This document shows positions 1 through 64,000 of a DNA stretch of 64,000 bases, one piece after another. Numbering within the stretch: the first letter of the stretch is position 1; each line of letters starts with the position of its first letter. The notes beneath the pieces are model-generated. The model worked only from the letters and a program-made list of their open reading frames with translations. It had not been told where the DNA came from and searched no databases. This stretch comes from Stenotrophomonas maltophilia. GTDB lineage: Bacteria; Pseudomonadota; Gammaproteobacteria; Xanthomonadales; Xanthomonadaceae. The position numbers and the translations under genes were made by a program. Where the stretch lies: assembly GCF_023518235.1 (NCBI RefSeq), contig NZ_CP090423.1, forward strand, positions 186,001 to 250,000. Reading direction: 5' to 3'.

Positions 1-1
1 C

Positions 2-304
2 CCGAACTACCTCAGCCTGGGGGCGTCCGGTGCGGTATCGGCGGTGCTGTTCGCCTTCATCCTGATCAAGCCGTGGTCGATCATCCTGGTGTTCTTCATC
101 CCGGCACCGGCGATCATCTACGCCGCGTTCTATGTCGGCTACAGCATCTGGATGGACAAGCGTGGCGGTGACCGCATCAACCACAGTGCGCACCTGGCCG
201 GCGCGGCGTTCGGCGTGATCTTCATGCTGGCCATGCAGCCGAGCATCTTCAGCCACTTCCTGCGCGAACTGTCCAACCCGACCTTCCGCCTCGGCGGCGG
301 TTGA
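2..304 (+). CDS. Rhomboid-family intramembrane serine protease, C-terminal part (5' end outside window)
   Basis: The reading frame is open from base 2 and ends at TGA 302-304. The visible part begins with the motif GASGAV, the usual site of the catalytic serine in rhomboids. A hydrophobic helix follows, and then NHSAHLAGAAFG, which carries the histidine of the Ser-His dyad and the small-residue packing motif of the last core helix. Rhomboids cleave transmembrane helices inside the inner membrane; the substrate cannot be told from sequence. Only about 100 residues are visible, so total length and N-terminal domains are unknown. The family call is secure because both catalytic motifs are present in the right order and spacing. 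Confidence 0.88.
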   Translation, partial: PNYLSLGASGAVSAVLFAFILIKPWSIILVFFIPAPAIIYAAFYVGYSIWMDKRGGDRINHSAHLAGAAFGVIFMLAMQPSIFSHFLRELSNPTFRLGGG

Positions 305-310
305 GGGGCT

Positions 311-337
311 GGGGTCGGATCCGCTGGATCCGACCCC
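311..337. repeat. Palindromic intergenic repeat (GGGGTCGGATCC arms)
   Basis: Perfect 12-bp arms (311-322 and 326-337) surround a 3-base loop directly after the rhomboid stop codon. The arms resemble those of other elements in this window (3142-3165, 9546-9587, 11017-11055, 26968-27006), so this is a dispersed family. It differs from the GTAG repeats. It may end or stabilise the upstream mRNA, but there is no T-tract. Confidence 0.75.
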
Positions 338-359
338 GGGGCAGGGACCTGGTTGCTGG

Positions 360-521
360 TCAGGCCCGGGTCTGCTGGCCGTAGGTGTCCAGCAGGCGGG
401 CGAACACTTCCTCGCCGATGCGCTGGAAATCCTGGTCTTCGGTCTGCCCTTCCACTGCCAGTTGCAGCAGCCCCTCGAGCAGGGCGTGGTCGGTGTCCGA
501 ATGGGTGTCGCTGGGGTGCAT
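360..521 (-). CDS. Small conserved hypothetical protein, 53 aa
   Basis: I do not recognise a functional family. The ATG at 521 is chosen because GGAGG lies just upstream on the minus strand at good spacing; the longer open frame to 590 lacks such a site. The product is acidic and soluble, starts MHPSDTHSDTDH, and is predicted to be mostly helical, with no signal peptide or membrane segment. It sits alone between the rhomboid gene and a divergent acetyltransferase. A role in regulation or protein binding is possible but not supported by any motif. Confidence 0.6.
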   Translation of the reverse strand: MHPSDTHSDTDHALLEGLLQLAVEGQTEDQDFQRIGEEVFARLLDTYGQQTRA

Positions 522-729
522 GAAAGCCTCCGCGGGGTGCACGTGATCAACGTTCGCAAGGGCCGTGCCAGCCAGGCCGGACCCCTCCACAGGCGATAGC
601 GGCCGCCCCGGCTCCAGCTTGAGGGTCGAAAAGTGACGTGAACGGACTGGACTTGCCCCTGTTCAGGCTTCACGCGATCATGGCGCCCGGCTGCGCACCA
701 TCCACGCAGTCGCCGCAGGAGACAGTTCC

Positions 730-1032
730 ATGGCTTCGGTCACGCCCCCCGGTCTGGCCTACGAGGTCGAGCACGACCTGGCCAACCACCGCTTCACCGC
801 TCGTGTGCGAGGACAGCTGGCGGTACTGGACTACCAGATCAAGCGCAGGCGCATGGTCATCACCCACACCGAAGTGCCCGAGCCGATCGCTGGCCGTGGC
901 ATTGCCGGCGAGTTGACCCGCGTCGCGCTGCGTTTTGCCCGCGAACAGAAGTACAAGGTGGTGCCGGCGTGTTCCTATGCCGAAGCCTTCCTGCAGCGGC
1001 ACGAGGAGTACCACGACCTGCTGGTGGGCTGA
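730..1032 (+). CDS. GCN5-related N-acetyltransferase-like protein (Acetyltransf_CG/YjdJ type), 100 aa
   Basis: This is a minimal GNAT domain of the short family with a conserved C-terminal cysteine. The pattern HTEVPEPIAGRGIAGELT forms the acetyl-CoA loop (GRGIA), and VVPACSYAEAFLQRH near residues 80-91 is the hallmark C-terminal segment of this group. The length of about 100 residues is usual for the family. Its substrates are not well established; proteins or small amines are both possible. The start ATG at 730 follows a GGAG-type site (CAGGAGACA). The gene stands alone between the small gene at 360-521 and a lipoprotein gene on the same strand. Confidence 0.85.
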   Translation: MASVTPPGLAYEVEHDLANHRFTARVRGQLAVLDYQIKRRRMVITHTEVPEPIAGRGIAGELTRVALRFAREQKYKVVPACSYAEAFLQRHEEYHDLLVG

Positions 1033-1096
1033 GCGCCAGCGGGCCACGCTTCAGCCAGGGCAGGCGATGATGGACAAACATGAACAGGGGATCCCG

Positions 1097-1951
1097 ATGA
1101 AGATTGGAAACAACCGGCCACTGCACATCAGCGTGCTGGCCGGCGTGGTGGGCGTGCTGTTGCTGGCCGGCTGCCAGCGCGAAAGCGAGCCGGCTCCGGC
1201 GACCGACGCGGCGCCTGCCGCCGAGGCCACCGCGGCGGGTGAAACGCCGGCCGCGGAAGCGCCGCTGGATCTGCGCGACGTGATCGAGAACAACGAGCGC
1301 GAAGTGGTGGGTATCAGCTACCCGGCCGGCATCGATCGCTACCCGGGGCTGGCGCGCGCGCTGCAGGGCTATGCCACCAGTGCGCGCAGCGACCTGCAGC
1401 AGGCGCTGGATGGGTTGGGCAATGACAAGCCGACCATGCCCTACGAACTGTCGCTGAGCTTTGAGAAGCTGCTGGAAACCCCGCAGCTGGTGGTGGTCAG
1501 CGCCGATGGCAGCCGCTATACCGGTGGCGCCCACGGCGAGCCGCTGGTGGCGCGCTTCGTGTGGCTGCCTCAGCAGCAGCAGATGCTCAGTGCCGAGAAG
1601 CTGGTGCCCGACGCCAAGGGCTGGAAAGCGATCAGTGATTTCGTCGCCGACCAGCTGCGCGAGCGCGTGGCCACCCGCCTCAGTGGCGAAGACATGGACC
1701 CGGCCCAGCTGCAGGAATCGCTGCGCAATGCCTCGCGCATGATCGCCGACGGGACCGGCCCGCAGGCCGATAATTTCAGCCAGTTCCAGCCGCTGACCGA
1801 CGACAAGGGGCAGATCACCGCGCTGCGCTTTGTGTTCCCGCCGTACCAGGTGGGTCCATACTCGGACGGCACCCAGACCGCTGACGTACCGGCGGCGGTG
1901 GTGTTGCCGCACGTGGCCAAGGACTACGTGGAGCTGTTCGCACGCGGTTGA
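1097..1951 (+). CDS. Putative lipoprotein with DUF3298/DUF4163-like domain (RsiV-like fold), 284 aa
   Basis: The N-terminus MKIGNNRPLH is followed by a hydrophobic stretch ending in LLAGC, a typical lipobox, so the protein is probably a lipoprotein. A low-complexity Ala/Glu/Pro linker follows to about residue 60. The rest resembles the DUF3298 family: a segment with SRYTGGAHGE and later FPPYQVGPYSDG, where RsiV-type proteins have a calcium or lysozyme-binding fold. ATG codons at 1067 and 1070 are also in frame, but ATG 1097 has AGGGG upstream and gives a cleaner signal sequence. It ends 19 bases before the cfa start and may be co-transcribed with it. The exact role is unknown. Confidence 0.75.
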   Translation: MKIGNNRPLHISVLAGVVGVLLLAGCQRESEPAPATDAAPAAEATAAGETPAAEAPLDLRDVIENNEREVVGISYPAGIDRYPGLARALQGYATSARSDLQQALDGLGNDKPTMPYELSLSFEKLLETPQLVVVSADGSRYTGGAHGEPLVARFVWLPQQQQMLSAEKLVPDAKGWKAISDFVADQLRERVATRLSGEDMDPAQLQESLRNASRMIADGTGPQADNFSQFQPLTDDKGQITALRFVFPPYQVGPYSDGTQTADVPAAVVLPHVAKDYVELFARG

Positions 1952-1970
1952 CCGCAGTGGAGGACGTGGG

Positions 1971-3086
1971 GTGGATACAGGGTTGCAGGAGCGGGTCGCC
2001 GGCCTGCTGCACGAAGCCGGGGTCCGCATCGGCGGCACCCAGCCACAGGACATCCAGGTGCATGACCCGCGCTTCTTCGCGCGGGTCATGGCACACGGCT
2101 CGCTCGGCCTCGGCGAGAGCTACATGGACGGTTGGTGGGATGCCACCGTCCTGGATGAATTCCTTGTCCACCTGATGCAGGCGCACCTGGACGAACGGGT
2201 GCATGGTTGGCGCGAAGTGGCCGATGCGCTGAAAGCGCGGCTGTTCAACCTGCAGAGCGGGCAGGGCAGCTACGAGGTCGGCCGGCGCCACTACGATCTT
2301 GGCAATGATCTCTACCAGGCCATGCTCGGCCAGCGCCTGGTGTACAGCTGTGGCTACTGGCGCAGTGCCGGCGATCTGGACGCCGCGCAGGAGGCCAAGC
2401 TCGACCTGGTCTGCCGCAAACTGGGGCTGCGCCCGGGCCAGCGCGTGCTGGACATTGGGTGTGGCTGGGGCGAAGCGCTGAAGTTCGCTGCCGAGCGCTA
2501 TGGCGTCAGCGGTGTCGGCGTGACCATCTCGCAGGAGCAGGCCGACTTCGCCCGCGAGCTGTGTGCCGGCCTGCCGATCGAGATCCGCCTGCAGGACTAT
2601 CGGGAACTGGATGAGCCGTTCGATGCGATCTTCTCGATCGGCATGTTCGAGCATGTCGGCGACAAGAACTACGCCAGCTTCTTCGAGGTGGCCCGGCGCT
2701 GCCTGTCGCCGCGCGGCCTGCTGCTGCTGCACACCATCGGTACCAACATCTCCCGGCACCGCACCGATCCGTGGATCGCGCGCTACATCTTCCCCAATTC
2801 GATGCTGCCTTCGGCGCTGCAGATCAGCAAGGCGTTCGAAGGACGCTTCGTGCTGGAGGACTGGCACAACTTCGGCACCGACTACGATCTGACCCTGCAG
2901 GCCTGGCGGCGGAATGTGGAAGCGGCCTGGCCGCAGCTGGATGCCCGTTATGACGAGCATTTCCGCCGCATGTGGCGGTTCTACCTGGCCGGCTCGATGG
3001 CCACCTTCCGTTGCCGGCATGCGCAGCTATGGCAGCTGGTGCTGTCGCCGGAAGGCGTGCCGGGCGGGTACGTGGCGCCGCGTTGA
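1971..3086 (+). CDS. cfa: Cyclopropane-fatty-acyl-phospholipid synthase, 371 aa
   Basis: Adds a methylene group from S-adenosylmethionine across the double bond of unsaturated acyl chains in membrane phospholipids, usually on entry to stationary phase or acid stress. The SAM-binding motif VLDIGCGWG lies at residues 159-167, followed by GVTISQEQ, LQDYREL and FSIGMFEHVG, all characteristic of bacterial Cfa. HTIGTNISRHRTDPWI and EDWHNFGTDYDLTL are close to the E. coli enzyme, and the length is near the usual 382. The start is GTG at 1971, with GGAGG at 1959-1963; an upstream in-frame extension has no such site and is compositionally poor. It follows the lipoprotein gene by 19 bases. Confidence 0.95.
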   Translation: MDTGLQERVAGLLHEAGVRIGGTQPQDIQVHDPRFFARVMAHGSLGLGESYMDGWWDATVLDEFLVHLMQAHLDERVHGWREVADALKARLFNLQSGQGSYEVGRRHYDLGNDLYQAMLGQRLVYSCGYWRSAGDLDAAQEAKLDLVCRKLGLRPGQRVLDIGCGWGEALKFAAERYGVSGVGVTISQEQADFARELCAGLPIEIRLQDYRELDEPFDAIFSIGMFEHVGDKNYASFFEVARRCLSPRGLLLLHTIGTNISRHRTDPWIARYIFPNSMLPSALQISKAFEGRFVLEDWHNFGTDYDLTLQAWRRNVEAAWPQLDARYDEHFRRMWRFYLAGSMATFRCRHAQLWQLVLSPEGVPGGYVAPR

Positions 3087-3114
3087 TTCAGGTCCATCCA
3101 CGCCATGCGTGGAT

Positions 3115-3192
3115 GGGGCCAGAGCCCTTTCCGATGGAACAGGATCCGACCCCGGGGTCGGATCCCGTTTCGTAGAAATGGCCTCTGACCCC
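3115..3192. repeat. Nested palindromic intergenic repeat
   Basis: A perfect 24-bp palindrome at 3142-3165 (halves GGATCCGACCCC and its complement) lies inside a looser outer pair, 3115-3130 (GGGGCCAGAGCCCTTT) and 3176-3192. The outer arms match the GGGGTCAGA...TCTGACCCC family seen at 9546, 11017 and 26968, so this looks like one repeat within another. It lies between the convergent genes cfa and dcp. Confidence 0.7.
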
Positions 3193-3200
3193 ATCCAATA

Positions 3201-3234
3201 AAAAAACCGCCCGGTCTCCCGGGCGGTTTTCGTT
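3201..3234. terminator. Bidirectional Rho-independent terminator between cfa and dcp
   Basis: The stem ACCGCCCGG/CCGGGCGGT with loop TCT-C is flanked by a run of A on the left and T on the right. It can therefore end transcription in both directions. It is 20 bases beyond the dcp stop codon. Confidence 0.88.
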
Positions 3235-3254
3235 TCACGCTACCGCGCCAGCGA

Positions 3255-5423
3255 TCAGTTGCCGGCGCCGGTCAGGCCACGCTTTTCCAGCAGCGGCTCG
3301 ATCTGCGGCTCGTGGCCGGCGAAATCGCGGAACAGCTGCATGGCATCCACGCTGCCACCCTTGGACAGCAGGGTGGCGCGGAAGTGGTCGCCGTTCTTGC
3401 GGCTCAGGCCACCGTTGTCCTTGAACCACTTCTGGGTGTTGGCGTCGAGCACTTCCGACCAGATGTAGGCGTAGTAGCCGGCCGAGTAGCCGCCCATGAT
3501 GTGGCTGAAGTACGGGGTCTTGTAGCGCGGCGGAACCGGTGCGTAGTAGATGCCGTCCTTCTCCAGCGCAGCACGCTCGAAGGCCATCACGTCCTTGGCG
3601 GCCGGCACCTGATCAGCGCCGATCTGGTGCCAGCGCTGATCCAGCATGGCCGCACCCAGGTACTCGGTGGTGGCAAAGCCCTGGTTGAACTTGGCCGCGG
3701 CCAGCACCTTGTCCAGCAGTGCCTGCGGCATCGCCGAACCATTCTGGTAGTGCTTGGCGTAGTTCTTCAGGATGACCGGGTTGTCCGACCACATCTCGTT
3801 GACCTGCGAGGGGAACTCGACGAAGTCACGCGGCACCGAGGTGCCGGAGAAGTACGGGTACTTCACGTTGGAGAACATGCCGTGCAGGGCGTGGCCGAAC
3901 TCGTGGAAGGTGGTGTTCACCTCGTCCCAGGTCAGCAGGGTCGGCTGGCCGGCCGGCGGCTTCGGGATGTTCAGGTGGTTGGCGACCACCGGCTTGAAGC
4001 CGGTCAGCTTGGACTGCGATACGTAGGAGTTCATCCACGCGCCACCGCGCTTGGAGGCGCGTGCATACGGGTCGAAGATGAAGATCGCCAGCTGGCTGCC
4101 GTCGGCGTCGAACACATCGTAGACAGTGACGTCATCGTGGTAGACCGGCAGGTCGGTGCGCTGCTTGAAGGTCAGGCCGAATTCCAGGTTGGCGGCATGG
4201 AACACGCCGTTCTCAAGCACGTTCTTCATTTCGAAGTACGGCTTCAGCTGCGACTCGTCGAAGTTGTACTTGGCCTGGCGCACCTTCTCGCTGTAGAAGG
4301 CCCAGTCCCACGGTTCCAGCGCGAAGGTCTTCTTGCCGGCCGCTTTCTGTTCCTGGTCGATCATCGCCTGCAGGTCGGCAGCTTCACGCTTGGCGTTGGC
4401 CACCGCGGCCGGGGCCAGCTTGCCCAGCATCGCATTGACCGCTTCGGGGGTCTTGGCGGTCTGGTTGGTCAGGTTATAGGCGGCGAAGTTCGGGAAGCCC
4501 ATCAGCTTGGCCTTGTCGGCACGCAGCTGCATGATGCGCGAGACCAGTGCGGTGTTGTCGAACTCGCCGCCACGGCTGCCACGGCTGACCGAGGCTTCGT
4601 AGATCTTCTGGCGCAGGGCGCGGTTGGCCAGGTTGGTCAGCGGCGGCTGGCCGGTGGTGTTGAGCAGGGTGATCACGTACTTGCCGTCCTGGCCGCGGGC
4701 CTTGGCCGCTTCGGCGGCGGCCGCGATCTGCTCCTTGGACAGGCCGTCCAGTTCCTTGACGTCGGCGACGGTGATCGCCGAAGCGTTCACTTCCGACTGC
4801 ACGTTCTGGCTGAACTTGGTGCCCAGGTTGGCCAGCTCGGCGTTCATTTCCTTCAGCTTGGCCTTGTCGGCGTCGGACAGCTTGGCGCCGGCGCGTACGT
4901 AGTTGTCGTAGTACTTCTCGACCAGGCGCACGCCTTCGGCGTCCAGGCCCAGCTGGCTGCGGGTGTCGTACAGTGCCTGGATGCGCGCGAACAGCTTGCC
5001 GTTCAGCGCGATCGCATCGCTGTGCGCGGCGAACTTGGCCGAATAATCAGCCTGCAGCTTCTTGCGGGTGTCGTTGGTATCGGCGCCGACCAGGCTGAAG
5101 AACACGGTGGTGGCGCGATCAAGGACGTCACCGCTCTTTTCCAGGGCGATGATGGTGTTGTCGAAGGTCGGCTTGGCCTTGTTGTTGGCGATCGCTTCCA
5201 CTTCCTTCAGCTGCTGCGCCATGCCGGCGTCGAAGGCCGGGGCGAAATCGCTGTCCTTGATCTTGTCGAACTGCGGGAAGTGCAGGGGCAGCGGGCTTTC
5301 GGCGAAGAACGGATTGGCCTGCTGGGCGGCGGTGCTGGCGGCCGGGGTGGCGGCGCCGGCGGAGAAGGCGGGCAGGGCAAGGCCGAGGGACATGGCCACG
5401 GCAAGGGCAAGGCGAGTGGTCAA
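3255..5423 (-). CDS. dcp: Peptidyl-dipeptidase Dcp, M3 family zinc metallopeptidase, 722 aa
   Basis: Releases dipeptides from the C-terminus of peptides. The zinc motif HEFGH is at residues 507-511, followed by ALHGMFSNVKYPYFSGT and a downstream ligand region as in M3 peptidases (Dcp/oligopeptidase A). An N-terminal hydrophobic sequence with the Ala-rich end SAGAATPAAS suggests export to the periplasm, as described for Xanthomonadaceae Dcp. The start is a TTG at 5423, which has GGAG eight bases upstream and gives a basic residue before the hydrophobic core. The internal ATG (codon 11) would leave no positive N-region, so TTG is preferred. The length agrees with the family (about 680-720). Confidence 0.93.
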   Translation of the reverse strand: MTTRLALAVAMSLGLALPAFSAGAATPAASTAAQQANPFFAESPLPLHFPQFDKIKDSDFAPAFDAGMAQQLKEVEAIANNKAKPTFDNTIIALEKSGDVLDRATTVFFSLVGADTNDTRKKLQADYSAKFAAHSDAIALNGKLFARIQALYDTRSQLGLDAEGVRLVEKYYDNYVRAGAKLSDADKAKLKEMNAELANLGTKFSQNVQSEVNASAITVADVKELDGLSKEQIAAAAEAAKARGQDGKYVITLLNTTGQPPLTNLANRALRQKIYEASVSRGSRGGEFDNTALVSRIMQLRADKAKLMGFPNFAAYNLTNQTAKTPEAVNAMLGKLAPAAVANAKREAADLQAMIDQEQKAAGKKTFALEPWDWAFYSEKVRQAKYNFDESQLKPYFEMKNVLENGVFHAANLEFGLTFKQRTDLPVYHDDVTVYDVFDADGSQLAIFIFDPYARASKRGGAWMNSYVSQSKLTGFKPVVANHLNIPKPPAGQPTLLTWDEVNTTFHEFGHALHGMFSNVKYPYFSGTSVPRDFVEFPSQVNEMWSDNPVILKNYAKHYQNGSAMPQALLDKVLAAAKFNQGFATTEYLGAAMLDQRWHQIGADQVPAAKDVMAFERAALEKDGIYYAPVPPRYKTPYFSHIMGGYSAGYYAYIWSEVLDANTQKWFKDNGGLSRKNGDHFRATLLSKGGSVDAMQLFRDFAGHEPQIEPLLEKRGLTGAGN

Positions 5424-5584
5424 GGTAGGAACTCCGGTAAGGCAAACAAGGTTCCGAGGGTAACCCGGCCGGTCGCGCGCCCACTTGTGTCAAAAGACAT
5501 GCTGGCAGCGCCGCCGCATGGGTGGCTGCCGGGCACGCGGCTCCCCCGGTACCATGCGGGTGTCCTTTCCCCGGGCCCACCGCC

Positions 5585-6064
5585 ATGACCACCGCCTACG
5601 ATTTCAGCTTCCGTGACCTGGACGGCCAGCCGCAGGCGCTGGCCCGGTACCAGGGCCAGCCGCTGCTGCTGGTCAACGTCGCCAGCCGCTGTGGCTTCAC
5701 CCCGCAGTACACCGGCCTGGAACAGCTGTGGCAGGACTATCGCGAGCGCGGCCTGGTGGTGATCGGCTTCCCCTGCAACCAGTTCGGCGCACAGGAGCCC
5801 GGCGATGCCGCGCAGATCCGCCAGTTCTGCTCGCTGGATTACCCGGTCAGCTTCCCGCTGTCGGAGAAGATCGAGGTCAACGGCGAGGGCGCTGATCCCC
5901 TGTGGGCCTGGCTGTCACGCCAGAAGCGCGGCCTGCTGGGCAGTGCCCGCATCAAGTGGAATTTCAGCAAGTTCCTGGTCGACCGCCAGGGGCAGGTGGT
6001 GTCGCGGTATGCGCCCACCACCCGGCCGGAGCAACTGCGCGGAGCGATCGAAGCGCTGCTGTAA
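5585..6064 (+). CDS. Glutathione peroxidase, cysteine type, cytoplasmic, 159 aa
   Basis: Reduces hydrogen peroxide and organic hydroperoxides using glutathione or thioredoxin. The peroxidatic cysteine is C36 in NVASRCGFTPQY. GFPCNQFGAQEPGD carries the conserved Gln, and KWNFSKFLVDRQG carries the conserved Trp-Asn. There is no signal peptide, in contrast to the second family member at 54936-55520. The ATG at 5585 is the first codon that fits the family N-terminus (MTTAYDFSFRDLDG); the upstream extension to 5522 does not resemble the family. It is divergent from dcp and convergent with the TlpA-like gene. Confidence 0.94.
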   Translation: MTTAYDFSFRDLDGQPQALARYQGQPLLLVNVASRCGFTPQYTGLEQLWQDYRERGLVVIGFPCNQFGAQEPGDAAQIRQFCSLDYPVSFPLSEKIEVNGEGADPLWAWLSRQKRGLLGSARIKWNFSKFLVDRQGQVVSRYAPTTRPEQLRGAIEALL

Positions 6065-6123
6065 CCGCCTGCGCCCTGCGGCAGCGCCAGGCCATGCCCG
6101 GCGTCGCTCGTGATTGCCGCCGC

Positions 6124-6681
6124 TCAGTTTCCTGCGGCCGCTCCTGCCTGGCGGTTGCGGACTTCTTCGGGCAGCGCTTCGATGACCTGTTGCATGATCC
6201 GCGGCAGGCTGGCCTCGCTGTAGCCACGATGGGCGTGGGCGATGGTGCCGTCACGGCCGACGATGAACATGTGGGGCACGGCGACGATGCCGAACTGCTC
6301 GGCCAGCACGCCACCGGGATCGTGCAGGTAGTCCAGCTTCGGCCAGCCACGTTGGCGGATCAGGCGGTTGACCTCCCGTCGCGGCTCGCCCCAGTTGACG
6401 GCATAGACCTGCAATGCGTCTTCGCCGACGACCTGCTGCAGATGCGCCAGGATGGGCAGTTCCTTGCGGCACGGGCCGCACCAGGAAGCCCAGAACGTCA
6501 CGATCACCACCTTGCCGCGCAGCTCGGTCAGGTTGACTGGCTTGCCCTTGGCGTCATCGCCCAGCGCCTGCGGTGGCACGTCGCCGCTGGCGGGCGGCGA
6601 GGCCCATGCCGGAATGGCGGCCAGCAGCAGGCAGGCCATTGCCCAGGCCCGCATCCAGTGCGGAACAGGTGTGTTCGTCAT
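6124..6681 (-). CDS. TlpA/ResA-like periplasmic thioredoxin, 185 aa
   Basis: A thioredoxin-fold protein with active site WCGPC at residues 67-71, preceded by VVIVTFWAS. The later VPHMFIVGRDG contains the cis-proline. The N-terminus has a hydrophobic segment (ACLLLAAIPAWA) ending in a likely signal peptidase site, so it works in the periplasm as a thiol-disulfide reductant. The start at 6681 is preceded by GGGGAC. It may serve cytochrome c maturation or general thiol repair; no cytochrome maturation genes adjoin it. fpr begins upstream on the same strand with a 91-base gap. Confidence 0.88.
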   Translation of the reverse strand: MTNTPVPHWMRAWAMACLLLAAIPAWASPPASGDVPPQALGDDAKGKPVNLTELRGKVVIVTFWASWCGPCRKELPILAHLQQVVGEDALQVYAVNWGEPRREVNRLIRQRGWPKLDYLHDPGGVLAEQFGIVAVPHMFIVGRDGTIAHAHRGYSEASLPRIMQQVIEALPEEVRNRQAGAAAGN

Positions 6682-6772
6682 CCGTGTCGTCCCCAGGGGG
6701 CCATTGGCCCATGTGCGGTGCACGATGCCCGCAATGCGTGGAGCACGCAAGCGGGCACGCACAAAGGCCGCC

Positions 6773-7552
6773 TTACTTCTCGACGAACGCGCGCTCGAAC
6801 ACGTAATGGCCCGGCTGGCCGATGCGCGGCGAAACCTGGAAGCCACGCGCGTCGAGCACGGCGCGCAGGTCGGCCAGCATCTGCGGGCTGCCGCAGATCA
6901 TCGCGCGGTCGTTTTCCGGGCTCAGTTCCGGCAGGCCAAGGGTGCGCTGCATCTCACCGCTTTCCATCAGCGAGGTCAGGCGGCCCTGGTTGGCAAACGG
7001 TTCGCGGGTGACGGCCGGGTAGTACAGCAGCTTGTCGCCGATCATCTCGCCGAGGAACTCGTGCTCACGCAGTTCCTTCTCGAAGTAATCGCGGTAGGCC
7101 AGGTCCTTTTCGTAGCGTACGCCGTGGCACAGGATCACCTTCTCGAAGCGCTCGTAGGTCTCCGGATCCTTGATCACCGACAGCCACGGCGCCATGCCGG
7201 TGCCAGTGCCCAGCAGATACAGGTTCTTGCCCGGGTGCAGGTCGCTGATCAGCAGGGTGCCGGTGGGCTTCTTGCCGACCAGCACCTTGTCGCCCGGCTT
7301 GATGTGCTGCAGGCGCGAAGTCAGCGGGCCGTCCTGCACCTTGATGCTGAAGAACTCCAGATGCTCTTCCCAGTTGGCGCTGGCGATGGAATAGGCGCGC
7401 AGCAGCGGCCGCGCCTCGGTTTCCAGGCCGATCATCACGAACTGGCCGTTCTCGAAGCGGAAACCGCTGTCGCGGGTAAGGGTGAAGCTGAAGTAGGCGT
7501 CGGTCCAGTGACGGACCTCAAGCACCGTTTCGGCGCCGAAAGCGGAGGACAT
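6773..7552 (-). CDS. fpr: Ferredoxin/flavodoxin--NADP+ reductase, 259 aa
   Basis: An FAD flavoprotein that moves electrons between NADPH and ferredoxin or flavodoxin. The FAD-binding motif RAYSIAS is at residues 52-58 and the NADP-binding GTGTGMAP at 115-122. The C-terminus GQPGHYVFERAFVEK ends close to the pattern of the Azotobacter/Pseudomonas (subclass I) enzymes, which are 257-259 residues. No strong ribosome-binding site is visible. A Fur-like box lies upstream at 7594-7612, so iron-dependent control is likely. Downstream is the TlpA-like gene. Confidence 0.94.
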   Translation of the reverse strand: MSSAFGAETVLEVRHWTDAYFSFTLTRDSGFRFENGQFVMIGLETEARPLLRAYSIASANWEEHLEFFSIKVQDGPLTSRLQHIKPGDKVLVGKKPTGTLLISDLHPGKNLYLLGTGTGMAPWLSVIKDPETYERFEKVILCHGVRYEKDLAYRDYFEKELREHEFLGEMIGDKLLYYPAVTREPFANQGRLTSLMESGEMQRTLGLPELSPENDRAMICGSPQMLADLRAVLDARGFQVSPRIGQPGHYVFERAFVEK

Positions 7553-7593
7553 GGGCGTATCTATCGAAAGTCGTCGGGGGTGATTCTATCTCA

Positions 7594-7612
7594 AATGAGA
7601 CAGGTTCTCATT
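7594..7612. promoter_or_regulatory. Fur-like box upstream of fpr
   Basis: The sequence AATGAGA-CAGGT-TCTCATT is a perfect 7-5-7 inverted repeat. The arms equal the AATGAGA/TCTCATT core of Fur boxes common in Pseudomonas and Xanthomonas. A TAGAAT hexamer (7588-7583, minus strand) just downstream could be the -10 of fpr, which puts the box over the -35 region. The site is 42 bases from the fpr start. Confidence 0.65.
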
Positions 7613-7632
7613 AGGCGGAACGAGAGGCGTTC

Positions 7633-9486
7633 TCAGCGGTAACCGGCCGCCTGCAGCTCGAACAGCTCGGCGTAGCGACCGCCCTGGGCCATCAGCTGGG
7701 CGTGGGTGCCACTGGCCTCGATCCGCCCATCGGCCAGCACCAGGATGCGATCGGCCATGCGTACCGAGGAAAAACGGTGGGAAATCAGTACAGCGGTGCG
7801 ATTATCCGCCAGTTCCCTGAACCGTTGGAACACCTCGAACTCGCTGCGTGCATCCAGCGCCGCCGTGGGCTCATCCAGGATCATCACCTGCGCATTGCGC
7901 ATCCATGCGCGGGCGATGGCGATCTTCTGCCATTGGCCGCCGGACAGGTCCACGCCCTGCTTGAAGCGCCGCCCGATCAGCTGATCATAGCCGCCGGGCA
8001 GTGCGTCGATCACTTCTTCGGCCATGCCACGCCGGGCGGCGTCGGCGATGCGCGCCTGATCGTGCATGGCCTCGACCTGGCCGACGCCGATGTTCTCGCC
8101 GGCGCTGAGGTTGTAGCGCACGAAGTCCTGGAAGATCACTCCGAGGTTGGCGCGCAGGTCGTCCAGGTCGTAATCGCGCAGGTCGCGGCCATCAAGCAGG
8201 ATGCGGCCCTCGTCCGGTTCGTACAGCCGCGCCAGCAGCTTGACCAGGGTGGTCTTGCCGGCGCCGTTCTCGCCCACCAGGGCCAGCACTTCGCCCGCAT
8301 GCAGCTGGAAATCCAGATGGCGCACCGCCCACTGTTCCGCATCGGGATAGCGGAAGCCGACGTTCTCGAACACGAAGCCCTGGCGGATCGGCTGCGGCAC
8401 GCGTACGGCGCCGTCGCGGGTGTGGATCTCCGGCTCGATCTGGAAGAACGAGAACAGATCGTCCAGGTACAGCGCCTGGCTGGCCACCTGCGAGAACCCG
8501 ATCAAAAGGCCTTCCAGCAGCTGGCGCAGGCGCAGGAAGCTGCCGGCCAGGAAGGTGAGGTCACCGATCGAGAAATCGCCGCGCACCGTGCGCCAGGCGA
8601 TGTAGGCGTAGGCGGTGTAATAGCCCAGCGTGCCCAGCGCAGCCAGCAGCGTGCCCCAGAACGCGCGGCGCCGGGCCAGTGCCCGGTTGGCCTGGAACAG
8701 CGCCACCGACAGGCGCCGGTAACGCTCCACCAGGAAGCGGTGCAGGTTGTAGATCTTCACTTCCTTGGCCGTTTCCACACTGGCGCCGAGCTGGCGCAGG
8801 TAGTCGAGCTGGCGGCGCTCGGGCGTCCATTGGAAGTTGAGGCTGTAGCCGGCCGCGTTGAAGTGCGACTCACCGATGAAGGCCGGCACCAGCGCCAGCG
8901 CCAGCAGCAGGATCAGCCACGGCGCGTAGACCAGCAGGCCGACGGCGAGGCTGGCCACGGTGATCGCATCCTGCACCTGGCCGAACAGCTGGCTCATCAG
9001 GTTCATCCGGCCCATGGTCTGGCGCCGAGCACGGTCCAGCTTGTCCTGCAGGTCCGGGTCCTCGAAGTCCTCCAGGTCCAGCGTGGCGGCATGTTCCATC
9101 AAGCGGATGCTGGTGACGTTGGCGAACAGTTCCGAGAGCAGCGCATCGGCATAGCTGACCAGCCGGCCGAGCAGGTCCGAGCCGATGGCCAGGCCGAACT
9201 CCAGCGCCAGCAGGCCCAGCAGCGGATTGAGCAGGCCACTGGACAGCGCCTCGCCCAGGGGCGGGAAGCCCGCATCGTGCTGACTCAGGTGCAGCGCGGT
9301 GTCGATGATCAGCTTGCCGACGTACAGCATCGCCACCGGCAGCAGCGCACGGATCAGGCGCAGGCCCAGGCTGGCCAGGGTGAGCGCGGGGCTGGTCTGC
9401 CAGACCATGCGCAGGAATGGCGGCAGGTTGCGCATCGCTCTGAAGCGCTGGCGCAGGCTGGGCTTTCTTTCGGAGGCGGCGGGCAT
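7633..9486 (-). CDS. ABC exporter, fused permease and ATPase half-transporter, 617 aa
   Basis: About 330 residues of membrane domain with several hydrophobic helices are followed by a nucleotide-binding domain. The Walker A GENGAGKTT is at residues 405-413, the signature LSGGQ near 510, and the Walker B VMILDEPTAALD after it, with the H-loop in VLISHRFSS. As a half-transporter it should act as a homodimer. The architecture is that of exporters for lipids, drugs or peptides (MsbA-like), and the substrate cannot be inferred. It stands alone; the end of the gene is 80 bases from the fpr start, and the Fur-like box lies in between. Confidence 0.9.
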   Translation of the reverse strand: MPAASERKPSLRQRFRAMRNLPPFLRMVWQTSPALTLASLGLRLIRALLPVAMLYVGKLIIDTALHLSQHDAGFPPLGEALSSGLLNPLLGLLALEFGLAIGSDLLGRLVSYADALLSELFANVTSIRLMEHAATLDLEDFEDPDLQDKLDRARRQTMGRMNLMSQLFGQVQDAITVASLAVGLLVYAPWLILLLALALVPAFIGESHFNAAGYSLNFQWTPERRQLDYLRQLGASVETAKEVKIYNLHRFLVERYRRLSVALFQANRALARRRAFWGTLLAALGTLGYYTAYAYIAWRTVRGDFSIGDLTFLAGSFLRLRQLLEGLLIGFSQVASQALYLDDLFSFFQIEPEIHTRDGAVRVPQPIRQGFVFENVGFRYPDAEQWAVRHLDFQLHAGEVLALVGENGAGKTTLVKLLARLYEPDEGRILLDGRDLRDYDLDDLRANLGVIFQDFVRYNLSAGENIGVGQVEAMHDQARIADAARRGMAEEVIDALPGGYDQLIGRRFKQGVDLSGGQWQKIAIARAWMRNAQVMILDEPTAALDARSEFEVFQRFRELADNRTAVLISHRFSSVRMADRILVLADGRIEASGTHAQLMAQGGRYAELFELQAAGYR

Positions 9487-9545
9487 GCGCGCATTGTGCG
9501 CGCCCGGGCCGTGCAGAGGGGGTCAGTGCAGCCGTGCGGCAGCGC

Positions 9546-9587
9546 CGGGGTCAGAGCCCTTTGCCACGCAAAGGGATCTGACCCCGG
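9546..9587. repeat. Palindromic intergenic repeat (GGGGTCAGAGCCCTTT family)
   Basis: Arms 9546-9563 and 9570-9587 are complementary except for one mismatch, with a 6-base loop. The element matches those at 11017-11055 and 26968-27006. It lies between the ABC exporter and the AhpD-like gene, just beyond the latter's stop codon. Confidence 0.78.
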
Positions 9588-9593
9588 TGAGAA

Positions 9594-10043
9594 TTACGGC
9601 AGCGGCGGCAGCAGGCCGGCACCCAACCGGTTCCAGGCATTGATCACCGCAATGCCCATGCTCAGGTCGCTGATGCCTTTCTCATCGAAGTGCGGGGCCA
9701 GCGCATCGAACGCGGCCTGTGACGGCGCGCCGTCGGTCAGCCGGGTCAGCGCCTCGGCCCAGCCCAGCGCGGCACGCTCGCGCGCATCGAAGAAGCGGCT
9801 TTCGTGCCACGCGGGCAGGGTATCGAGCTTGCGCGGCTCGATGCCCCCCTTGCGCAGCGCGGTGCCGTGCATGTCCATGCAGTAGCCGCAGCCATTGAGC
9901 TGGGATACGCGCAGGAACAGCAGTTCCATCAGGGTCGGGTCGATCGAGCTGTCATGCACCGCCTTGCTGGTGGCCAGCAGGCCCTTGAAGGCCTCGGCGG
10001 CCAGGCGGGTGTACGGGACGCGGGGAGAGGCGTGGTCGGACAT
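9594..10043 (-). CDS. Carboxymuconolactone decarboxylase/AhpD-like protein, 149 aa
   Basis: The AhpD core motif is present: C52-G-Y-C55 followed by H59, in LNGCGYCMDMH. In AhpD these residues form the redox-active CxxC and proton relay used against peroxides. The protein is single-domain and cytoplasmic. The ATG at 10043 has GGAG seven bases upstream. The gene is directly downstream of an ECF41-type sigma factor. ECF41 sigma factors are known for adjacent genes of this family, and both genes here carry the same promoter motif. Its substrate is unknown; detoxification of a reactive metabolite or peroxide is the likely role. Confidence 0.9.
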   Translation of the reverse strand: MSDHASPRVPYTRLAAEAFKGLLATSKAVHDSSIDPTLMELLFLRVSQLNGCGYCMDMHGTALRKGGIEPRKLDTLPAWHESRFFDARERAALGWAEALTRLTDGAPSQAAFDALAPHFDEKGISDLSMGIAVINAWNRLGAGLLPPLP

Positions 10044-10079
10044 TTTCGGCTCCACGGCAGCCACGATGGCCGCCTTTCA

Positions 10080-10976
10080 CTACCAGGACGCCGCAGCACC
10101 CTCGCGCGTGACAACCGTCGGCAGCTTTTCCGGATTCAGCACGCTGTAGAGGTTGGCGATGCGGCCATCGATCACTTCGATGGTGGTGACCGAGTGCAGG
10201 CGATCACCGATGAAGAGCAGGATTGCCGGCTCGCCGTTGACATAGCCCAGCTGCGCCGGATGCACCGCCCCACGGCGCGCGATCGCCCAGAACAGGCGGC
10301 CGATGCGCTCGGCGCCCAGCAGCGGGCGGATCGCGGCGGTAACCACGCCACCGCCGTCGGAGACCAGCAACGCGTTGGCGTGCAGCAGGACCTGGATCGC
10401 TTCGCTGTCGCCGCGCTGCGAGGCCTCCATGAAGCGCGCCAGCAGCTGCCGGTGCTGGCTGGCGTCGGCGTTGAAGCGCGGCCGCCCGGACTGCAGGCGT
10501 TGTTTCGCGCGGTGCACCAGCTGCCGGCAGTTGGCTTCGCTGTGGCCGATCAGGACGGCGATCTCGCGATAGTCGTGGTCGAAGGCTTCCTTCAGCAGGA
10601 ACGCGGCGCGCTCTTCAGGGCCGAGCTGCTCGAGCAGGGTCAGGAAGGCGACCGAGACATCGTCGGCCAGCGCATGCAACTGGGCCGGGCCGGGGGCCGG
10701 ATCGGGCTCGAGGGTGACCGCCAGCGGCTCAGCCAGCCATGGGCCGACGTAGTGCACGCGCTCGCGCCTGGCCGCGCGCAGGCGGTCCAGCCCGAGCCGC
10801 GTGGTGGTGGTGACCAGCCACGCCTCGGCGTCGCGGACGCTGGCCGGGTCGGCGCCGGACCAGCGCAGCCAGGCGTCCTGGACCACGTCTTCGGCATCGG
10901 CGCGGCTGCCGAGCAGGCGGTAGGCCAGGGCCATCAGGCGCGGGCGGTGGGTCTGGAAAGCGGTTTCGATGTTCAT
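10080..10976 (-). CDS. ECF41-family RNA polymerase sigma factor (SigJ-like), 298 aa
   Basis: A sigma-70 region 2 (residues 5-75, with DAEDVVQDAWLRW) and region 4 (105-160) are followed by a fused C-terminal SnoaL-like domain of about 130 residues. This is the hallmark of ECF41, which has no separate anti-sigma factor and uses this domain for control. Group motifs are recognisable: WLAEP (80-84) for WLPEP, DGGG (207-210) and NPEKL (281-285) for NPDKL. The ATG at 10976 lies only 9 bases after the -10-like CGTC, so the mRNA may be almost leaderless, which fits the missing Shine-Dalgarno. A much longer antisense frame over the fumarase gene is a shadow. Confidence 0.92.
   Translation of the reverse strand: MNIETAFQTHRPRLMALAYRLLGSRADAEDVVQDAWLRWSGADPASVRDAEAWLVTTTTRLGLDRLRAARRERVHYVGPWLAEPLAVTLEPDPAPGPAQLHALADDVSVAFLTLLEQLGPEERAAFLLKEAFDHDYREIAVLIGHSEANCRQLVHRAKQRLQSGRPRFNADASQHRQLLARFMEASQRGDSEAIQVLLHANALLVSDGGGVVTAAIRPLLGAERIGRLFWAIARRGAVHPAQLGYVNGEPAILLFIGDRLHSVTTIEVIDGRIANLYSVLNPEKLPTVVTREGAAASW
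10087..10113 (-). promoter_or_regulatory. ECF41-type promoter of the AhpD-like gene
   Basis: On the minus strand TGTCACG (10113-10107), a 16-base spacer and CGTC (10090-10087). This matches, from memory, the ECF41 consensus TGTCACA/CGTC. It lies in the last codons of the sigma gene, whose TAG stop is at 10082-10080, and would start a leader of about 40 bases before the ATG at 10043. Confidence 0.75.
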
Positions 10977-10985
10977 GTTGACCAG

Positions 10986-11012
10986 GACGCCGGACAGGAA
11001 TGAACCGTGACA
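10986..11012 (-). promoter_or_regulatory. ECF41-type promoter of the sigma factor gene (autoregulation)
   Basis: On the minus strand TGTCACG (11012-11006), a 16-base spacer and CGTC (10989-10986). It has the same two boxes and spacing as the promoter at 10113-10087, while the spacer sequences differ. The ATG follows 9 bases after CGTC, implying a very short or absent leader. Confidence 0.75.
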
Positions 11013-11016
11013 GAGG

Positions 11017-11055
11017 GGGGTCAGATCCCTTTCCGCTGGAAAGGGATCTGACCCC
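11017..11055. repeat. Palindromic intergenic repeat (GGGGTCAGATCCCTTT family)
   Basis: Perfect long arms: GGGGTCAGATCCCTTTCC and its complement around the loop GCT. It is the cleanest copy of this family here. It separates the divergent sigma factor and fumarase genes and begins next to the sigma promoter. Confidence 0.8.
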
Positions 11056-11132
11056 GGTGAATCTACGCGCAGTCGGCGGAGGGGGTAAAATGGGCGGATT
11101 ACCCCCGCCAGCCTCGAGCAAGCGAGCAAGCC

Positions 11133-12650
11133 GTGACATCGATCAAGCAGGAAGACCTCATCCAGTCCATCGCCGACGCGCTGCAGTACATCTCGTACTA
11201 CCACCCGGTCGACTACATCAAGAACCTCGCCGCCGCCTACGAGCGCGAGGAGTCGCCGGCCGCGAAGGAAGCGATGGCCCAGATCCTGATCAATTCGCGG
11301 ATGTGCGCCGAAGGCCACCGTCCGATCTGCCAGGACACCGGCATCGTCACCGTGTTCCTGGAAATCGGCATGGACGTGCGCTGGGACGACGCCACCATGG
11401 GCGTGGAAGACATGGCCAATGAAGGCGTGCGCCGTGCCTACCTGCACCCGGACAACAAGCTGCGCGCTTCGGTGCTGGCTGATCCGGCCGGCAAGCGCAT
11501 CAACACCAAGGACAACACTCCGGGCGTGGTCAACGTCAAGGTGGTGCCGGGCAATACGGTCGACGTGATCGTCGCCGCCAAGGGCGGTGGTTCGGAAGCC
11601 AAGACCAAGTTCGCCATGCTCAACCCGTCCGACTCCATCGTCGACTGGGTGCTGAAGACCGTGCCGACCATGGGCGCTGGCTGGTGCCCGCCGGGCATGC
11701 TCGGCATCGGCATCGGTGGCACCGCCGAGAAGGCGATGCTGCTGGCCAAGGAAGCGCTGATGGAGCCGATCGACATCACCGAGCTGCAGGCCCGTGGTGC
11801 CTCCAACCGCATCGAAGAGCTGCGCCTGGAGCTGTACGAGAAGGTCAATGCGCTGGGCATCGGCGCACAGGGCCTGGGCGGCCTGACCACCGTGCTCGAC
11901 ATCAAGATCAACGATTACCCGACCCACGCGGCCAACCTGCCGGTGGCGATGATCCCGAACTGCGCGGCCACCCGCCATGCGCACTTCACCCTGGACGGCA
12001 GCGGCCCGGTGATGCTGGATCCGCCGTCGCTGGAAGACTGGCCGAAGCTGACCTACGACGCGTCCAAGGGCACCCGCGTGGACCTGGACACGATCACCCC
12101 GGAAGACGTGGCCAGCTGGAAGCCGGGCCAGACCCTGCTGCTCAACGGCAAGCTGCTGACCGGCCGCGACGCCGCGCACAAGCGTATGGTGGACATGCTC
12201 AACAAGGGCGAGCAACTGCCGGTCGACCTGAAGGGCCGCTTCATCTACTACGTCGGTCCGGTCGATCCGGTGCGCGACGAAGTGGTGGGCCCGGCCGGTC
12301 CGACCACCGCCACCCGCATGGACAAGTTCACCCGCCAGGTGCTGGAGCAGACCGGCCTGCTGGGCATGGTCGGCAAGGCCGAGCGCGGCCCGGCGGCCAT
12401 CGAGGCGATCCGTGACAACAAGTCGGCCTACCTGATGGCGGTCGGCGGTTCGGCCTACCTGGTGTCCAAGGCGATCAAGGCGGCCAAGGTGGTTGGCTTT
12501 GCCGACCTGGGCATGGAAGCGATCTACGAGTTCACCGTGCAGGACATGCCGGTGACCGTGGCGGTCGACTCCACCGGCGAATCGGTGCACAAGACCGGTC
12601 CGCGTGAATGGCAGGCCCGCATCGGCAAGATTCCGGTGGTGGTGGAGTAA
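11133..12650 (+). CDS. Fumarate hydratase class I, 4Fe-4S enzyme, 505 aa
   Basis: Interconverts fumarate and malate in the TCA cycle. The sequence has the class I architecture: an N-terminal alpha domain with RPICQDTGIVTVF, AAKGGGSEAKTKFAML and WCPPGMLGIGIGG, then a C-terminal beta domain with GRDAAHKRM and YYVGPVDP. Cysteines in ICQDTG, WCPPG and IPNCAATRHAHF are those expected to hold the oxygen-sensitive cluster. The start is GTG at 11133; no good Shine-Dalgarno is visible. A class II fumarase, fumC, lies at 47728-49170. Single-chain length of about 505-550 is normal. Confidence 0.95.
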   Translation: MTSIKQEDLIQSIADALQYISYYHPVDYIKNLAAAYEREESPAAKEAMAQILINSRMCAEGHRPICQDTGIVTVFLEIGMDVRWDDATMGVEDMANEGVRRAYLHPDNKLRASVLADPAGKRINTKDNTPGVVNVKVVPGNTVDVIVAAKGGGSEAKTKFAMLNPSDSIVDWVLKTVPTMGAGWCPPGMLGIGIGGTAEKAMLLAKEALMEPIDITELQARGASNRIEELRLELYEKVNALGIGAQGLGGLTTVLDIKINDYPTHAANLPVAMIPNCAATRHAHFTLDGSGPVMLDPPSLEDWPKLTYDASKGTRVDLDTITPEDVASWKPGQTLLLNGKLLTGRDAAHKRMVDMLNKGEQLPVDLKGRFIYYVGPVDPVRDEVVGPAGPTTATRMDKFTRQVLEQTGLLGMVGKAERGPAAIEAIRDNKSAYLMAVGGSAYLVSKAIKAAKVVGFADLGMEAIYEFTVQDMPVTVAVDSTGESVHKTGPREWQARIGKIPVVVE

Positions 12651-12670
12651 TTCCTCCGCTTCCGTTTCAG

Positions 12671-12694
12671 GCAACGGCGCCCGCGTGGCGCCGT
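12671..12694 (+). terminator. Possible stem-loop terminator after class I fumarase
   Basis: The sequence CAACGGCGCC/GGCGCCGTTG with a short loop forms a strong stem 20 bases past the stop codon. No run of T follows, so Rho-independent action is uncertain; it may only protect the mRNA end. Confidence 0.45.
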
Positions 12695-12774
12695 TGCTGT
12701 ATCTGGAGCGGCGGTTAACGAATCTGCAGCGATTGCTCTGCTACGGTCGGCATCCGCTCACACAGGACGTGTCC

Positions 12775-13113
12775 ATGGCTCTGCATCGATTCATCGTGGT
12801 AGGCGTGCTGCTGGCGCTGGCCGGCTGCAGTACCCCAGCGTCGTACGAAGGCGCGGACTTCTCCGCATCGGCGCAATGCCGCATGCAGTGCCAGGCCAGC
12901 TACCGCAGCTGCATGGCGCAGAATGATTCCATCGGCAGCCGCCAGAGCAACTGCGAGCAGCGGGTGGCGCCGGCCCCGGACAAGCATTGCAAGGACGTGG
13001 ACAACCCGGAGTTGCGGCGCTCCTGCGAACTGAAAGCACATGACTGCACGATGCGCGCGCCGATGATGTCCTGTGGTGAACGCCGGGATTCCTGCATGAG
13101 CAGTTGTGGTTGA
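12775..13113 (+). CDS. Cysteine-rich putative lipoprotein, 112 aa
   Basis: I do not recognise a named family. The N-terminus has a signal sequence with lipobox LALAGC, so C18 is the probable lipid anchor. The mature part has ten more cysteines in about 94 residues, arranged as CRMQC, then RSC, SNC, KHC, RSC, HDC, MSC, DSC and SSCG at the end. An even number suggests up to five disulfide bonds in the periplasm. The ATG at 12775 follows AGGA at about 8 bases. It could be a structural or metal-binding surface protein. Downstream is a GST gene in the same direction with a 58-base gap. Confidence 0.72.
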   Translation: MALHRFIVVGVLLALAGCSTPASYEGADFSASAQCRMQCQASYRSCMAQNDSIGSRQSNCEQRVAPAPDKHCKDVDNPELRRSCELKAHDCTMRAPMMSCGERRDSCMSSCG

Positions 13114-13171
13114 GCAACGATTGCCCGCGTGGGCGCATAATCGGCCGCTCCACCCGCACAGGATCTGCCGC

Positions 13172-13807
13172 ATGAGCACCACGCTGTATGGTTCGCCCAG
13201 TACCGCCGCCCTGGTGGTGCATTGGCTGCTGATCGAACTGGACATCGCGCATGAACTGGTGTCGCTGGATTTCGATACGCAGGAGCACAAGGCGGCCGGG
13301 TACCTGGCGCTGAATCCGGCCGGCGTGGTGCCGACGCTGGTGATCGATGGCGTGGTGCTGACCGAAGCGGCGGCCATCGCGCTGTATCTGGCCGACCGGC
13401 ACCCGGAGGCCAACCTGTTGCCGGCGCTGGGCACGCCACAGCGGGGCGATGCCTACCGCTGGATGTTCTGGTGCGCCAATACGCTGCAACCGGCCTATCG
13501 GGCCTGGTTCTATCCGCATGAGGTGGCGGGCGAGGCGCACGTGGCCGCCAGCCGCGAAATGGCGCGGCAGCGCCTTGAAGCGGCCTGGCAGCACGTGGCC
13601 ACCCATCTGCAGGCGCACGGCCCCTACCTGCTGGGCTCAACCCCCTGCGTGGTCGACTACATGCTGGTGATGCTGATGCGCTGGTCGCGCAACATGCCCC
13701 GGCCCAGCGACACCTGGCCGGTGCTGAAGGCGCATGCCAGCGCGATGAAGGCGCGCCCGGCCTTTGCCGAGGTGTACCGCCGCGAAGGCATCGCCGACTG
13801 GCTGTAA
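13172..13807 (+). CDS. Glutathione S-transferase family protein, 211 aa
   Basis: The N-terminal thioredoxin-like domain starts MSTTLYGSPSTAALVVHW and has the cis-proline signature GVVPTLVIDG and the glutathione-binding turn LTEAAAIALYLADRHP. The C-terminal all-helical domain includes DYMLVMLMRWSRNM. It probably conjugates glutathione to electrophiles or serves in thiol chemistry; substrates are unknown. The start at 13172 is supported by AGGA upstream and by the family N-terminus; the frame to 13106 lacks both. It is convergent with the ArsC-like gene, with a GTAG repeat pair between them. Confidence 0.88.
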   Translation: MSTTLYGSPSTAALVVHWLLIELDIAHELVSLDFDTQEHKAAGYLALNPAGVVPTLVIDGVVLTEAAAIALYLADRHPEANLLPALGTPQRGDAYRWMFWCANTLQPAYRAWFYPHEVAGEAHVAASREMARQRLEAAWQHVATHLQAHGPYLLGSTPCVVDYMLVMLMRWSRNMPRPSDTWPVLKAHASAMKARPAFAEVYRREGIADWL

Positions 13808-13816
13808 GCCTGTTCT

Positions 13817-13888
13817 GTAGAGCCGAGCCATGCTCGGCTGCATTCACGGTTTGCACGCGGACCGCAGCCGAGCATGGCTCGGCTCTAC
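13817..13888. repeat. Pair of inverted GTAG (SMAG-like) repeats
   Basis: Element 13817-13841 starts GTAGAGCCGAGCC and forms a small hairpin. A second copy in opposite orientation ends CTAC at 13888. Together they can fold into a larger structure between convergent genes. The GTAG end and palindromic core fit the S. maltophilia SMAG repeats. Confidence 0.85.
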
Positions 13889-13902
13889 CAGAGCGGGGTG
13901 GG

Positions 13903-14244
13903 TTACAGCAGCTCCAGCACCGTTTCCGGGGGACGGCACAGGCGCGTGCCGCGCGCGGTGCGCACCACCGGACGGTTGATCAGTCGCGGGTGTTCAGCCA
14001 TGGCCGCCAACAGGGTGGCCTCATCGGCGTCCGCCAGGCCCAGCTCGGCGAACGATTGCTCCTTGCTGCGCACCAGCTCATGCGCGGACAACCCCGACTC
14101 GGCCAGCACCTGGCGCAGCGTGGCGATGTCGGGAGGACTGTCCAGGTAGTCGATCACCACCGGTTCGAAGCCGGCGTCGCGGATCAGCTTCAGCGCCCCC
14201 CGCGAGTTGCTGCAGGCCGGGTTGTGCCAGATCGTCACGTGCAT
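13903..14244 (-). CDS. ArsC/YfgD-like arsenate reductase family protein, 113 aa
   Basis: Glutaredoxin-linked ArsC fold: the start MHVTIWHNPACSNSRGAL contains the catalytic cysteine C11, and HPRLINRPVV carries the arginine loop typical of the family. Many chromosomal members (YfgD) are not proven arsenate reductases, and there are no ars genes nearby, so the role in arsenic resistance is unproven. Its ATG overlaps the pldA stop codon by one base (TGATG), so the two genes are translated from one mRNA. The gene lies on the minus strand, ending next to the GTAG repeats. Confidence 0.87.
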   Translation of the reverse strand: MHVTIWHNPACSNSRGALKLIRDAGFEPVVIDYLDSPPDIATLRQVLAESGLSAHELVRSKEQSFAELGLADADEATLLAAMAEHPRLINRPVVRTARGTRLCRPPETVLELL

Positions 14245-15404
14245 CAGAACCACTCCAGCAGCGACACGCCCACGCCCACATACGTGGCCTTGTGGTTATA
14301 GTCGATCAGGCTCTCGCCATAGCCATCGAAGACCTGCACGTGGCCGCGCAGCAGGTTGCTGATCGGGAAGCCATAGTCCAGCTGCAGCGCACCGTGCGAG
14401 CGGCTGCCGGTGCGCAGCGAATGGCGGGCCATCAGCGAGACCTCGTGGCCGTTGCGGTTCCACGTCAGGGTCGCATCACCGCGGCCCATGTAGTCCTCGA
14501 TGTCCGGGTTGTTGTCATCGCTGCGGGTTTCCGGAATGCGGTACCAGGGGCGCAGCACCAGCGCCCAGTTCTCGCGGTCCAGGCCGATGTTGAGCATCAC
14601 CCGGTTCCAGCTGCGCGACAGCGGGTCGGCGCGGCCGTTGGACTGGTGGTTCAGCGCGATGCCGGTCATGCGCCCGCGCCAGCCCCCGATGGAGTAGCCA
14701 TTGCGGAACACCATCATCACTTCCGGCTCGTAGTTGGTTTCGCGGAACGGGCGTGAATCGGCGCTGTTATAGGCCTGCCAGCGCGAGCTCTGGGTGTAGC
14801 CGGCCCAGATGTCGCCGTTGTCGCCGAACAAATTCTCGGCGATCTTGGTCTTGAAACTGATCTGGAACTTCAATTCGGCGCTGTCCAGGACCTGCGGCGT
14901 GGTGACCGTATTGGCCGGGTTCGGCGAGTGCGGCATGGTGTTGCGGTCACTGGTCCAGAACGCGGGCAACAGGTACACCGGCTTGTAGGCGCGCAGCTGG
15001 AACGGGCCCAGCTTGGAGTCCTCGGCCAGTTCCCAGCGGCTGTCCAGCAGCGAGCCGCGGCCGGCATTGGCCAGCGCGCTGTCCGGGGCGGCCGGGCGGA
15101 ACAGGTCGCTGACGCGTTCGCGCAGCTTCTCCTCACCCTGGCTCACGCGTGCGGTCTGGCGTTCTTCGCGGCGGGCCTGGGCGGCGGCTTCGGCGGCTGC
15201 ATCGGCGGCGGCCGTGGCCTGCGGGGTATGCCCGAACTGACGGTCATAGCAGGCCAGGCGGGCCGCATCGGTGGTGATGGCCGCGCACGCCGCCGGCGAG
15301 GCTTCGGCGCTGGGCGCGAACTCCTGGGCGGCCGCCGTAGCGCTGGCCAGGGACAGGGCTGCGGCCAGTGGTGCGAGGCGGGGAAACAGCGTGGGGAGGG
15401 TCAT
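14244..15404 (-). CDS. pldA: Outer membrane phospholipase A (PldA family), 386 aa
   Basis: Hydrolyses phospholipids that reach the outer leaflet of the outer membrane. The catalytic motif NHQSNGRADP holds His253 and Ser255, and SRSWNRVM holds the conserved Asn, as in E. coli YTHESNGR...SRSWNR. The signal peptide ends near ATAAAQ. A long N-terminal region, about residues 30-115, is Ala/Gln/Glu-rich and partly coiled coil. It is longer than in E. coli PldA (289 residues) but common in Xanthomonadaceae. The last strand ends VSLLEWF, an aromatic terminus typical of beta-barrels. The start at 15404 has AGGGCC-type sequence upstream. Confidence 0.93.
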   Translation of the reverse strand: MTLPTLFPRLAPLAAALSLASATAAAQEFAPSAEASPAACAAITTDAARLACYDRQFGHTPQATAAADAAAEAAAQARREERQTARVSQGEEKLRERVSDLFRPAAPDSALANAGRGSLLDSRWELAEDSKLGPFQLRAYKPVYLLPAFWTSDRNTMPHSPNPANTVTTPQVLDSAELKFQISFKTKIAENLFGDNGDIWAGYTQSSRWQAYNSADSRPFRETNYEPEVMMVFRNGYSIGGWRGRMTGIALNHQSNGRADPLSRSWNRVMLNIGLDRENWALVLRPWYRIPETRSDDNNPDIEDYMGRGDATLTWNRNGHEVSLMARHSLRTGSRSHGALQLDYGFPISNLLRGHVQVFDGYGESLIDYNHKATYVGVGVSLLEWF

Positions 15405-15523
15405 TGCAGCAGGCCCTTCATTGAATACGGGGAACGCACAGTGTGGCGACTGCACCGGATGGCGGCCAGCCCCCACGGTTTATGCACGGGCACAGCGTGC
15501 GCGCAGCGTGAAGGCAATGCCCG

Positions 15524-16009
15524 CTACAGGAACCAGGCGAAGGCAAACAGGCCCAGCATCGCGATGACCACGGCCAGCTTCAGCGCCAGGCCCAGCAGGA
15601 TGCCCAGCCAGGTGGCCAGGCCGACCCTGGTCGAGCGTCCCAGTTCGCGGGTATGCCAGTACTCGCCGGCCAACGCGCCGAGCAGCGGCCCGGCGAACAG
15701 GCCGATCGGCATGAAGAACAGCCCGACGATGCTGCCCACGAACGTTCCCCACAGGGCTTTGCGGCTGGCCCCGACCCGTTGGGCGCCGACCACGGTGGCC
15801 AGCACGTCAACCAGCAGCGAGAGCAGGGTCAACACGCCCAGCGCCACCAGGGTGGGCCAGCCGACATGCGCGAAGCCATCGGCCCAGGCGGCCAGCAGCA
15901 GGCCGACGAAGACCAGCGGGATGCCTGGCAGGGCCGGCAGGATGATCCCGGCGATACCGACGAGGACAAAAATGACCGCTAGCAGATACAAGATGAATGA
16001 GAGTCCCAT
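15524..16009 (-). CDS. DUF456 family membrane protein, 161 aa
   Basis: A small integral membrane protein with four to five hydrophobic helices. It has the characteristic start FILYLLAVIFVLVGIAGIILPALPGIPLVF, seen here in two adjoining parts of the first and second helices, and a conserved GPLLGALAGEYW. The family is widespread and unassigned; a link to membrane quality or glycine-rich packing has been suggested, not shown. It is alone on the minus strand between pldA (gap of 119 bases) and the divergent csp gene. No ribosome-binding site is striking. Confidence 0.85.
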   Translation of the reverse strand: MGLSFILYLLAVIFVLVGIAGIILPALPGIPLVFVGLLLAAWADGFAHVGWPTLVALGVLTLLSLLVDVLATVVGAQRVGASRKALWGTFVGSIVGLFFMPIGLFAGPLLGALAGEYWHTRELGRSTRVGLATWLGILLGLALKLAVVIAMLGLFAFAWFL

Positions 16010-16037
16010 GCTGGTCCGTATGGTGGTCGTTTTGGGG

Positions 16038-16043
16038 TTGACA
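16038..16043 (+). promoter_or_regulatory. Possible -35 box of the csp gene
   Basis: TTGACA stands 203 bases upstream of the csp ATG in a locally AT-rich stretch. A matching -10 is not clear. If used, it would give the long leader typical of cold-shock genes. Weak evidence. Confidence 0.3.
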
Positions 16044-16245
16044 GTGAAAGATTTTGCCAGTTGCTTTTTCGTTTTGGGCGGGTTAAGTTGCAGTCGCTGA
16101 GCTTGGCAAGGTCACCGTGGATCGTGGCCTGATGAAGCAAGATCTTCCCGATCCGCTGCATCGATGCACCTCGCTTCCCCCTTGCTTGTCAGCCGCCCAC
16201 CAGGCGTTTCCAACAACAAGAGAGAGTCATCAGGGAGTTAGTGAG

Positions 16246-16455
16246 ATGTCCGAACGCGAGACCGGTACCGTCAAGTGGTTCAACGATGCAAAGGGCTTCG
16301 GCTTCATCAGCCGTGAAAACGGCGAAGACGTGTTCGTGCACTTCCGCGCCATCCAGACCCAGGGCTTCAAGAGCCTGAAGGAAGGCCAGAAGGTCACCTT
16401 CACCGTCGTGCAGGGCCAGAAGGGCCTGCAGGCCGACGCCGTGCAGCCGACCTGA
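16246..16455 (+). CDS. Cold-shock protein (CspA family), 69 aa
   Basis: A single OB-fold domain that binds single-stranded nucleic acid and melts RNA structures. RNP1 KGFGFI and RNP2 VFVHF are both present; [15 protein letters not shown] is the standard start of the fold. The length of 69 is normal. The ATG at 16246 follows GGGAG; the longer upstream frame is leader sequence. About 200 bases of leader precede it. A terminator follows at 16483-16505. Which of the several csp paralogues this is cannot be told. Confidence 0.95.
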
Positions 16456-16482
16456 TCGAGCTGCATCACGTCAAACGGAAAA

Positions 16483-16505
16483 GGCCCGCGCAAGCGGGCC
16501 TTTTT
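16483..16505. terminator. Rho-independent terminator after csp
   Basis: The stem GGCCCGC/GCGGGCC with tetraloop GCAA is followed by TTTTT. It ends csp and, because AA precedes the stem, may also act on the opposing glycine-zipper gene that ends at 16529. Confidence 0.9.
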
Positions 16506-16528
16506 CTTTACCGTTGGCCCGTTGCCGA

Positions 16529-17026
16529 TCAGCGCAGGATGACCTTGCCGTTGACCACGCGCACATAGGTGTTCTCGCGGATGCCGGCCAGATCACGCTG
16601 GTTGACCACGATGGTGCGGCCATCATCCATGCGCACGCTGATGTCGTAGGTGTCGCTGGTGACGTTCTTCTGGATCTGGTTACCGGCCAGTGCACCACCG
16701 ACCGCACCCGCGGCGGCGGCGATGTTCTTGTTGCCACGGCTGCCACCGGTGTGGTCGGAGATCTCATGACCGGCCACGGCGCCGACGATGCCGCCCAGGA
16801 TCGCGCCGGTCGCGCTGGGCGCGGTACGGCCCGAGGGCACCACGTTGATGCGGGTGACGATGCCGCAGTCGGCGCAGCGGCCCTGGTTGTAGCCGCCGTT
16901 GTTGCCGTAACCGCCCGAGTTGTAACCGCCATTGTTGTAGCCGCCACCGCCGTAGCCGGGCGAGGTGGCACAGCCGGCCAGGGCAAGGGTGGCAATGGCG
17001 CTGGCAGCGATGAGCTGGATCTTCAT
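16529..17026 (-). CDS. Glycine-zipper 2TM lipoprotein (SlyB/YcfJ-like), 165 aa
   Basis: The signal peptide ends in lipobox LALAGC, making it an outer-membrane-type lipoprotein. A Gly/Tyr/Asn-rich repeat (GGYNNGGYNSGGYG) follows. Then comes the glycine-zipper ATGAILGGIVGAVAGHEI and a second zipper NIAAAAGAVGGALAGNQI, the pattern of Rickettsia 17-kDa antigen-like proteins. The C-terminal part has the motif VRMDDGRTIVVNQRDL, a small beta domain found in several paralogues. The start at 17026 has GGAG 8 bases upstream. A related protein is encoded at 19732-20574. Its role is envelope integrity by inference. Confidence 0.88.
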   Translation of the reverse strand: MKIQLIAASAIATLALAGCATSPGYGGGGYNNGGYNSGGYGNNGGYNQGRCADCGIVTRINVVPSGRTAPSATGAILGGIVGAVAGHEISDHTGGSRGNKNIAAAAGAVGGALAGNQIQKNVTSDTYDISVRMDDGRTIVVNQRDLAGIRENTYVRVVNGKVILR

Positions 17027-17162
17027 GGGGCGTCTCCTGGCCGTGAAGGCGGGTGCGTTGGGTGGTACTGCGTCATGCAGCAGGGTGGACGAATCGTCCC
17101 CTTTTGAACGTGAACGAGGTGCCAACCACGCGTGCACAGTCCGGCTGGAAGATGAATGCGCT

Positions 17163-17597
17163 TCAGCGGAAATCCTGATGGCAGGCCCGGCACTCGCTCT
17201 GCACGCTTTCCACCACCTTGGCCAGGGCGGTGCAGTCACTGGGCGGCGCAGCGAGTGCACTGTTGAGGGTGCCGCGCAACCGGCTGGCATGCTGCTGGAA
17301 CTGCGCGTTGTCCTTCAGCCCGGGAAAGGCCAGGTCCAGGTCGTTGGACAGCAGGCGCAGCGCCTGCAGGCGCGGAACGCTGTCGGCCAGGCTGCAGCGG
17401 TTCTGCTGCTGGGCCTGCTGCAGCAGCTGCGACTGCCGCTGCATCACCTGCATCAGGCTGTTCGGGAACGGATCGCGGCGAGCCTGCAACACGCGCCCGA
17501 CCATCACCGTGGCGACCAGGCCGATCAGCAGGCCCAGGCACAGCACGAACAGGTAGCGGTGGGCGGAGGACAGGCGGCGGGGCGGGCTGGCGTTCAT
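17163..17597 (-). CDS. Membrane-anchored cytochrome c'-like protein, 144 aa
   Basis: One transmembrane segment (residues 15-34, LFVLCLGLLIGLVATVMV) anchors the protein. The rest is predicted helical with a Gln-rich region near 52-66. The C-terminus CRACHQDFR contains CxxCH at residues 136-140, followed by the Phe-Arg that ends the cytochrome c' family, so one covalent haem is likely. It may bind gas or transfer electrons in the periplasm. The ATG at 17597 has GGAG upstream at good spacing. Cytochrome c' proteins are usually soluble; the membrane anchor is somewhat unusual. The fold assignment is inferred from the end motif only. Confidence 0.68.
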   Translation of the reverse strand: MNASPPRRLSSAHRYLFVLCLGLLIGLVATVMVGRVLQARRDPFPNSLMQVMQRQSQLLQQAQQQNRCSLADSVPRLQALRLLSNDLDLAFPGLKDNAQFQQHASRLRGTLNSALAAPPSDCTALAKVVESVQSECRACHQDFR

Positions 17598-17677
17598 GGC
17601 GGGCTCTCCGGTCGTGCAACGGTGGGTTTGGTACCGGCGCGCTGTAGGCACGCGTGCCTGCACGTTAAAATAGCCGG

Positions 17678-18505
17678 ATGAACGAACAGGTCAAACAACG
17701 CTTCGCCGGCATCGAACGGCTGTATGGCGTAGGTGCGCTCGAGCGCCTGCAGGGCAGCCGCGTGGCGGTGGTGGGCATGGGCGGCGTCGGCTCGTGGGTG
17801 GTGGAAGCGCTGGCGCGCTCGGCGGTCGGCCACCTGACCCTGATCGATGCCGACGATATCTGCGTGTCCAACACCAACCGGCAACTGCCCGCGCTGGAAG
17901 GAAACTATGGCCGCAACAAGGCCGAGGCGATGGCCGAGCGCTGCCGTGCGATCAATCCGGATATCGGTGTCGATGCGGTGCAGGCGTTCCTGACCGTCTC
18001 CAACATGGCCGAGCTGCTGGACCGCGGTTTCGACCTGGTGATCGATGCCTGCGACAGCTTCCGGGTCAAGGTCGAGACGATCGCCTGGTGCCGCCGCCGC
18101 AAGCTGCCGCTGCTGACCGTAGGGGCTGCCGGGGGCCGCACCGACCCGACCCTGGTGCGCATCCGCGATGTCTCGCGCACCGAGCATGACGCCATGCTGG
18201 CGCTGATCCGCAAGAAGCTGCGCAGCGAGTTCAATTTCCCGAAGAATGCCAAGCGCTATTTCGGCGTGCCGGCGGTGTATTCGCTGGAGAACGTGAAGTA
18301 TCCCCAGGCCGACGGCAGTGTCTGTGGCCTGCGCCCGAACCTGGGGGCCGACGCCGCGCTGAAGCTGGATTGCGGTGCCGGCCTCGGTGCGGCCACCCAC
18401 ATCACCGGCGCCTTCGCATTTGCTGCGGTGGGCAAGGCGCTGGAGATGCTGCTGGAGCCGAAGAAGGTGAAGGCTGAGGTGGTCCCGGCCGACGCAGAGG
18501 CATGA
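17678..18505 (+). CDS. tcdA: tRNA threonylcarbamoyladenosine dehydratase TcdA (CsdL/YgdL), 275 aa
   Basis: An E1-like ATP-dependent enzyme that forms cyclic t6A at position 37 of tRNAs. The nucleotide-binding glycine loop is VAVVGMGGVGSW (29-40), followed by LIDADDICVSNTNRQ, typical of the ThiF/MoeB/UBA superfamily, and a conserved C-terminal region. The ATG at 17678 starts the family N-terminus MNEQVKQRFAGIERLYG. It diverges from the cytochrome c'-like gene and converges with tatD across GTAG repeats. Confidence 0.94.
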   Translation: MNEQVKQRFAGIERLYGVGALERLQGSRVAVVGMGGVGSWVVEALARSAVGHLTLIDADDICVSNTNRQLPALEGNYGRNKAEAMAERCRAINPDIGVDAVQAFLTVSNMAELLDRGFDLVIDACDSFRVKVETIAWCRRRKLPLLTVGAAGGRTDPTLVRIRDVSRTEHDAMLALIRKKLRSEFNFPKNAKRYFGVPAVYSLENVKYPQADGSVCGLRPNLGADAALKLDCGAGLGAATHITGAFAFAAVGKALEMLLEPKKVKAEVVPADAEA

Positions 18506-18507
18506 CG

Positions 18508-18579
18508 GTAGTGCCGGCCGCTGGCCGGCATCCGCGTCGATTCAATCGTTCCGGGGTTGCCGGCCGGCGGCCGGCACTA
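18508..18579. repeat. Pair of inverted GTAG (SMAG) repeats; one supplies the tatD stop
   Basis: A GTAG copy (18508 on, core GCCGGCCGCTGGCCGGC) and an inverted copy ending CTAC at 18579. The TAG stop of the tatD gene (18579-18577, minus strand) is the GTAG end of the second copy. Confidence 0.9.
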
Positions 18580-19356
18580 CCCTCGCTGCGCCGGCAGCGC
18601 GAACAGCCGACGCGCATTCCCGGTGGTGGCGTGTGCCACGGCGTCTACCTCCATCCCACGCAGCGCGGCCACGTGGCCGGCGATGACCGCCAGCCGCGCC
18701 GGCTCGTTGCGCTGGCCACGGATGCCGGCGTCGGGCTGGTCCGGCGCGTCGGTCTCCAGCAGCAGCTGTTCCAGCGGCATCTCCCGCACCAGCCGCTGCA
18801 GCCGCTGCGCGCGCTCGTAGGTCAACGGGCCGCCCAGGCCGAGCAGAAAGCCCTGCCGGTGCAGCTGCGCGGCCTGTTCCGGGCTGCCGGAAAAGCTGTG
18901 CACCACGCCGCGCAGGCCGCCGATGCGGCGGATCGCCGCGATCACCGCATCCACCGCGCGGCGCGCGTGCACGATCACCGGCAGGTCGAATTCACGGGCC
19001 AGTTCCAGCTGGCCGATGAAGTAGGCCTGCTGGGTGTCCGCATCGAGTCCCTCAACGAAGAAGTCCAGCCCGCACTCGCCGATCGCACAGGGGCGCTCGC
19101 GCTCGATCCATGCGCGCAGCAGCGGCAGATGCTCGGGCCGGTGCGCCGCCAGAAACATCGGATGCAGGCCATAGGCCGGGTACAGCCCCGGCGCCTGTGT
19201 GCAGACCTCGCGCAGCTTCGGCCAGCTTGCGGCGGTGACTGCCGGCACCACCTGGACATGGACGCCGGCCGCCTGCGCACGCGCGATCACGGCCGCGCGG
19301 TCAGGGTCGAACTCACTGGCATCGAGGTGGCAATGGCTGTCGACCAGCACGCTCAA
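18577..19356 (-). CDS. TatD family metal-dependent hydrolase, 259 aa
   Basis: A TIM-barrel hydrolase with HCHLD (8-12), GECGLDF, PVIVHAR and ETDAPDQ, the metal-binding signature of TatD/YcfH DNases and deoxyribonucleases. The likely start is TTG at 19356, whose first bases overlap the stop of the upstream gene (TTGA); a GTG at 19350 is an alternative. Its stop TAG is the GTAG end of an SMAG element. Family members degrade DNA or RNA ends, and several paralogues per genome are usual. Coupled to the small gene upstream. Confidence 0.87.
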   Translation of the reverse strand: MSVLVDSHCHLDASEFDPDRAAVIARAQAAGVHVQVVPAVTAASWPKLREVCTQAPGLYPAYGLHPMFLAAHRPEHLPLLRAWIERERPCAIGECGLDFFVEGLDADTQQAYFIGQLELAREFDLPVIVHARRAVDAVIAAIRRIGGLRGVVHSFSGSPEQAAQLHRQGFLLGLGGPLTYERAQRLQRLVREMPLEQLLLETDAPDQPDAGIRGQRNEPARLAVIAGHVAALRGMEVDAVAHATTGNARRLFALPAQRG

Positions 19357-19568
19357 CGCTGTTCCAGGGGCGGCGGCGTCGCGGTGTTGCGGCTTTTCCA
19401 GTTGGCCAGCAGCAGCGTTCCGAACCCCAGCACCAGCTCATCGACGAACGGAATCGGGTCGGGGATGAACAGGGTCAGGATGAACAGGCCGGCGGTCAGC
19501 TTGAACAGGGTGGGGTAGCGCAGCCGGCGGGCCCATTGCAGAACCGGCAGCAGCATCGGGTTGGCCAT
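19353..19568 (-). CDS. Small membrane protein, DUF6116-like, 71 aa
   Basis: A short conserved protein with two hydrophobic segments around TLFKLTAGLFILTLFIPDP and VDELVLGFGTLLLANWK. I recall this as a Xanthomonadaceae-type DUF6116 family, but I am not certain. The ATG at 19568 has AGGA upstream. It ends inside the tatD start (TTGA overlap), suggesting an operon. Function unknown. Confidence 0.7.
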   Translation of the reverse strand: MANPMLLPVLQWARRLRYPTLFKLTAGLFILTLFIPDPIPFVDELVLGFGTLLLANWKSRNTATPPPLEQR

Positions 19569-19731
19569 GGCGGCAATCCTCGTGGGGAATATGCAAACGC
19601 TACCACGGGCCCAGCATTTCCCGATGCTGAATGGGTTACAGGAATGAGCAGGAAATGTGGAGATTCCGTTCAGGCAGTGCATGCTGCAATCTGCGTCGAG
19701 AACGTTGCGGATGGTCCGCAAGGAGCAGGTC

Positions 19732-20574
19732 ATGAAAAGTACAACAACAACTGTCCTGGTCGCAGCGGGCGCGCTGCTGGTCGGTGGCATCGCCACCGCT
19801 GCCTTCATGAAGAGCGGCGGTTCGTCGCCCGATTCCATCAGCGCCGGAACCCCCAACGGCGAATCGCGCCTGGCCAGTGGCAACGCCAGCGACGACGGTG
19901 CCCGTGGTGACATGCTCGACCCGTCCGCGCCGCGTGGGCTGGAATATGCCGACGTGCTGAAGGTCGACCCGATCACCGAGAAGCAGAAGGCCTACGCCAC
20001 CGTGATCGGCACCGATCCGGTGCGTGAGACCTCCACCACCCAGACCCCGCACGAAGTCTGCGAAGACGTGACCGTGCAGGAACGCCTGCCTGAGCGCGAC
20101 GGTAATGTCGGCGGCACCGTGGTCGGCGCGGTGGTCGGTGGCCTGCTCGGCAACCAGGTGGGTGGCGGCAACGGCAAGAAGGCCGCCACCGCAGCCGGTG
20201 CAGTGGCCGGTGGCCTGATCGGCAACCAGATCGACAAGCGTCATGTCGGTGGCCGCGTGGTCAACCGTACCGAGCGCCAGTGCCACACCGAGACCGCGAC
20301 CTCCGAGTCGAGCCGCGTCACCGGCTACAACGTGACCTACCGCAATGAGGATGGCACCACCGGCACGATGCGCATGGCCAGCAAGCCGGGCACCCGCATT
20401 GCCATGGGTACCAACGATGTGGTGAAGGGTTACAACGTGACCTACCGCTATGACGGCGCAGAGAAGACCGTGCGCCTGGACAACAAGCCGGCCAGCGATC
20501 GCCTGCCGGTGGTAGACGGCCAGCTGGTCACGCAGACCGCTGCCGCCGGTGCGACCGCCGCTACGCGCCAGTAA
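19732..20574 (+). CDS. Glycine-zipper 2TM domain envelope protein, 280 aa
   Basis: After a basic N-terminus there is a hydrophobic segment (TTTTVLVAAGALLVGGIATAAF), which is more likely an uncleaved anchor or a signal peptide than a lipobox. Two glycine zippers follow: GGTVVGAVVGGLLGNQVGG and AATAAGAVAGGLIGNQI. The C-terminal part has two copies of a short motif, TGYNVTYRNEDGTTGT and KGYNVTYRYDGAEKTV, so it is internally repeated. ATG 19732 has AAGGAG upstream. It resembles the lipoprotein at 16529-17026 but is larger. An envelope-stress function is likely by family but not shown. Confidence 0.85.
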   Translation: MKSTTTTVLVAAGALLVGGIATAAFMKSGGSSPDSISAGTPNGESRLASGNASDDGARGDMLDPSAPRGLEYADVLKVDPITEKQKAYATVIGTDPVRETSTTQTPHEVCEDVTVQERLPERDGNVGGTVVGAVVGGLLGNQVGGGNGKKAATAAGAVAGGLIGNQIDKRHVGGRVVNRTERQCHTETATSESSRVTGYNVTYRNEDGTTGTMRMASKPGTRIAMGTNDVVKGYNVTYRYDGAEKTVRLDNKPASDRLPVVDGQLVTQTAAAGATAATRQ

Positions 20575-20597
20575 TTCCGGCGCAGCGTGCAGTACCG

Positions 20598-20624
20598 AAC
20601 GGGCCGGCACATGCCGGCCCGTTT
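20598..20624 (+). terminator. Rho-independent terminator after the glycine-zipper gene
   Basis: The stem AACGGGCCGGCA with its complement around a short loop ends in a T-rich tail (TTTCGTTG). About 25 bases past the stop codon. Confidence 0.8.
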
Positions 20625-20699
20625 CGTTGTGCGCGCCGGCATTCATCCCTGTGGCGGCGGAATCCACCATCATGGTGGCCCCTTCGACATGGAGTCGGC

Positions 20700-21242
20700 A
20701 TGAGCATCTTCGACCTGCGCCTGGAAACCGAGCGGCTGATCCTGCGCCCGCTGCTGCGCGAGGACTACGAACCCTACCTGGCGTTCTGTGCCGACGAGGA
20801 AACGATGCGCACCCTGGGCGGGGTGCAGCCGCCATCGGTGGCCTGGCGCGGCTTCTGCAGCCTGGCCGGTGCCTGGCAGCTGTTCGGCTTCTCGATGTTC
20901 AGCGTTATCGAGAAATCCAGTGGCCAATGGATCGGGCGGATGGGCCCTTGGCAGCCGCAGGACTGGCCGGGCACCGAGGTAGGTTGGGGCATCCGCCGTG
21001 CCAGCTGGGGCCGGGGCTATGCGCCGGAAGCGGCGGTTGCCGCCATCGACTGGGCCTTCGATACGCTGGGCTGGGACGAGGTGATCCATACCATCGCCGA
21101 GAACAACGAGAACTCGCGGGCGGTGGCGCGCAAGCTCGGCAGCACGCTGCTGCGCATGGGGGAGTTGCCGCCGCCGTACAACGACAAGCCGATGCAGATC
21201 TGGGGCCAGTCGCGCGAGCAATGGCGACAACGCGTGCGCTGA
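20700..21242 (+). CDS. GNAT family N-acetyltransferase (RimJ/RimL type), 180 aa
   Basis: Starts SIFDLRLETERLILRPLLREDYE, the standard opening of RimJ/RimL-like acetyltransferases. EVGWGIRRASWGRGYAPEA forms strand 4 and the pyrophosphate loop, and AENNENSRAVARKLG is the conserved C-terminal coenzyme A region. It would acetylate an N-terminal amine or a small metabolite. ATG 20700 follows GGAG. It stands between two repeats, probably alone. Confidence 0.9.
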   Translation: MSIFDLRLETERLILRPLLREDYEPYLAFCADEETMRTLGGVQPPSVAWRGFCSLAGAWQLFGFSMFSVIEKSSGQWIGRMGPWQPQDWPGTEVGWGIRRASWGRGYAPEAAVAAIDWAFDTLGWDEVIHTIAENNENSRAVARKLGSTLLRMGELPPPYNDKPMQIWGQSREQWRQRVR

Positions 21243-21252
21243 GCGTTGCCCG

Positions 21253-21279
21253 CTAGTGCCGGCCGCTGGCCGGCACTAC
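21253..21279. repeat. Single GTAG-type (SMAG) repeat, degenerate CTAG end
   Basis: The core AGTGCCGGCC-GCT-GGCCGGCACT is a near-perfect palindrome, ending in CTAC. The first tetranucleotide is CTAG instead of GTAG. Confidence 0.82.
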
Positions 21280-21372
21280 CGTGTTGCCATGCTGCACCCG
21301 CGCTTGGCATTCACCGGCACGCTTGCCAGACTGCGTGCAGCCGGCCGCCGGCCGGATCCGATGGAGCAGGCA

Positions 21373-22029
21373 ATGGTGGAAGAGCGCGTCCCGTTGACGG
21401 TGCATGGCATGTCGGTCTCGGGCAATTGCCACAAGGTCCGACTGCTGCTGGAGCAGCTGGGCAGCCGCTACCGCTGGGTGGAGGTCGACAGCGCCCACGG
21501 GCAGACCCACACCGCCGAGTTCCTGGCACTGAATCCCAATGCCAAGGTGCCGCTGATCGTCCGCGACGACGGCCGCGTGCTGACCGAATCCAATGCAATC
21601 CTGTTCTGGCTGGCCGAAGGCACGCCGTATCTGCCGGTGGATGGCTGGGAGCGTGCGCAAGCGCTGAGCTGGATGTTCTTCGAGCAGTACACGCATGAGC
21701 CCTGCGTGGCCGTGGCGCGCTTCATCCGTGGCTGGACCGCAGCCGATTCGCCGCGCCGTGCCGAGCTGCCGCGCCTGCATGAACGCGCCGCCAGCGCGCT
21801 GGCGGTGATGGAGCAGCACCTGCGCCAGGCGCAGTGGTTCACCGGCAGCGGCTACGGTATCGCCGACATTGCCCTGTTCGCCTACACCGATGTGGCGCAC
21901 GAGGGCGGCATCAGCCTGGAGCCGTTCCCGGAAGTGCGCGCCTGGCTGCAGCGCGTACGTGCACAGCCCCGCTTCCTGCCGATGCCGGCGGTGACCGCCG
22001 AGGTGCGCGCACGCTTCGAGGCGGCGTGA
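21373..22029 (+). CDS. Glutathione S-transferase family protein, 218 aa
   Basis: The N-terminal domain has SVSGNCHKVRLLLEQLG and PNAKVPLIVRDDGRVLTESNAILFW, the glutathione-site pattern. The C-terminal domain ends in a helical bundle with GYGIADIALFAYTDVAHEGG. ATG 21373 is chosen because GGAG lies 8-11 bases upstream; the in-frame ATG at 21361 would place it inside the gene. It follows the acetyltransferase and an SMAG element. Substrate unknown. Confidence 0.88.
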   Translation: MVEERVPLTVHGMSVSGNCHKVRLLLEQLGSRYRWVEVDSAHGQTHTAEFLALNPNAKVPLIVRDDGRVLTESNAILFWLAEGTPYLPVDGWERAQALSWMFFEQYTHEPCVAVARFIRGWTAADSPRRAELPRLHERAASALAVMEQHLRQAQWFTGSGYGIADIALFAYTDVAHEGGISLEPFPEVRAWLQRVRAQPRFLPMPAVTAEVRARFEAA

Positions 22030-22054
22030 TTCTTTCTGAGGTGAACCCCACACG

Positions 22055-22078
22055 TTAGCGCCGGGCCATGCCCGGCGG
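22055..22078. repeat. GTAG-type repeat (GCGCCGGGC core)
   Basis: A palindrome TTAGCGCCGGGC-CATGCCCGGCGG with a TTAG end, a slight variant of the GTAG signature. It separates the GST and the E1 fusion. Confidence 0.75.
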
Positions 22079-22106
22079 AAAGCAACAACGACACGGAGGG
22101 TGTGCG

Positions 22107-24386
22107 ATGTTCGCTGTGGTTCCCGATCCGATTCCCGCACGCATGCGCGTGCTCAACCGCGCCGATGTGTGCGATGTCAATTTCCTCGAGGCGGTGCGCG
22201 GTTGGCGCGGCAGCCCGCGCCTGCGACCGGCGCCGGATGCACCGATCCTGCCGGGCAGCACGCTCACCGCCGCGGCCTTCGATGAACTGTTCGATTCGCA
22301 GCTGGCCAGCCGCCAGCTGGACCTGATGGCACGCGTACTGCGCGTGCAGAACAAGGTCTTCTACACCATCGGTTCGTCCGGCCATGAAGGCAACGCGCTG
22401 CTGGCGCGGGCCTGCCGACACACCGACCCTGCGTTCCTGCACTATCGCTCCGGCGCCTTCATGGCCGAGCGCTCGCGGCAGGTACCAGGCATCGATCCGC
22501 TGCGCGATGCCGCCCTGTCGTTCGCCGCCAGTGCCGAGGATCCGGCCAGCGGTGGCCGCCACAAGGTGTGGGGCAGCAAGCCGTTGTGGGTACTGCCACA
22601 GACCTCGACCATCGCCTCGCACCTGCCCAAAGCGCTGGGTACCGCGCTGGCCATCGAGAGCGGCAAGCGGCTGGGCCAGGACCTGCCGATTCCCGCCGAC
22701 AGCATCGTGCTGTGTTCGTTCGGCGATGCCTCGGCCAACCACGCAACCGCGCAGACCGCCTTCAACACGGCCATGTGGTCGGCCTACCAGAAATTGCCGG
22801 CGCCGATCCTGTTCGTCTGCGAAGACAATGGCCTGGGCATCTCGGTGAAGACGCCTGAAGGCTGGATCGCCGAACGTTTCAGCCGGCAGCCGGGGCTGGA
22901 CTATTTCTTCGCCGACGGTCTGGACCTGGCCACCGGCCATGCCCAGGTGCAGGCGGCGGTGGAGCATTGCCGGCGCACCCGGCGGCCGACCTTCCTGCAT
23001 CTGCGCACCACGCGCCTGATGGGCCACGCCGGTACCGATTTCGAGGTGGAATGGCGCGCGCTGCCGGAACTGTGCGCGGCCGAGGCGAGTGACCCCCTGC
23101 TGCGCTCGGCGCAGATCGCGCTGGAGTCGGGCTGGATGGATGCGGCGGCGATCGAGGTCGCATACGAAACGATGCGCGCGCGCTGCATGGCCGCCGCGGC
23201 TGACGCCGAAGGTAGCGCCACGCTGCAATCGCTGCAGGAGGTGATGGCCCCGCTGGCGCCGTACACGCCGGCAGCAGTGCAGGCCGAGGCGCAGCGGGCG
23301 GTGCCGGCGGCAACGCGCGAGGCACTGTATGGCGACGCCGGGGCCCTGCCCGAGCGGCAGGCACCGCGGCACCTGGCGATCCAGATCAACCATGGCCTGC
23401 AGGAACTGTTGGCCAAGTACCCGCAGAGCCTGCTGTTCGGCGAGGACGTGGCGCAGAAGGGCGGCGTCTACACCGTCAGCAAGGATCTGCTGCGCCGCTT
23501 CGGCCCGCGCCGGGTGTTCAACACGCTGCTGGATGAAACCATGATCCTGGGCATGGCGCAGGGCCTGGCCAACATGGGCATGCTGCCGATTCCGGAGATC
23601 CAGTACCTGGCGTACCTGCACAACGCCATCGACCAGCTGCGTGGCGAGGCGTGTTCGCTGCAGTTCTTTTCCAATGACCAGTACCGCAACCCGATGCTGG
23701 TGCGGGTGGCGGGACTGGGCTACCAGAAGGGCTTCGGCGGCCACTTCCACAATGACAATTCGATCACCGCGCTGCGCGACATTCCGGGGCTGGTGGTCGG
23801 CTGCCCGTCGCGCGGCGATGACGCGGTGATGATGTTGCGCACGCTGGCGGCGATGGCGCGGGTGGATGGGCGGGTGGCGGTGCTGCTGGAGCCGATCGCG
23901 CTGTACATGAGCAAGGACCTGCATGACGCCGGTGATGGCCAGTGGCTGTTCGACTACCCGGCGCAGGGGCAGGCGCTGGTGCCGGGCGAGGGGCGGGTCT
24001 ATGCCCCCGAGGCGGACGACCTGGTGGTCTACACCTATGGCAACGGCGTGCCGATGGCGCTGCGGGCGGCGCGGGCAATCGAGCAGCAGCTGGGCTGGCA
24101 GGTCAGGGTGGTGGATCTGCGCTGGCTGGTACCGCTGGATGCCGGCTTCATCGCCGGCCAGGCGGCCAGCGCACGGCGGGTACTGGTGCTGGACGAGGGC
24201 CGCCATAGCGGCGGGGTGGGCGAAGGCGTGGTCACCGCCCTGGTCGAAGCAGGGTTCGGCCATCTGCCGCTGCGCCGGGTCTGTGGCGCCGATACCTATA
24301 CCCCGCTGGCAGGGGCAGCAATGTTCGGGCTTCCAAGCGACAATGCGGTGATTGGCGCCGCCCTCGACCTGGCGCAGGAACCCTGA
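22107..24386 (+). CDS. 2-oxoacid dehydrogenase-type E1, alpha and beta subunits fused, 759 aa
   Basis: A thiamine diphosphate-dependent E1 with both subunits in one chain. The alpha half (1 to about 390) has FGDASANHATAQ (205-216) and EDNGLGIS (239-246), the thiamine-phosphate and metal region. The beta half (from about 418) starts HLAIQINHGLQELL and has LFGEDVAQKGGVY and DEGRHSGGVGEG. Most resemble branched-chain or acetoin-type E1. No E2 or E3 gene adjoins, so the partner is elsewhere, perhaps shared with other complexes. ATG 22107 follows GGAGGG. The asnB-like gene starts 3 bases after its stop, so the two are probably co-transcribed. Confidence 0.85.
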   Translation: MFAVVPDPIPARMRVLNRADVCDVNFLEAVRGWRGSPRLRPAPDAPILPGSTLTAAAFDELFDSQLASRQLDLMARVLRVQNKVFYTIGSSGHEGNALLARACRHTDPAFLHYRSGAFMAERSRQVPGIDPLRDAALSFAASAEDPASGGRHKVWGSKPLWVLPQTSTIASHLPKALGTALAIESGKRLGQDLPIPADSIVLCSFGDASANHATAQTAFNTAMWSAYQKLPAPILFVCEDNGLGISVKTPEGWIAERFSRQPGLDYFFADGLDLATGHAQVQAAVEHCRRTRRPTFLHLRTTRLMGHAGTDFEVEWRALPELCAAEASDPLLRSAQIALESGWMDAAAIEVAYETMRARCMAAAADAEGSATLQSLQEVMAPLAPYTPAAVQAEAQRAVPAATREALYGDAGALPERQAPRHLAIQINHGLQELLAKYPQSLLFGEDVAQKGGVYTVSKDLLRRFGPRRVFNTLLDETMILGMAQGLANMGMLPIPEIQYLAYLHNAIDQLRGEACSLQFFSNDQYRNPMLVRVAGLGYQKGFGGHFHNDNSITALRDIPGLVVGCPSRGDDAVMMLRTLAAMARVDGRVAVLLEPIALYMSKDLHDAGDGQWLFDYPAQGQALVPGEGRVYAPEADDLVVYTYGNGVPMALRAARAIEQQLGWQVRVVDLRWLVPLDAGFIAGQAASARRVLVLDEGRHSGGVGEGVVTALVEAGFGHLPLRRVCGADTYTPLAGAAMFGLPSDNAVIGAALDLAQEP

Positions 24387-24389
24387 TGC

Positions 24390-26333
24390 ATGTGTGGATT
24401 GGCGGGAATGTTGTTGCCGGCGCCGATGGCGTCGGCCGAGGCGCTGCAGGCGCAGGTGCTGGCCATGGGCCAGGCGCTGCACCATCGCGGGCCGGATGAT
24501 GGCGGCAGCTGGGTCGATGCCGGGTCCGGCATCGCGCTGGCGCATCGCCGCCTGAGCATCCTCGATCTGTCCCCGCTGGGCCACCAGCCGATGGCCTCGG
24601 CCGATGGCCGCTACGTGATGGCCTACAACGGCGAGGTCTACAACTTCGCGGCGCTGCGCGCCGAGCTGGAGCCGCTGGGGCATGGCTTCCGTGGCCATTC
24701 CGATACCGAAGTGCTGCTGGCGGCGATCCTGCAGTGGGGCGTGGAAGAGACCCTGCAGCGCTGCAACGGCATGTTTGCCATCGCGCTGTGGGACCGTCAG
24801 CAGCAGTGCCTGTGGCTGGCCCGCGACCGCGTCGGCAAGAAGCCGCTGTACTACGGCTGGGCCGGTGACACGCTGGTGTTCGGTTCGGAACTGAAGGCGC
24901 TGTGGCAGCACCCGGCCTTCGACAACGATATCGACCGCGACGCACTGACCCTGCTGCTGCGCCTGGACTACATTCCGGCGCCGCACAGCATCCACCAGCG
25001 CTGCTACAAGCTGATGCCCGGCCGCGTGCTGCGTCTGGACGCGGCGATGGTTGCTGCCGGTGCGGCCGCGCATCGCCCGGAGCAGGCGCAACGCCCGTAC
25101 TGGGATGCGCGTGCACGCATGCAGGCGGCACTGGCCACGCCGTTCCAGGGCCGCATCGAGGAGGCCGAGGAACAGCTGGACACGCTGCTGCGCGATGCGG
25201 TGGCGCTGCGCATGGTGGCTGATGTACCGGTCGGTGTGTTCCTGTCCGGCGGCACCGATTCGTCGCTGGTGGCCGCGCTGATGCAGGCGCAGAGCGGGCA
25301 GCCGGTGCACAGCTTCAGCATCGGCTTCAGCGATTCGAGCCATGACGAGGCGCCCTTGGCCAGGGAACTGGCGGCGCAGCTGGGCTGCGACCACACCGAG
25401 CTGTATGTCAGCGGCGCCGACGCGCTGGCGGTGGTACCGCAGCTGCCGGTGATGTTCGATGAGCCCTTCGCCGATGCCTCGCAGGTACCGACCGCGCTGG
25501 TCGCCCGGCTGGCGCGGCAGGGCGTGACCGTGGCGCTGTCCGGCGATGGCGGCGATGAACTGTTCTTCGGTTACACGCGCTACGTGCGCGCGCTGCGCAA
25601 CTGGCAGATGCTCGGCCGCGTGCCCGGCCCGTTGCGGCGCTGGATGGGCGCACGTTCGCAGCAGCAGGGCGAGGCCTCGCGCACCGGTGGGTTGGCGGCA
25701 CTGCTGGCCGAGACCGGCGCGCGTGGCATCGGCGACGTCTACCGCAACCGCATTTCGCGCTGGCGCGATCCGGCTGCCGCAGTGCCCGGCGCGCAGGCCG
25801 CGGGCAGCTTCTATGACCTGGCCGATCCCCTGCACGGCGCCGGCACCCCGGCCGATGCGATGATGCTGGCCGATTTCGTGAGCTATCTGCCCGACGATCT
25901 GCTGTGCAAGGTCGACCGCACTTCGATGGCGGTCAGCCTGGAGGCGCGGGCACCATTGCTGGACTGGCGCGTGGCCGAGTTCGCCTGGTCGCTGCCGCTG
26001 GGCTTCAAGCGCAGCGAAACCACCAGCAAGGTGCTGCTCAAGCGCGTGCTGGGCCGCTACGTGCCGCAGTCGATGGTGCATCGACCCAAGCGTGGCTTCG
26101 GCGCACCGGTCAGCGATTGGTTGAAGGGCGACCTGCGGCCGTGGGCCGACGATCTGCTGCAGCCCGCGCGCCTGGAACGTGAAGGCGTGTTGTCGGCTGC
26201 GGCGGTGCAACCGCTGTGGCATCAGTTCCTGGGCGGGCAGCGCAAGTGGCACACCCATCTGTGGAACGTGCTGATGTTCCAGGCCTGGCAGGCGCATTGG
26301 CGGCAGGTGCGGGCCGGCGTGACCGGCGGCTGA
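24390..26333 (+). CDS. Asparagine synthase (glutamine-hydrolysing), AsnB type, 647 aa
   Basis: The start must be ATG 24390 because Cys2 (MCGLAG) is the glutaminase nucleophile. The class II glutaminase domain runs to about residue 220 (HHRGPDD, AYNGEVYNF, DTEVLL). The synthetase domain has the PP-loop SGGTDSS at 286-292, LSGDGGDELFFGY and KVDRTSMAVSLEARAPLLD. It could make asparagine or amidate another acid. Such AsnB-like enzymes often sit in polysaccharide or secondary-metabolite clusters, but here the only partner is the E1 fusion, 3 bases upstream. An out-of-frame ATG at 24386 overlaps the previous stop. Confidence 0.9.
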   Translation: MCGLAGMLLPAPMASAEALQAQVLAMGQALHHRGPDDGGSWVDAGSGIALAHRRLSILDLSPLGHQPMASADGRYVMAYNGEVYNFAALRAELEPLGHGFRGHSDTEVLLAAILQWGVEETLQRCNGMFAIALWDRQQQCLWLARDRVGKKPLYYGWAGDTLVFGSELKALWQHPAFDNDIDRDALTLLLRLDYIPAPHSIHQRCYKLMPGRVLRLDAAMVAAGAAAHRPEQAQRPYWDARARMQAALATPFQGRIEEAEEQLDTLLRDAVALRMVADVPVGVFLSGGTDSSLVAALMQAQSGQPVHSFSIGFSDSSHDEAPLARELAAQLGCDHTELYVSGADALAVVPQLPVMFDEPFADASQVPTALVARLARQGVTVALSGDGGDELFFGYTRYVRALRNWQMLGRVPGPLRRWMGARSQQQGEASRTGGLAALLAETGARGIGDVYRNRISRWRDPAAAVPGAQAAGSFYDLADPLHGAGTPADAMMLADFVSYLPDDLLCKVDRTSMAVSLEARAPLLDWRVAEFAWSLPLGFKRSETTSKVLLKRVLGRYVPQSMVHRPKRGFGAPVSDWLKGDLRPWADDLLQPARLEREGVLSAAAVQPLWHQFLGGQRKWHTHLWNVLMFQAWQAHWRQVRAGVTGG

Positions 26334-26399
26334 TCTTCACCGGCCTGCACGGGCCCGGCCACTAGGCTGGGTCTCCCGCACCGTGAGGAGTATGTTCCG

Positions 26400-26960
26400 A
26401 TGTCCGTCCCCACCATTGCCGTGCTCGTCGGCAGCCTGCGCAAGGACTCCTGCAACCGCAAGCTGGCCCATGCGCTGGAGAAGATCGCCGGTGACCGCGC
26501 GCGCTTCCAGTACGTGCAGATCGGCGACCTGCCGCTGTACGACCAGGATTTCGATGGCCACTATCCGCCGCAGGGCACCCGGTTGAAGGATCAGGTGCGC
26601 GCGGCCGATGCGGTGCTGTTCGTCACACCCGAGTACAACCGCTCGGTGCCGGGTGTGCTCAAGAACGCCATCGATATCGGCTCGCGCCCCTATGGTGACA
26701 GTGCCTTCGCCGGCAAGCCGGCGGCGGTGATCGGCGCCTCGATCGGCCAGATCGGCACCGCCGTGGCCCAGCAGCACCTGCGCAACAGCCTGGCGTTCCT
26801 GGACATGCATGTGCTCGGCCAGCCGGAGGCGTTCATCCACTTCAAGGACGGCCTGATCGATACCGATGGCACGATCCACAACGAAGGCACGCAGAAATTC
26901 CTGCAGGGCTACGTGGACCGGTTCCTGGCGCTGATCGCGGTGCACGTGAAGGGTGATTGA
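26400..26960 (+). CDS. NAD(P)H-dependent FMN reductase, ChrR/azoreductase type, 186 aa
   Basis: Flavodoxin-like fold. The FMN phosphate loop is GSLRKDSCNRKLA (residues 11-23). The PEYNRSVPGVLKNAIDIGSR block follows, the usual signature of the NADPH-dependent FMN reductase family; the dimer interface has SIGQIGTAVAQQHLR. It can reduce quinones, chromate or azo dyes in related proteins; the physiological role is probably quinone protection. ATG 26400 has GAGGAG upstream. It is monocistronic. Confidence 0.9.
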   Translation: MSVPTIAVLVGSLRKDSCNRKLAHALEKIAGDRARFQYVQIGDLPLYDQDFDGHYPPQGTRLKDQVRAADAVLFVTPEYNRSVPGVLKNAIDIGSRPYGDSAFAGKPAAVIGASIGQIGTAVAQQHLRNSLAFLDMHVLGQPEAFIHFKDGLIDTDGTIHNEGTQKFLQGYVDRFLALIAVHVKGD

Positions 26961-26967
26961 GGCCGGC

Positions 26968-27006
26968 GGGGTCAGAGCCCTCTGCGTTGCAGAGGGATCC
27001 GACCCC
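26968..27006. repeat. Palindromic intergenic repeat (GGGGTCAGAGCCCTCT family)
   Basis: Arms GGGGTCAGAGCCCTCTGC and its near complement around the loop GTT, with two mismatches. It is the fourth copy of the family in this window. Confidence 0.75.
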
Positions 27007-27224
27007 AGCCACGCCCCCAGCCACGCCCGGGGTCGGACCCCGGCGCGCAGCGGCGGGCTCTGCCCCCACATCCCCCTGCGCGCGTCTGCACGGGCTCCGA
27101 CCCGGGCCGCCTGATCTGCGATAATGCTCCGCTCGGGTGCCGCAACGGCGCCCATCGCAGGTATTGCGACGCCTCCACGCCAGAATGGCCAGGTACCGGC
27201 GGATATCCCCCGTTCTTCCACGGC

Positions 27225-27233
27225 TTATCCACA
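27225..27233 (+). promoter_or_regulatory. DnaA box upstream of dnaB
   Basis: TTATCCACA, the perfect consensus DnaA box, lies 74 bases upstream of the dnaB start. A random match of nine bases is not rare in 64 kb, but its place in front of the replicative helicase gene makes control by DnaA plausible. Confidence 0.55.
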
Positions 27234-27306
27234 GGCTTGTCCATGGCTGCCGGGGTCGGCGCATGCCTACACTGGCCCGGCCCACTTTTGCAGGAAACAC
27301 CGCAGC

Positions 27307-28737
27307 ATGTCCGCTCGTTCCGGCTTCCGTTCCAACCGCAGAGAGCGCGGTGATGGCTTTGATCGTGATCGCGACGAGTCGCGCATCGATCAGTTGCGGG
27401 TACCACCGCATTCGGTGGAAGCCGAGCAGGCGGTGCTCGGTGGCCTCATGCTGGCACCGGAAGCCTATGACCGGGTCAACGACCAGCTGACCGAAGGCGA
27501 TTTCTATCGCCGTGACCATCAGATGATCTATCGGGCGATCCGCGAGTTGTCCGAGCGCGAGCGGCCCTTCGATGCGGTGACCCTGGGCGAGTGGTTCGAA
27601 TCGCAGGGCAAGCTGGAACTGGTCGGCGATGGCGCCTACCTGGTCGAGCTGGCCAGCACCACGCCGTCGGCGGCCAATATCGTGGCCTACGCCGAGATCG
27701 TGCGCGACAAGGCGGTGCTGCGGCAGCTGATCCAGGTCGGTACCGACATCGTCAATGATGGCTTCCAGCCCGAAGGCCGTGACAGCAGCGAGCTGCTGTC
27801 GGCGGCGGAAAAGAGCGTGTTCGCCATCGCCGAGCAGGGCGCACGTGGCCGCACCGACTTCGTGGCCATGCCTGGCGCGCTGAAGGACGCCTTCGAGGAA
27901 CTGCGCAACCGCTTCGAGAACGGCGGCAACATCACCGGCCTGCCGACCGGCTACAACGACTTTGATGCGATGACCGCCGGCCTGCAGCCGACCGACCTGA
28001 TCATCCTGGCCGCGCGCCCGGCGATGGGCAAGACCACCTTCGCACTGAACATCGCCGAATACGCGGCGATCAAGTCGAAGAAGGGCGTGGCGGTGTTCTC
28101 GATGGAAATGTCGGCCTCGCAGCTGGCGATGCGCCTGATTTCCTCCAATGGCCGCATCAACGCGCAGCGCCTGCGTACCGGCCAGCTGGAAGACGAGGAC
28201 TGGAGCCGCGTCACCAGCGCGATCAAGATGCTGAAGGAAACCAAGATCTTCATCGACGACACGCCGGGCGTGTCGCCGGAAGTGCTGCGTTCCAAGTGCC
28301 GCCGGCTCAAGCGCGAGCACGACCTGGGCCTGATCGTGATCGACTACCTGCAGCTGATGAGCGTGCCGGGCAACAGCGAGAATCGCGCGACCGAAATCTC
28401 GGAGATCTCGCGTTCGCTCAAGGGCCTGGCCAAGGAACTGAACGTGCCGGTGATCGCGCTGTCCCAGCTCAACCGCTCGCTGGAAACGCGTACCGACAAG
28501 CGCCCGGTGATGGCCGACCTTCGTGAGTCGGGCGCAATCGAGCAGGACGCGGACATGATCGTGTTCATCTACCGCGACGACTACTACAACAAGGAAAATT
28601 CGCCGGACAAGGGCCTGGCCGAGATCATCATCGGCAAGCACCGTGGTGGCCCGACCGGCTCGTGCAAGCTGAAGTTCTTCGGCGAGTACACCCGCTTCGA
28701 CAACCTGGCCCACGACTCGGTCGGCTCGTTCGAATAG
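27307..28737 (+). CDS. dnaB: Replicative DNA helicase DnaB, 476 aa
   Basis: The hexameric helicase that opens DNA at the fork. An N-terminal DnaB domain (from about 27, RVPPHSVEAEQAVLGGLM) is joined by a linker to the RecA-like core: Walker A ARPAMGKTT at 236-244, then VFSMEMSASQLAMR, and LGLIVIDYLQLMS as Walker B. SQLNRSLETR and SGAIEQDADMIVFIYRD follow, and there is a C-terminal arginine-finger region. No intein is present. ATG 27307 has AGGA upstream. The basic N-terminal tail SARSGFRSNRRERGDGF is Xanthomonadaceae-like. Confidence 0.96.
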   Translation: MSARSGFRSNRRERGDGFDRDRDESRIDQLRVPPHSVEAEQAVLGGLMLAPEAYDRVNDQLTEGDFYRRDHQMIYRAIRELSERERPFDAVTLGEWFESQGKLELVGDGAYLVELASTTPSAANIVAYAEIVRDKAVLRQLIQVGTDIVNDGFQPEGRDSSELLSAAEKSVFAIAEQGARGRTDFVAMPGALKDAFEELRNRFENGGNITGLPTGYNDFDAMTAGLQPTDLIILAARPAMGKTTFALNIAEYAAIKSKKGVAVFSMEMSASQLAMRLISSNGRINAQRLRTGQLEDEDWSRVTSAIKMLKETKIFIDDTPGVSPEVLRSKCRRLKREHDLGLIVIDYLQLMSVPGNSENRATEISEISRSLKGLAKELNVPVIALSQLNRSLETRTDKRPVMADLRESGAIEQDADMIVFIYRDDYYNKENSPDKGLAEIIIGKHRGGPTGSCKLKFFGEYTRFDNLAHDSVGSFE

Positions 28738-28739
28738 CC

Positions 28740-28764
28740 GTAGTGCCGGCCGCTGGCCGGCACC
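28740..28764. repeat. GTAG (SMAG) repeat after dnaB
   Basis: Starts GTAG at 28740, core TGCCGGCC-GCT-GGCCGGCA. It lies 2 bases past the dnaB stop and could shape the 3' end of the mRNA. Confidence 0.85.
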
Positions 28765-28810
28765 CCCCTGGCCGGCAAACCATTCGAAACACCGAACGTG
28801 CGTACGTGGC

Positions 28811-28844
28811 GTGTAAATGACATGTAACGCGACGCTTCTACGAT
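28811..28844 (+). promoter_or_regulatory. Candidate PHO box with -10 (PhoB target)
   Basis: Two 7-mers, GTGTAAA and ATGTAAC, are separated by TGAC, so their TGTAA cores are 11 bases apart, the geometry of a PHO box. Ten bases after the box comes TACGAT, a plausible -10. The site lies about 80 bases ahead of a TonB receptor-PhoD pair. The match to TGTCA is imperfect (A for C). Confidence 0.5.
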
Positions 28845-28907
28845 TCCGCCGCTGCTGCCCTTCGACGCCGCCCTTCGGCGTCCAGCGTGCCCAAGGAATC
28901 CGCCTTC

Positions 28908-31151
28908 ATGCCGTCCCACGCTCCGCTCCGCCGCAATCTGCTGGCTCTGCTGGTCTGCGCATCGCTGCCATCGCTGGCTGCTGCCGAAACCACCCCCGCC
29001 ACCGACGTGCAGTCGGCCACCACGCTCGATTCGGTCTCAGTGATCGGCCGCGGCGAAGCCCGCCAGGTGCAGCGCGTGACCGCCGAGGACCTGAAGGTGC
29101 TGCCGCCCGGCGCCAACCCGCTGAAGCTGCTGGCGACCAAGCCGGGCGTGCATTTCGAATCGGCCGACGCCACCGGTGCGTATGAGTGGTCCACCACCAT
29201 CAGCCTGCGCGGCTTCAACCAGAACCGCCTGGGTTACACGCTCGATGGCATCCCGCTGGGCAACATGGCCTACGGCAACAGCAACGGCCTGCATATCAGC
29301 CGTGCGGTGATCAGCGAGAATCTGGGCGGTGCCGAAGTGTCCACCGGCATCGGTGCTCTCGGCACGCCGTCCACCAGCAACCTCGGCGGCGTGTTCCAGT
29401 TCTATTCGATCGACCCGTCCACCGAGTACGGCGTGGTGCTGGCGCAGGGCTTTGGCAGCGACAGTGCACGCCGCAGCTATGCACGTCTGGACACCGGTGA
29501 ACACCAGGGCTTTGCCGCCTACCTGTCCGGCGCCTACTCCGAAGGCGACAAGTGGAAGGGCAAGGGATCGCAGGAGCTGAAGCAGTTCAACGGCAAGGCC
29601 ACCTACAACTTCGGCACCGACAGCAGGATCACCGCGCTGTTCAATGCATCGCGCCGCGTCGAGGCCGATTATCAGGATCTCTCGCTGGAGATGATCGATC
29701 GTCTCGGTTGGGATTGGGATAACTACGCGCCGGACTGGGATCGCGCCGTCGCTGCCGCACGCGGCACGTTCAGCGGCGGCGTCAACAGCCCGTGGGATGC
29801 GTACTACTCCGGCCACGGCCTGCGCAACGACGACCTGTCCAGCATCACCGGCGATTTCGGCCTGAACGAGTCGATGCGGCTGAAGGTCAACGTCTACAAC
29901 CACAGCAACCGTGGCCAGGGCCACTGGTTCAGCCCGTCCAATCCGTCCAACCCGGGGACCAGCCGCGAGATCCCGATCTCGATCCGCACCACCGAATACG
30001 CGATCGACCGCACCGGTGTGACCTCGGCGTTCACCTGGAACGTGGCGGGCCACGAACTGGAAGCGGGCCTGTGGTACGAGGACAACGGCCATAGCGTGCA
30101 GCGCAACTTCTATTACATCGACGGCCCGGTCACCGACGATTTCTTCCTGCGCAATCCCGACCAGCGCGTGTGGCACCAGCGCTACACCACCATCACCCGC
30201 CAGTTCTACGTGCAGGACCGCTTCCGCCTGTTCGAGGACCGCCTGACCATCGACATCGGTGCAAAGTCGCCGAACACCCGCACCCGCGTGCGCACGCCGC
30301 TGGGCAGCTATGCCAACAACAGCAGCCTGACCTCGAAGAAGGGCTTCCTGCCGCAGGCCGGCTTCAACTTCAAGCTCAACGAAGGCAATGAGATCTTCGG
30401 TTCGTTCGCCAAGAACATCGCGGCCTATGCGCTGGGCGTGGGCAGCCCGTTCAACGTGCCGCAGGCCGCATTCGATGCCAGTGCGAAGAACCTGAAGCCG
30501 GAACAGTCGCGCACGATCGAGCTGGGCTGGCGCGGCTACGGCCAGGGCTATGAAGCCTCGGTGGCGGTGTACGACGTCAAGTTCGACAACCGCCTGCTGG
30601 CCATCGCGCAGTGCGTGGGCATCCTCGGTTGCCCGGCGCTGTTCTCCAACGTCGGTTCGGTGACCAGCCGCGGCGCCGAGGCGACCCTGCAGCTGAAGCC
30701 GATGCAGGACCTGACCTGGTCCAACGCGCTGTCCTGGAATGACAGTACCTACGACAACGACTACGTGAACAACGGCGTGGTGCCGACCCGCGGCAAGAAG
30801 ACCGTCGACACCCCGGAATGGATGTTCGCCAGCACCCTGGCCTGGACCCCGGGCCCGTGGGACCTGCGCCTGGCCGCCAACCATGTCGGCAAGCGCTACG
30901 TGACCTATACCAACGACGTTTCCGTACCGAGCTACTGGCTGGTCAATGCTTCGGTGGCGTATGACTTCGGCAAGCTCGGCCCGGCACAGAACCTGACCGT
31001 GGCGCTGAACCTGACCAACTTGACCGACAAACGTTACCTGTCCTCGATCAACACCAACGGCACCTACGCCGCCGACCCGACCCGCAGCCTGGCGACCATG
31101 CAGGTCGGCGCGCCACGCCAGGTGATGGCCACCGCCACCGTGCGCTTCTGA
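28908..31151 (+). CDS. TonB-dependent outer membrane receptor, 747 aa
   Basis: Has a signal peptide ending near LAAAET, a TonB-box-like DSVSVIGRG, a plug domain (LKLLATKPGVHFES to about residue 170, with SLRGFNQNRLGYTLDGIPLG) and a C-terminal beta-barrel that ends in the aromatic TATVRF. It should import a ligand by energy from TonB-ExbBD. The neighbour is a PhoD-type phosphatase whose ATG overlaps this stop (TGATG). I therefore infer a role in taking up a phosphorylated compound. ATG 28908 follows AAGGAA; GTG at 28887 is an unlikely alternative. Confidence 0.9.
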   Translation: MPSHAPLRRNLLALLVCASLPSLAAAETTPATDVQSATTLDSVSVIGRGEARQVQRVTAEDLKVLPPGANPLKLLATKPGVHFESADATGAYEWSTTISLRGFNQNRLGYTLDGIPLGNMAYGNSNGLHISRAVISENLGGAEVSTGIGALGTPSTSNLGGVFQFYSIDPSTEYGVVLAQGFGSDSARRSYARLDTGEHQGFAAYLSGAYSEGDKWKGKGSQELKQFNGKATYNFGTDSRITALFNASRRVEADYQDLSLEMIDRLGWDWDNYAPDWDRAVAAARGTFSGGVNSPWDAYYSGHGLRNDDLSSITGDFGLNESMRLKVNVYNHSNRGQGHWFSPSNPSNPGTSREIPISIRTTEYAIDRTGVTSAFTWNVAGHELEAGLWYEDNGHSVQRNFYYIDGPVTDDFFLRNPDQRVWHQRYTTITRQFYVQDRFRLFEDRLTIDIGAKSPNTRTRVRTPLGSYANNSSLTSKKGFLPQAGFNFKLNEGNEIFGSFAKNIAAYALGVGSPFNVPQAAFDASAKNLKPEQSRTIELGWRGYGQGYEASVAVYDVKFDNRLLAIAQCVGILGCPALFSNVGSVTSRGAEATLQLKPMQDLTWSNALSWNDSTYDNDYVNNGVVPTRGKKTVDTPEWMFASTLAWTPGPWDLRLAANHVGKRYVTYTNDVSVPSYWLVNASVAYDFGKLGPAQNLTVALNLTNLTDKRYLSSINTNGTYAADPTRSLATMQVGAPRQVMATATVRF

Positions 31152-32740
31152 TGCGAGGCCCTGTCGATCCGGAGAGCCGCCGTCGCCTGCTGCGCATGGC
31201 GTGGCAGGGCACGGGGGCGGCGATCGCACTGGCGGCGATGCCGGGGCTGGCCACGGCCGGTCCGCGGCCGCGGCTGGGGCGTGATCCATTTACCCTCGGC
31301 GTTGCCGCCGGCGATCCGGATCCGCAGGGCGCGGTGTTGTGGACGCGGTTGGCACCGGACCCGCTCAACGGCGGCGGTATGCCGTCGCGGGCGGTGCCCG
31401 TGCGCTGGTTCGTGGCCGAAGACCCCGGCATGCGTCGGCTGGTGCAGCGGGGCGTTGCTGCGGCTGTGCCCGAGCTGGCCCATTCGGTACATGTGGAGGT
31501 CAATGGCCTGCGTCCCGGCCGCGATTATTACTATCGTTTCGCCTGCGACGGCGATGAGGAAAGCGTGGTCGGCCACTTCCGCACCGCGCCGCTGCTGGAC
31601 ACGCAGCTGCAGCAGCTGCGGCTGGCGCTGTGCACCTGCCAGGCCTGGAACAGCGGCTACTACCCGGTGCTGCGTGACATCGCGCAGAGCGACGTGGATC
31701 TGGTGCTGCATGCGGGCGACTACCTGTACGAGTACAGCCCGCTGCAGAACGCGCGCGGCAGCACGCTGGATGCAGCGCGATTCAGTGGCGAGACGGTGAG
31801 CCTGGAGCGCTACCGTGACCAGTACGCACTGTACAAACTCGATCCCGATCTGCAGGCCGCGCACGCCGCACACGCGTTCGCGGTGATCTGGGACGACCAC
31901 GAAGTGCAGAACGATTATTCCGGCATCCATCCGGAAAAGCCCGGCGTCTCGACGGAGGACTTCATCGTGCGCCGCGCGGCGGCCTACCGCGCGTTCTACG
32001 AACACCTGCCGATGCGCAGCACGCCAACCGGCAACGGCGGCCTGCGCGTGCACCGGCGCCTGCGTTACGGCGATCTGGCACAGCTGACGCTGCTCGACTG
32101 TCGCCAGTTCCGCCCGGCCAATCCGTGTGGGGTGGGCGAATCGCCACGCTGCGAGGCAGCGCTGGACCCGCGCATGAGCATGCTGGGCCTGGGCCAGGAA
32201 GCCTGGTTCACCCAGTCGATGGCGGCCGCACGCGGCACACGCTGGAATGTGGTGGTGCAGCAGTTGCTGATGGCGCAGCTGCGGCTGGACGGCGGCACGC
32301 CGCGCGAACGCTTCTGGAACGACGCCTGGGACGGTTACCCGGCCGCACGCACCCGCCTGCTGCAGGCGCTGCAGGCAGGCGGGCAGGGCAACGCCATCGT
32401 GCTCGGTGGCGACTGGCATTCCACCTTCGTCAACGACCTGAAGCTGGATTTCGACGCCGCCAACGCGCCGGTGCTGGCCACCGAATTCATCGCCCCGGCG
32501 ATCAGCAGTGGCGGCGACGATACGCCGTATGGACCGTACTACGGGCCGTCGATTCCACAGAACCCGCATATCCGTTATTTCGACGGCGACCGCCGTGGCT
32601 GGTGGAAGCTGCAGCTGAACCGGCAGACGGTGGATGCCGAACTACGCTTTGCCGACAGCGTCCTGCGCGCCGATGCCGCGGTGCGTACCGCGGCGCGCTT
32701 CCAGGTGAGCCACGGCCGCCCGGGCGCAGTCCCGGTGTGA
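31151..32740 (+). CDS. PhoD-family alkaline phosphatase/phosphodiesterase, 529 aa, Tat-exported
   Basis: The N-terminus holds SRRRLLRM, a twin-arginine signal, followed by a hydrophobic core ending in LATAGP. The family then shows DPFTLGVAAGDPDPQGAVLWTRL, the PhoD N-terminal domain, and metal-binding motifs of the catalytic domain: LHAGDYLYEY, WDDHEVQNDY, GGDWHSTFVNDL. It would be secreted to the periplasm, where it frees phosphate from phosphodiesters. The start ATG overlaps the stop of the TonB receptor by one base, so the pair is translationally coupled. Confidence 0.93.
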   Translation: MRGPVDPESRRRLLRMAWQGTGAAIALAAMPGLATAGPRPRLGRDPFTLGVAAGDPDPQGAVLWTRLAPDPLNGGGMPSRAVPVRWFVAEDPGMRRLVQRGVAAAVPELAHSVHVEVNGLRPGRDYYYRFACDGDEESVVGHFRTAPLLDTQLQQLRLALCTCQAWNSGYYPVLRDIAQSDVDLVLHAGDYLYEYSPLQNARGSTLDAARFSGETVSLERYRDQYALYKLDPDLQAAHAAHAFAVIWDDHEVQNDYSGIHPEKPGVSTEDFIVRRAAAYRAFYEHLPMRSTPTGNGGLRVHRRLRYGDLAQLTLLDCRQFRPANPCGVGESPRCEAALDPRMSMLGLGQEAWFTQSMAAARGTRWNVVVQQLLMAQLRLDGGTPRERFWNDAWDGYPAARTRLLQALQAGGQGNAIVLGGDWHSTFVNDLKLDFDAANAPVLATEFIAPAISSGGDDTPYGPYYGPSIPQNPHIRYFDGDRRGWWKLQLNRQTVDAELRFADSVLRADAAVRTAARFQVSHGRPGAVPV

Positions 32741-32871
32741 ATCCGTTCGGCAACCCCATGAACCACCGCTTTCATCGCCCCCAGCCCGGTTTCGTCGCAA
32801 TCCGTTTGCGGTCGCCGGGGCAGGGCGCCATGGTGTCCGCAGGCGGCAGGGTGCCGCCCAAGGAGACCGTG

Positions 32872-33084
32872 ATGAAGACCCTGTTCGCGCTTGGTGTGTG
32901 GTGCCTGCTGTTCGTGCTGTGCTGGCCACTGGCGATCCTGGCCCTGATTGCCTGGCCGTTCGTGTGGCTGCTGAGCCTGCCCTTCCGCCTGGTCGGCATC
33001 ACGTTCTCGGCACTGTTCGCGTTCCTGCGCGCGCTGTTCATGCTGCCGGCGCGCCTGCTCGGCGGTGGCCCGGTGACCGCATGA
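32872..33084 (+). CDS. Small membrane protein, 70 aa
   Basis: Unrecognised. Nearly all hydrophobic: two membrane segments, MKTLFALGVWCLLFVLCWP and LIAWPFVWLLSLPFRLVG, then a third short one. ATG 32872 has AAGGAG seven bases upstream, an unusually good site. Its stop overlaps the next gene (ATGA), so they form a pair. A small membrane protein of unknown role. Confidence 0.72.
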   Translation: MKTLFALGVWCLLFVLCWPLAILALIAWPFVWLLSLPFRLVGITFSALFAFLRALFMLPARLLGGGPVTA

Positions 33085-33323
33085 AGCCGCTTGCCATCAT
33101 GACGTTGATGCTGTTGATGGCCGCACCGGCGCTGGCGAAGCCGCAGCCAACCGGGGCCTACCTGGAGCGCCAGCAAGATGGCGACAAGGCCGAGTTGAAG
33201 ACGCCGCAGAAGCCTCCGCAAAAGGAGAACTGCCGGGTGGTGAAGGAATGGAAGGTTGGCGAGACGGTGGTGCAGCACCGGATCTGTGACGACCCGCCGA
33301 AGAAGCCGGTTGGGAAGGTGTAG
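33081..33323 (+). CDS. Small secreted protein, 80 aa
   Basis: Unrecognised. The N-terminus is a signal peptide (MKPLAIMTLMLLMAAPALA) with a clear AxA cleavage site. The mature part is charged, with a Lys/Pro-rich middle, and two Cys: ENCRVVKEWKVGE and HRICDDPP. Its ATG overlaps the preceding stop. The stop TAG is the GTAG end of a repeat that follows. It may be a periplasmic partner of the membrane protein just upstream. Confidence 0.72.
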   Translation: MKPLAIMTLMLLMAAPALAKPQPTGAYLERQQDGDKAELKTPQKPPQKENCRVVKEWKVGETVVQHRICDDPPKKPVGKV

Positions 33324-33393
33324 CGCCGAGCCCATGCTCGGCTGTGCTTTCCCGGATCGCCAACCGGAGAGCCGAGCGTCGGCTCGGCTCTAC
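33320..33393. repeat. Pair of inverted GTAG (SMAG) repeats
   Basis: The first copy starts GTAG at 33320, core GCGCCGAGCCC; the second, inverted, ends CTAC at 33393. The TAG of the first is the stop codon of the gene at 33081-33323. It separates convergent genes. Confidence 0.88.
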
Positions 33394-33394
33394 A

Positions 33395-33997
33395 TCATGC
33401 GGCCTCGGCACGTAGCGCCGCCTGCACGGCCGGTCGCGCGTTGACCCTGCGGACGTAAGCGGGCAGCGCCGGCCACGCCGCAAGGTCGATGGCGAAGAAC
33501 CGGCACCAGCCCAGCACGGTGAACAGATAGGCATCGACCACACTGAAGCACGGTCCCATCAGGAAGTCCTGCTGTGCCAGTGTCTCCTGCAGCAAGTCGA
33601 AATGCTTGAACAGCTTCTCGCGGAAGAATGCCTTGGCGTCCTCCGGAAGTGCGGCGTTGAACAGCGGCGCCGAGCCAGCATGGATTTCGCTGGTGACGAA
33701 GTTCAGCCATTCCTGCAGTCGAACCCGCTCCCAGCTGCCGACGGGCGGGGCCAGCGCGTATTCGGGTTTCAGGTCGGCCAGGTACTGGACGATGGCCGGT
33801 CCTTCGGTCAGCACCTGACCGTCATCCAGTTCCAGCGCCGCTACATAGCCTTTGCGGTTGATGGTGCGGAAATCGCGGCCATCGGTGGTCTGTTTGGTGG
33901 TGTTGTCGACCTTGACCAGTTCGAATGGCAGGCCGAGCTCGCGCAGCACGATATGCGGCGAAAGCGAGCAGGTGTAGGGCGCGTAGTACAGCTTCAT
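33395..33997 (-). CDS. Glutathione S-transferase, GstA-type, 200 aa
   Basis: Starts MKLYYAPYTCSLSPHIVLRE, the typical beta-class N-terminus with the catalytic cysteine, C10. Then GYVAALELDDGQVLTEGPAIVQYLADL is the glutathione-binding loop. The C-terminal helices carry FSVVDAYLFTVLGW. Length fits GstA (201). It is divergent from a LysR regulator gene across a 128-base space, a classic arrangement for control. ATG 33997 has GGAG upstream. Confidence 0.92.
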   Translation of the reverse strand: MKLYYAPYTCSLSPHIVLRELGLPFELVKVDNTTKQTTDGRDFRTINRKGYVAALELDDGQVLTEGPAIVQYLADLKPEYALAPPVGSWERVRLQEWLNFVTSEIHAGSAPLFNAALPEDAKAFFREKLFKHFDLLQETLAQQDFLMGPCFSVVDAYLFTVLGWCRFFAIDLAAWPALPAYVRRVNARPAVQAALRAEAA

Positions 33998-34125
33998 GGA
34001 AGGTCTCCGGGGCAGGGCGGCGTAGCCAGGACACGGCTTGCCGATGCCAGGCAGTCTGCAGACGCCGTGCCATCCGGTAAAATTAATGTTCAACTTTCAA
34101 TGCATAAGCTGTACTACTGTCCAGC

Positions 34126-35019
34126 ATGATGAACCTTGCACATTGGCGCCTGCTGGTCGCCGTGGCAGACGCAGGCACCATTTCGGGGGCCGCGCAGCGC
34201 GTAGGCATCACCCAGTCGGGCGCTAGCCAGGCCATTGCGCAGCTGGAAGCGGCCCTGGGGTTTGCCGTGTTCAACCGTGAGCGCCGACAGGTGGGCATCA
34301 CCGCCTTGGGCGAGCAGGTGATCGATCACGCACGGACGATGCTGGCGGGACTGCAGGCCATCCGCACCCTTGCCGATGACAGCCAAGGGCTGAGTGGCGC
34401 CCGCATCCGGCTGGCCAGCTTTCCCTCGATCGTTTCAACCGTGCTACCCGCGCTGCTGCGTGATTTCCACCGCCGCCACCCGGGCATCGAAATCGCGGTT
34501 GTTGAGGGCTCGGATGAAGAGGTGGAACGCTGGCTGGAATCAGGCGCGGTCGAGGCCGGCGTGGTGATGAATCCGGCCGCTGAACGATCTGCCCTGACGC
34601 TCGGTAGCGATGTATGGGTGGCGGTGCTGCCGCAAGCGCACGCCTTGACACGTCGCGCCACCGAACGTGGGATCGGGTTGCACGAACTGGCTGCCGAGCC
34701 CTTCATCCTCGCCACTGGCGGTTGCGCGGTGAATGGTCAGCGCTTGATGGAAGAGGCCGGTTTGCAGCTGAGGGATGTGCGGATCACGGTGCGCGACTGG
34801 GCCAGTGCGTGCGTGCTGGTCCGCGAGGGCATGGGTGTTTCGCTGGTGCCGGAATCGACCCTGCCAGCGGATCGTCATGGTCTGCGGGTGCTGCCGATAA
34901 CCCCTGGCATCCGCCGTGTGTTTGGTCTGGTCTGCTCGGAGGTGGGTCGCGCTTCGCGCGCGACGCAGGTCTTCGTGCGGGGCCTGGGCGTGGCTGTGGA
35001 TCCATTGGCCCCACATTGA
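34126..35019 (+). CDS. LysR family transcriptional regulator, 297 aa
   Basis: The N-terminal helix-turn-helix has LLVAVADAGTISGAAQRVGITQSGASQAIAQLEAALG, split here as the recognition region, and the effector domain starts at about residue 90. It probably senses a small metabolite and controls the divergent gstA-type gene, with autoregulation. The intergenic region has TTCAACTTTCAATGCA, loosely a T-N11-A LysR box. No strong ribosome-binding site lies in front of the ATG pair at 34126. Confidence 0.9.
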   Translation: MMNLAHWRLLVAVADAGTISGAAQRVGITQSGASQAIAQLEAALGFAVFNRERRQVGITALGEQVIDHARTMLAGLQAIRTLADDSQGLSGARIRLASFPSIVSTVLPALLRDFHRRHPGIEIAVVEGSDEEVERWLESGAVEAGVVMNPAAERSALTLGSDVWVAVLPQAHALTRRATERGIGLHELAAEPFILATGGCAVNGQRLMEEAGLQLRDVRITVRDWASACVLVREGMGVSLVPESTLPADRHGLRVLPITPGIRRVFGLVCSEVGRASRATQVFVRGLGVAVDPLAPH

Positions 35020-35066
35020 TACACGTCGCTTTCGCAATCTAGACTGCCGCTTCCCAATCAACATGG

Positions 35067-35957
35067 ATGTTGGACATGGATATTGCACCACCCTGGTTCG
35101 CCGACCTGTGTGCGCAGCACGGACTGGCTGCCCAGGCCGACGCCTTGTCCAGCCTGCTGCGGCCCTGCCTGGCGTTCGCGCCCGCTGCAACGGACCCACC
35201 GATGCTGGGGGCGTCACGCAAAGGTGGCGGTCCCGATGTTCCGGAAGGGTTTGCGTGGCCCGTTCATCGAGGGCGTGCGCTGGACTTCCTGCTACAGATC
35301 AACCTGGCGGATCTGGCCGATGCGCCATCGGGGCTGGATCTGCCGTCAACGGGGGTGTTGTCGTTCTTCTACGACATGGACGAACAGCCATGGGGGTACG
35401 AACCGGAACATCGCACGGGACACCGCGTCTTCCTGTTCAACGCCGACGAGCTTGTGCGACGCCTGCCCGCGGCCGATGAAGCGTTCGCACTTGTCCCTTC
35501 CGCGTTGGTGTTCCACCCCGGGCTCCGCCTGCCTCAGCTGGAATCGGCCGAGGGCGCACGCGTCGGCGGATGGATGACGGAACAAGGCCTGGGCTGGGAC
35601 GAACGCTGCGAAGACGCGTACTTCGAGCTGGTCGATGCCGTCGCAGCCCATCATGCTGGCCGCGCCAAGCCACTGCACGCGGTGGGAGGCCATGCGCATA
35701 GCATCCAGGGCGACATGCAGCTGGAAGCGCAGCTGGTCACTCACGGCCTGTCGTGCGGTGACGGCACTGCCTACAGCGATCCGCGCAGGCCTGCATGGGA
35801 ACAGGACCGGGGCCAGTGGCAGCTGCTGTTGCAGCTGGACTCGGCCGACAACGACGCGATGTGGGGCGACTCGGGAATGCTGTATTTCTGGATTCGCCGG
35901 CAGGACCTGGCCGCGCGCGATCTGTCGCAGACCTGGATGGCGCTGCAGTGTTGTTGA
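35067..35957 (+). CDS. DUF1963 (YwqG-like) protein, 296 aa
   Basis: DUF1963 proteins share a core like SRKGGGPDVPEGFAWPVHRGRALDFLLQINLADL, found here near residue 50. GVLSFFYDMDEQPWGYEPE and HSIQGDMQLEAQLVTHG follow, as in YwqG. Function unknown. No signal peptide. The start is ATG 35067, or 35076; neither has a good ribosome-binding site. It follows the LysR gene at 47 bases and ends at a terminator shared with lpdA. Confidence 0.85.
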   Translation: MLDMDIAPPWFADLCAQHGLAAQADALSSLLRPCLAFAPAATDPPMLGASRKGGGPDVPEGFAWPVHRGRALDFLLQINLADLADAPSGLDLPSTGVLSFFYDMDEQPWGYEPEHRTGHRVFLFNADELVRRLPAADEAFALVPSALVFHPGLRLPQLESAEGARVGGWMTEQGLGWDERCEDAYFELVDAVAAHHAGRAKPLHAVGGHAHSIQGDMQLEAQLVTHGLSCGDGTAYSDPRRPAWEQDRGQWQLLLQLDSADNDAMWGDSGMLYFWIRRQDLAARDLSQTWMALQCC

Positions 35958-35977
35958 GTTGATCGGGCCGCGCGCAC

Positions 35978-36005
35978 AAAAAACCCCGCCGAGGCGGGGT
36001 TTTTC
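35978..36005. terminator. Bidirectional Rho-independent terminator between the DUF1963 gene and lpdA
   Basis: Stem AACCCCGCC/GGCGGGGTT with a short loop. A-run on the left and T-run on the right make it work in both directions for these convergent genes. Confidence 0.92.
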
Positions 36006-36057
36006 GTTTGCAGTTCAGTGCCGACCAACGGTCGGCACCCACCCCGAAGACGAACGA

Positions 36058-37494
36058 TCAGTTCGCCTTGTGGATGGCGCGCTTGCTGACCGCCATTGCT
36101 GCGTCGTGGATCACTTCCGACAGCGACGGGTGGGCGTGGCAGATGCGGGCCAGGTCATCGGCCGAACCGCTGAACTCCATGGTCAGCACGCCTTCGTGCA
36201 CCAGCTCGGAGACGTTGGCGCCAACCAGGTGCATGCCGAGGATGCGATCGGTTTCGGCATGGGCCAGGATCTTCACGAAGCCAGCCGGCTCGATCATCGC
36301 CACGGCACGGCCGTTGGCGGCGAACGGGAAGCTGCCGGCCTTGTACGGAATGCCTTCGGCCTTCAGCTGGGCTTCGGTCTTGCCGACCCAGGCCAGTTCC
36401 GGCTCGGTGTAGATGACCCACGGAATGGTGTCGAAGTTGACGTGGCCCGGCAGGCCGGCGATCAGCTCAGCCACCGCGATGCCTTCCTCGAAGCCCTTGT
36501 GCGCCAGCATCGGGCCGCGCACGCAGTCGCCGACCGCCCACACGCCGTTGACGCCGGTGTGGCAGTGCGCGTCGACTTCGATCTGGCCACGCTCGTTGAT
36601 CTTCACGCCGGTGCCTTCAGCCAGCAGGCCCTTGGTGGCGGCGCGACGGCCGACGGCCACCAGCAGCTTGTCCACGGTCAGGGTCTTTTCGCCTTCGCTG
36701 TCGGTGTAGGTGACAACGACTTCCTTCTTCTTGCCCTTGCCGGTGATCTCGGTCTTGGAGACCTTGGCACCGAGGCGGATGTCCAGGCCCTGCTTCTTGA
36801 ATTCCTTGGCAGCGGTCTTGGCCACTTCGGCGTCGGCCACGGCCAGGAACTCCGGCAGTGCTTCCAGGATGGTGACTTCAGCGCCCAGGCGCTTCCACAC
36901 GCTGCCCAGTTCCAGGCCGATCACGCCGGCGCCGATCACCGCCAGGCGGTTCGGCACTTCGGTGAAGTCCAGGCCGCCGACGTTGTCGACGATGGTCTCG
37001 CCGTCGAACTTGGCGAACGGCAGTTCGATCGAATCCGAACCTGCGGCGATGATCACGTTGGTGCCCTTCAGCTCGACGATCGAGCCGTCATGCTGGGTGA
37101 CCTTGACCACGTTGCCCGGCTGCAGTTCGCCGAAGCCGTAGTAGGCGGCGACCTTGTTGGCCTTGAACAGCATGCCGATGCCGCCGGTGAACTGCTTGAC
37201 GATCTTGTCCTTGCGGCCAACCATCGCTTCGACGTCGATCTTGGCATCCTTGAAGCTGATGCCGTGGTCGCCAAAGATGTGGCCCATGTTCCAGAACTGG
37301 CGCGAGGAATCCAGCAGCGCCTTGGACGGGATGCAGCCCACGCGCAGGCAGGTGCCGCCGAGGGCCGGCTTGCCGTCCTTGCCCAGCGCTGCGTCGATGC
37401 AGGCGGTCTTCAGGCCCAGCTGGGCCGCGCGGATGGCAGCGTGGTAACCGGCCGGGCCGGCACCGATGACGACGACGTCGAATTGTTCAGCCAT
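36058..37494 (-). CDS. lpdA: Dihydrolipoyl dehydrogenase (E3), 478 aa
   Basis: FAD enzyme that re-oxidises dihydrolipoamide of 2-oxoacid dehydrogenases. The FAD loop GAGPAGYHAA is near residue 11 and the redox disulfide GGTCLRVGC lies at C49 and C54. The NAD-binding region and the C-terminal HAHPSLSEV, with the His-Glu pair, complete the family. It is the third gene of sucA-sucB-lpdA on the minus strand, so it serves the 2-oxoglutarate complex and perhaps the E1 fusion at 22107. Confidence 0.96.
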   Translation of the reverse strand: MAEQFDVVVIGAGPAGYHAAIRAAQLGLKTACIDAALGKDGKPALGGTCLRVGCIPSKALLDSSRQFWNMGHIFGDHGISFKDAKIDVEAMVGRKDKIVKQFTGGIGMLFKANKVAAYYGFGELQPGNVVKVTQHDGSIVELKGTNVIIAAGSDSIELPFAKFDGETIVDNVGGLDFTEVPNRLAVIGAGVIGLELGSVWKRLGAEVTILEALPEFLAVADAEVAKTAAKEFKKQGLDIRLGAKVSKTEITGKGKKKEVVVTYTDSEGEKTLTVDKLLVAVGRRAATKGLLAEGTGVKINERGQIEVDAHCHTGVNGVWAVGDCVRGPMLAHKGFEEGIAVAELIAGLPGHVNFDTIPWVIYTEPELAWVGKTEAQLKAEGIPYKAGSFPFAANGRAVAMIEPAGFVKILAHAETDRILGMHLVGANVSELVHEGVLTMEFSGSADDLARICHAHPSLSEVIHDAAMAVSKRAIHKAN

Positions 37495-37522
37495 TGAATT
37501 ATTCCTTGATGCATTACCAGAA

Positions 37523-37546
37523 CCCCTCCGCGCAGGCGCGGAGGGG
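37523..37546 (-). other. Hairpin between sucB and lpdA
   Basis: A perfect 10-bp stem CCCCTCCGCG/CGCGGAGGGG with loop CAGG in the 63-base gap. There is no T-run, so this is not a standard terminator. It may set the ratio of sucAB to lpdA mRNA by protection or attenuation. Confidence 0.6.
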
Positions 37547-37557
37547 CGGGAGGTGTC

Positions 37558-38763
37558 TTACAGGCCGAACAGCATGCGGCCCGGGTTTTCCAGCTGGTTC
37601 TTGATGTCCACCAGGAACTGCACCGAGTCCTTGCCGTCGATGATGCGGTGGTCGTAGGACAGCGCCAGGTACATCATCGGCGCGATCACGACCTGGCCGT
37701 TCTGGGCGATCGGACGCTCCTTGATGGCGTGCATGCCCAGGATGGCGCTCTGCGGCGGGTTGATGATCGGGGTCGACAGCAGCGAACCGAAGGTGCCGCC
37801 GTTGGTCACGGTGAAGGTGCCACCCTGCAGTTCGTCCAGGCCCAGCTTGCCGTCACGCGCCTTCTTGGCGTAGTCGGCGATGGTCTTTTCGATGTCGGCG
37901 AACGACATGCGCTCGACGTTGCGCAGCACCGGCGTGACCAGGCCCTTCTCGGTCGACACGGCGATCGAGATGTCCGAGTAGCCGTGGTAGATGATGTCGT
38001 CGCCGTCGATCGAGGCGTTGACCAGCGGGAAGCGCTGCAGTGCGTTGGCCGCGGCCTTCACGAAGAAGCTCATGAAGCCCAGCTTGATGCCGTGGGCCTT
38101 GACGAACTCGTCCTGCAGTTCCTTGCGCGCCGCCGAGACCTTGGACAGGTCGACTTCGTTGAAGGTGGTCAGCATGGCGGTGGAGTTCTTCGACTCCATC
38201 AGGCGTTCGGCGATGCGCTTGCGGATGCGGGTCATCGGCACGCGTTCTTCCGGACGTGCGCCACCGGCCTTGCCGGCGCCGCCGTTGCGGGCGAAGTTGA
38301 CGATGTCTTCCTTGGTCACCGCGCCGCGACGGCCGGTGCCGTCAACGTCGGCCGGGTTCACGCCTTCGGTGATGGCGGTGAAGCGGGCGCCCGGCGGCAG
38401 CGCATCGGCAGCCGACTTGGCGGCCGGGGCCGGAGCGGCAGCGGCGGCCGGAGCAGCAGCAGCGGCCGGGGCAGCGGCTGCAGCCGGAGCGGCTTCAGCG
38501 GCCGGAGCCGGGGCAGCGGCCACGGCGCCTTCCTCGATGATCGCCACGACCTGGCTGGAGGTCACGGTCGAGCCTTCGGCGAACTTGATTTCCTTGATCA
38601 CGCCGTCGACCGGCGACGGCACTTCCAGGACGACCTTGTCGGTTTCCAGGTCAAGCAGGTTTTCGTCGCGCTTGACGGCGTCGCCCACCTTCTTGTGCCA
38701 GGTGGCGATGGTGCCGTCGGCGACGGATTCGGGCAGTACCGGGGCTTTGACTTCGGTGGCCAT
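37558..38763 (-). CDS. sucB: Dihydrolipoyllysine-residue succinyltransferase (E2 of 2-oxoglutarate dehydrogenase), 401 aa
   Basis: The lipoyl domain is at residues 2-80, with the lipoylated lysine K43 in [13 protein letters not shown] long Ala/Pro-rich linker follows (about 85-125), then the E3-binding domain and the catalytic domain with [14 protein letters not shown], the HxxxDG active site. It forms the 24-mer core of the complex. The linker is very GC-rich and repetitive ([12 protein letters not shown]). It starts 39 bases past sucA. Confidence 0.96.
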
Positions 38764-38802
38764 GCGGGAGCTTCCTGGTTTGTCTTCTAAATAGGGGGAG
38801 GA

Positions 38803-41634
38803 TTATTCAGCGAACGTGTCGTTGAACGGGTTGACCAGTGCATCGGCGACCAGCTGCTGCTGTTCGCGGACGTGGTCAGCCATGTGACCGGCAGCCGGCG
38901 AAGCCGAGCGTGCGCGACCGGCGTAGTGCAGGTTCTGGCCATCGGCCAGGCAGAACTGCAGGTGGTGGCGGATCTGGTACCACGCACCCTGGTTCTGCGG
39001 TTCTTCCTGCGTCCACACCACGTCGGTGGCCTTGCCGTACTTCTTCAGTTCGGCAGCCAGCAGCGCACGCGGGAACGGATACAGCTGCTCCACGCGGATG
39101 ATCGCCACGTCGTCCTGGCCACGCTTGGTCTGGTCTTCCAGCAGGTCGTAGTAGACCTTGCCCGAGCACAGCACCACGCGCTTGACCTTCTTGGCGTCGG
39201 CGTTGGCGTCGCCGATCAGGTGCTGGAATTCGCCGTTGGCCAGCTCGTCCAGGCTCGACACGGCCAGCTTGTGGCGCAGCAGCGACTTGGGCGACATCAC
39301 CACCAGCGGCTTGCGCGTGGTCAGATGCTGCTGGCGGCGCAGCATGTGGAAGGCCTGTGCCGGGGTGGACGGCACCACCACCAGCATGTTTTCCAGTGCG
39401 CACAGCTGCAGGAAGCGCTCCAGGCGGGCCGAGCTGTGTTCCGGGCCTTGCCCTTCATAGCCATGCGGCAGCAGCAGGGTCAGGCCGGAAATGCGGCCCC
39501 ACTTGGCTTCACCGGCGGCGATGAACTGGTCGATGACCACCTGGGCGCCGTTGGCGAAGTCGCCGAACTGGCCTTCCCAGATGCACAGCGTGTTCGGATC
39601 GGTGGTGGAGAAGCCGTATTCGTAGGCCATCACCGCTTCTTCGCTCAGCAGCGAATCGATGACGGTGGCCTTCTCCGGCGAATCCACCAGCTGCCGCAGC
39701 GGCATGTAGTAGTTGTCGGTCTTCTGGTCGTGCAGGATCGCGTGGCGGTGGGTGAACGTACCGCGGCCGACGTCCTGGCCGACCAGGCGCAGTGCATTGC
39801 CTTCGTCGAGCAGGGTGGCGTAGGCCAGGTTCTCGGCAAAGCCCCAGTCGCCCGGGATCTCACCGGCGGCCATCTTGCGGCGGTCTTCGTAGACCTTGGC
39901 CACGCGCGAGTGCAGCTGCACTTCGTCCGGAATGGTGTTGATCAGCTTGGCCAGCTCGACCAGCTTGTTCTTCTCGACCTTGGTCGAGATCGGATCGGAC
40001 AGCTTGCCTTCCAGCAGCTTGGGCCAATCGACGAACAGCGGACTGCTCGGCGGGGTCTTCTCGACCTTGGCCAGCTCGGTGGTCACTTCACCGGCGTCCA
40101 GCTTCTCGCGGTAGGCATCGACCATCGCCTTGCCGGCGCCGGCGGCGATCACGCCCGCCTTTTCCAGCTGCTCGGCGTACATCTCGCGGGTGGTCGGGTG
40201 CTTGCGGATCACCTGGTACATCAGCGGCTGGGTGATCGCCGGTTCGTCGGCCTCGTTGTGGCCCCAACGGCGGTAGCACATCAGGTCGATGACCACGTCC
40301 TTGGCGAACGTCTGGCGGAACTCGAAGGCCAGCTGCGCGGCGAACACCACCGCTTCCGGGTCATCGCCGTTCACGTGCAGCACCGGCGCGGCGATCATCT
40401 TGGCCACGTCGGTGGCATAGCGCGTGGAGCGCGTATCCAGCGGGTTGGAGGTGGTGAAGCCGACCTGGTTGTTGACCACGATGTGCACGGTGCCGCCGAC
40501 GGCGAAGCCGCGGGCCTGCGACATCTGGAACAGCTCCATGACCACGCCCTGGCCGGAGAAGGCCGCGTCGCCGTGGATCAGGATCGGCATGACCTGCTTG
40601 CGGGCGGTGTCCTTGCGGCGCTCCTGGCGCGAACGCACGGAACCGGCCACGACCGGGTCAGCGATTTCAAGGTGCGACGGGTTGAACGCCAGCGCCAGGT
40701 GCACTGGGCCGCCTTCGGTGGCAACGTCGGCGGAGAAGCCCATGTGGTACTTCACGTCGCCGGCCGACGCGTGCTCGTCGTGCTCGAACTTGCCTTCGAA
40801 TTCGTCGAACAGCTTGCGCGGGTTCTTGCCCAGGGTATTGACCAGCACGTTCAGACGGCCGCGGTGGGCCATGCCGACCACCACATCCTTGACGCCATCC
40901 TTGCCGGCGCTGCGGATGATGGTGTCCATCATCGGGATCAGCGAGTCGCCGCCTTCCAGCGAGAAGCGCTTCTGGCCGACGTACTTGGTGTGCAGGTAGC
41001 GTTCCAGGCCTTCGGCTGCGGTCAGGCGCTCCAGGGTGCGGCGCTGGGTGTCAGCGTCCAGCTGGTAGTTGCCACCGGCCAGTTCCAGCTTCTTGTAGAT
41101 CCACTGGCGCTGCTCGACCTCGGAGATGTGCATGAACTCCGCACCGATCGAGCCGGTGTAGGTCGCCTTCAGGCGCGCCAGCAGGTCGCGCAGCTTCATG
41201 CGCGGCTGGCCACCGACGCCGCCGGTGCTGAACTCGCTGTTGAGGTCGCCATCGGACAGGCTGTGGAACGGCAGGCCCAGGTCCGGGGTGTTGACCGGCT
41301 TGGTCAGGCCCAGCGGGTCCAGGCGCGCATCGAGGTGGCCGCGCGAACGGTAGGCGGTGATCAGACGACCGACATTGCGCTCACGCTCGTCGCCCGCACC
41401 GGTGCCGGTGCCGGCTTTCAGCGCATCCTTGGCCGCTTCCGCGATGTGGGAGATGACGGCCGAGTGCGGGATGTCACCTGCTTCACGGCCCTTGAAGCCG
41501 TCGAAGTAGGTCTTCCATTTGGGATCGACACTATCCGGGGAGACCAGGTACTGCTCGTACAGGTCCTCGACATAGGAGGCGTTGCCGCCGGCGAGTTGCG
41601 AAGATTGCGCAAACTGCTTCAGTAGATTGTCCAC
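38803..41634 (-). CDS. sucA: 2-oxoglutarate dehydrogenase E1, 943 aa
   Basis: Thiamine diphosphate-dependent decarboxylation of 2-oxoglutarate in the TCA cycle. The start MDNLLKQFAQSSQLAGGNASYVEDLYEQYL matches the E1 N-terminal region in two parts. Then GMAHRGRLNVL, GDAAFSGQGVV and NNQVGFTTSN form the thiamine site, and PHGYEGQGPEHSSARLERF comes later. Length about 943 is standard. First gene of the sucA-sucB-lpdA operon; its promoter must lie in the 186-base gap to the acetyltransferase gene, where TACAAT at 41733-41728 is a possible -10. Confidence 0.96.
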   Translation of the reverse strand: MDNLLKQFAQSSQLAGGNASYVEDLYEQYLVSPDSVDPKWKTYFDGFKGREAGDIPHSAVISHIAEAAKDALKAGTGTGAGDERERNVGRLITAYRSRGHLDARLDPLGLTKPVNTPDLGLPFHSLSDGDLNSEFSTGGVGGQPRMKLRDLLARLKATYTGSIGAEFMHISEVEQRQWIYKKLELAGGNYQLDADTQRRTLERLTAAEGLERYLHTKYVGQKRFSLEGGDSLIPMMDTIIRSAGKDGVKDVVVGMAHRGRLNVLVNTLGKNPRKLFDEFEGKFEHDEHASAGDVKYHMGFSADVATEGGPVHLALAFNPSHLEIADPVVAGSVRSRQERRKDTARKQVMPILIHGDAAFSGQGVVMELFQMSQARGFAVGGTVHIVVNNQVGFTTSNPLDTRSTRYATDVAKMIAAPVLHVNGDDPEAVVFAAQLAFEFRQTFAKDVVIDLMCYRRWGHNEADEPAITQPLMYQVIRKHPTTREMYAEQLEKAGVIAAGAGKAMVDAYREKLDAGEVTTELAKVEKTPPSSPLFVDWPKLLEGKLSDPISTKVEKNKLVELAKLINTIPDEVQLHSRVAKVYEDRRKMAAGEIPGDWGFAENLAYATLLDEGNALRLVGQDVGRGTFTHRHAILHDQKTDNYYMPLRQLVDSPEKATVIDSLLSEEAVMAYEYGFSTTDPNTLCIWEGQFGDFANGAQVVIDQFIAAGEAKWGRISGLTLLLPHGYEGQGPEHSSARLERFLQLCALENMLVVVPSTPAQAFHMLRRQQHLTTRKPLVVMSPKSLLRHKLAVSSLDELANGEFQHLIGDANADAKKVKRVVLCSGKVYYDLLEDQTKRGQDDVAIIRVEQLYPFPRALLAAELKKYGKATDVVWTQEEPQNQGAWYQIRHHLQFCLADGQNLHYAGRARSASPAAGHMADHVREQQQLVADALVNPFNDTFAE

Positions 41635-41820
41635 GATGGAGGGTGCTGATTCGCTTTGTGGGGTATGGCTTCAGAAGGACCCGGCAGGAACATGAATAGC
41701 CCTGCACGGGCGCGTTCAAACAGCCAAATTGTACCCCCATCCGGACACGAAGGGGCAGCAGCGGCGGCATCCCGCGTCCCCCGATGCCGCTTCCAGACAG
41801 GTTGGGGCGGCGCTGTCGGC

Positions 41821-42717
41821 TCAGATGCCGAGCGCGCGAAGTTCGCTGCATTCGCGCGAACGGTCCCAGACACGCTGCAATTGCTGCTCGAACGGCTGCG
41901 AACGTGCCGGCAGCGCGATACCGGCCTCGCCGTCGAGGCGATGCCCGATCAGACGAAAGTAGAAGTCGCCCGCATCGTTGAGCAGGCAGGCCGAGACCAG
42001 TGCACGGTCGATCGGGTCGGTCACTTCGCGGAACTGGATCACGCTGGGCAGGCGCTGGGCCAGCGCCAGCAGCGGTGCCCCTGCGGCGGCGATGGCGGCA
42101 GCGTCGTGCACGATCACCCGCAGCTGCTTGTCGTGGCGGGCGGTGGCGAAGCGGCGCAGGGCGGCCTGTACCGGTGGCGCGTCCAGCAGGCCCGGGTCCA
42201 GCTGGCGGCTGTGCAGCCACAGCTGGCGGCGGGCACGGTGGAGGATGGCGGTGGTGATGGCCAGCGCCTCTGCGCGGCTGTCGATGGCGCTGGCCACGCC
42301 CAGCCGGCGGCGCATCTGCTGGTGGCCGATGCCGGCTTCCTCGAACACCTCACCTTCGGGCAGGAAGCCCTGGCGGGCGTAGAAGTCGCGGGCCGGCAGC
42401 TGGGCGTGCAGATGCAGTTCGGCCAGGCCGAGCCGGCGCCCGGCTTCGACCAGCGCGTCCAGCAGGGCTTCACCGACGCCCTGGCTGCGGTGGCTGGCCA
42501 GCACCGCCATGCGGCCGATCCGGCCATCCGGGGCCAGGCGGCCGGTGCCGACCGGCTGGCCGTCGGCGTCCAGGGCCAGCACATGGGCACTGACCGGGTC
42601 CAGCGCGTCGCGCTCCAGTTCGGCGGCGATGCCCTGTTCCTGCACGAACACCCGCTGCCGCACGTCGTGGATGGCGACGTGGGCGTCGGCGTGGCTGACC
42701 TGCTGGACCCGGATCAT
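41821..42717 (-). CDS. GNAT acetyltransferase with extra C-terminal domain, 298 aa
   Basis: An N-terminal GNAT of ElaA type (1-140): HDVRQRVFVQEQGI, GTGRLAPDGRIGRMAVLASHRSQGVGEALLDALVE. The C-terminal 150 residues (from about 150, LHRARRQLWLHSRQLDPGLL to the end) are a separate domain of unknown function. It may be related to phospholipase D-like or nucleic-acid enzymes (DUF7931, from memory). It is 8 bases from the upstream cupin gene, so they form an operon. ElaA proteins are about 150 residues, so this is a fusion. Confidence 0.85.
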   Translation of the reverse strand: MIRVQQVSHADAHVAIHDVRQRVFVQEQGIAAELERDALDPVSAHVLALDADGQPVGTGRLAPDGRIGRMAVLASHRSQGVGEALLDALVEAGRRLGLAELHLHAQLPARDFYARQGFLPEGEVFEEAGIGHQQMRRRLGVASAIDSRAEALAITTAILHRARRQLWLHSRQLDPGLLDAPPVQAALRRFATARHDKQLRVIVHDAAAIAAAGAPLLALAQRLPSVIQFREVTDPIDRALVSACLLNDAGDFYFRLIGHRLDGEAGIALPARSQPFEQQLQRVWDRSRECSELRALGI

Positions 42718-42725
42718 GGCAGGGC

Positions 42726-44147
42726 TCAGGCGCGGCCGTCGTTGCTGTCGTCCTCGTCCTCGTCGTCGAAGCTGACGATGACCTCGATGCCGTCGTCATG
42801 CACGGTCACGGAGTGGACATCGTCGGACACCGCATCGGCGTCGATCGCATCGACGCGGTCACGGCCCTCGACCACCTCGCCGAGCACCACGGCATCCACG
42901 CCGTCGTCTTCATCTTCGTCTTCGGCCTCGTACATCTCGTCCGGATCGATCAGCTGGAATACGCCCCCGACCAGCAGCTGCTGGACCACCGCGCGGCCCT
43001 TGTCGGACAGGCCGCGATAGGCGGCGGCGTCGAGCTGCTCGGCACCTGCCAGACGCTGGGCGTCCTTCACCGGCAGCGCGAAGTCCTGGCCGCTGACATA
43101 CAGGCTGGCGCCGCGCTTGGCCCGGCGCCAGGCCAGCCGCGCCCACGGGTGGCGCTGCAGCAGCAGACCGGAGGCCAGCGCTTCGACCACCTCTTCCTGG
43201 GCCGGCGCGGCCTGGTGGGCCATCACTTCGCCGGCGGCGCGGTAGGTGGTGATGAAGCGGCCGAACCAGTCGCCCAGCTTGTCCGGGTCGTTCATGCGGA
43301 TGGCATTGAGCGCGGTGATCACCCGCGCCATCGCCACCGTGTCGATCTCGTTCGGGTCGGCCGGCACCTTCAGGTCGGCATCCTGGTAGCGGATGTTCTC
43401 GTCGGCATCGGCGATCAGGGTGTCCAGGTAGTCGCTGATCAGCTCGGCCGAGGCCGGTGCGCGCATGCCGAAGGAGAAGGTCAGGCAGGGATCTTCGGCG
43501 ACGCCGTGGTGCGGCACGTTCGGCGGCAGGTACAGCATGTCGCCCGGCGCCAGCACCCAGTCGTGGGTCGGCTTGAACACCTGCAGCAGCTTCAGTTCCA
43601 CGTCCGGGCGGAAGCCCAGCGGCGGGCGCTTGCCCTTGATCGATTCGCTGGCGTCGATCTGCCAGCGGCGATGGCCCTGGGCCTGCAGCAGGAACACGTC
43701 GTACTGGTCGACATGGGCGCCGACCGAGCCGCCGGTGGCGGCAAAGCTGATCATCACATCGTCCATGCGCCAGCGCGGCAGGAAGCGGAAGTGCTCGATC
43801 AGAGCGCGCACGTCCTTGTCCCACTTGTCCACATCCTGCACCAGCAGGGTCCAGTCGTGGTCGGGCAGGGCCGGGAAGATGTCTTCCTGGAACGGGCCGC
43901 TGCGCACGCGCCAGCTGTCCTGGGCCTTGTTGTGTTCGATCAGGCGCGCCAGCACGCCTTCCTCGCAGGCCAGGCCGGCCAGGTCTTCCGGCTGCACCGG
44001 GGTCTGGAAGTTGGGGAAGGCATTGCGGATCAGCAGCGGGCGCTTCTGCCAGAAATCGCGCAGGAAGGTGGCCGGGGCCATGCCCAGCGGCTGGCCGGGG
44101 CGGGCGGTGACTTCGATGAGCGGAGCGGAGGACTTGCGGGCGGCCAT
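42726..44147 (-). CDS. Ribosomal oxygenase RoxA/YcfD-like (L16 arginine hydroxylase) with acidic C-terminal tail, 473 aa
   Basis: A JmjC-type Fe(II)/2-oxoglutarate oxygenase that in E. coli hydroxylates ribosomal protein L16. The metal ligands are H145 and D147 in GAHVDQYDVFLL, and H213 or H214 in PPNVPHHGVAED. It is about 100 residues longer than E. coli YcfD (373), mainly from a tail (407-473) rich in Asp/Glu with two or three acidic clusters (EDEDEDD, DDEDEDD). ATG 44147 has AGGA upstream. The gene leads an operon with the acetyltransferase. Confidence 0.88.
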   Translation of the reverse strand: MAARKSSAPLIEVTARPGQPLGMAPATFLRDFWQKRPLLIRNAFPNFQTPVQPEDLAGLACEEGVLARLIEHNKAQDSWRVRSGPFQEDIFPALPDHDWTLLVQDVDKWDKDVRALIEHFRFLPRWRMDDVMISFAATGGSVGAHVDQYDVFLLQAQGHRRWQIDASESIKGKRPPLGFRPDVELKLLQVFKPTHDWVLAPGDMLYLPPNVPHHGVAEDPCLTFSFGMRAPASAELISDYLDTLIADADENIRYQDADLKVPADPNEIDTVAMARVITALNAIRMNDPDKLGDWFGRFITTYRAAGEVMAHQAAPAQEEVVEALASGLLLQRHPWARLAWRRAKRGASLYVSGQDFALPVKDAQRLAGAEQLDAAAYRGLSDKGRAVVQQLLVGGVFQLIDPDEMYEAEDEDEDDGVDAVVLGEVVEGRDRVDAIDADAVSDDVHSVTVHDDGIEVIVSFDDEDEDDSNDGRA

Positions 44148-44324
44148 GGGGGAATCCTTGCAGCGGAAAGCGGGAGGGGCGGCGTGGCGGGCCGCCAAGG
44201 GTTCCATTGTCCGACGTTCGTTGGGATTGCGCACGTGCGGTGGTTTGTCGCGGGGTTCCGGCCAACGGCGGAGCCCCTCGTGGCGGGGTGGGGGGGCGCG
44301 GAATGCGCTGGCTTCATGTGTTGG

Positions 44325-44349
44325 GCCGGGTGGGGTGGGGTCGCGGGAC
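44325..44349. repeat. Left arm of a 25-bp inverted repeat split by the IS element
   Basis: The 25 bases here are the exact reverse complement of 45629-45653. In the ancestor they were about 55 bases apart and would form a long hairpin. The IS element now sits in the loop. Confidence 0.85.
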
Positions 44350-44400
44350 ACGCCGTAAACCTGTGGTGGTCCAGTATTTTTGGACACTCCCAAAGGGAGT

Positions 44401-45234
44401 TCAGGCCACCTGCTCTTCACAAAGCGCAGGTGGCACAAGGCCGTTGGCACTGTGTAGCCGACGGTGGTTGTACCAGTCCACGAACTGCTCGATGTCTGCT
44501 GCCGCCTCCTGTCGAGTGGGGTATTTGGAGTAAAGCCATTCCCCTTTGAGGGTGGCGAAAACCCGTTCCACCACCGCGTTGTCCCAGCAGTTGCCCTTCC
44601 GGCTCATGCTCTGGGTGATGCCGTTGTCACGCAGGATTTCGGCCATGGCATGGCTGGTGTACTGCCGACCTTGATCCGAGTGGAAAAGTAGTCGCCCGTT
44701 GGGACGACGCTGTTTCAGCGCCCCGCGCAGGGCTCTGACGGCCAGCCAGGCATCCCCTTCGTGAGAGTGAGCCCAGCCCACGATCCGGCGGGCAAACAGA
44801 TCCACCACGATGGCCAGATAGAGCCAGCCTTGCTGGGTCGGGATGTAGGTGATATCCCCTGCCCAGACCTGGTTGGGGGCCGCCGGGTTGAATTGGCGTT
44901 CCAACACGTTGGGCGCCGTCAGTGCCTGCGGCCCAAGGCTGTGGTACTTGTGCCGCCGGTGCTGTCGCGCCCTGACACCGGCTCGGCGCATCAGCGTCCG
45001 GGCGCGGTAGCGCCCCATGGGTAGGCCGCAGTTGGTCAGCTCCCTGGCCATCTTGCGAGAGCCACAGCTCCCCCGATGGGACTGATGAATGCGACGAACC
45101 AGATCAACCTGGGCCAGCAGCGCCCGGTCAATCCGGGGCTCCCGGTGCAGCCAGGCGTAGTAGCTGCTACGGGGATAGTCCATCAACTGACACACCAACC
45201 GGATCGGAGCGACCTTCCCCAATTCCTGGATCAC
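44401..45234 (-). CDS. IS3-family transposase OrfB (integrase catalytic domain), 277 aa
   Basis: The DDE residues are visible: D in VWAGDITYIPT, D in FHSDQGRQYTS, and E in DNAVVERVFATLK. The N-terminal HTH-21-like region is HREPRIDRALLAQVDLVRRIHQSH. The likely product is OrfAB, made by -1 frameshift at A7 (T7 on the plus strand, 45276-45282), after which this frame is open through 45234. The GTG at 45234 may start a separate OrfB. Confidence 0.95.
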   Translation of the reverse strand: MIQELGKVAPIRLVCQLMDYPRSSYYAWLHREPRIDRALLAQVDLVRRIHQSHRGSCGSRKMARELTNCGLPMGRYRARTLMRRAGVRARQHRRHKYHSLGPQALTAPNVLERQFNPAAPNQVWAGDITYIPTQQGWLYLAIVVDLFARRIVGWAHSHEGDAWLAVRALRGALKQRRPNGRLLFHSDQGRQYTSHAMAEILRDNGITQSMSRKGNCWDNAVVERVFATLKGEWLYSKYPTRQEAAADIEQFVDWYNHRRLHSANGLVPPALCEEQVA

Positions 45235-45524
45235 CTGTTCCGGTGATCGCTGTCCCGAATGAAGAAGGCGATGGATTTTTTTAGCAGGTCGCGCTCCTCC
45301 TTGAGCCTGCGATTCTGGGCCTCCAGCTCGGCGATTCTGACCTGGGCATCCACCGGCGGTGCCTCGGCCTGAGGGTCATGCTTTCGCCGCCATTGCTCGA
45401 TCCAGCGCCTCAGCGCCGTCGGGCCGACATCCATCAGCTGGCAGACGTCCCTGACTGTCTGCCCCTCCACAACGACAAGGCGAACCGCCTCATCCCTCAT
45501 GCCCTGAGTGATCTGTTTTGCCAT
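45231..45524 (-). CDS. IS3-family transposase OrfA, 97 aa
   Basis: A helix-turn-helix (VVEGQTVRDVCQLMDVGPTALRRWI) followed by a leucine-zipper-like coiled coil (VRIAELEAQNRRLKEERDLLKKS) that mediates dimers. It binds the IS ends. The C-terminal part reads through the A7 slip site. It overlaps orfB by four bases. Confidence 0.93.
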   Translation of the reverse strand: MAKQITQGMRDEAVRLVVVEGQTVRDVCQLMDVGPTALRRWIEQWRRKHDPQAEAPPVDAQVRIAELEAQNRRLKEERDLLKKSIAFFIRDSDHRNR

Positions 45525-45628
45525 GGGTCTACCTCGATGCTCGAAATTGATCCTATCGAGTGTCCAAGTTGATTAGACCACCACAACCCATCCATGGGGG
45601 CTCGATGGCGCCATCCATGGCGCCAACG

Positions 45629-45653
45629 GTCCCGCGACCCCACCCCACCCGGC
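45629..45653. repeat. Right arm of the 25-bp inverted repeat split by the IS element
   Basis: Exact reverse complement of 44325-44349. Between the arms of the ancestral element there are further short palindromes (CCATCCATGG at 45611-45620, within GGCGCC-rich sequence). Confidence 0.85.
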
Positions 45654-45754
45654 TCCTGACAGTTTCCTGCGCGGCCCGCCACGGAAGGGAAGAAGAAAAT
45701 CAAAGGCAACGGCGGGTCGCGCGCTGCGCTTGCTTGTGCAAAACCCCCACAAAC

Positions 45755-45787
45755 AAAGAGGGACGCGGCGAAGCCGCGTCCCTCTTT
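45755..45787. terminator. Hairpin with 15-bp perfect stem
   Basis: The stem AAAGAGGGACGCGGC/GCCGCGTCCCTCTTT has loop GAA. The ends are A and T runs inside the stem, as in a bidirectional terminator. No gene is directly adjacent; orfA starts 231 bases away and purB ends 254 bases away. Confidence 0.65.
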
Positions 45788-45843
45788 CAAATTCCGTCCC
45801 GACACCCCAACGCTCTTCGATCCGTCACCGGGAATCTGTCAGG

Positions 45844-45947
45844 GGTGGGGCGGGTTGGGTTCGCGGGGGTGTCAGCCGCATGGATGCGGCTGCCAAGCCT
45901 CCACGGACGGATTCACGGCGTCCCCCGCGAATCCAACCCGCCCCGCC
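45844..45947. repeat. Second long hairpin with 26-bp imperfect arms
   Basis: Arms 45844-45869 and 45922-45947 are complementary but for two mismatches, round a 52-base interior. The interior contains a small palindrome (GCCGCATGGATGCGGC, 45874-45889). This resembles the element split by the IS in size and layout but not in sequence. Confidence 0.75.
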
Positions 45948-46040
45948 AATCCCAACAAAAACCCAGAGCCGCCTTTGACGTTGCCGTTGCTGTTGACTGC
46001 CGCAGCCAGCGCCCGCGGCCGCCGCCGCAAAGGAAACCCC

Positions 46041-47444
<1,404 letters not shown>

Positions 47445-47462
47445 CTACGACGTGCCGGTGAG

Positions 47463-47485
47463 GTAGTGCCGGCCGCTGGCCGGCA
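47463..47485. repeat. GTAG (SMAG) repeat
   Basis: GTAGTGCCGGCC-GCT-GGCCGGCA, a standard copy near the purB start on the upstream side. Confidence 0.85.
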
Positions 47486-47514
47486 ATCACGTCCGGCCCA
47501 CGATTCCATTTCGC

Positions 47515-47569
47515 ATGCCCGGCGGGTGGCGGCCGCGCTGCGCGCTCTCCGGGCTCGGCCCGGCGCTAC
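47515..47569. repeat. Degenerate GTAG-type repeat pair
   Basis: GCCCGGCGGG near 47516 pairs loosely with CCGGGCTCGGCCCGGCGCTAC, which ends CTAC at 47569. Confidence 0.55.
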
Positions 47570-47727
47570 CCGTGTAAACGACCCTGCGGATGAAACGATC
47601 TGGCCCGTGCTCGTCATCCCGCACTGCAGGCAAGGGAGTATCGTGGGCGCAGCCGCCAGCCCGGGAAGCGACACCCTGCCAGCCGCCGCTTCCCTTTCCC
47701 CAACTGAAGTAGTGCGGAGTCGATGCA

Positions 47728-49170
47728 ATGAGCAAAGCTGCAAGCAAGGGTGGAACCACCGGGTTCCGGATCGAACATGACAGCATGGGCGAGCTGCAGG
47801 TGCCTGCCGATGCCCTGTGGGGCGCGCAGACCCAGCGCGCTGTGCAGAATTTCCCGGTCTCGGGCCAGCGCATGCCGCGCGGTTTCATCCGTGCGCTGGG
47901 CCTGGTCAAGGGCGCCGCCGCCGGCGTCAATGCCGAGCTGGGCCACCTGCCCAAGACCGTGGCGAAGGCCATCCAGACCGCCGCCGCTCAAGTGGCCGCC
48001 GGTGACTGGGACGCGCATTTCCCGATCGACGTTTACCAGACCGGCTCGGGCACGTCGTCGAACATGAATGCCAACGAGGTCATCGCCACTCTGGCCAACC
48101 GCGCCGGCAAGGCCGGCAAGACCGTGGTGCACCCCAACGATCACGTCAACCAGGGTCAGAGCTCCAATGACGTGATCCCGACGGCGCTGCGGGTATCGGC
48201 GGTGCTGGCCACGCACGAGCAGCTGCTGCCGGCGCTGGTGCACCTGCGCAGGACGCTGGACAAGAAGGGCCGCAGCCTGCGCAAGGTGGTCAAGACCGGC
48301 CGCACCCACCTGATGGATGCGATGCCGCTGACCTTCGAGCAGGAGTTCGGTGCGTGGTCGGCGCAGCTGGCCTCGGCGCAGGAGCGCATCGAGGACAGCC
48401 TCAAGCGCGTGCGCCGCCTGCCGCTGGGCGGCACCGCCATCGGCACCGGCATCAACGCCGACCCGCGTTTCGGCGCGCAGGTGGCCAAGGCGTTGAAACA
48501 GCAGACCGGTTTCAAGTTCGACAGCGCCGAGAACAAGTTCGAAGGCCTGGCCGCACAGGACGACGCGGTGGAACTGTCCGGCCAGCTCAATGCACTGGCG
48601 GTGGCGCTGATCAAGATCGCCAATGACCTGCGCTGGATGAACGCCGGTCCGCTGGCCGGGCTGGGCGAGATCGAACTGCCGGCGCTGCAGCCGGGCAGCT
48701 CGATCATGCCGGGCAAGGTCAACCCGGTGATCCCTGAAGCGACGGTGATGGCCTGCGCGCAGGTGATCGGCCACCACACCGCGATTACCGTGGCCGGGCA
48801 GACCGGCAACTTCCAGCTCAATGTCACCCTGCCGCTGATTGCGGTGAACCTGCTCGATGGCATCGGCCTGCTGGCCAACGTGTCCACGCTGCTGGCCGAC
48901 AGTGCCATCGCCGGCCTGAAGGTGCGCGAGGACCGCGTGGCCGAGGCGCTGGCGCGCAACCCGATCCTGGTCACCGCGCTGAACCCGATCATCGGCTACG
49001 AGAAGGCCGCCGCGATTGCAAAGCGCGCCTACAAGGAACAGCGCCCGGTGCTGGATGTGGCGCTGGAAGACAGCGGGCTTGAAGAGGCCGAGCTGCGTCG
49101 CCTGCTGGACCCGACCGCGCTGACCGCCGGTGGCATCCAGGCGGGCGGTGGTGGCGGCGGCGGCGGTTGA
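47728..49170 (+). CDS. fumC: Fumarate hydratase class II, 480 aa
   Basis: Iron-free fumarase, stable to oxygen and superoxide. The signature GSSIMPGKVNP is near residue 330; TGRTHLMDAMPLT and HPNDHVNQGQSSND are the other active-site segments; the start RIEHDSMGELQVPADALWGAQT is typical. The C-terminus has a run of glycines (GGIQAGGGGGGGG) that goes beyond E. coli FumC (467). A class I fumarase is at 11133-12650, so two unrelated fumarases occur. In E. coli fumC is induced by oxidative stress and iron lack; this may apply here. Confidence 0.95.
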   Translation: MSKAASKGGTTGFRIEHDSMGELQVPADALWGAQTQRAVQNFPVSGQRMPRGFIRALGLVKGAAAGVNAELGHLPKTVAKAIQTAAAQVAAGDWDAHFPIDVYQTGSGTSSNMNANEVIATLANRAGKAGKTVVHPNDHVNQGQSSNDVIPTALRVSAVLATHEQLLPALVHLRRTLDKKGRSLRKVVKTGRTHLMDAMPLTFEQEFGAWSAQLASAQERIEDSLKRVRRLPLGGTAIGTGINADPRFGAQVAKALKQQTGFKFDSAENKFEGLAAQDDAVELSGQLNALAVALIKIANDLRWMNAGPLAGLGEIELPALQPGSSIMPGKVNPVIPEATVMACAQVIGHHTAITVAGQTGNFQLNVTLPLIAVNLLDGIGLLANVSTLLADSAIAGLKVREDRVAEALARNPILVTALNPIIGYEKAAAIAKRAYKEQRPVLDVALEDSGLEEAELRRLLDPTALTAGGIQAGGGGGGGG

Positions 49171-49182
49171 TCGCCCGGTTGG

Positions 49183-49255
49183 GTAGCGCCGGGCCGTGCC
49201 CGGCGGAATGCTGGCGGACCGAACACTACAGTCGCCGGGCGTGGCCCGGCGCTAC
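49183..49255. repeat. Pair of inverted GTAG (SMAG) repeats after fumC
   Basis: First copy starts GTAGCGCCGGGCCGTGCCCG at 49183; the second, inverted, ends CTAC at 49255. It lies between convergent fumC and the lipoprotein operon. Confidence 0.87.
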
Positions 49256-49265
49256 CGGGTCAATG

Positions 49266-49293
49266 AGAAACGCCGCCCTTGGGCGGCGTTTCT
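49266..49293. terminator. Bidirectional terminator at the end of the lipoprotein operon
   Basis: Stem AGAAACGCCGCCC with its exact complement and a TT loop. It lies 4 bases past the last operon gene's stop, and serves fumC from the other side. Confidence 0.82.
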
Positions 49294-49297
49294 GTAT

Positions 49298-49723
49298 TCA
49301 ACGACGGTCGGCGACGATGTTGCCGAAGGTGTCGGTGTAATCCTTGAATTCGGGGATGCGGTGGATCAGGTCGGCCGGAATCACTTCCATGCCTTCCGGT
49401 GGCTGGATCTTCACCGGCTGCATGTTCGGGTCGGCCGGGGCGGCCACCAGCGTGTTCTGGCGCAGCACCTGCAGCTTGCCGAACATCGTCTGCAGCATCT
49501 GCTTCTGGCCGTCATCCAGCGGGATCTGGATCTCGTCCACCTTCATCGTGCCATCGCCGAGGATGATGATGTTCGGTGCCGGCGGGCGACGCACGGTCAC
49601 CATGCCTTCGCTGACGGAGATCTTGGGCTTGCCGCGCTCGGCGCGGTGGTTTCGGTAATCCTTGTCACAGCCGGCCAGGCCCAGGCAGAGCAGGGCGGCC
49701 AGCAGCAGGAACAGCTTCTTCAT
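49298..49723 (-). CDS. Lipoprotein, YggN/DUF2884-like, 141 aa (third of three)
   Basis: Signal peptide with lipobox LGLAGC. The mature protein has NIIILGDGTMKVDEIQIPLDDGQKQML, which aligns with the AEITPDGHLLIDGKDVPANDAQRRQLL core of the two genes upstream, so the three are tandem relatives. It lacks their longer C-terminal part. Function unknown; a YggN-type protein of the outer membrane or periplasm is the best guess. It is the last gene of the GntR-ABC operon. No good ribosome-binding site is visible. Confidence 0.78.
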   Translation of the reverse strand: MKKLFLLLAALLCLGLAGCDKDYRNHRAERGKPKISVSEGMVTVRRPPAPNIIILGDGTMKVDEIQIPLDDGQKQMLQTMFGKLQVLRQNTLVAAPADPNMQPVKIQPPEGMEVIPADLIHRIPEFKDYTDTFGNIVADRR

Positions 49724-49822
49724 TGCGTCGGTTCGGGGGCGTCCGGGGCTGCCATTGTAAGCGGGTCGGCGCAGAACGGCCGGCTTCGGCAGCCCGCCGC
49801 CGGCAGGGTGCGCTGAAATGTC

Positions 49823-50425
49823 TCAGTCGTCGAACGAGATCGAGAGGGAGCCGTCGCCCTTGCCGCAGGTGTCAACGTCATTCTGTGTCATCGTCGCGTA
49901 GGCCTTGAAGGCCGGGATGTCGCGTGCCAGGGCCTGCTGGCTGGCCAACAGCGCGGGCATGCGGGCACAGATGCGTTTGAGCTTCTCTTCGAGCCGGTCG
50001 TACTCACCGCCGACCTGTTTCCGGACATCACCACCGTTGCCGAGGAGTCCCTTCAACGTGGCGTCGGCGGCATTGGCGTAGGTTTGATCCGCGTCCAGGC
50101 GGTCGGAGGCACTGGCGATCAGCAGGTTGCGATGATCCAGCAGCTGGCGGCGCTGTGCCCCATCGGTGGGGATCGGCCTGCCGTCGATCAACAGCTGGCC
50201 GTCGGCGGTGATTTCCGCGCGCGGCTGCCCCTCGGCGTGGAGCGCGGTGTTGTCCCGGATCAGATTCCTGCGGGCTTCATCGGTGGCGTCCCTGACCTTC
50301 TGGCCAAGGCCGCCGGAGATCTCGGCCGCACGCGTGCCCAGGCCCTTGCCGGCGTTTTCTGCGCTGCCGTCGCAGGCCAGCAGCGGCAGACACAGCAGGG
50401 CGGCCAGCAGCAACGGCTTGATCAT
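49823..50425 (-). CDS. Lipoprotein, YggN/DUF2884-like, 200 aa (second of three)
   Basis: The lipobox is LPLLAC. The core is PRAEITADGQLLIDGRPIP. The C-terminal KRICARMPALLASQQALARDIPAF matches the next paralogue closely. Two Cys remain in the mature chain (KRIC and DTCG), which could pair. It lies 99 bases from the following gene and 95 from the previous. No strong ribosome-binding site. Confidence 0.8.
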   Translation of the reverse strand: MIKPLLLAALLCLPLLACDGSAENAGKGLGTRAAEISGGLGQKVRDATDEARRNLIRDNTALHAEGQPRAEITADGQLLIDGRPIPTDGAQRRQLLDHRNLLIASASDRLDADQTYANAADATLKGLLGNGGDVRKQVGGEYDRLEEKLKRICARMPALLASQQALARDIPAFKAYATMTQNDVDTCGKGDGSLSISFDD

Positions 50426-50520
50426 GGCTTCGGTTCGTCAGCGTCCGGGGCCGTCATTGTAGGCCCGCCGGCCGGCAGCGCGATGTCACTGCCGGCCGGA
50501 TGCGCAGCGCCGCCAGCGGT

Positions 50521-51126
50521 CTAGCGCAGGACCACGGTGTCCTTGCCACAGTCGTCCACGTCGCTCTGGTCCATCGTGGCGTAGGGCTTGAACGCAGGCA
50601 GTTCGCGGGCCAGGGCCTGCTGGCTGGCCAGCATGGCCGGCAGGCGCTGGCAGATGCGCTTGGCCTGCGCCTCGATCTTGGCGGCCTCGGCGTTGATGCG
50701 CTTCTCCACGCCTTCGCTGTCGCCGCTGAAGATGCCCTTCAGCGCTTCGCCGGCCGCGCTGGCACCGAGCTTGGCGCCGGCCAGGCCGACATCCATGCCG
50801 TCCATCGCGATGGCGACCACGTGGCCCCGGTAGGCCAGCAGCTGGCGGCGCTGTGCATCGTTGGCCGGAACATCCTTGCCATCGATCAGCAGGTGGCCGT
50901 CCGGTGTGATTTCCGCACGCGGCTGTTTGTCGGCAGAGATCTTGATGTTGCCCTGGGCGATGTCGCGGCGGGCGTCGTCCATGGTCTCCTTCACCGTCTG
51001 GCTGACGCCGCTGGTGGCGTCGGCCACGCTCTTGCCGACCGAGCTGTCAGGGGTGGAGGCGGGGCCGCCGCAGGCGATCAGCGGCAGGCACAACAGGGTG
51101 GCGGGCAGCAGGCGCAACAGCTTCAT
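50521..51126 (-). CDS. Lipoprotein, YggN/DUF2884-like, 201 aa (first of three)
   Basis: The lipobox is LPLIAC. The core PRAEITPDGHLLIDGKDVP and the C-terminal KRICQRLPAMLASQQALARELPAF are shared with the gene at 49823. The middle has AGAKLGASAAGEALKGIFSG, a helical small-residue stretch. It follows the DUF4097 protein at 30 bases, with AGGGG in front of the ATG at 51126. Confidence 0.82.
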   Translation of the reverse strand: MKLLRLLPATLLCLPLIACGGPASTPDSSVGKSVADATSGVSQTVKETMDDARRDIAQGNIKISADKQPRAEITPDGHLLIDGKDVPANDAQRRQLLAYRGHVVAIAMDGMDVGLAGAKLGASAAGEALKGIFSGDSEGVEKRINAEAAKIEAQAKRICQRLPAMLASQQALARELPAFKPYATMDQSDVDDCGKDTVVLR

Positions 51127-51156
51127 GGCATTCCCCTCGAACCGGTTGGAAGGTGG

Positions 51157-52044
51157 TTACTTGTTGCGCGGCAGGGTGACCTTGCCGCTGACGTTGCGGT
51201 GCTCCACATCGCCACTGCCGCTGTGGTCGACGGTCAGCGCGCCGCGCACGCCGTCCACGCGGATGTCGCCCGAGCCGTGGCTGCGCACGTGCACGCTCCC
51301 GCCGATGTCATCCAGATCGACGCCGCCGGAGCCGACCACGCCGACCTCCACATTGCCCTGCACGCGCTTGAACTCGATGTCGCCGGAGCCAACCGTGTCC
51401 AGCCGCGCATTGCCGCGCACATCGCTGATCTTCAGGTCGCCCGAGCCCACCGTACCGGTGCTGGCATCGCCGCCGATATTGCGCACGTTGACGTCGCCCG
51501 AACCCAGCGACAGCAGGTTCAGCGAGCTGCCGCCATCGATGTCGAGATCACCCGAGCCCACGGCCGCATGGATGCTGCCGCGGGTGCCGCGGGCAATGGC
51601 ATCGCCGGAACCGACGTCCACGCTCAGCGACTGCGCGTTCTCCACGCTGGCGTCGCCGGAGCCGACCTTGAGCTGCAACGGCAGGTTGTCCGGCACGCTG
51701 CCACGGATGTCCAGCCAGGCGTAGCTGTTACCCAGGTTGATGCCGCTGGTGCGGCCTTCGCGGCGCAGGCTCACCACCAGCTTGTCACCCACCCGGCGCT
51801 GGTCCAGTACCAGCTGGTCCAGCCATTCCTGGCTGGAGGCGCAGGCCCGGCCGTCCAGCTGGCCACCGCCGGCGCTGGCGACGACCTTCAGGTCATGCTG
51901 GTTCACTTCGAAGACCACCGCCTTGGCACCGGCCAGGTCCAGCTTCAACGCGCGCGCAGCGGTGAACTTGCAGTTCGGAGCATCGGCGGCCAGCGCCGAC
52001 AGTGGCAACAGCAACAGCGCAGAACAAGCGAGCAGGGAACGCAT
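51157..52044 (-). CDS. DUF4097/DUF2807-type secreted protein with GSGD repeats, 295 aa
   Basis: A signal peptide (MRSLLACSALLLLPLSALAA) is followed by a short N-terminal part and nine repeats with GSGD at 128, 145, 163, 181, 200, 219, (GSGG) 238, 257 and 276, spaced 17-19 residues. This should form a right-handed beta-helix or solenoid in the periplasm or on the surface. The start ATG 52044 has GGAGG. Such domains are found in proteins near GntR/ABC systems and anti-sigma operons. The role is not known; in this operon it probably works with the three lipoproteins. Confidence 0.87.
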   Translation of the reverse strand: MRSLLACSALLLLPLSALAADAPNCKFTAARALKLDLAGAKAVVFEVNQHDLKVVASAGGGQLDGRACASSQEWLDQLVLDQRRVGDKLVVSLRREGRTSGINLGNSYAWLDIRGSVPDNLPLQLKVGSGDASVENAQSLSVDVGSGDAIARGTRGSIHAAVGSGDLDIDGGSSLNLLSLGSGDVNVRNIGGDASTGTVGSGDLKISDVRGNARLDTVGSGDIEFKRVQGNVEVGVVGSGGVDLDDIGGSVHVRSHGSGDIRVDGVRGALTVDHSGSGDVEHRNVSGKVTLPRNK

Positions 52045-52069
52045 GGGTGGTGCCTCCAGAGGGATGGGA

Positions 52070-53098
52070 TCAGATCTCGCCGGCGCGCTTGCGCAGGCGG
52101 ATGGCGAGGAAGATGAACAGTGCGCCGACGACCGCACCGATCCACAGTTCCGGCATGGCCAGTGACTTCAACTGCGAGGCCGGCGACATCAGGCTGACCA
52201 CCGAGTCCAGGTCGCGGCGTGCGTTGTCATCGGCGCCGAGGCGGTAGAGCAGGTCCATGCCCGGCACGCCACCCAGCAGCAGGCGGCCGACGATGTTCTG
52301 CCAGAACCAGCCGGTGCTCAGGCCAACCAGCGGCATGACCTTGGTGGTGCTGACGATGACGCCGGCAAACAGCGGCAGCATCACCGCCCACAGGAACGGC
52401 TTGCTCTTGGCCCAGGCCGAGCACAGCAGCAGCCAGCCGGCGGTCGGCAGCGCCCACAGGGCATAGACCGGAATCCAGGCCAGGTGACCGGCGGCCAGGG
52501 TCAGCGGGCTGGCCGGGCCCCAGATCAGGGTCATCGGGCTGCCGCCGTGCATCAGCGCGACGATGCTGATGACCAGCATGAAACCGAACATGGTGATGAT
52601 GCCGGCCACCACGGCGATCAGCGGCGCCACGATCAGCGCGCTGAGTACCTTGGACAGCACCGTCTGGCTGTCCGACAGCGGCAGCGATTTCCAGAACAGG
52701 ATGCTGCGGTCGCGGCGGTCGTCATACAGTGCGCCGAGGCAGTAGAAGAACACCACGAAGGCCAGCACCAGGAACGGCCAGGCCGAGCTGAGTACCAGGG
52801 TCAGGTCCAGTCCATTGCCGAGGTCGGTCAGATCCTTGGCGCTGATGTCGCGGGTCAGCAGGGCCAGGTCCAGGCCATTGATGTTCACGTCCTCGCCGTC
52901 GATGTGCAGGCCACCATCGCGGGCGGCACGATGCAGGGCGAACAGGCCGAAGGCGATGCCCACGGTGCTCATCACCAGCGAGATCAGGCCGGCGATCAGC
53001 GGGGCATACAGGAAGCCGCCGCGGTTTTCCCAATACTCGCGCTTGAGCAGCCAGCGCAGGGTGCCCATCGGGCCGACAGGGTGGTTGACGGCATTCAT
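52070..53098 (-). CDS. ABC-2-type permease, 342 aa
   Basis: A membrane protein with about six hydrophobic segments, from LYAPLIAGLISLVMSTVGIAFG to IGAVVGALFIFLAIRL. A periplasmic loop lies between the first two (about 58-100). DDRRDRSILFWKSLPLSDSQTVLSKV is the conserved cytoplasmic loop of ABC-2 permeases, which contacts the ATPase. Its ATG overlaps the ATPase stop (ATGA). Together with the ATPase it forms a likely export or envelope-stress module. Confidence 0.88.
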   Translation of the reverse strand: MNAVNHPVGPMGTLRWLLKREYWENRGGFLYAPLIAGLISLVMSTVGIAFGLFALHRAARDGGLHIDGEDVNINGLDLALLTRDISAKDLTDLGNGLDLTLVLSSAWPFLVLAFVVFFYCLGALYDDRRDRSILFWKSLPLSDSQTVLSKVLSALIVAPLIAVVAGIITMFGFMLVISIVALMHGGSPMTLIWGPASPLTLAAGHLAWIPVYALWALPTAGWLLLCSAWAKSKPFLWAVMLPLFAGVIVSTTKVMPLVGLSTGWFWQNIVGRLLLGGVPGMDLLYRLGADDNARRDLDSVVSLMSPASQLKSLAMPELWIGAVVGALFIFLAIRLRKRAGEI

Positions 53099-53970
53099 GC
53101 GTAGGTCCCCTTCATGATGGCGACGAACAGATCGGCCAGGCCCGGGCTGCGGGTTTCACCGAGGGTGGAAAGCTGGGTGCGCGGCACGCCATCGAACAGC
53201 ATCACGGTCTTGCCGAACGCCAGGCTGCGCTCGTCGATCGGCTTCAGGGCGCGCGCCGTTTCCAGCTGGTCGGCGTTCACCAGCAGCTCGGTGTAGCGCT
53301 GGCCGACGTCGTCCATTTCCGCATCCAGCACGATGCGGCCATCGCGGATGAACATCACATCGCTGAGGATGTGCTCGATCTCTTCCACCTGGTGTGTGGT
53401 GACGATGATGGTCTTCTGTTCGTCGAAGTAGTCTTCCAGCAGGCGCTGGTAGAACTCCTTGCGGTAAAGGATGTCCAGGCCCAGGGTGGGTTCGTCCAGC
53501 ACCAAGATGCGGGCATCGATGGCCATCACCAGCGCCAGGTGCAGCTGCACGATCATGCCCTTGGACAGTTCGCGCACGCGCTGTTTGGGCTGCAGCTTGG
53601 TGTTGGCCAGGAAGCGCTCGCAGCGGGCGCGGTCGAAGCGCGGATGCACGCCGGCGACGAAATCGATCGCCTCGCGTACCTTCAACCAGCGCGGCAGCAC
53701 GGCAACATCGGCGATGAAGCAGATGTCCTTCATCAGCTCATCGCGGTGCAGGCGTGGGTCGCGTCCGAGCACGCTCAACTCGCCTTCCACCGAGGTCAGG
53801 CCGAGGATGGCCTTCAACGCGGTGGTCTTGCCGGCACCGTTGGGGCCGATCAGGCCGACGATGCGCCCGCTCGGAATGCTGAAGCTGGCATTGTCGAGCG
53901 CGACCGTGGTCTTGTAGGCCTTGCGCAGGCCTCGGGCGGTGATCACCGATTCACTTGCGGAGCTATTCAT
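53095..53970 (-). CDS. ABC transporter ATP-binding protein, 291 aa
   Basis: Walker A GLIGPNGAGKTTAL is near residue 40. The signature is unusual, ELSKGMIVQLHLAL, with LSKG in place of LSGG, as in the YtrB/BcrA group. Walker B ILVLDEPTLGLD is followed by the H-loop TTHQVEEIE. A C-terminal extension beyond residue 220 may regulate it. Start ATG 53970 overlaps the GntR stop (TGATG). Confidence 0.92.
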   Translation of the reverse strand: MNSSASESVITARGLRKAYKTTVALDNASFSIPSGRIVGLIGPNGAGKTTALKAILGLTSVEGELSVLGRDPRLHRDELMKDICFIADVAVLPRWLKVREAIDFVAGVHPRFDRARCERFLANTKLQPKQRVRELSKGMIVQLHLALVMAIDARILVLDEPTLGLDILYRKEFYQRLLEDYFDEQKTIIVTTHQVEEIEHILSDVMFIRDGRIVLDAEMDDVGQRYTELLVNADQLETARALKPIDERSLAFGKTVMLFDGVPRTQLSTLGETRSPGLADLFVAIMKGTYA

Positions 53971-54329
53971 CAGACATTCCCCTGGGGCAGCAATTCGTCG
54001 AGGCTCAGGCCCAGGCGCTGGATGCGTTCCAGTACGGCCGGCCACTCTTCGTTGAGAAAGCGGTCGCGCTCAGTACTGCGCAGCTGCGTGGCCGCCTGCT
54101 CGGTCATGAACATGCCCAGGCCGCGGCGCTTCTCCACCAGGCCTTCATCGGCCAGTTCCTGGTAAGCGCGCGAAACGGTGATGGGGTTGAGTTGATAGTC
54201 GGCGGCGACCTGACGCACCGAGGGCAGGGCATCGCCCGGCTTGAGGATTCCGTCGAGCATCATGGCGATCACGCGCTCCTTCAACTGACGATAGATCGGA
54301 GCGCCGTCGCTCCACTGGATGTCGCTCAT
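53970..54329 (-). CDS. GntR family regulator, YtrA-like, 119 aa
   Basis: A short GntR protein with a winged helix: PIYRQLKERVIAMMLDGILKPGDALPSVR and NPITVSRAYQELADEGLVEKRRGLGMF. There is only a small C-terminal dimerisation helix, as in the YtrA subfamily, which controls ABC transporters that are co-transcribed. It should bind the dyad at 54593-54616 and repress its own operon. ATG 54329 has GGAG eight bases upstream and lies 2 bases past the small gene. Confidence 0.93.
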   Translation of the reverse strand: MSDIQWSDGAPIYRQLKERVIAMMLDGILKPGDALPSVRQVAADYQLNPITVSRAYQELADEGLVEKRRGLGMFMTEQAATQLRSTERDRFLNEEWPAVLERIQRLGLSLDELLPQGNV

Positions 54330-54331
54330 GT

Positions 54332-54568
54332 TCAGCTCCGTGGGGTCAGCGGCTGTGCGAACGAGAAATACGGCATGGACAGGGAGCTGTGCAGCCGACG
54401 CGGGGGAGGGGGGGAGGGGGTGGCAGTCCCTGTCGGTGAAACGGTCGCGTCCTGCGCACTGTCGGCCGAGGCCGGGGGGGCGGGCATGGCCAGCCAGGCC
54501 AGCACCAGCAGCGTCGAAACGGCCGTGACCGCGGGTGCGGTGAGAGTGCGACGAATCCGAGCGTTCAT
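54332..54568 (-). CDS. Small secreted/anchored protein with proline-rich tail, 78 aa, first gene of the operon
   Basis: No known family. The hydrophobic stretch VTAVSTLLVLAWLAMPAPPASA could be a signal peptide with cleavage after ASA, or a membrane anchor. The rest is Pro/Ser/Thr-rich (TGTATPSPPPPRR), then hydrophobic. ATG 54568 has AGGGGG upstream. Its stop is 2 bases ahead of the GntR gene, so it is co-translated with it. It could be the effector sensed by the ABC system, or a leader for GntR expression. Confidence 0.65.
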   Translation of the reverse strand: MNARIRRTLTAPAVTAVSTLLVLAWLAMPAPPASADSAQDATVSPTGTATPSPPPPRRLHSSLSMPYFSFAQPLTPRS

Positions 54569-54592
54569 GGCTTCCCCCTGTCTCAGGTGACT

Positions 54593-54616
54593 GGTGTTGT
54601 ATGCAACTATAACACC
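54593..54616. promoter_or_regulatory. Likely GntR operator over the operon promoter
   Basis: The dyad GGTGTTnTA-N6-TAnAACACC (24 bases) fits a YtrA-type site. It covers the -10 (TATAGT, minus strand, 54611-54606) and the probable start point. The -35 is TTGCAC (54633-54628), with a 16-base spacer. The first gene starts at 54568. Confidence 0.7.
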
Positions 54617-54633
54617 GGCACGCCGCCGTGCAA
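54606..54633 (-). promoter_or_regulatory. Sigma-70 promoter of the GntR-ABC operon
   Basis: TTGCAC (-35), 16 bases, TATAGT (-10), minus strand. A start point near 54599 gives a leader of about 30 bases. Confidence 0.62.
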
Positions 54634-54935
54634 GCCCTTGCCGGACCCAACTGATGGCACGGGGGGTCATATGGCCGAAATATTCATTCAACTCATTGTT
54701 TTTCAATGAAAATAAAAACTTCGCAGGCGGGGCTCGAGATCGCCCTTGCATTCAGTATTGTAGATGTCGTGTAATTCCTGAGCCGTGCACCGGCGACCGC
54801 CGGCAAAGGCGCCATATCGCGCAAAGCCGGCTTGGCCTGCGCCGGCCGGGGCAGCGCAGGCCCGGTGCTATAGTTCGGCCGATCCCCGGCCCGTACCGGT
54901 CGGGCCCTGTAAAAGGCCACTACGGACTGACCTTG
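54617..54935. other. Intergenic region upstream of gpx, 319 bases, with AT-rich pocket
   Basis: Contains an AT-rich pocket (54670-54720) unlike its surroundings, with TTTTCA-A-TGAAAA at 54700-54712. A promoter-like pair, TTGCAT (54746-54751) and TGTAAT (54770-54775), lies 18 bases apart. Nearer the gpx start is TATAGT (54869-54874). No gene is seen. Confidence 0.5.
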
Positions 54936-55520
54936 ATGCCTCTGCCGACCGTTTCCCTGCGCCGCCTGCGTGGACTCTCCCTGCTGGCCCTGATGGTTGC
55001 CGGCGTTGCCGGTCCGGCCACGGCCCTGGCCGCCGATCTGCTTGACCTGTCGTACCGTCCGTTGGCGGGCAAGCAGCAGATCAATCTGCAGCAGCGCTAT
55101 CACGGGCAGGTGCTGCTGGTGGTCAATACCGCCAGCAAGTGTGGCTATACCCCGCAATACGAAGGTCTGGAAGCCCTGCACAAGCGCTACGCCGGCCGTG
55201 GTTTTGCCGTGCTCGGTTTTCCGTCCAACGACTTCAAGGGCCAGGAGCCGGGCGACGAGAAGCAGATCCAGGAGTTCTGCACGCTGACCTACGGGGTCCG
55301 GTTCCCGATGTTCGAGAAGGTGCATGTGGTTGGCGCGCAGGCCACGCCGTTGTACCAGCGGCTGACCGCGGCTACCGGCGTGGCGCCGGGATGGAACTTC
55401 CACAAGTACCTGGTCGGCCGCGATGGCAAGGTCATCGCCCAGTTCGCCAGCAAGGTGACGCCGGACGATCCGCAGTTGACGGCGGCCATCGACAAGGCCC
55501 TGGCCGCCGCCCAGCATTGA
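54936..55520 (+). CDS. Glutathione peroxidase, exported, 194 aa
   Basis: The second glutathione peroxidase of the window. It has an N-terminal signal peptide (LLALMVAGVAGPATALA), so it works in the periplasm, unlike the paralogue at 5585. Cys in NTASKCGYTPQYEGLE is the peroxidatic residue; GFPSNDFKGQEPG has Asp in place of the usual Gln; GWNFHKYLVGRDGKV has the Trp-Asn. With no glutathione in the periplasm a thioredoxin partner is likely. ATG 54936 is the first in a good frame; the site is weak. Confidence 0.88.
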   Translation: MPLPTVSLRRLRGLSLLALMVAGVAGPATALAADLLDLSYRPLAGKQQINLQQRYHGQVLLVVNTASKCGYTPQYEGLEALHKRYAGRGFAVLGFPSNDFKGQEPGDEKQIQEFCTLTYGVRFPMFEKVHVVGAQATPLYQRLTAATGVAPGWNFHKYLVGRDGKVIAQFASKVTPDDPQLTAAIDKALAAAQH

Positions 55521-55616
55521 TATCCGGCACGGATGCCTCGACATCGGGGGCATGCGTGCGACAATGGTTCTTTTCGCGCCGACGTCGGCGCCCAGACACT
55601 TCCAGGAATGCAGCGA

Positions 55617-56594
55617 ATGAAGATGGGAATGCGCGGCGCCGCGGCGTCGGTTCTGATTCTGGCGATGGGCACTTCGGGTGTCGCTCTGTCGCAACAACCG
55701 GCTGCTCCGGCAGCCGCCAAGGAGACCGCAACCTTGAATTCCCCCAAGCAGAAGCTGGGCTATGCCATCGGCCTGGACGTGGCCAAGTCGTTCACCCCGA
55801 TCGCCGATGAGATCGATGTCGCCGCGCTGCGCACCGCCGTGGAGCGTTCCTTCGAAGGCCTGCAGCCGCAGATTACCCAGGAACAGGCCAAGGCCACCGA
55901 CGCTGCGCTGCGTCAGGTAGTAATGGCGCGCAGCGGCCAGCAGGTGCCGGGCATGGCGCCGGGCACGCAGCCGCCGAAGGTCGATCGTGTCAAGGTCGCG
56001 CAGATGATCGGTTCCTACTCGGTCGGTCCGTCGCTGGCACAGCTGAAGGACGACATCGACGTTGCCGCGTTGTTTGACGCAATCAGCACGGGTCTGAGCA
56101 AGGGTCAGCCGAAGATGACGGAAGCTGACGCGACCGCCACCATCCAGGCCTTCATGGGCAGCAAGCAGGCTGAAATGCAGGCCAAGGCCGCCGCCGCCGC
56201 GCAGACCAACCGTGAGGAAGGCAATGCGTTCCTGTCCAAGAACAAGACCCAGCCGGGCGTGGTGACCACCGCGTCGGGCCTGCAGTACCAGGTGATCCGC
56301 CCGGGCAGCGGCGAGCGTCCGCTGCCGAGCAGCAAGGTGCGCGTCAATTATGAAGGCAAGCTGCTCAACGGCACCGTGTTCGACAGCTCCTACGGCCGCC
56401 AGCCGGCCGAATTCGGCCTGGACCAGGTGATCAAGGGCTGGACCGAAGGCGTGGCACTGATGCCGGTCGGTTCGAAGTACCGCTTCTGGATCCCGGGCGA
56501 ACTGGCCTACGGCGAGAACGGCACCCCGGGTGGCCCGATCGGCCCGAACGCCACGCTGACGTTTGACGTCGAGCTGCTGGGCGTTCTGCCGTAA
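55617..56594 (+). CDS. FKBP-type peptidyl-prolyl isomerase with duplicated N-terminal module, 325 aa
   Basis: Signal peptide (to about residue 26) and a C-terminal FKBP domain (about 215-325) with [48 protein letters not shown]. Before this are two copies of the FKBP_N dimerisation module: 43-105 ([30 protein letters not shown]) and 123-186 ([31 protein letters not shown]). Most Mip/FkpA proteins have one. It should help fold periplasmic proteins. ATG 55617 has AGGA upstream. Confidence 0.9.
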
Positions 56595-56617
56595 GTCATC
56601 CAGGAGCGAATACGGAC

Positions 56618-57967
56618 ATGCGCGTTGCAATTTTTGGTACCGGTTACGTAGGGCTGGTGACCGGTACCTGCCTGGCCGATGTCGGTCATCAGGTGGTCTG
56701 TGTCGATATCGACCAGGCCAAGGTGGACGGCCTCAACCAGGGCATCATCCCGATCTACGAGCCGGGCCTGGAACCCATGGTGAAGGCCAACCATGCGGCC
56801 TCGCGGCTGGCGTTCACCACGGACGCGGCTGCCGCGATCGGCCATGGCCAGGTGGTGTTCATCGCCGTCGGCACGCCGCCGGACGAGGACGGGAGTGCCG
56901 ACCTGCAGTACGTGCTGGCCGTGGCCCGCACCATCGGCCGGCACATGAGTGTGCCGACCGTGGTGGTCAACAAGTCGACGGTGCCGGTGGGTACCGCCGA
57001 CAAGGTGCGTGCCGCCATTGCCGAAGAGCTGGCCGCACGTGGTGCGGACATCGCCTTCGACGTGGTGTCCAATCCGGAATTCCTGAAGGAAGGCGATGCG
57101 GTGGCCGACTGCATGCGCCCGGACCGCATCATCATCGGTGCCACCAGCGAAGAGTCGGTGGCAGTGATGCGCCGCCTGTACGCACCGTTCAACCGCAACC
57201 ACGACCGCGTGGTGGAAATGGACGTGCGTTCGGCCGAGCTGACCAAGTACGCGGCCAACGCCATGCTGGCGACCAAGATTTCGTTCATGAACGAAATCGC
57301 CAACATCGCCGAACGCGTGGGTGCCGACGTCGAGCAGGTCCGCCAGGGTATCGGTTCGGATCCGCGCATCGGTTGGCACTTCATCTATCCCGGTGCCGGT
57401 TACGGCGGCTCGTGCTTCCCCAAGGACGTGCAGGCGCTGGCCCGCACCGCCCAGCAGTACGGTCTGGAACCGAAGCTGCTGAATGCGGTGGAAGCGGTCA
57501 ATGATGCGCAGAAGGGTCATCTGTTCGCGCTCATCCAGCGTCACTACGACAAGGGCGAGGACGAGGGCGTGCGCGGCAGGACCTTTGCCGTGTGGGGCCT
57601 GGCGTTCAAGCCCAACACCGACGACATGCGTGAAGCCTCCAGCCGCCGCCTGCTGGCGCAGCTGTGGGAGGGCGGTGCGACGGTGCGCGCCTACGACCCC
57701 GAAGCGATGCACGAATCGCAGCGCATTTTCGGTGAGCGCGATGACCTGGTGTTCTGCAACAGTGCCGATGAGGCCCTGCAGGGCGCCGACGCGCTGGTGG
57801 TGGTGACCGAGTGGAAGCAGTTCCGCAGCCCCGATTTCCAGAAGCTGCGCGAGCAGCTCAAGGACGCAGTGGTGTTCGACGGGCGCAACCTCTACGACCC
57901 GGCCGAGGTGGAAGCCGCGGGCGTGGCGTACTACGGTATCGGCCGGGGGCGTTCGCTGCATGTCTGA
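56618..57967 (+). CDS. ugd: UDP-glucose 6-dehydrogenase, 449 aa
   Basis: Oxidises UDP-glucose to UDP-glucuronate with two NAD+. The start [21 protein letters not shown] is the dinucleotide-binding motif. The catalytic Cys266 is in [10 protein letters not shown]. The product serves polysaccharide or lipid A-related pathways. ATG 56618 follows AGGAG. slyX overlaps the end by 8 bases. An acyltransferase gene lies further along, and may act on a glycan. Confidence 0.96.
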
Positions 57968-58199
57968 GCTGCCCACCGAACGCGAACAGGCGCTTGAAGC
58001 GCGTCTGGTCGAACTGGAAATGCGCGTGTCCTTCCAGGAACAGGCCTTGGCCGAGTTGAGCGATGCGCTGGCCGATGCCCGCATGCAGGGCATGCGCAAT
58101 GCCGACGTGCTGCGCGTCCTGCTGGAAGACCTGGGCAAGGTCCGCAACGCACTGAATTCTTCCGATCCGGCGAGCGAACCGCCGCCGCCGCACTACTGA
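57960..58199 (+). CDS. slyX: SlyX family protein, 79 aa
   Basis: Short coiled coil (residues 5-60) with [25 protein letters not shown] and the end PPPPHY, the SlyX signature. Function unclear. It overlaps ugd by 8 bases (ATG 57960), so it is coupled. Confidence 0.87.
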
Positions 58200-58209
58200 T
58201 CCGAATCCT

Positions 58210-58893
58210 ATGAGCGATACCCTCCGCGACCAGCTGATGGGCCTGGGCTTCAAGCCCGCGCCCAAGCCCGAGCGCAAGAATGATGGCCCCCGCCGTGATG
58301 GCCGCCCGCAGGGCAAGGGTGGCAATGGCAATGGAAAGCCGCAGGGCGCCGGCAAGGGCGAACACAAGCCCGGCGAGCGCCGAGGTGGCCACGGCCACGC
58401 GGGTGCAGGCAAGCCCGGGCAGTCCCGTGGGCCCGGCCAGCAAGGCCCGCGCAAGCCGCGTTCTGCCGAGGAAATGGACCTGGCCAAGGCCTACGCCATC
58501 CGTGCGCAGCGGGAAAAGGAAGAGCGCATCGAGACCGAGCGCCTGAAGCAGGAAGAGGCGCGCGTTCGCCGTGAGGCCAAGGCCAAGCTGGAAGAGCTGC
58601 TGAAGGACAAGGGCCTGAATGCCGAGGACGCGGACATCGCCCGCCACTTCCCGTACGGCGGCAAGATCAAGCGCATCTACGTGACCGCCGAACAGCTGAC
58701 CGCGCTCAATGCCGGTGAACTGGGTGTGGTCCAGCTCAATGGCCGATACCTGCTGGTGACTGCCGAGGTGCTGGCGCAGTCCGAGGCGGTGTTCGCCGCA
58801 TCGGTGGCGCTGAAGGTCGATCCGAACGCGCCGGCCGAGGAAGATCCGTACGCCGATCCGCAGTACCAGGTGCCGGACGACCTGGTCTGGTAA
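58210..58893 (+). CDS. DUF2058 (YaiL-like) nucleoprotein-type protein, 227 aa
   Basis: Starts MSDTLRDQLMGLGFK, the DUF2058 signature. A long Lys/Gly/Arg-rich region (20-85) follows, and a coiled coil (85-130) precedes the C-terminal domain HFPYGGKIKRIYVTAEQL. The basic, low-complexity middle part suggests RNA or DNA binding. It follows slyX at 10 bases. Family function is not settled. Confidence 0.88.
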   Translation: MSDTLRDQLMGLGFKPAPKPERKNDGPRRDGRPQGKGGNGNGKPQGAGKGEHKPGERRGGHGHAGAGKPGQSRGPGQQGPRKPRSAEEMDLAKAYAIRAQREKEERIETERLKQEEARVRREAKAKLEELLKDKGLNAEDADIARHFPYGGKIKRIYVTAEQLTALNAGELGVVQLNGRYLLVTAEVLAQSEAVFAASVALKVDPNAPAEEDPYADPQYQVPDDLVW

Positions 58894-58941
58894 ACGCGTG
58901 AATGCTGCGGGCCCACGGCCGTCGCGGCGGTGGGGGAAGGG

Positions 58942-61014
58942 ATGACCGCAGATCCAAGCCGCGGCTATGTACCGCACATCGACGGCCTGCGCGCGATTGC
59001 CGTGCTGGCCGTCATCGTGTTCCACCTCGACCCGGCCTGGCTGCCGGGCGGGTTCACCGGTGTGGACGTGTTCTTCGTCATCTCCGGCTTCGTGGTCAGC
59101 GCATCGGTACACCGGTTGCCACCGCTTCCGCTGGGGCCGTCGATGCTGCGCTTCTATGCGCGTCGCATCCGCCGAATCGCGCCCGCCCTGTTGACCTGCC
59201 TGTTGCTGACCGCGCTGGCCAGTGTGCTGTTCATTCCCGAGTCCTGGCTCAGCGAGGCCAGTGACAAGACCGGGTTGATGGCCCTGTTCGGCTTCAGCAA
59301 CTGGGTGCTGGCAGCGATCGGCAACGATTACTTCGCCCCCAGGGCCGAGTTCAATCCCTATACCCATACCTGGTCGTTGGGGGTGGAGGAGCAGTTCTAC
59401 CTGATCTTCCCGCTGCTGTTCCTGGCCTGGGCGCGCGGTGCGCGTGGGCGCTGGATCAGCCTGGGCCTGTTTGCGCTGGTCGGTGTGGCGTCGCTGCTGC
59501 ATGCAGCGCTGCTGGGCATGCGCGACGTGGCGCCGTCGTGGGCGTTCTATGCCACCAGCACGCGCCTGTGGCAGCTGGGGGTGGGGGTGCTGCTGTTCCA
59601 GTGGCTGCACCTGCGCCCGTCGCTGAAGTGCGCAACGGGGCAGGCGCCGAAGCGCACGGCCCCCGTATTCTCCCTGCTGGCGGTGGTGGCGCTGGCCCTG
59701 CTGGGGTGGGCGCTGTGGTCCGCGCGTGCAGGGCATTCGCCATGGCCGGATGGTCTGCTGCCGGCCTTTGCCACCGTAGGCCTGTTGTGGTCGCTGCATC
59801 ATCATCCGCAGGCCTGGGTCGCGCGCCTGCTGGCCAGTGCCCCGATGCGCCGTGTCGGCCTGCTGTCGTACTCACTGTATCTGTGGCATTGGCCGGTGTT
59901 CGTGCTGATGCGCTGGACTGTGGGCCTGCAGACACCGGCGCAGATGATCGCTGCGATGGCGCTGGTGCTGCTGCTGTCGTGGCTGTCGTGGCGCTGGGTG
60001 GAACAACCCTTCCGCGGCAGGTTGGCGCAGCGCCTTCGCCCCGAGCGGTGGGTGCTGGCCGGCGCGGTTGCGCTGCTGCTCGCTGCCGGCCTGCAGACAC
60101 TGCTCTACCGGCAGGCGCCACAGCTGTCGTTGAGTACCGTCAGCCGGCATCCGGCCGATTGGTACCCCGACGGCAAGAGCGTGGCCGGCGATTATCCCGG
60201 CTGTGCCCTGGTGACGGCCAAGCATCGTTTCGAGGGTGGCAGTGCGCGCACCTATGCCCGCGGAAACTGCGACCGTGCGGTGCCGGCGGGTGCGCCGGCG
60301 CGGGTGTTCGTTGCCGGTGATTCGCATGCGATGGCCTACATCGAACTGCTGCAACGCCTGGCGCTGGAAACCGGCGCGGAAGTGTCGCTGTATGGCCGTG
60401 GCGGATGCCCGCAGGTAAGCCTGCAGAAGTGGCGTGGTGCAGGTGCGGGCTGTGCCGGATTCGATGCGGCGGTGTTCGCGGACATCGCACGCCGTGCGCA
60501 ACCGGGTGACGCGGTGGTGCTGGTGTCGCTGCGGGTTCCGCGCCTGTCCGATCAGTTCGTGCTGTTCGACGCGCAGGCGCAGCTTGCCGGAGAGCTGACC
60601 GCCGAAGCTGCCGTCGGGCGCAAGACTGAGGTGGCCGAGGCGATCGCGCAGTGGAGGCCGCTGGCCGAGCGGGGCGTGCGCATCGTGCTGGAGGCGCCCA
60701 AGCCGGTGCTGCCGGCGCCCCCGTATCGCTGTTCGGACAGCTTCAACGCGTGCAACGAAGTCTGCCGCAATGGCCTGGACAGCACGCGCGAGGCGATGGA
60801 GACGCTGCGCGCGCCCATGCTGGGCAGCCTGCGCCAGGTGGTCGACGGCCTGCCCGGCGGCGTGCTCTGGGATCCGTTGCCGGCCCTGTGCGACGACCGC
60901 CTGTGCCCGGCACAGCGTGATGGCCGGCCGCTGTTCTTTGATGGCGATCACCTCAGTGCGCAGGGCAATCGCCTGCTGTTGCCTTCGCTGCAGCAGGTGC
61001 TGCTGCAGCGCTGA
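58942..61014 (+). CDS. Acyltransferase (OafA/YrhL family) with C-terminal SGNH domain, 690 aa
   Basis: About ten membrane helices form the Acyltransferase_3 domain: YVPHIDGLRAIAVLAVIVFHL at the start, FTGVDVFFVISGFVVS, RFYARRIRRIAPALL, and NPYTHTWSLGVEEQFYL. The SGNH hydrolase-like domain (from about 430) has VFVAGDSHAM, and FFDGDHLSAQGNRLL near the end with its Asp-His. It transfers acyl groups to surface glycans, here probably the O-antigen. ATG 58942 has GGGGG just upstream; GTG 58930 is an alternative. Confidence 0.92.
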   Translation: MTADPSRGYVPHIDGLRAIAVLAVIVFHLDPAWLPGGFTGVDVFFVISGFVVSASVHRLPPLPLGPSMLRFYARRIRRIAPALLTCLLLTALASVLFIPESWLSEASDKTGLMALFGFSNWVLAAIGNDYFAPRAEFNPYTHTWSLGVEEQFYLIFPLLFLAWARGARGRWISLGLFALVGVASLLHAALLGMRDVAPSWAFYATSTRLWQLGVGVLLFQWLHLRPSLKCATGQAPKRTAPVFSLLAVVALALLGWALWSARAGHSPWPDGLLPAFATVGLLWSLHHHPQAWVARLLASAPMRRVGLLSYSLYLWHWPVFVLMRWTVGLQTPAQMIAAMALVLLLSWLSWRWVEQPFRGRLAQRLRPERWVLAGAVALLLAAGLQTLLYRQAPQLSLSTVSRHPADWYPDGKSVAGDYPGCALVTAKHRFEGGSARTYARGNCDRAVPAGAPARVFVAGDSHAMAYIELLQRLALETGAEVSLYGRGGCPQVSLQKWRGAGAGCAGFDAAVFADIARRAQPGDAVVLVSLRVPRLSDQFVLFDAQAQLAGELTAEAAVGRKTEVAEAIAQWRPLAERGVRIVLEAPKPVLPAPPYRCSDSFNACNEVCRNGLDSTREAMETLRAPMLGSLRQVVDGLPGGVLWDPLPALCDDRLCPAQRDGRPLFFDGDHLSAQGNRLLLPSLQQVLLQR

Positions 61015-61035
61015 ACGCGGATCCGTCCCCTTTGT

Positions 61036-63716
<2,681 letters not shown>

Positions 63717-63720
<4 letters not shown>

Positions 63721-64000
63721 GCGGCCTGCTGCTCCTGCGCGCCGGGAAGTGGACGGGGCGGCAGGCCGGCCACGGCCTGGGCGATGGCGCGGATGTGCTC
63801 GGGGGTGGAGCCGCAGCAGCCGCCGACCAGGTTCAGCAGGCCATCCTCGGCGAAGCCGCGCAGCGTGGTGGCCATTTCCTCGGGCGTTTCGTCGTACTCG
63901 CCAAAGGCATTGGGCAGGCCGGCGTTGGGGTGTGCGCTGACATGGCAGTCGGCCACGCGCGCCAGGGTCTCCACATGTGGGCGCATCGCGTCGGCGCCCA
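63717..64000 (-). CDS. Methionine synthase homocysteine-binding domain (partial, 5' end outside window)
   Basis: The C-terminal part of a homocysteine S-methyltransferase domain. [15 protein letters not shown] holds two of the zinc-binding cysteines (CC pair); [18 protein letters not shown] is typical of MetH. The stop TGA overlaps the metH start. The first bases run off the window end. Confidence 0.93.

Follow-up and report, generated by a model that had tools for sequence, protein, structure and literature searches.

An ECF41-type sigma factor gene and a neighbouring COE gene, each preceded by its own copy of an ECF41 promoter motif, were found in the window analysed here, 64,000 nt of Stenotrophomonas maltophilia DNA (NZ_CP090423.1, positions 186,001–250,000). 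The reading that we consider probable as a whole, judging from sequence comparisons, is a two-gene ECF41 circuit with two promoters, in which the sigma factor mRNA would be leaderless and the COE mRNA would be led by a hairpin with a stabilizing role. All of the positions below are those of the window.

The sigma factor and COE genes and their neighbourhood

The sigma factor gene (10080..10976, minus strand; ATG at 10976–10974 and stop codon at 10082–10080) encodes a 298-residue ECF41/SigJ-like protein, the C-terminal part of which appears NTF2/SnoaL-like from the fold matches of a structure model. Regions 2 and 4 were recognized by Pfam (PF04542, E 1.5e-15, and PF08281, E 1.7e-13 respectively), and the protein scored above the curated cut-offs of TIGR02957 (SigX4; 329.1 bits against 323.25) and PRK09636.1 (SigJ; 313.2 against 271), both of which we take to be models of ECF41 factors. 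Mycobacterium tuberculosis SigJ (PDB 5xe7) was the closest solved structure both by sequence (residues 6–286) and by fold, the comparison being one of proteins. A structure model built from a 21-sequence alignment (mean pLDDT 73.8 and pTM 0.52) had SigJ as its top fold match with a TM-score of 0.41, and ketosteroid-isomerase/NTF2-like folds followed lower in the match list over ~120–135 columns. Judged from secondary structure, these matches probably fall on the C-terminal part, as would be expected for a SnoaL-like domain. The WLPEP linker motif reads WLAEP in this protein, with Trp80, Leu81, Glu83 and Pro84 invariant among the 21 aligned proteins, the consensus of which is WLPEP. Taken together, the curated models, the best solved relative and the fold matches support the assignment as an ECF41-type factor. 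The first-pass annotation had proposed an ECF41 factor with a SnoaL-like C-terminal domain, and this proposal is supported by the same matches, although Pfam itself matched nothing, SnoaL included, in the C-terminal part.

The COE gene (9594..10043, minus strand, with its ATG at 10043) encodes a 149-residue CMD (carboxymuconolactone decarboxylase)/AhpD-like protein by profile matches (PF02627) with a CxxC motif at residues 52–55 (C52-G-Y-C55), in agreement with the AhpD-like target named earlier. The genes adjoining the pair encode an ABC transporter and a fumarase, with no separate anti-sigma gene. Within its own genome the sigma factor gene gave a single match at E 1e-30 or better, and its best-named relatives were from Stenotrophomonas (95% in S. 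pavanii).

Two similar palindromes with 18–20-nt arms (GGGGTCAGATCCCTTT...) bracket the two-gene unit at 9545–9587 and 11017–11055, the latter lying four bases from the −35 box of the sigma factor promoter; from their sequence they look like a dispersed repeat. A plasmid search returned only a match of 14% coverage, to a Streptomyces record.

Two copies of the promoter motif

The pattern TGTCAC-N15..18-CGTC occurs exactly twice in the window, both times on the minus strand, at 11012–10986 and 10113–10087, and each copy is TGTCACG-N16-CGTC, just as the first-pass annotation had described. The upstream copy, the putative promoter of the sigma factor gene itself (−35 element TGTCACG, 11006..11012; −10 element CGTC, 10986..10989), leaves 9 nt (10985–10977) between CGTC and the ATG. 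The other copy (−35 element TGTCACG, 10107..10113; −10 element CGTC, 10087..10090) lies across the last codons of the sigma factor ORF, ahead of the ATG of the COE gene, of which it is the putative promoter; both pairs of elements were found by motif scan and are kept in relatives. The published ECF41 consensus (TGTCACA-n16-CGTC with a spacer of 16±1, in the available part of Wecke et al. 2012, PMC3426412) fits both copies apart from the last base of the −35 element, which is G here and A in the published motif. It had been suggested that the boxes are the constrained part of the promoters. The boxes are indeed kept, but the conservation extends further, as both copies read CGGCGTCCTGGT, with shared letters reaching past the two boxes, and the CT following CGTC is widely kept in relatives.

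The number of motif matches alone is no more than expected by chance. Two or more copies were reached in 15 of 100 shuffles of the window (0.70 expected), and the proposed genome-wide search with spacers of 15–17 found 20 matches, against 33 for a reversed control pattern. It is place and conservation, not count, that set the pair beyond chance: both copies are kept in place across species, including loci whose COE promoter is not within the sigma factor ORF. We thus regard chance matching in a GC-rich genome as a hardly credible source of the two copies and, on this comparison, as refuted in substance.

Besides the pair, 18 matches were present in the genome, and for 17 of them a mechanical ORF (110 aa or longer, either strand) contains the match. 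One of these 17 (G000:C1:1606527-1606553) is a TGTCACG-N16-CGTC 15 nt ahead of a 343-aa ORF that looks LysR-like by eye, and its fixed promoter-to-ATG pattern, in strict form, was unmatched in 14 relatives; the 18th match lies 107 nt ahead of a 343-aa ORF. A wider regulon in this genome was set aside because 17 of the 18 extra matches are inside ORFs and the LysR-like case is unmatched in the relatives.

The sigma factor promoter and a predicted leaderless mRNA

For comparison we used 157 related loci, 57 taken from the search listings (L021–L077) and 100 fetched from those listings (L111–L210); they are a selection from the listed matches, and matches with in-frame stops were omitted. We call 'genus-like' the 71 loci with a sigma factor identity of ~69% or more (70 from the genus, and L077 from another genus). 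The strict motif was present before the sigma factor gene in 68 of these, at a distance from the ATG of 8 nt (27 loci) or 9 nt (41 loci), and the remaining three have CGTCAC as the −35 element with a gap of 8 nt by eye. Among the 61 loci at 55–68% identity the gap was 8 nt in 14, 9 nt in 42 and 31–33 nt in four, and one locus (L187) has a GGTCAC −35 element with a gap of 9 nt by eye. Overall, at identities of at least 55%, the distance from CGTC to the ATG was 8 or 9 nt in 124/132 loci (68/71 genus-like and 56/61 at 55–68%), the other eight being the four with 31–33 nt and the four with an altered −35 element. In the 25 more distant loci we found a gap of 9 nt in three and of 23–30 nt in four, and the strict motif was absent in 18. 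In other species, too, each of the two copies keeps its place, which agrees with the expectation that orthologous loci would keep the motif.

Counted from CGTC, the ATG opens at the ninth nucleotide when the gap is 8 nt and at the tenth when it is 9 nt, the ninth then being a C in 82/86 loci. An SD (Shine–Dalgarno)-like 4-mer preceded the sigma factor gene in only 1/127 loci with a gap of 8 or 9 nt, compared with 96/133 COE leaders. In S. meliloti, transcription from an ECF41 (RpoE9) promoter starts 9 nt after the same motif, according to the available part of PMC3616915. Because of the short gap, the missing SD and this start site, the sigma factor mRNA should be leaderless, and this is the simplest reading of the sequence and of the analogy: its predicted start is the A of the ATG (10976) or the base before it (10976..10977, minus strand), leaving a leader of 0 or 1 nt, the one-nucleotide leader being possible as the ninth nucleotide at a gap of 9 nt is a C. 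The earlier suggestion that the mRNA is perhaps leaderless is strengthened by the gap of 8–9 nt together with the missing SD, the start itself being a prediction.

Such an arrangement does not appear to be obligatory, as eight of the 157 loci, and those of the sister family f12 with a downstream COE gene, have longer gaps. Family f12 was represented by 24 loci, 15 of which have a COE gene downstream in the same direction; the sigma factor gap in these was 25–31 nt in the 14 that were readable, and 14/15 carried an SD-like 4-mer. Six others have the COE gene upstream (L245, L252, L257, L261, L262 and L265; the −35 element is CGTCAC in the last-but-one pair of this list), with a gap of 9 nt in 6/6 and an SD-like 4-mer in 2/6. 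The remainder were L251 (gap 24 nt, COE gene inverted), L263 (gap 29 nt, no CMD match) and L264, from which nothing was read. Five loci came from outside the order: the gap was 9 nt in L246 and 8 nt in L247, L249 has in-frame ATGs at 8 and 32 nt, and the motif was not found in L248 or L250.

An alternative is that the sigma factor is usually translated from a message with a leader, made from an upstream promoter or by read-through, and that the ECF41 motif gives a minor product. Several promoters per gene are common, and the absence of an SD is by itself no proof of a leaderless message, since only 1/8 of the longer-gap loci among the 157 has an SD-like 4-mer and seven do without one. The retention of a gap of 8–9 nt over 55–100% sigma factor identity would, however, be hard to explain were a message with a leader the rule, and SDs are carried by most of the longer-gap loci of f12; we therefore hold this alternative to be improbable. 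Weak predicted folding at the sigma factor start (mean −1.97 compared with −11.57 kcal/mol in later windows) was set aside as evidence for a leaderless message, because the eight longer-gap loci also fold weakly there.

The COE promoter in related loci

The COE promoter was found in 135/157 loci (133 by the strict and two by a relaxed pattern), giving 125 distinct leaders. The 22 loci without it comprised five with no CMD match, 14 with the COE gene upstream and no motif, and three (L037, L044 and L046) with a CGTCAC element missed by the pattern. In the 66 genus-like loci with a strict copy inside the ORF, third codon positions in the spacer vary (frequency of the commonest base 0.52–0.76), the boxes being constant by the way in which the rows were selected. 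The other five genus-like loci were L037 and L044 and three (L027, L062 and L113) with the copy outside the ORF; in these three, the sigma factor and COE genes are separated by 678–698 bp containing an ORF (about 160 aa, 52–53% GC), and the C-terminal end of the sigma factor differs. In many other loci of the family the COE promoter lies in an intergenic stretch, and thus coding constraint cannot account for its conservation. The ninth nucleotide after CGTC is G in 124/133 COE leaders, and the eleventh is A in 130/133. From the conserved G and the analogy with S. meliloti, the COE mRNA is predicted to start at 10078 (minus strand).

Some further observations were made on these loci. The intervening ORF of L113 matches Imm26 (PF15428, 25.3 bits against 23.3). 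By eye, COE genes upstream of another ECF41 paralogue share ATTGGTG ... CAAC ... instead of the TGTCAC promoter (L047, L049, L050, L194, L196, L199–L202, L205, L207, L209 and L210, and the six f12 loci L245, L252, L257, L261, L262 and L265). Several genomes of the family (for example G380, G244, G156, G371, G189, G157 and G186) contain sigma factor matches with one or two internal stops, which may be decayed copies or have shorter C-termini.

A putative conserved stem–loop in the COE leader

Downstream of the COE promoter, comparison of the leaders revealed a putative 5′-leader stem–loop, GGCGGCCA-tcg-TGGCTGCC (10056..10074, minus strand), which would follow four unpaired nucleotides from the predicted 5′ end. 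It is followed by an SD-like GGAG (10050..10053, minus strand), and the SD lies outside the stem. A perfect 6-bp stem starting at nucleotides 11–15 was found in 119/135 leaders and in 0/135 of the sequences on the sigma factor side; 100 dinucleotide shuffles of the leaders averaged 9.0 and reached 16 at most. The best stem is separated from CGTC by 10–14 nt in 133/135 leaders, and by 11 or 12 nt in 126/135; L166 and L206 have no stem at the usual place. The 135 leaders are related sequences, near-identical ones included, and these counts are not independent.

Covariation was analysed in an alignment of 90 distinct leaders, with relaxed rows, L166 and duplicates omitted. The 7-pair stem was paired in 93.2% of cells, a figure biased upwards as the rows were chosen for having the stem, and the changes on both sides of a pair are stronger evidence than this percentage: six of the seven pairs changed on both sides, with 30 double-change cells compared with 9.5 in shuffled alignments (0/500 as high). 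At the six inner pairs, G.U outnumbered A.C by 25 to 5 cells, and by 18 to 5 after the sigma factor proteins had been clustered at 80% (one-sided p 0.005, not fully tree-corrected). As G.U and A.C changes are equivalent in duplex DNA, the excess of G.U speaks for a transcribed RNA. This count omits the outermost pair, at which A.C is frequent, as the stem of many loci stops short of it; over all seven pairs the numbers were 26 and 19. The inner pairs are nearly invariant (88/90 for two of them), and the distance between the arms is 5 nt in 83/90 rows, 6 nt in six and 4 nt in one. The fold energy of the present sequence is not extreme (z −1.75, with 10/200 shuffles as good).

Where the COE gene is displaced by 678–698 bp (L027, L062 and L113) or inverted (L146, L154 and L162), its promoter is still followed by the stem, and L203 keeps it with other letters and one mismatch. 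A stem of 5 bp or more is present in all 15 f12 loci with a downstream COE gene (6 bp or more in 12), separated from CGTC by 10 or 11 nt, these counts being without a shuffle control. The stem is lacking behind the COE promoter of L251 (f12, with the COE gene upstream and inverted) and of L246, a locus from outside the order. Covariance-model searches of class (369 genomes) and phylum (398 genomes) samples gave only marginal matches outside the order (E 0.0016 or worse), under strict filters that lose weak matches. In its own genome the combined promoter and hairpin model was unique (65.7 bits, with the next match at 18.6). One relative (G022) has an unlinked second CMD gene (CxxC motif CAHC) behind a TGTCACG-N16-CGTC promoter (G022:C3:425431-425490); in this single case (L233), which the search detected with an E value of 7e-4, CGTC is followed after 10 nt by a stem with 7 bp and a 7-nt loop, its letters being quite different, and thus the regulon can elsewhere exceed one COE gene.

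Another match within the genus (L223) was set aside as it is without the TGTCAC promoter. A search of the stretch against Rfam gave six matches with E values of 1 or less, each well short of its gathering score and none at the hairpin. An intrinsic terminator was discarded because no U run follows the hairpin by eye.

Possible functions of the hairpin

By analogy, the hairpin most likely works as RNA and shields the COE message from attack by RppH and RNase E at its 5′ end. Stem–loops at the very 5′ end hinder both enzymes elsewhere (PMC3997798 and PMC7509114, as far as their available text goes), which makes a stabilizing role the first choice, with effects on translation or early elongation as rivals. 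Alternatively, the inverted repeat could be an operator, bound as DNA by a dimeric repressor or activator. Operators just downstream of start sites are common, a DNA-binding protein could equally require the nearly invariant inner pairs, the repeat lies at an almost constant distance from the promoter with its arms mostly 5 nt apart, and the excess of G.U over A.C shrinks once the outermost pair is included. The two-sided changes, the G.U bias at the six inner pairs (p about 0.005 after clustering), the rows in which the arms are 6 or 4 nt apart, and the retention of a stem with different letters in L203 and L233 speak against an operator, which we consider distinctly unlikely.

As RNA, the hairpin may instead act on translation or early transcription, through pausing, promoter escape or ribosome standby, or it may be a binding site for a regulator. 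The hairpin ends only a few nucleotides before the SD here (10056 compared with 10053), it would form with RNA polymerase still near the promoter, and the conservation of its core letters suggests more than pairing. The SD, however, is outside the stem, and the fixed feature across the loci is the place of the stem, after 3–4 unpaired nucleotides from the predicted 5′ end. A position a few unpaired nucleotides from the 5′ end is that of known 5′ stabilizers. A role other than stability is thus a serious possibility that we do not favour, and protection of the 5′ end is the reading used in the model below.

Comparison with known systems

ECF41 factors are widespread (PMC3426412). In the available part of that study (Wecke et al. 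2012), COE genes are the sole detected targets, all linked CMD proteins have a CxxC motif, and the motif precedes both genes in 20% of the loci in which the sigma factor gene is upstream of the COE gene. With the motif, the neighbour and the double promoter already published for ECF41, the basic circuit is known in kind. The Bacillus licheniformis and Rhodobacter sphaeroides systems share with the present one the C-terminal extension, the CxxC-containing CMD neighbour and target, the promoter and, sometimes, a motif before both genes; unlike here, according to the accessible text, their COE messages have leaders of 22/23 nt with an RBS. The word 'leaderless' occurs 0 times in the available text of Wecke et al. 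2012 (PMC3426412), and that text describes no leader hairpin.

Sinorhizobium meliloti RpoE9/SMb20029 (PMC3616915 and PMC6180224) is similarly an ECF41 system with a single COE target, the same promoter and a start 9 nt on, but with one promoter, in the portions of these sources available. The E. coli ompA-type 5′ stabilizers (PMC7509114 and PMC3997798), in the parts accessible, have a stem–loop near the mRNA 5′ end ahead of the RBS, as is predicted here, whereas the present stem is tied to the promoter and targets of one sigma factor. Our literature search, mostly of work outside subscription journals, found neither a leaderless ECF41 sigma factor message nor a CMD-leader hairpin, and the sole paper that it found with both 'ECF41' and 'leaderless' was the S. 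meliloti map (PMC3616915), the available passages of which do not link the two.

A proposed model of the two-gene circuit

In the circuit that we propose, the sigma factor would be restrained by its own C-terminal domain until activation, a restraint known for the ECF41 family; to our knowledge, the input signal of ECF41 factors is not known. Once activated, the factor would start transcription before its own gene, giving positive feedback, and also at the copy in its own last codons, leading to expression of the COE gene. The sigma factor message would begin at the AUG, leaderless and with no SD. The COE message would run from G10078 with 5′-GAA(A), followed by the GC-rich stem–loop (10074–10056), the GGAG (10053–10050) and the AUG at 10043. 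The hairpin would protect the 5′ end of the COE message, and the two messages would differ in how they are read and how they decay. A two-gene circuit in which the sigma factor drives itself and its partner had been proposed at the outset, and it is supported by the conservation in place of both promoters, dependence on the sigma factor being predicted. The promoters, their conservation, the gap of 8–9 nt, the missing SD and the covarying stem are read directly from the sequence; from them we infer the start sites, the sigma dependence, the leaderless translation and the stabilization.

More tentatively, and as something close to an even call, we suggest that one sigma factor, through a promoter placed to the nucleotide, sets up two regimes of translation and decay, a leaderless message for itself and a protective hairpin for the enzyme, and that the hairpin would represent a new kind of RNA element, so far seen in two families within the order to which the genus belongs, with leaderless ECF41 messages recurring in several families. 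If this is true, stress could act differently, via ribosomes and RNases, on the feedback and on the output of the switch. The wiring of the circuit can be read to the nucleotide, and it predicts two mRNA ends. If right, the circuit would also contribute a small RNA element for which no Rfam family reached its gathering score in the stretch searched, and its two genes would offer a natural setting in which to ask why a regulator is leaderless and its target hairpin-capped.
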